Of a stretch of DNA of 11,533 nt, positions 1 through 11,533 are shown one piece after another. Source of the DNA: Alphaproteobacteria bacterium (GTDB lineage: Bacteria; Pseudomonadota; Alphaproteobacteria; UBA3830); assembly GCA_025998595.1 (NCBI GenBank), contig BNWE01000041.1, positions 1 to 11,533 on the forward strand, read 5' to 3'. Within the stretch, counting starts at the first letter, position 1. Every line of letters begins with the position of its first letter. The notes under the pieces were generated by a model. It did not search any database and had not been told where the DNA came from. It saw nothing but the letters and a program-made list of their open reading frames with translations. Both the position numbers and the translations under genes were made by a program.

Positions 1-177
1 CTTTCTCTATCATTCATCCTCTGAGTCTAAAACTTCTAATACGCTAAAGCAATTCACGCTAAAGCGTAAGGTTTATAACCGACCCGTGGAAAATTAAAAA
101 CCCTTCTTCAGGAATGACTTGTTAGTTAAATTCACACAGGTAACAAAAATTCGAATATTTGTTAGTTTGTGGTAAAA
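1..177. other. Region upstream of serC, no gene seen
   Basis: I see no convincing gene here. The stretch has two direct copies of ACGCTAAAGC (41-50 and 56-65), the second forming a small ACGC/GCGT hairpin at 56-67. No clear sigma-70-type promoter or Shine-Dalgarno sequence precedes serC, so its expression signals remain unassigned. Confidence 0.4.
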
Positions 178-1488
178 ATGGATACCAAACAATGGATCCA
201 GAGCTCCAAAAGAAGCACTCACGACAACGTTGAATCTCTAGGAAATAGCCCTGCAAAATTAACCAAAGTCCAACCAGTTTATGTTGAAATGTATACGAGA
301 TGCATATACAATGCAAAGGCAATTTGTGGATTGAAGATGACGCTCGCATACAATGAAGAAAGTAGCAAAGCAGTAATCGGAGCCAGCCTCAGACTGGCGT
401 CTGGACCTTGTGCTAAACATCCGAATTGGGTATCTCCAACCGGAGAGCTGGCAGGGCGATCTCACAGATCAGTCGATGGATTATCTATGATTCAGGAAGT
501 ACTTGATCTTCACAGAAAAATTCTATCAATTCCAGACGATTATTATATAGGTATTGTAAGTGCGTCCAGTACTGGCGCCATGGAAACGTTAATGTGGTCT
601 CTTTTGGGAGCCAATGGAATCGATATACTTTCTCACTGTGTTTTCAGTAAGCATTGGGAAAACGACATAGTCAATGAGCTAAAGCTAAAAGATGTTCGTG
701 TATTCAGAGCAGAATTTCCAGAAATGGCAGATACATCAAATGTCGATTTTGATAGGGACGTTGTATTTTGCTGGACTTCAACCACGTCCGGAGTATCTTT
801 CAAAAACGCCGACTGGATAAAATCTGATAGAAAAGGACTCACAATCTGCGATGCTGCATCGGCGATGTTCATGTTTGATCTCGACTGGAGCAAATTAGAT
901 GCTACAGCGTTTTCGTGGCAAAAAGGGCTAGGAGGGGAGGCTGGATTTGGCGTGATTGTGCTCAGTCCGAGGGCAATAGCGCGATTAGAGTCGTACAAAC
1001 CGTCGTGGCCTATGCCGAGAATATTCCGAATAGCAAACGATAAAAAAGTGAACTTCGATGTTTTTAAGGGCTGCACCATAAATACTCCGTCAATGATTTG
1101 TATTGAGGATTTCCGAAATGCGCTGCTGTGGGCAGAAAAAATTGGAGGTATACAAGCTCTTATACAGAGAATAGAAGCGAATTATGCCGTTGTAAGTCAA
1201 TGGGTTTCTCAAAGTTCTATATTTAAATTTTTGGTAGACGAAAAATATCGGGCACATCATATTGCATGCTTCGATATAGTTTCGGAGGAATATCAAAAAT
1301 TATCAGACGCCGATAAGTGGGAGTTTCTGAAAAAAATAATCAGATTCTGTGAGCATGAAAAATCCGGATTCGATTTCATCGGGCATATTCTAACAAAACC
1401 GCATCTGCGAGTATGGTGTGGCCCAACTATTGAAGCAGATGTTCTCAGAAACTTTCTTCCAAAGATCGAAAGTGTCTTGCTAACGTGA
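178..1488 (+). CDS. serC: Phosphoserine aminotransferase, alphaproteobacterial type, with repeat-derived N-terminal insert
   Basis: SerC is a PLP-dependent fold-type I aminotransferase that converts 3-phosphohydroxypyruvate and glutamate to phosphoserine in cytosolic serine synthesis. A related reaction serves PLP synthesis. The conserved core begins at SGPCAKHPNW (about residues 75-84 from this start), followed by GRSHR, the substrate region IVSASSTGAME, TTSGV, TICDAAS and SWQKGLGGEAGFG, whose lysine (about K249) should bind PLP. INTPSM and the C-terminal RVWCGPTIE also fit. The protein is longer than usual because about 43 residues before SGPC (window 272-398) come from the palindromic repeat and replace the usual short N-terminal tail. 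The start is uncertain: ATG 178 is chosen, a GTG at 169 and ATGs at 289 and 337 are alternatives, and none has a good ribosome binding site. The stop lies in a sequence shared with the end of pntB. No other serine gene is nearby. Confidence 0.9.
   Translation: MDTKQWIQSSKRSTHDNVESLGNSPAKLTKVQPVYVEMYTRCIYNAKAICGLKMTLAYNEESSKAVIGASLRLASGPCAKHPNWVSPTGELAGRSHRSVDGLSMIQEVLDLHRKILSIPDDYYIGIVSASSTGAMETLMWSLLGANGIDILSHCVFSKHWENDIVNELKLKDVRVFRAEFPEMADTSNVDFDRDVVFCWTSTTSGVSFKNADWIKSDRKGLTICDAASAMFMFDLDWSKLDATAFSWQKGLGGEAGFGVIVLSPRAIARLESYKPSWPMPRIFRIANDKKVNFDVFKGCTINTPSMICIEDFRNALLWAEKIGGIQALIQRIEANYAVVSQWVSQSSIFKFLVDEKYRAHHIACFDIVSEEYQKLSDADKWEFLKKIIRFCEHEKSGFDFIGHILTKPHLRVWCGPTIEADVLRNFLPKIESVLLT
272..398 (+). 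repeat. Palindromic repeat copy 1, inside serC
   Basis: The strongest part is 340-398, CTCGCATACAATG, then AGTAGCAAAGCAG, then GAGCCAGC...CTGGC. It closely matches the pntB 3' copy on the opposite strand and the bioA copy. The upstream part (about 285-340) aligns more loosely with the first arm and middle of the bioA copy, for example GTATACGAGATG against GTATGCGAGATG. The repeat is read in frame as AYNEESSKAVIGASLRLA. The left edge is approximate. It ends in an imperfect GCCAG/CTGGC hairpin (382-398) directly before the conserved SerC core. Confidence 0.8.
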
Positions 1489-1658
1489 CAATCTATGCCA
1501 GACTGGCGTTTTCTCATGCTGAAGCAACTGCAACATCAAAGATAGTGCTCGTATACAATAGACCTGTTGCAAAAGCCTCTTGAAACCCCTGATTATCAGG
1601 ACTAAAAATCGGCCTACGCAACAGGTCTAATGAAGAAGCTTGCAAAACAGAAAATGCC
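1477..1658 (+). repeat. Palindromic repeat copy 2, at serC 3' end, split by a mini-element
   Basis: From GCCAGACTGGCGTTTTCT (1497) to GTATACAAT (1559), this copy aligns base for base with the pntB 3' copy read on its minus strand, and most differences are transitions. The alignment resumes after the inserted mini-element with GAAGAAGCTTGCAAA and CAGAAAATGCC (1632-1658). The TTGCTAACGTGAC at 1477-1489, which holds the serC stop, matches TTGCCAGCGTGAC at the pntB stop, so the copy may begin there. It is noncoding apart from that stop codon. Confidence 0.75.
1559..1629. mobile_element. 67-bp MITE-like inverted-repeat element
   Basis: GACCTGTTGC at 1561-1570 and GCAACAGGTC at 1618-1627 form perfect 10-bp terminal inverted repeats. 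Both are flanked by TA (1559-1560 and 1628-1629), as expected for a TA target duplication. The centre holds a smaller palindrome, CCTGATTATCAGG (1588-1600). No transposase fits in this length, so it would be a nonautonomous remnant moved by an insertion sequence elsewhere. It interrupts repeat copy 2, whose two halves align with an unbroken copy after pntB, so the insertion came later. The IS family is not identified. Confidence 0.65.
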
Positions 1659-1711
1659 TGTGATGCAATCACCTAAGGTGTGCATCAGGTAAATTTTATT
1701 TAGTTATTTTT
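1657..1711 (+). terminator. Hairpin and T-rich tail downstream of serC, possible terminator
   Basis: TGATGCA (1661-1667) pairs with TGCATCA (1681-1687) around an inner CACCTAAGGTG palindrome (1670-1680), with CCTG/CAGG extending the base. A T-rich run (TTTTATTTAGTTATTTTT) follows after a few bases. The tract is not immediately next to the stem, so this is not a textbook intrinsic terminator, and the hairpin could instead be the outer end of the repeat. Confidence 0.4.
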
Positions 1712-1797
1712 CTGCGTACCATTGAAAACCTGACGTCTGACGCAAAACAAAAAACGATAAAATATTATAAAATGAAAGGCAAAAACAATATTTTTGC

Positions 1798-1826
1798 TTG
1801 ACATTTTATTTTTAACAGTATATAAT
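1798..1826 (+). promoter_or_regulatory. Consensus sigma-70-type promoter for the Nudix gene
   Basis: TTGACA (1798-1803) and TATAAT (1821-1826) are both perfect consensus boxes separated by 17 bp. Transcription would start near 1833, about 25 nt before the start codon. AGGAG at 1848-1852 is the ribosome binding site. This is the strongest promoter in the window by sequence. Confidence 0.8.
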
Positions 1827-1857
1827 ATCATTATGTTTATTCAATATAGGAGAAAAA

Positions 1858-2658
1858 ATGATGAGTAACATAATTAATAAGATAGCGGGCTTTTTGTTTG
1901 CCATAGGCGCGCTATTGAGCTTTTCAGGAGATGTAGAGGCGGCAGTTACTGCCACAAAAAAGTTACCACCAAGTGATACGTGGTTAAATAAAGTAACGCC
2001 TGGAGGAAGACAAGCTGATGTTATTATTTGGAATAAAAGAAACTATTCAGTTCCGGGCCATCCTGAATGGAGTTATTATGTATTATTGGGACAACGCAAT
2101 TACGAAGAGGAAGCCTGGAGTGATTTTGGTGGAGGCGAAGAAGATGGCAGCAACCCTAGTCACATAGACAAAAGAACCAATAAACCAAAAGACGACAAAG
2201 GCCATTTGAGTGTAACTGCCGCACGTGAAGTCTGGGAAGAAACCGGATATATCTTCAATTCAGACGAATTATCTAAATCATCCAAAAAAGGCTTATCTTG
2301 CGATTCTGATCCTGGGCGTCACGCTAAATGCAGAACATTTGTAGCATATAATATAAGAAAGCCAGAAATAATTCCAGGTGAACATCCTGAACATCGCTAC
2401 TATCGGTGGGTTTCTCTAGATGACCTCATTGAGCTTGTTATCAAAAATCCAAATTGTAATTCTATGGGGAAAAAAGGTGATAGGACAAAGCCAGACAAGA
2501 CAGCACCAGTTACGCTTCATTATCTTAATGCTAATAACCAATCAGTAACTGACCAGTTTGAGATTTATGGTGCTTTTCTTAGGACTATTAAGAGTACGGG
2601 AGTTAGGCAAATATTGGAGGCAATCCGCGATGGCAACTTGGATAGTGAAATAAAATAG
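1858..2658 (+). CDS. Secreted Nudix hydrolase-like protein
   Basis: The protein has 266 residues (265 if the second ATG at 1861 is used). Residues 6-22 are hydrophobic and end in a signal-peptidase-like GDVEA-A site at about 28, so export to the periplasm or outside is likely. The mature part contains a Nudix box: FGGGEEDG (90-97) and, after an unusually long spacer, AAREVWEETGYIF (121-133), which supplies the metal-binding REVxEETG core. RYYRWVSLDDL (180-190) is typical of the fold's C-terminal half. Nudix enzymes cleave nucleoside diphosphates linked to another group; the substrate here cannot be told. The long insert in the box, the signal peptide, the very A-rich sequence and the dedicated promoter set it apart from its neighbours and suggest acquisition. 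No partner gene is adjacent; the bio cluster converges on it from the other strand. Confidence 0.75.
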   Translation: MMSNIINKIAGFLFAIGALLSFSGDVEAAVTATKKLPPSDTWLNKVTPGGRQADVIIWNKRNYSVPGHPEWSYYVLLGQRNYEEEAWSDFGGGEEDGSNPSHIDKRTNKPKDDKGHLSVTAAREVWEETGYIFNSDELSKSSKKGLSCDSDPGRHAKCRTFVAYNIRKPEIIPGEHPEHRYYRWVSLDDLIELVIKNPNCNSMGKKGDRTKPDKTAPVTLHYLNANNQSVTDQFEIYGAFLRTIKSTGVRQILEAIRDGNLDSEIK

Positions 2659-2713
2659 CCAATCTCGGTTGGAGAAGGCGGACATTTCTTCTCGCATCTG
2701 ATATTTATCTCAC

Positions 2714-2733
2714 GGGCTCCCCAATGGGGGCCC
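2714..2733. terminator. GC-rich hairpin between the convergent Nudix and bioA genes
   Basis: GGGCTCCCC (2714-2722) and GGGGGCCC (2726-2733) form a strong stem with an AAT loop, abutting the bioA stop at 2733-2735. It could stop transcription from either side, but neither strand has a T run after the stem, so its role is inferred from position. Confidence 0.35.
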
Positions 2734-4172
2734 TAGGGCTTCAATAGAGACAAACATTTTTCGTAGGCTTCGTTCAATTGATCCGCCGTTGTACTGTATG
2801 GAGGCATGAAATATATCACGTTTCCCAATGGTCTAATCATGAAACCTGCATCTAGCATTTGGCAAATGTGTCGATCTCTTTCCTGATAATTTTTTACCCG
2901 AAACGCAGATATGGTTCCCAGATACCTAATTTCGTCCAATAAATCGTTGTCCACTAATTTCTCAGCCCAGTGTTTGTGCGTATTTTCTATTGCTCGAATG
3001 TTGTTCTGCGTGTCGTCTGAAAATAAAATATCAAATGAAGCTAGTGCTGCCGCGCATCCCAGTGGATTGGCCGTGTAGGAATGTCCATGCACAAACGCCT
3101 GCTTCATAGAATCCCCTAGAAACGCCTCAAATACCTCGTTGGATGTTATCGTCAGCGACATTGGAAGAAATCCGCCGGTCAGCCCTTTAGAAATACACAT
3201 TATATCCGGTGTCCGAGCCGGACTGGCGTTTTCTGCTTTGCTACCTTCTGAATTGTATGCGTTCTGTGCTTGCAATGTCGAAGTAGTTTCAGCAATGGTT
3301 GCACCACGAGCGTCTACTCTTATTGAAGCGCCTTCGACATTGCAATCACATCTCGCATACCTTTCCGTTGGTAGCGAAGCAGAAAACGAGTCCAGCATCA
3401 TGCTGGTGTGAGCAAACAGTTTTCCGGTTCTGTAAAAGCCAGTCATTACCTCATCGAAAATCACCAATATGCCATTTTGCTTGGCCAAATCGTATATTTT
3501 TTGCAAAAATTGCGGACGAATCATTCTCATACCGCCAGCTCCCTGTATCATCGGCTCAAGAATGATCGCTGCAACGTTTTGGCCGTGTTTCTCTAGACAT
3601 TGCTCGTATTCTGCCAGTGCGTTTTGCTCTTTTCCTTCGATGTTTTTGTCTCCAATCCATGTGGACGGCCACGGCATTTTGAAGCTATCGAAACAAATGC
3701 CGGAAAAAGTCTCGTGATATCCGGTTCCCACACTCATGGCTCCAACTGTGTCTCCGTGGTATCCTCCCTGAAAGCTGATGAATTTATTTCTGCCGGTAAC
3801 CCCTTTATTTATCCAGAATTGATAGGACATCTTCAGAGCGATTTCCACTGCCGTTGAGCCGTTATCCGAGAAGAAAAAGCGACATAATTTTGGAGATAAA
3901 ACCGTCGATAATTTTTCGCACAACTCTTCCGCAGGATCGTGGGAAAAACCCGCAAAGATCACGTGCTCCAATTTTTTTGCCTGCTCGTATATCGCTTCGG
4001 CGATTTTCGGATGGGCGTGTCCGTGTAGATTGACCCACCAGCTGGAAATTAAGTCCAGATATTTATTGCCGGCTTCGTCGAAAACATAGGAACCGCATCC
4101 GCGCACTATCTTGATACTGTCGGCGGCGGTCTTTTCCTGCGTAAAAGGCCTCCATATTTTTGTACTTTTCAT
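2733..4172 (-). CDS. bioA: Adenosylmethionine-8-amino-7-oxononanoate aminotransferase with in-frame palindromic insert
   Basis: BioA is a class III PLP aminotransferase that makes 7,8-diaminopelargonate from KAPA using S-adenosylmethionine as amino donor. Family marks in order: IWRPFTQEK (6-14), LISSWWVNLHGHAHP (41-55), FSDNGSTAVE (101-110), GGYHGDTVGAMSVG (136-149), FDEVMTGFYRTG (239-250), the PLP lysine in CISKGLTGG (K329), FVHGHSYTANPLGCAAA (360-376) and FMIRPLGNVIYFMPPY. At 479 residues it is long for BioA. Residues about 256-319 are a repeat-derived insert between KLFAH and TPDIMCISKG, and without them the length is about 415, which is normal. The insert lies just before the catalytic lysine segment but keeps the frame, and the rest is intact, so the enzyme is probably made. 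The start overlaps the bioD stop by ATGA, with GGAG upstream, indicating translational coupling. It is the last gene of the cluster. Confidence 0.95.
   Translation of the reverse strand: MKSTKIWRPFTQEKTAADSIKIVRGCGSYVFDEAGNKYLDLISSWWVNLHGHAHPKIAEAIYEQAKKLEHVIFAGFSHDPAEELCEKLSTVLSPKLCRFFFSDNGSTAVEIALKMSYQFWINKGVTGRNKFISFQGGYHGDTVGAMSVGTGYHETFSGICFDSFKMPWPSTWIGDKNIEGKEQNALAEYEQCLEKHGQNVAAIILEPMIQGAGGMRMIRPQFLQKIYDLAKQNGILVIFDEVMTGFYRTGKLFAHTSMMLDSFSASLPTERYARCDCNVEGASIRVDARGATIAETTSTLQAQNAYNSEGSKAENASPARTPDIMCISKGLTGGFLPMSLTITSNEVFEAFLGDSMKQAFVHGHSYTANPLGCAAALASFDILFSDDTQNNIRAIENTHKHWAEKLVDNDLLDEIRYLGTISAFRVKNYQERDRHICQMLDAGFMIRPLGNVIYFMPPYSTTADQLNEAYEKCLSLLKP
3217..3406 (-). repeat. Palindromic repeat copy 3, full two-armed form inside bioA
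   Basis: This is the longest copy, about 190 nt. Two arms face each other: GTTTTCTGCTTTGCTACC (3228-3245) pairs with 3370-3387 at 17 of 18 positions, GTATGC (3255-3260) with GCATAC (3355-3360), and TTGCAATGTCGAAG (3270-3283) perfectly with 3332-3345. About 48 nt separate the arms. The outer end is the perfect mini-palindrome CCAGCATcATGCTGG (3392-3406). It is fully open in the bioA frame, which ends STLQAQNAYNSEGSKAENAS, and also largely open on the opposite strand. Confidence 0.85.
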
Positions 4173-4804
4173 AATAACTCCAACATGTTTTTTAACATGG
4201 ACGGAAATACGGTACTCCGCAACGTGTTCCCATCGATTTTTTCTAGTTTATGCAGTTCAGCAAAAACCATAATCTTTGCAAATTTTTCAATGGCCTGAAC
4301 GTTATCTGGATTTGCTTCTCCATTTACAATTACTCCGAGCAGCGGCATACCTCTTCTACGAAGGGCTTCGATACTGAGACAGGTGTGGTTAATGGTTCCC
4401 AGTCCACTTCTCGCCACTAGAATTATCGGCAATTTAGTGCTTTCGATAAAATCGATGTAAAACATATCATCGTTTAGTGGAACATATAGCCCACCGGCCG
4501 CTTCAATAAGTAGGTTTTTATCCTGAGGAATTATTATTTTCGATATATCGATTTTCCTATTTTCCCGAGCAGCTGCCATATACGGAGAAAGCGGATTTCT
4601 AAATACGTATGATTCCGGATGGATCTTTGCATCAGTAAGACTTCTAACATATGAAGAATCAGAGCTTACACTAGCTCCGAACTCATCAACTATACAACCA
4701 GTCTGCACTGGCTTCCAGTAGCTGCAAGTGATGTGTCGACATATCCAGACGGAAACAGTTGTTTTTCCAACGTCTGTGTCCGTTCCAACTATCCAAAATC
4801 GCAT
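4169..4804 (-). CDS. bioD: Dethiobiotin synthetase
   Basis: BioD carboxylates 7,8-diaminopelargonate with CO2 and ATP to close the ureido ring of dethiobiotin, in the cytosol. The ATG at 4804 is chosen because the family's N-terminal P-loop, GTDTDVGKT (residues 7-15), begins right after it, and AAGGAA (4809-4814) lies just upstream. A longer open frame to 4945 would add 47 unrelated residues overlapping bioC. Other marks are YWKPVQTG (29-36), holding the catalytic lysine K31, and IEAAGGLYVPL, the usual EGAGG motif with Ala for the first Gly. At 211 residues it is slightly short but complete. It has no repeat insert, unlike the bio genes on both sides. Its stop overlaps the bioA start. Confidence 0.93.
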   Translation of the reverse strand: MRFWIVGTDTDVGKTTVSVWICRHITCSYWKPVQTGCIVDEFGASVSSDSSYVRSLTDAKIHPESYVFRNPLSPYMAAARENRKIDISKIIIPQDKNLLIEAAGGLYVPLNDDMFYIDFIESTKLPIILVARSGLGTINHTCLSIEALRRRGMPLLGVIVNGEANPDNVQAIEKFAKIMVFAELHKLEKIDGNTLRSTVFPSMLKNMLELL

Positions 4805-4883
4805 TTTATTCCTTCTTACTTGATAATACGGTGGTTGTACCACAGGCATTTCATTAAATAGCGCATGTGCTACAAGCACCAAT
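4805..4883 (-). other. bioC-bioD gap with two matched 13-bp palindromes
   Basis: GTGGTTGTACCAC (4831-4843) and GTGCTACAAGCAC (4867-4879) each have 5-bp arms and a 3-nt loop and are 36 bp apart. Between and over them, on the minus strand, TTGGTG and TATTTA with a 16-bp spacer could form a weak internal promoter. This is the only real gap in an otherwise tightly packed cluster. Any regulatory role is inferred. Confidence 0.3.
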
Positions 4884-5708
4884 TTAATTCGATAATACGC
4901 CGAAAAAAACTCTATAGGAAGTCGCCAACGATCCACTTTCTGCACTTGTTGCAGGATGAAGTGCTCGCAATATCGAAGCGGACTCTTTATAAGAGTAAAC
5001 GCCCGTGCGGCACGTACTTGCTCCTATGAGTTTCAAATATTTTACAAAATCCAAAGCAGATTTAAATGTTAACGGATATGTTTTTTCCTCCGCAATGAAA
5101 TAATTCGCGAGATTGCGCAAACTCATCATTTGATCGAAAGATTTGTATGGCATGCGATGCGGTTCTATGCCATGAGCTTCCAGTAGATCGTACCATTCGT
5201 CAAATGTTCCGAGAATCGGCAGAGCGAAGGCAATTGTACGCGTATATTTCAAATTTTCGGCGATAAACGCTTCAATATCGCGAAACCACTGCATTGCCAT
5301 ACTGGAGATCAATACATCGAAGCCGCGAATGGGAAAATCTTCGGCGTTTGCATTTATATAAGACACACGGCCATGATATTTTTCCTTGGCATGCGCTAGC
5401 ATTTCAGAGGAAATATCCATAAGAGTCAGCGACACATCTGGAAATGCCTTGAGTAATTCTTCCGACAAAATCCCCGTTCCAGCCCCCACATCAACCAGCT
5501 TGAAGCTGGACCCGTTTTCTTCTTTATTATAATCTGCATGGTATGCGTGATGTGCTTGCAATGTCGCGTCTGAATAAATGCCAGTGACCGGCGCCATCTT
5601 CAAAATGGATATTAAATGCCGCGCTATTTCGACATGCGTAGACGCCGACGAATCGTAGGTATCGGCGGCCTTACCAAATCTCAATTTTACCAGGTCACTG
5701 TAGTGCAT
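4884..5708 (-). CDS. bioC: Malonyl-[ACP] O-methyltransferase with palindromic insert
   Basis: BioC methylates the free carboxyl of malonyl-ACP with S-adenosylmethionine, disguising it so that fatty acid synthesis can build the pimeloyl chain of biotin. It opens with the BioC-type FGKAADTYDSSASTH (11-25). The SAM-binding motif I is LVDVGAGTG (71-79), followed by LTLMDISSEML (95-104), ANAEDFP (120-126) and DVLISSMAMQWF (131-142). The end, LATSYRVFFGVL, is also family-like. Residues about 44-70 are a repeat-derived insert just before motif I; the 274 residues drop to about 248 without it, the normal size. ATG 5708 is chosen, overlapping the end of the bioH-like gene by 14 nt. A TTG at 5714 is the alternative. 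The insert sits where the N-terminal helices meet the Rossmann core, which may tolerate a loop. Confidence 0.92.
   Translation of the reverse strand: MHYSDLVKLRFGKAADTYDSSASTHVEIARHLISILKMAPVTGIYSDATLQAHHAYHADYNKEENGSSFKLVDVGAGTGILSEELLKAFPDVSLTLMDISSEMLAHAKEKYHGRVSYINANAEDFPIRGFDVLISSMAMQWFRDIEAFIAENLKYTRTIAFALPILGTFDEWYDLLEAHGIEPHRMPYKSFDQMMSLRNLANYFIAEEKTYPLTFKSALDFVKYLKLIGASTCRTGVYSYKESASILRALHPATSAESGSLATSYRVFFGVLSN
5495..5579 (-). repeat. Palindromic repeat copy 4, inside bioC
   Basis: Read on the bioC strand, it contains GACATTGCAAGCACATCACG, GCATACCATGCAG and AAGAAGAAAACG, then the mini-hairpin CCAGCTT/AAGCTGG (5495-5509). It matches the second arm of the bioA copy, most clearly in the shared TTGCAAGCACA. 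Its peptide, ATLQAHHAYHADYNKEENGSS, parallels STLQAQNAYNSEGSKAENAS in BioA, in the same frame. Confidence 0.8.
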
Positions 5709-6387
5709 CCACAAACTTCATGATTTCGTCATAAACCGCCTTTGCATTTTTATATCCCAAACAGTGGCCGGGACACTCCAAAAACTTCACTTTATCAGGA
5801 AAATCACCTTCGACGACGGCAGCATCAAGTACCGGATCATCTCGAGTGGCAAGAATCATGTGCTCCAGACCAGCTGGAACGAAATACTTCAGCCTAAGCT
5901 TTTTTAAATCCTCCAGAAGAAGATCGTAGTTCAATTGCTCCAAGCTGATTTCCGGCGAATCCTGGCGAAATTCCCTCCAAACCTCAACGGGATATTTCTC
6001 AAATGCCGCAATCGTTTTTTCCAGAATCATGGATCGTTTTCTGTGCAATTGCGGATCGTCAGACAGAAAATTCACAAAAGACTGCAAACCAACAATCGCT
6101 CTCAGATTTTTTTCTTTTTCCAGTAATTTTACAAAACCGATGGAATGCCCAATCCCAATCCACTCCAACGTGACGATGGTTGCACTATGGGCGTTTTCTG
6201 CTTCACTACCAGCAGCAGGGTACGCAGGGAGTTCTGCAGCATTAAAACGCGATCCAGGAAAATAAACGGATCCAACGTCACGTTGGTCTAGAAAACGACA
6301 CGGAAAATCCTTGAACAACGGAGCTAAATTATCCCAATATGAGCTATCGTATCCCCATCCATGATGAAAAACGAATCCCAAAGACAT
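5695..6387 (-). CDS. bioH: Alpha/beta hydrolase, probable pimeloyl-ACP methyl ester esterase (BioH-like), with palindromic insert
   Basis: This is a small alpha/beta hydrolase of 230 residues. FHHGWGYDSSYW (7-18) is the oxyanion-hole strand-loop, GIGHSIG (78-84) the nucleophile elbow with S82, TRDDPVL (181-187) the acid (D183 or D184) and CPGHCLG (205-211) the histidine H208. Position directly before bioC suggests it removes the methyl group that BioC adds, releasing pimeloyl-ACP; that role is an inference from context, and the gene symbol is given on that basis. The start at 6387 is chosen because AGGAG lies 6 nt upstream and the rlmB stop is 1 nt away. A longer open frame to 6453 would run into rlmB. 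Residues about 49-71 are repeat-derived and fall in the loop before the nucleophile strand. Confidence 0.8.
   Translation of the reverse strand: MSLGFVFHHGWGYDSSYWDNLAPLFKDFPCRFLDQRDVGSVYFPGSRFNAAELPAYPAAGSEAENAHSATIVTLEWIGIGHSIGFVKLLEKEKNLRAIVGLQSFVNFLSDDPQLHRKRSMILEKTIAAFEKYPVEVWREFRQDSPEISLEQLNYDLLLEDLKKLRLKYFVPAGLEHMILATRDDPVLDAAVVEGDFPDKVKFLECPGHCLGYKNAKAVYDEIMKFVDALQ
6175..6243 (-). repeat. Palindromic repeat copy 5, inside the bioH-like gene
   Basis: On the plus strand, GGCGTTTTCTGCTTCACTACC matches the arm of the bioA copy (GGCGTTTTCTGCTTTGCTACC) with two changes. ATGGTTGCAC beside it also occurs in the middle of the bioA copy. The encoded peptide AYPAAGSEAENAHSAT fits the family pattern in the same frame. 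This copy is shorter and lacks the terminal CCAGC/GCTGG mini-hairpin. Confidence 0.7.
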
Positions 6388-6388
6388 A

Positions 6389-7135
6389 CTATACTCCTTT
6401 GTTTCTCTGGCGGAAACTTTCATATAAAGACACAGTTGCGGCCTGAGCGGCATTCAGCGTAGTGAATTGCCCGATTTCCGGTAATTTCACCAGAAAATCG
6501 CAGGATTCCTTGGTCAATCGTCGCATCCCCTCCCCTTCGCTTCCTACAACAAATATAAATTTATCGTTCAGCTGAATTTCGTCCAGATTTTTTTCGGATC
6601 TTTCGTCAAGTCCTAGACACCAAAAACCGTGTTTTTTCAAGAAGTTAATGCTGTGAACGAAATTTACTACGCGAATCAGCGGAACGTTTTCCAACGCTCC
6701 GGACGCCGCCTTCGCCATTGCCGGAGTTAAATCCGGACTGCCGTTTTCCGTAACAACGACGGCGCGTGCTCCAAATACAGCAGAAGCCCTCAGGATACTG
6801 CCGATGTTTTGGGGATCCGTAACCTGATCCAGAAAAACCAGCGGACGCTTATCGGACTCATCTTCCACGGACTCTTCCAGCGAGTATTCCGGCAAATTCT
6901 TTACATAAGCCGCGCATCCCTGGTGTGTTGTTTCATTTCCAAAAGTAGCTGCAAAGAAGTCTCGACTAACTACCTCGAATCTTATGGATTTGTCGGCACG
7001 TTCGCATTCATCCAGAAAATTTCGACACGATTCCAGAACGACAACGCGATCAAATTCCCTTTCGGGATTCGCCAAAGCCGCCTTTAGAGCGTGCTTCCCA
7101 TAGATCCACATATGATTTTTTATCTTTTTTTTCAT
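6389..7135 (-). CDS. rlmB: SpoU/TrmH-family rRNA 2'-O-methyltransferase, RlmB-like
   Basis: This is a 248-residue SPOUT methyltransferase; RlmB methylates the ribose of G2251 in 23S rRNA. The N-terminal substrate-binding part begins MWIYGKHALKAAL (9-21) and includes HQGCAAYV (71-78). The knot domain has motif 1, DQVTDPQNIGSILRA (103-117), with the catalytic asparagine and arginine, then ENGSPDLTPAMAKAASGA (130-147), motif 2 FVVGSEGEGMRRL (195-207) and motif 3 TTLNAAQAATVSLYE (225-239), where family members usually have SLNVS. The start at 7135 is chosen for a GGAA upstream; ATG 7111, which matches the usual family start, is the alternative. It is the first gene of the cluster, only 1 nt before the bioH-like gene, so the biotin genes probably depend on its promoter. 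A TrmH tRNA methyltransferase role is less likely. Confidence 0.88.
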   Translation of the reverse strand: MKKKIKNHMWIYGKHALKAALANPEREFDRVVVLESCRNFLDECERADKSIRFEVVSRDFFAATFGNETTHQGCAAYVKNLPEYSLEESVEDESDKRPLVFLDQVTDPQNIGSILRASAVFGARAVVVTENGSPDLTPAMAKAASGALENVPLIRVVNFVHSINFLKKHGFWCLGLDERSEKNLDEIQLNDKFIFVVGSEGEGMRRLTKESCDFLVKLPEIGQFTTLNAAQAATVSLYESFRQRNKGV

Positions 7136-7168
7136 ATCATTCCGCTGACAAGACCAAATACACCACTG

Positions 7169-7197
7169 TTAATAGCAGGACTACGGCACGTTTGCAA
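7169..7197 (-). promoter_or_regulatory. Promoter for the rlmB-bio cluster
   Basis: On the minus strand, TTGCAA (7192-7197) and TATTAA (7169-7174) are separated by 17 bp and would start transcription near 7161, about 25 nt before rlmB. The match is good but not perfect. It would drive all five genes. Confidence 0.5.
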
Positions 7198-7235
7198 CAG
7201 ACGACTTCAAATTCTCCGAGAGGAATCAGGTCCGT

Positions 7236-7455
7236 TTAATTTTCCATAATTAGAGAAAGAGCTTTCTGTTGAGATATCGAGTTGTAGAAGCGCATTTGCG
7301 ACACAGTCATCTTCAATTTACAGGCTAATCCGATAAGAAGATTCCGCAAAGCAGCCATAATTTGCGGCGAATTTCCATTGCGAATTGTACGTCGATCTTC
7401 GTGAAAAATCATGTCACGAACTCAATGAATGCCTCTGGCCTGACGGATTCCGCGG
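7236..7455 (-). pseudogene. Decayed ISAs1-type transposase, C-terminal fragment
   Basis: On the minus strand, 7236-7412 encodes 58 residues containing FHEDRRTIRNGNSPQIMAAL and RNLLIGLACKL and ending ALSLIMEN. This resembles the C-terminal end of ISAs1-family (H-repeat-associated) DDE transposases, which carry HWVRDVTFxED, R-x-G-N-x-P-Q and LRNL. Just upstream the frame continues VRD, then meets TGA where the family has a tryptophan (IH*VRD), consistent with a TGG to TGA mutation. Further upstream the similarity fades. No complete element or end repeats are visible, so this is an inactive remnant. Confidence 0.55.
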
Positions 7456-7658
7456 ATCCTCTATACTTGAAAATATTTCACTCAACTTTGACATAAAACC
7501 TCAATTACTTAAAGCTTCCTCAATTTACATCAATTGTTAGCATATTCCGGGAATTAAATAGCCATGTTCTATGTTTCGAAACAAAAAAATATTCTTGTCA
7601 TTCTGGAGCTTGATGTGGTATTATATCCTGTAGTGTGTAAATTATTGTAGGGTTTGAG
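7456..7658 (+). promoter_or_regulatory. Intergenic stretch with promoter for the Rpn-family gene
   Basis: TTGTCA (7595-7600) and TATTAT (7619-7624) with an 18-bp spacer form a reasonable sigma-70-type promoter, about 27 nt before the start region of the next gene. The rest of the stretch is AT-rich, with no gene that I recognise. Confidence 0.45.
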
Positions 7659-8477
7659 ATGGGGGCTGTTGTTGGTGATTTGGTATTTAAATTAATTTTT
7701 AGTGATTCTCGCAGTAAAAAAATGCTAATTCATCTGTTGAATAGCATCATTGTGGGGGCAAAAGATAATCCAATAGTGGATTTGCAGATTCGAAAAACAG
7801 AGCTGTTACCGGAATATTTTGGCGGCAAAGAAGCACGTATAGATATTTTAGCCGAAGCGTCCGATAAGCGCCGTGTAAATGTGGAGATCCAACGACAAAG
7901 TCAAAGTTATTTTATCAAACGCTCTCTATTCTACTGGGCTGAGATATATTTTCAGCAGCTGCAAAAAGGTGGGGAGTTCTATGAGCTTTGCCAAACTATT
8001 TGCATAAATATACTCGAAGAAAATATATTTAAAGATGATCGTTTCTGGCATACCTACCATATGAGAGAGGATGAGACACATGAGCTTTTGACGGATGTGG
8101 AGGAAGTCCACTTTTTGGAATTGACTAAGTTAAAGGAGTACCAAGAGGATAATCCAGTTACTTGGTGGATTGAGTATATCAAGAATCCGCATTCGAAGAT
8201 TGTTGATAAGATAGGCGAATTTGAGCCGATAATAAAGGAGGCAGTGAAAATGTTTGATATTGTATCGTCAGATCCAGCTACACAAGAGCTTATTCGAATT
8301 AGAAATGATGGAGAGCATGAGTATAACTCTGCTATTGGAGAAGCCGAAAGAAAAGGTGAAGCAAGAGGCAGAATGGAAATGGCTCGAAACTTGCTGCAGG
8401 CTGGAGTCAGTGCTGAAATTGTAGCGAGTTCTTCTGGACTTTCTACTTCTGAAATCCAATCGCTGAAGAGGCCTTGA
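7659..8477 (+). CDS. Rpn family recombination-promoting nuclease / PD-(D/E)XK transposase-like protein
   Basis: This 272-residue protein is of the Rpn/PDDEXK_2 type, a family abundant in intracellular alphaproteobacteria. It opens GDLVFKLIFSDSRSKKMLIHLLNSII, the usual F-K-x-IF...LL-N helix. The nuclease core is ARIDILAEASDKRRVNVEIQ (about 58-77), supplying the Asp and the E-x-Q that act as metal ligands. It continues with RSLFYWAEIYFQQLQKGGEFYEL and QTICINILE, both characteristic. The C-terminal tail GEARGRMEMARNLLQAGVS...GLSTSEIQSL (about 236-271) is the charged helix and GLS-x-x-E-I motif common to these proteins. It appears full length and undamaged. The start follows a weak AGGG. It probably moves or promotes recombination as a DNA endonuclease. 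No end repeats are visible around it. It lies where pntAA would be expected. Confidence 0.85.
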   Translation: MGAVVGDLVFKLIFSDSRSKKMLIHLLNSIIVGAKDNPIVDLQIRKTELLPEYFGGKEARIDILAEASDKRRVNVEIQRQSQSYFIKRSLFYWAEIYFQQLQKGGEFYELCQTICINILEENIFKDDRFWHTYHMREDETHELLTDVEEVHFLELTKLKEYQEDNPVTWWIEYIKNPHSKIVDKIGEFEPIIKEAVKMFDIVSSDPATQELIRIRNDGEHEYNSAIGEAERKGEARGRMEMARNLLQAGVSAEIVASSSGLSTSEIQSLKRP

Positions 8478-8486
8478 GGACTTACG

Positions 8487-8528
8487 CAGGAACAAGTTAT
8501 TCTTGTGCTGGTCTTTAGCGTTTTTTTT
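8487..8528 (+). terminator. Possible intrinsic terminator after the Rpn-family gene
   Basis: CAG-ACAAG (8487-8495) can pair with CTTGT-CTG (8502-8510) around TTATT, with a small bulge. A run of eight T follows at 8521-8528, about 10 nt after the stem. The spacing is longer than ideal. TATACT (8531-8536) could be a -10 box for pntAB but no good -35 is seen. Confidence 0.4.
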
Positions 8529-8593
8529 GATATACTGTTCCGTCGAATCATGGAGTGGTTCTGTGCTTTTCTATCTTGATCTAGGAGAGATTT

Positions 8594-8956
8594 ATGGATT
8601 GTTATTTCCACGCTTTTTATAGTCATCTCAATGACCTTATGTTTTTACACCATATTGCCATGACTTCGCCCGAATGTGCGTCGTCTGGAATTCACGGGCT
8701 GACGGTGTTTGTGCTGGCCTGTTTTGTTGGCTACTACGTTGTTTGGAGAGTAACTCCGGCACTGCATGCTCCACTTATGTCAGTCACAAATGCGATTTCC
8801 AGTGTCGTTATAGTTGGAGCGCTACTGGCCGCCTCCCAAAACGTATATGGATTTTCCAGAATCTTCGGATTTTTCGCTATAGTGTTGGCATCGATAAATA
8901 TTTTCGGTGGTTTTATCGTAACCCATCGCATGCTTGATATGTTTCGCAAAAAATAG
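8594..8956 (+). CDS. pntAB: Proton-translocating NAD(P) transhydrogenase, membrane subunit alpha-2
   Basis: This 120-residue membrane protein is the separate small subunit (part of domain II) of the three-subunit transhydrogenase. It works with PntB to move protons while hydride passes from NADH to NADP. Family marks are [20 protein letters not shown] (about 36-55) and [23 protein letters not shown] (about 56-78), followed by a third membrane segment, [19 protein letters not shown], and the [10 protein letters not shown] tail. AGGAGA (8583-8588) precedes the ATG by 5 nt. It is followed 8 nt later by pntB. The NAD-binding subunit gene pntAA, normally just upstream, is absent from this window. 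Confidence 0.92.
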
Positions 8957-8964
8957 GTAATTTA

Positions 8965-10341
8965 ATGGTAGTTGACGTTCTTTATCTAATTGCAGCAGTG
9001 TGTTTTATATTCGCCCTAAAGGGATTATCCTCTCCACAATTCGCTTCCCGCGGGAACTACTGTGGAATCGCTGGAATCGTGCTAGCGTGTGTAGCAACCT
9101 ATATCTCCGTCGGTATTTCCGGAGTGTTTTATACGCTCATCGCAATTGCGATTGGCGGTGGAATAGGAGCCCATATAGCAACTAATGTCTCTATGACGTC
9201 TCTTCCCCAAATGGTGGCTGGCTTTCATAGCCTTGTAGGACTTGCAGCGGTATTGGTAGCTTTTTCCGCCTGTTTCGCTCCGGAATTATTCGAAATAGTC
9301 GGACTCAACGGCATATATAAATCCAGCTTAATGGAAATGGGACTTGGATCAGCCATAGGAGCCGTGACATTTTCCGGATCCGTCATTGCATTCCTGAAAC
9401 TAGATGGACGCTATAAAGGAAACAGCGTTCCTGTATTTGTTAATGCTTTTCTGCTATCGTCCATAATCTGCCTATTGACATATTTCGTGACCACAGAAAG
9501 CACATCTACCTTCATTTTACTGACGTTTTTGGCATTTGTTTTTGGCGCAACATTGATAGCGCCCATTGGCGGAGCTGATATGCCAGTGATCGTATCCATG
9601 CTGAACTCCTATTCCGGATGGGCAACGTCCGGCATTGGATTTACCCTGCACAACGACCTTCTCATAATTACTGGAGCAATCGTTGGATCCAGCGGTGCTA
9701 TACTCAGCTACATCATGTGCAAAGGCATGAATAGATCACTTCTGGATGTCATCTTTGGCGGTGGACAATCGGATTCTGCCAATAAAAATGACGGTTCCTC
9801 AGATGCATCCAAAACTTACAAAAATGGATCTGCGGAAGATGCCGCTTTCATATTAAAAAATGCCAGTTCAGTCATTATTGTTCCCGGATATGGAATGGCC
9901 ACATCTCAGGCACAACACGCACTGAAGGAAATGGGGGAGCTTCTTCAAAAAGAAGGCGTAAAAGTTAAATACGCCATTCATCCGGTGGCAGGACGTATGC
10001 CGGGTCATATGAATGTCCTGCTGGCGGAAGCAAGCGTTCCCTATGAAGATGTATGCGAATTGGATGAAATAAACCGAGATTTCGTGTCTTGCGACGTCGC
10101 CTATATCGTCGGTGCAAACGATGTCACGAATCCAGCTGCTAAGCACGATACTTCCAGTTCCATCTACGGAATGCCAATTCTGGAAGTCGGAAAAGCAAAG
10201 ACAGTTCTATTCCTAAAACGATCCATGGGAGCCGGATACGCAGGAGTCGATAATGAATTGTTCTACGCCCAAAACACCATGATGCTGCTGGGAGACGCCA
10301 AAAAAACAACCGAAGATATAATAAAGTGCTTGCCAGCGTGA
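8965..10341 (+). CDS. pntB: NAD(P) transhydrogenase subunit beta
   Basis: PntB carries most of the proton channel and the NADP-binding domain III. The first roughly 265 residues are a chain of hydrophobic membrane segments, including the conserved HSLVGLAAVLVA and IGGADMPVIVSMLNSYSGWA. After a hydrophilic linker (about 272-290), domain III shows VIIVPGYGMATSQAQ (GYGMA at 308-312), IHPVAGRMPGHMNVLLAEA, LDEINRDF, VIGAND-like VGANDVTNPAA, GMPILEV and FLKRSMGAGYAG. At 458 residues it is full length. AGGTAA precedes the ATG, and the gene is coupled to pntAB. The last residues and the TGA lie in the start of a palindromic repeat, so that element supplies the stop codon. Function of the complex needs pntAA from elsewhere. 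Confidence 0.95.
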   Translation: MVVDVLYLIAAVCFIFALKGLSSPQFASRGNYCGIAGIVLACVATYISVGISGVFYTLIAIAIGGGIGAHIATNVSMTSLPQMVAGFHSLVGLAAVLVAFSACFAPELFEIVGLNGIYKSSLMEMGLGSAIGAVTFSGSVIAFLKLDGRYKGNSVPVFVNAFLLSSIICLLTYFVTTESTSTFILLTFLAFVFGATLIAPIGGADMPVIVSMLNSYSGWATSGIGFTLHNDLLIITGAIVGSSGAILSYIMCKGMNRSLLDVIFGGGQSDSANKNDGSSDASKTYKNGSAEDAAFILKNASSVIIVPGYGMATSQAQHALKEMGELLQKEGVKVKYAIHPVAGRMPGHMNVLLAEASVPYEDVCELDEINRDFVSCDVAYIVGANDVTNPAAKHDTSSSIYGMPILEVGKAKTVLFLKRSMGAGYAGVDNELFYAQNTMMLLGDAKKTTEDIIKCLPA

Positions 10342-10434
10342 CGCTGGCTCCGCTTTCTGCTTTGCTACTGGTTGCATTGTATGCGAATGCTATATTCAGC
10401 ACTGAAGCTGTTTCAGCAAGAGAAAATGCCAGTC
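10332..10434 (-). repeat. Palindromic repeat copy 6, at pntB 3' end
   Basis: The copy opens with the perfect mini-hairpin GCCAGCGTgACGCTGGC (10332-10348), which includes the pntB stop, and continues GCTTTCTGCTTTGCTAC and ATTGTATGCGAATGC, ending AGAAAATGCCAGTC. Read on the minus strand it matches serC copy 2 along its length and serC copy 1 from CGCATACAATG to the end. It lies antisense to the gene and is noncoding, yet the minus strand would still read FAYNATSSKAESGASVTLA. The centre is the short form, lacking the extra middle and arm present in bioA. Confidence 0.85.
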
Positions 10435-10533
10435 AGATTCGGGAATCGTCATGCTAGTGCAAGCGCTATTAATGATGAATCGTTTTTTCGCTGTTTCAAT
10501 GGTAAAAAAAAGAAAATGTGCGTGCGCAAGCAC
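10435..10533 (+). other. Short intergenic spacer after the pntB repeat
   Basis: I recognise no gene. A small GATTC/GAATC inverted repeat (GATTCGGGAATC) lies at the left end and a run of six T in CGTTTTTTCGC further on, but no convincing terminator. GTGCGTGCGCAAGCAC (about 10518-10533), just before the promoter -35 box, has matching GTGC/GCAC ends and could be an operator. Confidence 0.3.
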
Positions 10534-10562
10534 TTGACAAAATCACAATATGGCTCTATATT
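10534..10562 (+). promoter_or_regulatory. Strong sigma-70-type promoter upstream of the leader region
   Basis: TTGACA (10534-10539) is a perfect -35 box and TATATT (10557-10562) a good -10 box, separated by 17 bp. Transcription would start near 10569 and give a leader of almost 390 nt before the ABC-transporter gene. Such a long leader fits post-initiation control. Confidence 0.65.
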
Positions 10563-10591
10563 ATGATTATATCTTTTTAGGACTTGGTGAT

Positions 10592-10642
10592 ATGGCTATG
10601 ATGATTGAAAATTTGGGAATAAGTTGGCGACTCTGGCATTAG
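10592..10642 (+). CDS. Candidate 16-residue leader peptide with two Trp codons
   Basis: The small frame encodes MAMMIENLGISWRLWH. AGGA (10579-10582) lies 9 nt before the ATG, and the promoter start falls about 20 nt upstream, so it is well placed for translation. Two Trp codons near the end (TGG CGA CTC TGG), ahead of a TrpX-like transporter gene, suggest a Trp-sensing attenuator. However, no clean terminator with a U run follows: only the hairpins at 10723-10753 (CAGAC/GTCTG core) and 10769-10782 (TGGCC/GGCCA). TCTGG of the leader could pair with CCAGA at about 10729. An ATG at 10550 would extend the frame but would overlap the promoter. Confidence 0.35.
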   Translation: MAMMIENLGISWRLWH

Positions 10643-10794
10643 TTCTGCTGGATTGGTTATCTTTTTTAGATTTTTACTTATTAGGTGTTCGCTATGTTTC
10701 CTTTTATTACACAAGTAATCGTACCATACCAGACGGAGGAGTCTGTTTGTGGTTTCGCATGCGTGTTCTGGCCTTTGGGCCAATTATAAATTAA
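10624..10794 (+). CDS. Possible 56-residue hydrophobic ORF overlapping the leader peptide
   Basis: Starting at TTG 10624, in the frame shifted from the leader ORF, 56 codons are open and encode ATLALVLLDWLSFLDFYLL followed by a polar tail. The first 20 or so residues could span a membrane. GGGA lies 5 nt before the TTG, so coupling to the leader ORF is possible. It could also be the tail of a frameshifted older gene, since the leader and this frame join into one plausible small membrane protein. I do not recognise a family. Confidence 0.2.
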   Translation: MATLALVLLDWLSFLDFYLLGVRYVSFYYTSNRTIPDGGVCLWFRMRVLAFGPIIN

Positions 10795-10954
10795 ATTGAG
10801 AATACGGATTTGTTCATGGATTCAGATGTTGGTATGCGCTATTTAATAAAACGACTATAGTGCAACCACTCATTCAAAAAAAATCCAACTTCTAATCACA
10901 ACTTTTAATCAAAAAAACACTTTGTACGACTATATATAAATATGGAGAATTACT
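10795..10954 (+). other. AT-rich untranslated stretch before the ABC substrate-binding gene
   Basis: No gene is seen. ACGACTATA occurs twice (10851-10859 and 10926-10934), 75 bp apart, the second overlapping a TATATATAAA that could be a -10 region lacking a clear -35. GGAG at 10944-10947 is the ribosome binding site of the next gene. Confidence 0.35.
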
Positions 10955-11533
10955 ATGAACAAGAAAATATTTGCTGCTGTAGCAGCTGTCCTGTGTATTA
11001 TGGCGGCTTTTCTCTATTCGGGGAAGAGAAACGATTTGCCGATTGTTGCGATTGCGAATTATGGTCCACATTCTACTCTTGAGGAATCGATCAGGGGACT
11101 AAAAAAGGAGCTAGCGGACTGTGGGTTTATCGAAAACAAGACAATACGATATGAAATCGCAGATGTGGGCTTCGATCCGGCTCTTATTCCACAAATGATA
11201 ACAAATTTAATAGGATATAAGCCGAAAGTTATGGTTACAAAAACAACTCCAATTTCACAATTCGCCAAAGGAAAAGTTCACGATATTCCGCTTGTCTTCT
11301 GCGACATAACTGATCCAGTAGAAGTTGGGCTCGTAAAAAGCAAAAACCAATCCCATAAAAACGTTACTGGCTGTTCAGATCAGAATGATCTGGAACAATT
11401 TTTGAATTTCGCCAATGAACTTCTTCCAAACGCAAAGACTGTTGGACTTTTATATTCCACGTCCGAAAGCAATGATGCTGCATTGGTTCATATGATGGAA
11501 GACGCAGCATCCAGTGTTGGTTTGTCTGTGCTA
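10955..11533 (+). CDS. ABC transporter substrate-binding protein, TrpX-like (ABC_sub_bind family), cut by window end
   Basis: The first 193 residues are present and the gene runs off the window. An N-terminal hydrophobic segment (about 5-21) after MNKK looks like a signal peptide or anchor; the cysteine within it lacks a convincing lipobox. The mature part starts IVAIANYGPHSTLEESIRGLKKEL, followed by IRYEIADVGFDPALIPQMI, VMVTKTTPISQFAKG, IPLVFCDITDPVEVGLV, VTGCSDQNDLEQFLNF and LLPNAKTVGLLYSTSESNDAALVHMM. This order matches periplasmic proteins of the ABC_sub_bind/TrpX family, which bind tryptophan or other amino-acid-like ligands. The ligand is not settled by the sequence, though the two-Trp leader upstream is suggestive. 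A permease and ATPase gene would be expected downstream. Confidence 0.82.
   Translation, partial: MNKKIFAAVAAVLCIMAAFLYSGKRNDLPIVAIANYGPHSTLEESIRGLKKELADCGFIENKTIRYEIADVGFDPALIPQMITNLIGYKPKVMVTKTTPISQFAKGKVHDIPLVFCDITDPVEVGLVKSKNQSHKNVTGCSDQNDLEQFLNFANELLPNAKTVGLLYSTSESNDAALVHMMEDAASSVGLSVL

Follow-up and report, generated by a model that had tools for sequence, protein, structure and literature searches.

Rickettsia palindromic elements (RPEs) were reportedly described by Ogata et al. in 2000 and 2002, and the Wolbachia palindromic elements (WPEs) are protein-coding palindromic repeats of an intracellular alphaproteobacterium. The literature passages cited here describe protein-coding palindromes as characteristic of Rickettsia and Wolbachia and leave their movement unexplained; WPEs are named in the relevant parts of PMC3767692 and PMC3733652. 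REPs, as treated in a section of PMC3733652, are 20–40 bp units with GTAG or CGTC tags that go together with RAYTs and have intragenic copies in some species. Among the literature matches listed, none describes such elements in Holosporales, and the Holosporales review PMC11909080 contains no word starting with "palindrom".

We analyzed an 11,533-nt stretch of contig BNWE01000041.1 (the window) together with related genomes, chiefly PG1894_49 (G001), whose aligned genes are 70–88% identical to those of the window genome. For this draft 1.09 of 1.6 Mb was covered, so we give no genome-wide numbers. The nearest named relatives of the host group are the Holosporaceae. We are highly confident that these genomes carry a palindromic mobile element, dispersed and non-autonomous, which measures ~123 bp (~190 bp when duplicated in inverted form) and inserts both between and inside genes in an RPE-like manner.

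Like an RPE, the element is a palindromic, stem-loop unit in the 100–150 bp class (123 bp, with covarying hairpins), is dispersed over genic and intergenic DNA (175 profile matches), and lies in frame in unrelated conserved genes, with insertion shown by orthologues that lack it. An earlier note, made from the sequence of the window, had proposed such RPE-like behavior, and the in-frame insertions missing from some relatives agree with it. Unlike the RPEs, the element resides in a Holosporaceae-related host, matches none of the RPE1–RPE5 models, is coding-competent either way round, and has a 15-bp self-complementary end with compensatory changes. With WPEs it shares the form of a protein-coding palindromic repeat and an intracellular alphaproteobacterial host, although that host belongs to a different order (WPEs were compared by description). 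With REPs it shares a hairpin unit and intragenic copies, but it is 123 bp long rather than 20–40 bp and lacks an end tag tetranucleotide: neither GTAG nor CGTC occurs in the end consensus RCCARCGTGACGYTGG, and the flank is not conserved. Nor does the PG1894_49 draft contain an intact RAYT gene, its one hit being a partial IS200-type Y1 match.

The unit and its copies in the window

Both ends of the unit are self-complementary: the left one, a 15-mer, shows compensatory changes, and its inverted counterpart forms the right one. The boundary is sharp, and nothing in the flanks is conserved beyond a purine at −1. In the end hairpin, pairs 4:12 and 6:10 covaried above all 2000 shuffles, as did 103:109 and 104:108 in a second hairpin, column shuffles ignoring the kinship of the copies; two other candidate stems gave nothing in the same test. 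As RNA, neither the 123-nt consensus nor either of two single copies was stabler than shuffled sequences (z −0.86, −0.80 and −1.84), and the long bioA copy, which is the ~190-bp inverted-duplication form, folded with a z of −9.15. Because RNAalifold returned zero consensus pairs for 30 copies, model R1 was built on sequence alone. At gathering level, Rfam matched nothing in the window, and in four other loci it matched two tRNAs and part of a group II intron; one exact pattern had 0 matches in viral_contigs.

A profile from 98 copies gave eight matches at seven places in the window: in serC, after serC, in bioA (two arms), twice in bioC, in the bioH-like gene and at the pntB 3′ end. Their E-values (1.2e-28 to 8.6e-8) are partly so by construction, because the 98 copies may include those of the window. 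A search of the window with the bioA copy alone recovered that copy, the one at the bioC 5′ end (9.9e-9) and the one at pntB (3.7e-5), and the same DNA reversed gave 0 matches to the profile at E ≤ 0.01. All six copies named in the earlier note are present, and the profile adds a weaker one in the 3′ part of bioC. The features are as follows.

311..397, minus strand: copy in the 5′ portion of serC (profile 40.7 bits, E 1e-10), in the host frame (AYNEESSKAVIGAS)
1481..1663, minus strand: copy at and beyond the serC 3′ end (profile 1559–1481, 45.5 bits; extension to 1663 by eye)
1560..1628, no strand assigned: nested 69-bp TA-flanked MITE-like repeat of a separate family (TAGACCTGTTGC...GCAACAGGTCTA)
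3213..3408, minus strand: long inverted-duplication copy in bioA (profile 3406–3294, 98.6 bits, and 3224–3298, 55.4 bits), in frame (TSMMLDSFSASLPTERYARCDCNVEGASIRVDARGATIAETTSTLQAQNAYNSEGSKAENASPART)
4930..5017, plus strand: weaker copy in the 3′ portion of bioC (profile 31.2 bits, E 8.6e-8; BioC alignment)
5495..5587, plus strand: copy close to the bioC 5′ end (profile 55.9 bits), in frame (ATLQAHHAYHADYNKEENGSS)
6166..6286, minus strand: copy in the bioH-like gene (profile 41.9 bits), in frame (PAYPAAGSEAENAHS)
10333..10455, plus strand: copy at the pntB 3′ end (profile 80.2 bits)

The TGA stops of serC (1486–1488) and pntB (10339–10341) lie within the element's end hairpin, and the post-serC copy is interrupted by the nested 69-bp repeat.

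Reading frame and host proteins

SerC, BioA, BioC and the BioH-like protein all have a shared peptide (AYN..SKAVIGAS, AYNSEGSKAENAS, AYHADYNKEENGSS, AYPAAGSEAENAHS) in the frame of the host gene, which bears out the earlier claim of a same-frame peptide in four hosts. The consensus is stop-free in two of its six frames, one per orientation, and the element is coding-competent in either orientation, which is a new point. Among the ORF rows scored, 57 of 66 use an open consensus frame (52 in PG1894_49, three in the window and two in PG1894_72); three of the 69 rows had no scorable frame, and six copies account for several rows each. This preference is partly built in, because an ORF that spans a copy has to be stop-free, and a binomial p-value that disregards this was set aside; of 70 copies outside long spanning ORFs, 43 and 34 have the respective consensus frame open, against 7–20 for the other four frames. 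ORFs that stay open for 50 aa or more on either side enclose 63 distinct copies. Copies do not always keep a single exact phase at both ends: of the 14 ORF copies with both ends intact, nine differ in length from the model by a multiple of three and five do not, and nine scored PG1894_49 rows shift frame within the copy. For nine copies examined in genome G006 (rough alignment), the consensus has stops in both frames of the PG1894_49 type and two other frames are open.

Because the copies leave the reading frame of conserved genes unbroken, those embedded are expected to be translated within the host proteins. Of the 20 host ORFs searched with NCBIfam, eight (RbbA-like, LeuRS, acetolactate synthase, formate-THF ligase, TruB, MutS, MurE and KdtA) have at least one model match that runs across the element, and three (MurJ, Lnt and FolC) have a match that starts or stops at it. 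In the window, the serC_2 match of SerC starts only at residue 75, and 66 aa of BioA lie outside the family match, which is split there; in the AlphaFold model, residues 263–306 and 308–312 of the bioA copy region have pLDDT < 50. Of 41 in-frame element peptides, 35 were aligned; NCBIfam was searched with 19 and Pfam with 16, the best Pfam match having an E of 0.027, for one member.

Distribution and comparison of sites

The profile gave 156 matches in the 1.09 Mb of PG1894_49 (113 at E ≤ 1e-6) and 11 in four loci of PG1894_72, which with the eight of the window makes 175 (130 at E ≤ 1e-6), the two arms of a long copy counting as two; reversed sequence gave none. The family has weaker relatives in at least five other genomes among 49 of the order, one of them in frame (G064), with up to 75 candidates scored per genome; a class-wide scan drew 289 genomes and scored up to 12 in each. 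Short matches in G004 and G005 (26–27 bp, end hairpin) were left out of the copy counts.

Insertion is shown because PG1894_49 bioA carries at its 5′ end a copy that the window lacks, and because PG1894_49 serC with the 230 bp before it (gene 70% identical) has no profile match at the site of the window's copy. The bioA 5′ end is the one clean empty site, and a duplication reading there is ambiguous in A-rich DNA. BioC proteins P0004–P0006 (245–247 aa) align without the insert. Uninterrupted orthologues and many dispersed copies elsewhere were what the earlier note had looked to for support, and both were found; the outcomes that it had set against its proposal, the same segments at the same sites in distant orthologues or a lack of further copies, were not. 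There is next to no chance that the segments are native protein domains or loops that are alike by accident: some sites are indeed common to three relatives (BioC) or two (BioH-like), but the same DNA occurs in unrelated proteins, outside long ORFs and in both orientations, and BioA has its 66 unmatched residues. The relatives without the segment (BioC, and presence/absence in serC and bioA) led us to reject that reading in favor of a mobile element.

Several sites are common to relatives yet remodeled. The weaker bioC 3′ copy is found in BioC of the window, PG1894_49 and PG1894_72; at the bioC 5′ site, PG1894_49 carries the element in the opposite orientation to the window. At the site of the window's long bioA copy, PG1894_49 has a ~50-bp stretch with a weak 14.2-bit match, and at the bioH-like site a shorter stretch with an end hairpin, seen by eye and without a profile match. 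At the pntB site the alignment breaks at the copy, and the weak 12.4-bit match of PG1894_49 there is perhaps a remnant. In one copy a patch seems to have been replaced: 18 of 42 bp differ inside versus 3 of 255 in the surroundings. These single cases suggest, as a new point, that copies flip and replace patches in place. Because all four aligned sites are shared between PG1894_49 and PG1894_72, recent movement between these two is not shown.

Origin and movement

If the element belonged to a known RPE family carried into Holosporaceae-related bacteria, its behavior and size class, which match those of RPEs in the passages cited (PMC2229807, PMC3767692, PMC10969869), would be explained, and an RPE1-like family does reside in the same order and the same genomes, with its PG1894_49 copies in open frames (a new point). 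However, the four RPE1 model matches in PG1894_49 overlap no element copy, and the family profile finds nothing in the RPE1-like pieces at E ≤ 10. The RPE2, RPE3 and RPE4 models gave nothing in PG1894_49 at E ≤ 1 and RPE5 one match at E 0.61, below its cut-off (overlap with element copies not compared); the 19 antisense element peptides had no NCBIfam match at E ≤ 1. We consider this origin very improbable and reject identity with RPE1–RPE5, whose NCBIfam models do not match the element, just as the earlier note could not match it to a named RPE. The element is RPE-like in its way of working and unrelated in sequence, the comparison covering RPE1–RPE5 rather than RPE6–8 or WPEs. Of the suggestion that it is a new protein-embedded selfish element, the embedding and the distinctness from RPE1–RPE5 hold, and its selfishness is something that we infer.

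RPE-like behavior would then have an independent sequence behind it. Insertions at a tolerated codon phase in a flexible loop would be kept because the host protein still works, and the element would therefore behave as a protein-embedded selfish repeat. It would be moved in trans by a separate enzyme, and after insertion copies would flip, become shorter, double and trade patches in place, as one or a few cases of each indicate. The mover would be either an HUH/Y1 enzyme acting on single-stranded hairpins (IS200- or REP-like) or a DDE transposase, about equally likely. No mobilizing enzyme was found in the 1.09-Mb PG1894_49 draft (Y1 as the one transposase family searched by model, and high-copy repeats by eye). 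An autonomous IS with these ends was rejected, no transposase being recognized by eye in the longest ORFs of 17 high-copy segments of the 1.09 Mb.

A classical MITE, whose CCARCGTGACGYTGG ends would be recognized by a DDE transposase that duplicates the target, is possible, though we doubt it. Terminal inverted repeats, non-autonomy and many copies fit such an element, as does the company it keeps: the RPE1-like family and the 69-bp MITE-like repeat (29 end pairs 68–69 bp apart in the PG1894_49 DNA examined, one in the window) share its host and have TA-flanked inverted ends (TAGACCTGTTGC...), although their sequences are unrelated to it. By contrast, 14 copies that have both ends showed no target duplication on inspection by eye, no repeated transposase was recognized by eye among the high-copy segments listed, and the ends are themselves hairpins with compensatory changes.

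Those conserved, covarying hairpins, and the fact that no duplication was seen, would suit a REP- or IS200-like element whose movement depends on an HUH/Y1 transposase, a reading that we regard as plausible but rather unlikely. An IS200-type TnpA remnant is present in PG1894_49, but it is the sole Y1 match there, a partial, decayed fragment; it lies ~100 bp from a copy, a closeness that may be chance, and as a decayed fragment it was rejected as a proven mover. Nor is there a conserved target tetranucleotide, whereas IS200/REP movement would be expected to leave a target motif, and the element end has no GTAG/CGTC tag of the kind described for REPs in part of PMC3733652.

Coding palindromes are known from Rickettsia; what is new here is an unrelated sequence in a Holospora-related bacterium. 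Tentatively, and with a little less than even confidence, we suggest that protein-coding selfish palindromes may have arisen independently a second time with this element, in an intracellular alphaproteobacterial order outside Rickettsiales, and that in either orientation it goes into and out of the host gene at one and the same codon phase with its frame open, so that copies could flip, swap patches and add peptide to essential enzymes. A dense unrelated family in Holosporaceae-related bacteria can be compared across three related genomes, which offer presence/absence, shared-but-remodeled and flipped pairs at single sites, and such pairs therefore make movement, frame selection (element versus host only) and the origin of new protein segments testable.

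Copies in the window and in relatives

The window carries the following genes, those given as bioD and bioH-like being identified only by position and a Pfam or weak match:

serC
NUDIX gene
bioA
bioD
bioC
bioH-like gene
RlmB/TrmH-type methyltransferase gene
7659-8477, PDDEXK_2 transposase gene, with similar DNA at two loci (L061 and L058) of the related draft genome PG1894_49, hereafter G001
short membrane gene
pntB

All six repeat copies named in the earlier note (in serC, after it, in bioA, bioC and the bioH-like gene, and after pntB) are present, and a profile built from 98 copies, which may include those of the window, gave 8 matches at 7 window places, adding a copy in the 3′ part of bioC. 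With the bioA copy as sole query, two other window places were recovered. The copy 3′ of serC is split by a 69-bp repeat of a different family (1560-1628). The element's end hairpin supplies the TGA stop codon of both serC (1486-1488) and pntB (10339-10341); insertion may therefore have shortened these gene ends or taken their place.

The short unit spans about 123 bp, and its left end, RCCARCGTGACGYTGG, forms a hairpin with itself around a TGA loop, the right end being the inverted counterpart. Two pairs of the end hairpin covary, 4:12 (AT 36, GC 29) and 6:10 (GC 60, TA 7, AT 3; n = 76 for each), and pairing at both exceeded all 2000 column shuffles. A second hairpin, close to the right end, gave the same result at two of its pairs (103:109 and 104:108; n = 59); these shuffles take no account of kinship among copies. 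The remaining pairs of both hairpins were near-invariant or not above shuffles, and two further candidate stems gave no covariation signal. Folded as RNA, the whole short unit was no more stable than its shuffles. In bioA the copy takes a long form, with the same arm twice, inverted, around a short middle, and its folding gave a z of -9.15 relative to shuffles.

An exact DNA pattern occurs at ten loci, confined within a one-genome-per-species collection to two draft genomes, G001 and PG1894_72. The profile recovered many dispersed copies, an outcome that the earlier note counted among those that would support its reading: 156 non-overlapping matches at E ≤ 0.01 in 1.09 Mb of G001 and 11 in four loci of PG1894_72, which with the 8 of the window make 175 (130 at E ≤ 1e-6), single arms of long copies being counted separately. 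The reversed sequence of the same DNA gave zero matches. Six of the 49 genomes in G001's order matched a sequence-only model at E ≤ 1e-4, namely G001, G006 (12 matches), and G064, G029, G062 and G031 (one each); the G064 copy is in frame, and G031 matches weakly (E 4.6e-5). Among 289 genomes sampled from the class and scored shallowly, G001 alone matched at E ≤ 1e-6. Its GyrB is nearest to Holosporaceae MAGs (75-80% identity, among named sequences in the best 120 matches listed); PMC6447387 holds that Rickettsiales and Holosporales have independent origins. Because the G001 counterparts of most window genes are 81-88% identical in DNA (serC, 70%), the window represents a third genome, related to PG1894_49 and PG1894_72. 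Neither the NUDIX gene nor the final, truncated gene had a counterpart in the G001 DNA examined.

Reading frames and host proteins

Out of six frames, the consensus has one that is stop-free in each orientation. We found 69 ORF rows that span 63 distinct copies and extend 50 aa or more beyond the element in both directions, and 57 of the 66 scorable rows use either open frame (29 sense, 28 antisense), a preference that is partly built in, since an ORF spanning a copy has to be open. In copies outside such ORFs, these two frames are open in 43/70 and 34/70, and the other four in 7-20/70. Independent support for in-frame reading comes from the host ORFs being real genes: 13 of the 20 scanned match an NCBIfam model at 1e-60, and in 8 of the 20 at least one match crosses the element (RbbA-like, LeuRS, acetolactate synthase, formate-THF ligase, TruB, MutS, MurE and KdtA). 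Acetolactate synthase and KdtA each have a best model that ends at the element and another model that crosses it. The match starts or stops at a copy in MurJ, Lnt and FolC; in PolA, the copy separates the exonuclease match from the polymerase match, and the RNase HI ORF has its copies upstream of the domain. AlphaFold predicted the window BioA with a pTM of 0.78 and a mean pLDDT of 75, and residues 263-306 and 308-312, inside the insert, have a pLDDT below 50, as expected for a flexible loop.

The consensus end phase is identical in both orientations (NCC ARC GTG ACG YTG GNN), so a copy could presumably turn round and leave the gene unbroken. This phase is not universal: only 9 of 14 in-ORF two-ended copies have a length offset divisible by three, and in nine rows the frame changes inside the copy.

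Insertion, later change and movement

At the 5′ end of bioA, G001 has a copy where the window has no profile match, and this G001 copy is a clean insertion. The 5′ copy of the window serC has no profile match in G001 serC (70% identical) or the 230 bp before it, a different copy lying further upstream in G001. The BioC insert sits at one place common to all three relatives and is lacking in P0004-P0006, BioC relatives of 245-247 aa; the uninterrupted relatives for which the earlier note proposed a comparison exist for the bioA 5′ end, serC and BioC. Less weight falls on the 3′ copy of pntB than on the bioA 5′ and serC cases: the window–G001 alignment breaks there, and a 12.4-bit match in G001 may be a remnant. 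In G001, the large bioA copy is reduced to about 50 bp that match the profile at 14.2 bits. Element boundaries are sharp, and 66 of 75 copies have a purine at -1; we found no other target preference and, by eye at 14 two-ended copies, no target duplication.

Copies also differ at shared sites. At the 5′ bioC site, the G001 copy is opposite in orientation to that of the window, within the same flank, and the PG1894_72 copy is oriented as in the window, judged by its peptide. The murJ site holds a long form in PG1894_72 and a short form in G001. Every site aligned between PG1894_72 and G001, four in all, has a copy in both. At another site, in a stretch where the two are about 95% identical, 18 of 42 bp differ inside the copy versus 3 of 255 bp around it. 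We read this single case as a probable exchange of a patch between copies, although re-insertion might also account for it; the DNA examined held no perfect donor, the best being 90% identical over 61 bp for the PG1894_72 patch and 88% over 59 bp for that of G001.

No mobilizing enzyme was found by a Y1 search of G001 or by inspection of 17 high-copy segments, in which no transposase was recognized by eye, the model search covering Y1. G001 gave a single Y1 (HUH) match, a broken fragment of IS200 type; a copy lies about 100 bp away, a nearness that may be chance. A hairpin-recognizing mover and a DDE mover seem to us about equally likely.

Neighboring repeats and Rickettsia palindromic elements

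TIGR01045, the RPE1 model, matches above cut-off at four places in G001 contigs (C8:20371, C44:6469, C55:2667 and C9:12536), in elements with open frames. Within the order, 9 of 49 genomes have matches, 6 of them above cut-off, compared with none of 14 control genomes; G002 has 43, every one below cut-off. This Holosporaceae-related order contains RPE1-like elements. Most of those examined have TA-flanked inverted ends. Some in G001 start with TAGACCTGTTGC and share their ends with the 69-bp TA-flanked, MITE-like repeat found within the window and at 29 places in the G001 DNA examined, a hint that these RPE1-like elements are MITEs mobilized by a transposase that targets TA.

Two further stretches adjoin family copies. 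In PG1894_72, an RPE1-like stretch (locus L006, about 4549-4690) follows a copy, and the G001 sequence differs there. Another short stretch that looks like a repeat (GGAGCGAAGCGACG...GGGATCCAG; L006 2380-2450, locus L110 2140-2220) presumably resembles the CGTC-tagged repeats of other bacteria.

None of the RPE1-RPE5 models matched the window family, and 19 element peptides matched no NCBIfam model. In G001, the four RPE1 matches have zero overlap with family copies and gave nothing with the family profile; RPE2-4 had no match and RPE5 one (E 0.61). According to PMC2229807, RPEs measure 105-146 bp and sit within Rickettsia genes without breaking the frame, and whether they duplicate their target is listed there as unknown; the first report from R. 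conorii, as recounted in PMC10969869, had ten families and 44 copies. As the earlier note supposed, the window family works like an RPE; given the lack of model matches, it falls outside the five families tested. PMC3767692 describes RPE4, 6 and 7 as strongly divergent at sites common to relatives, which resembles the remodeling of the window family.
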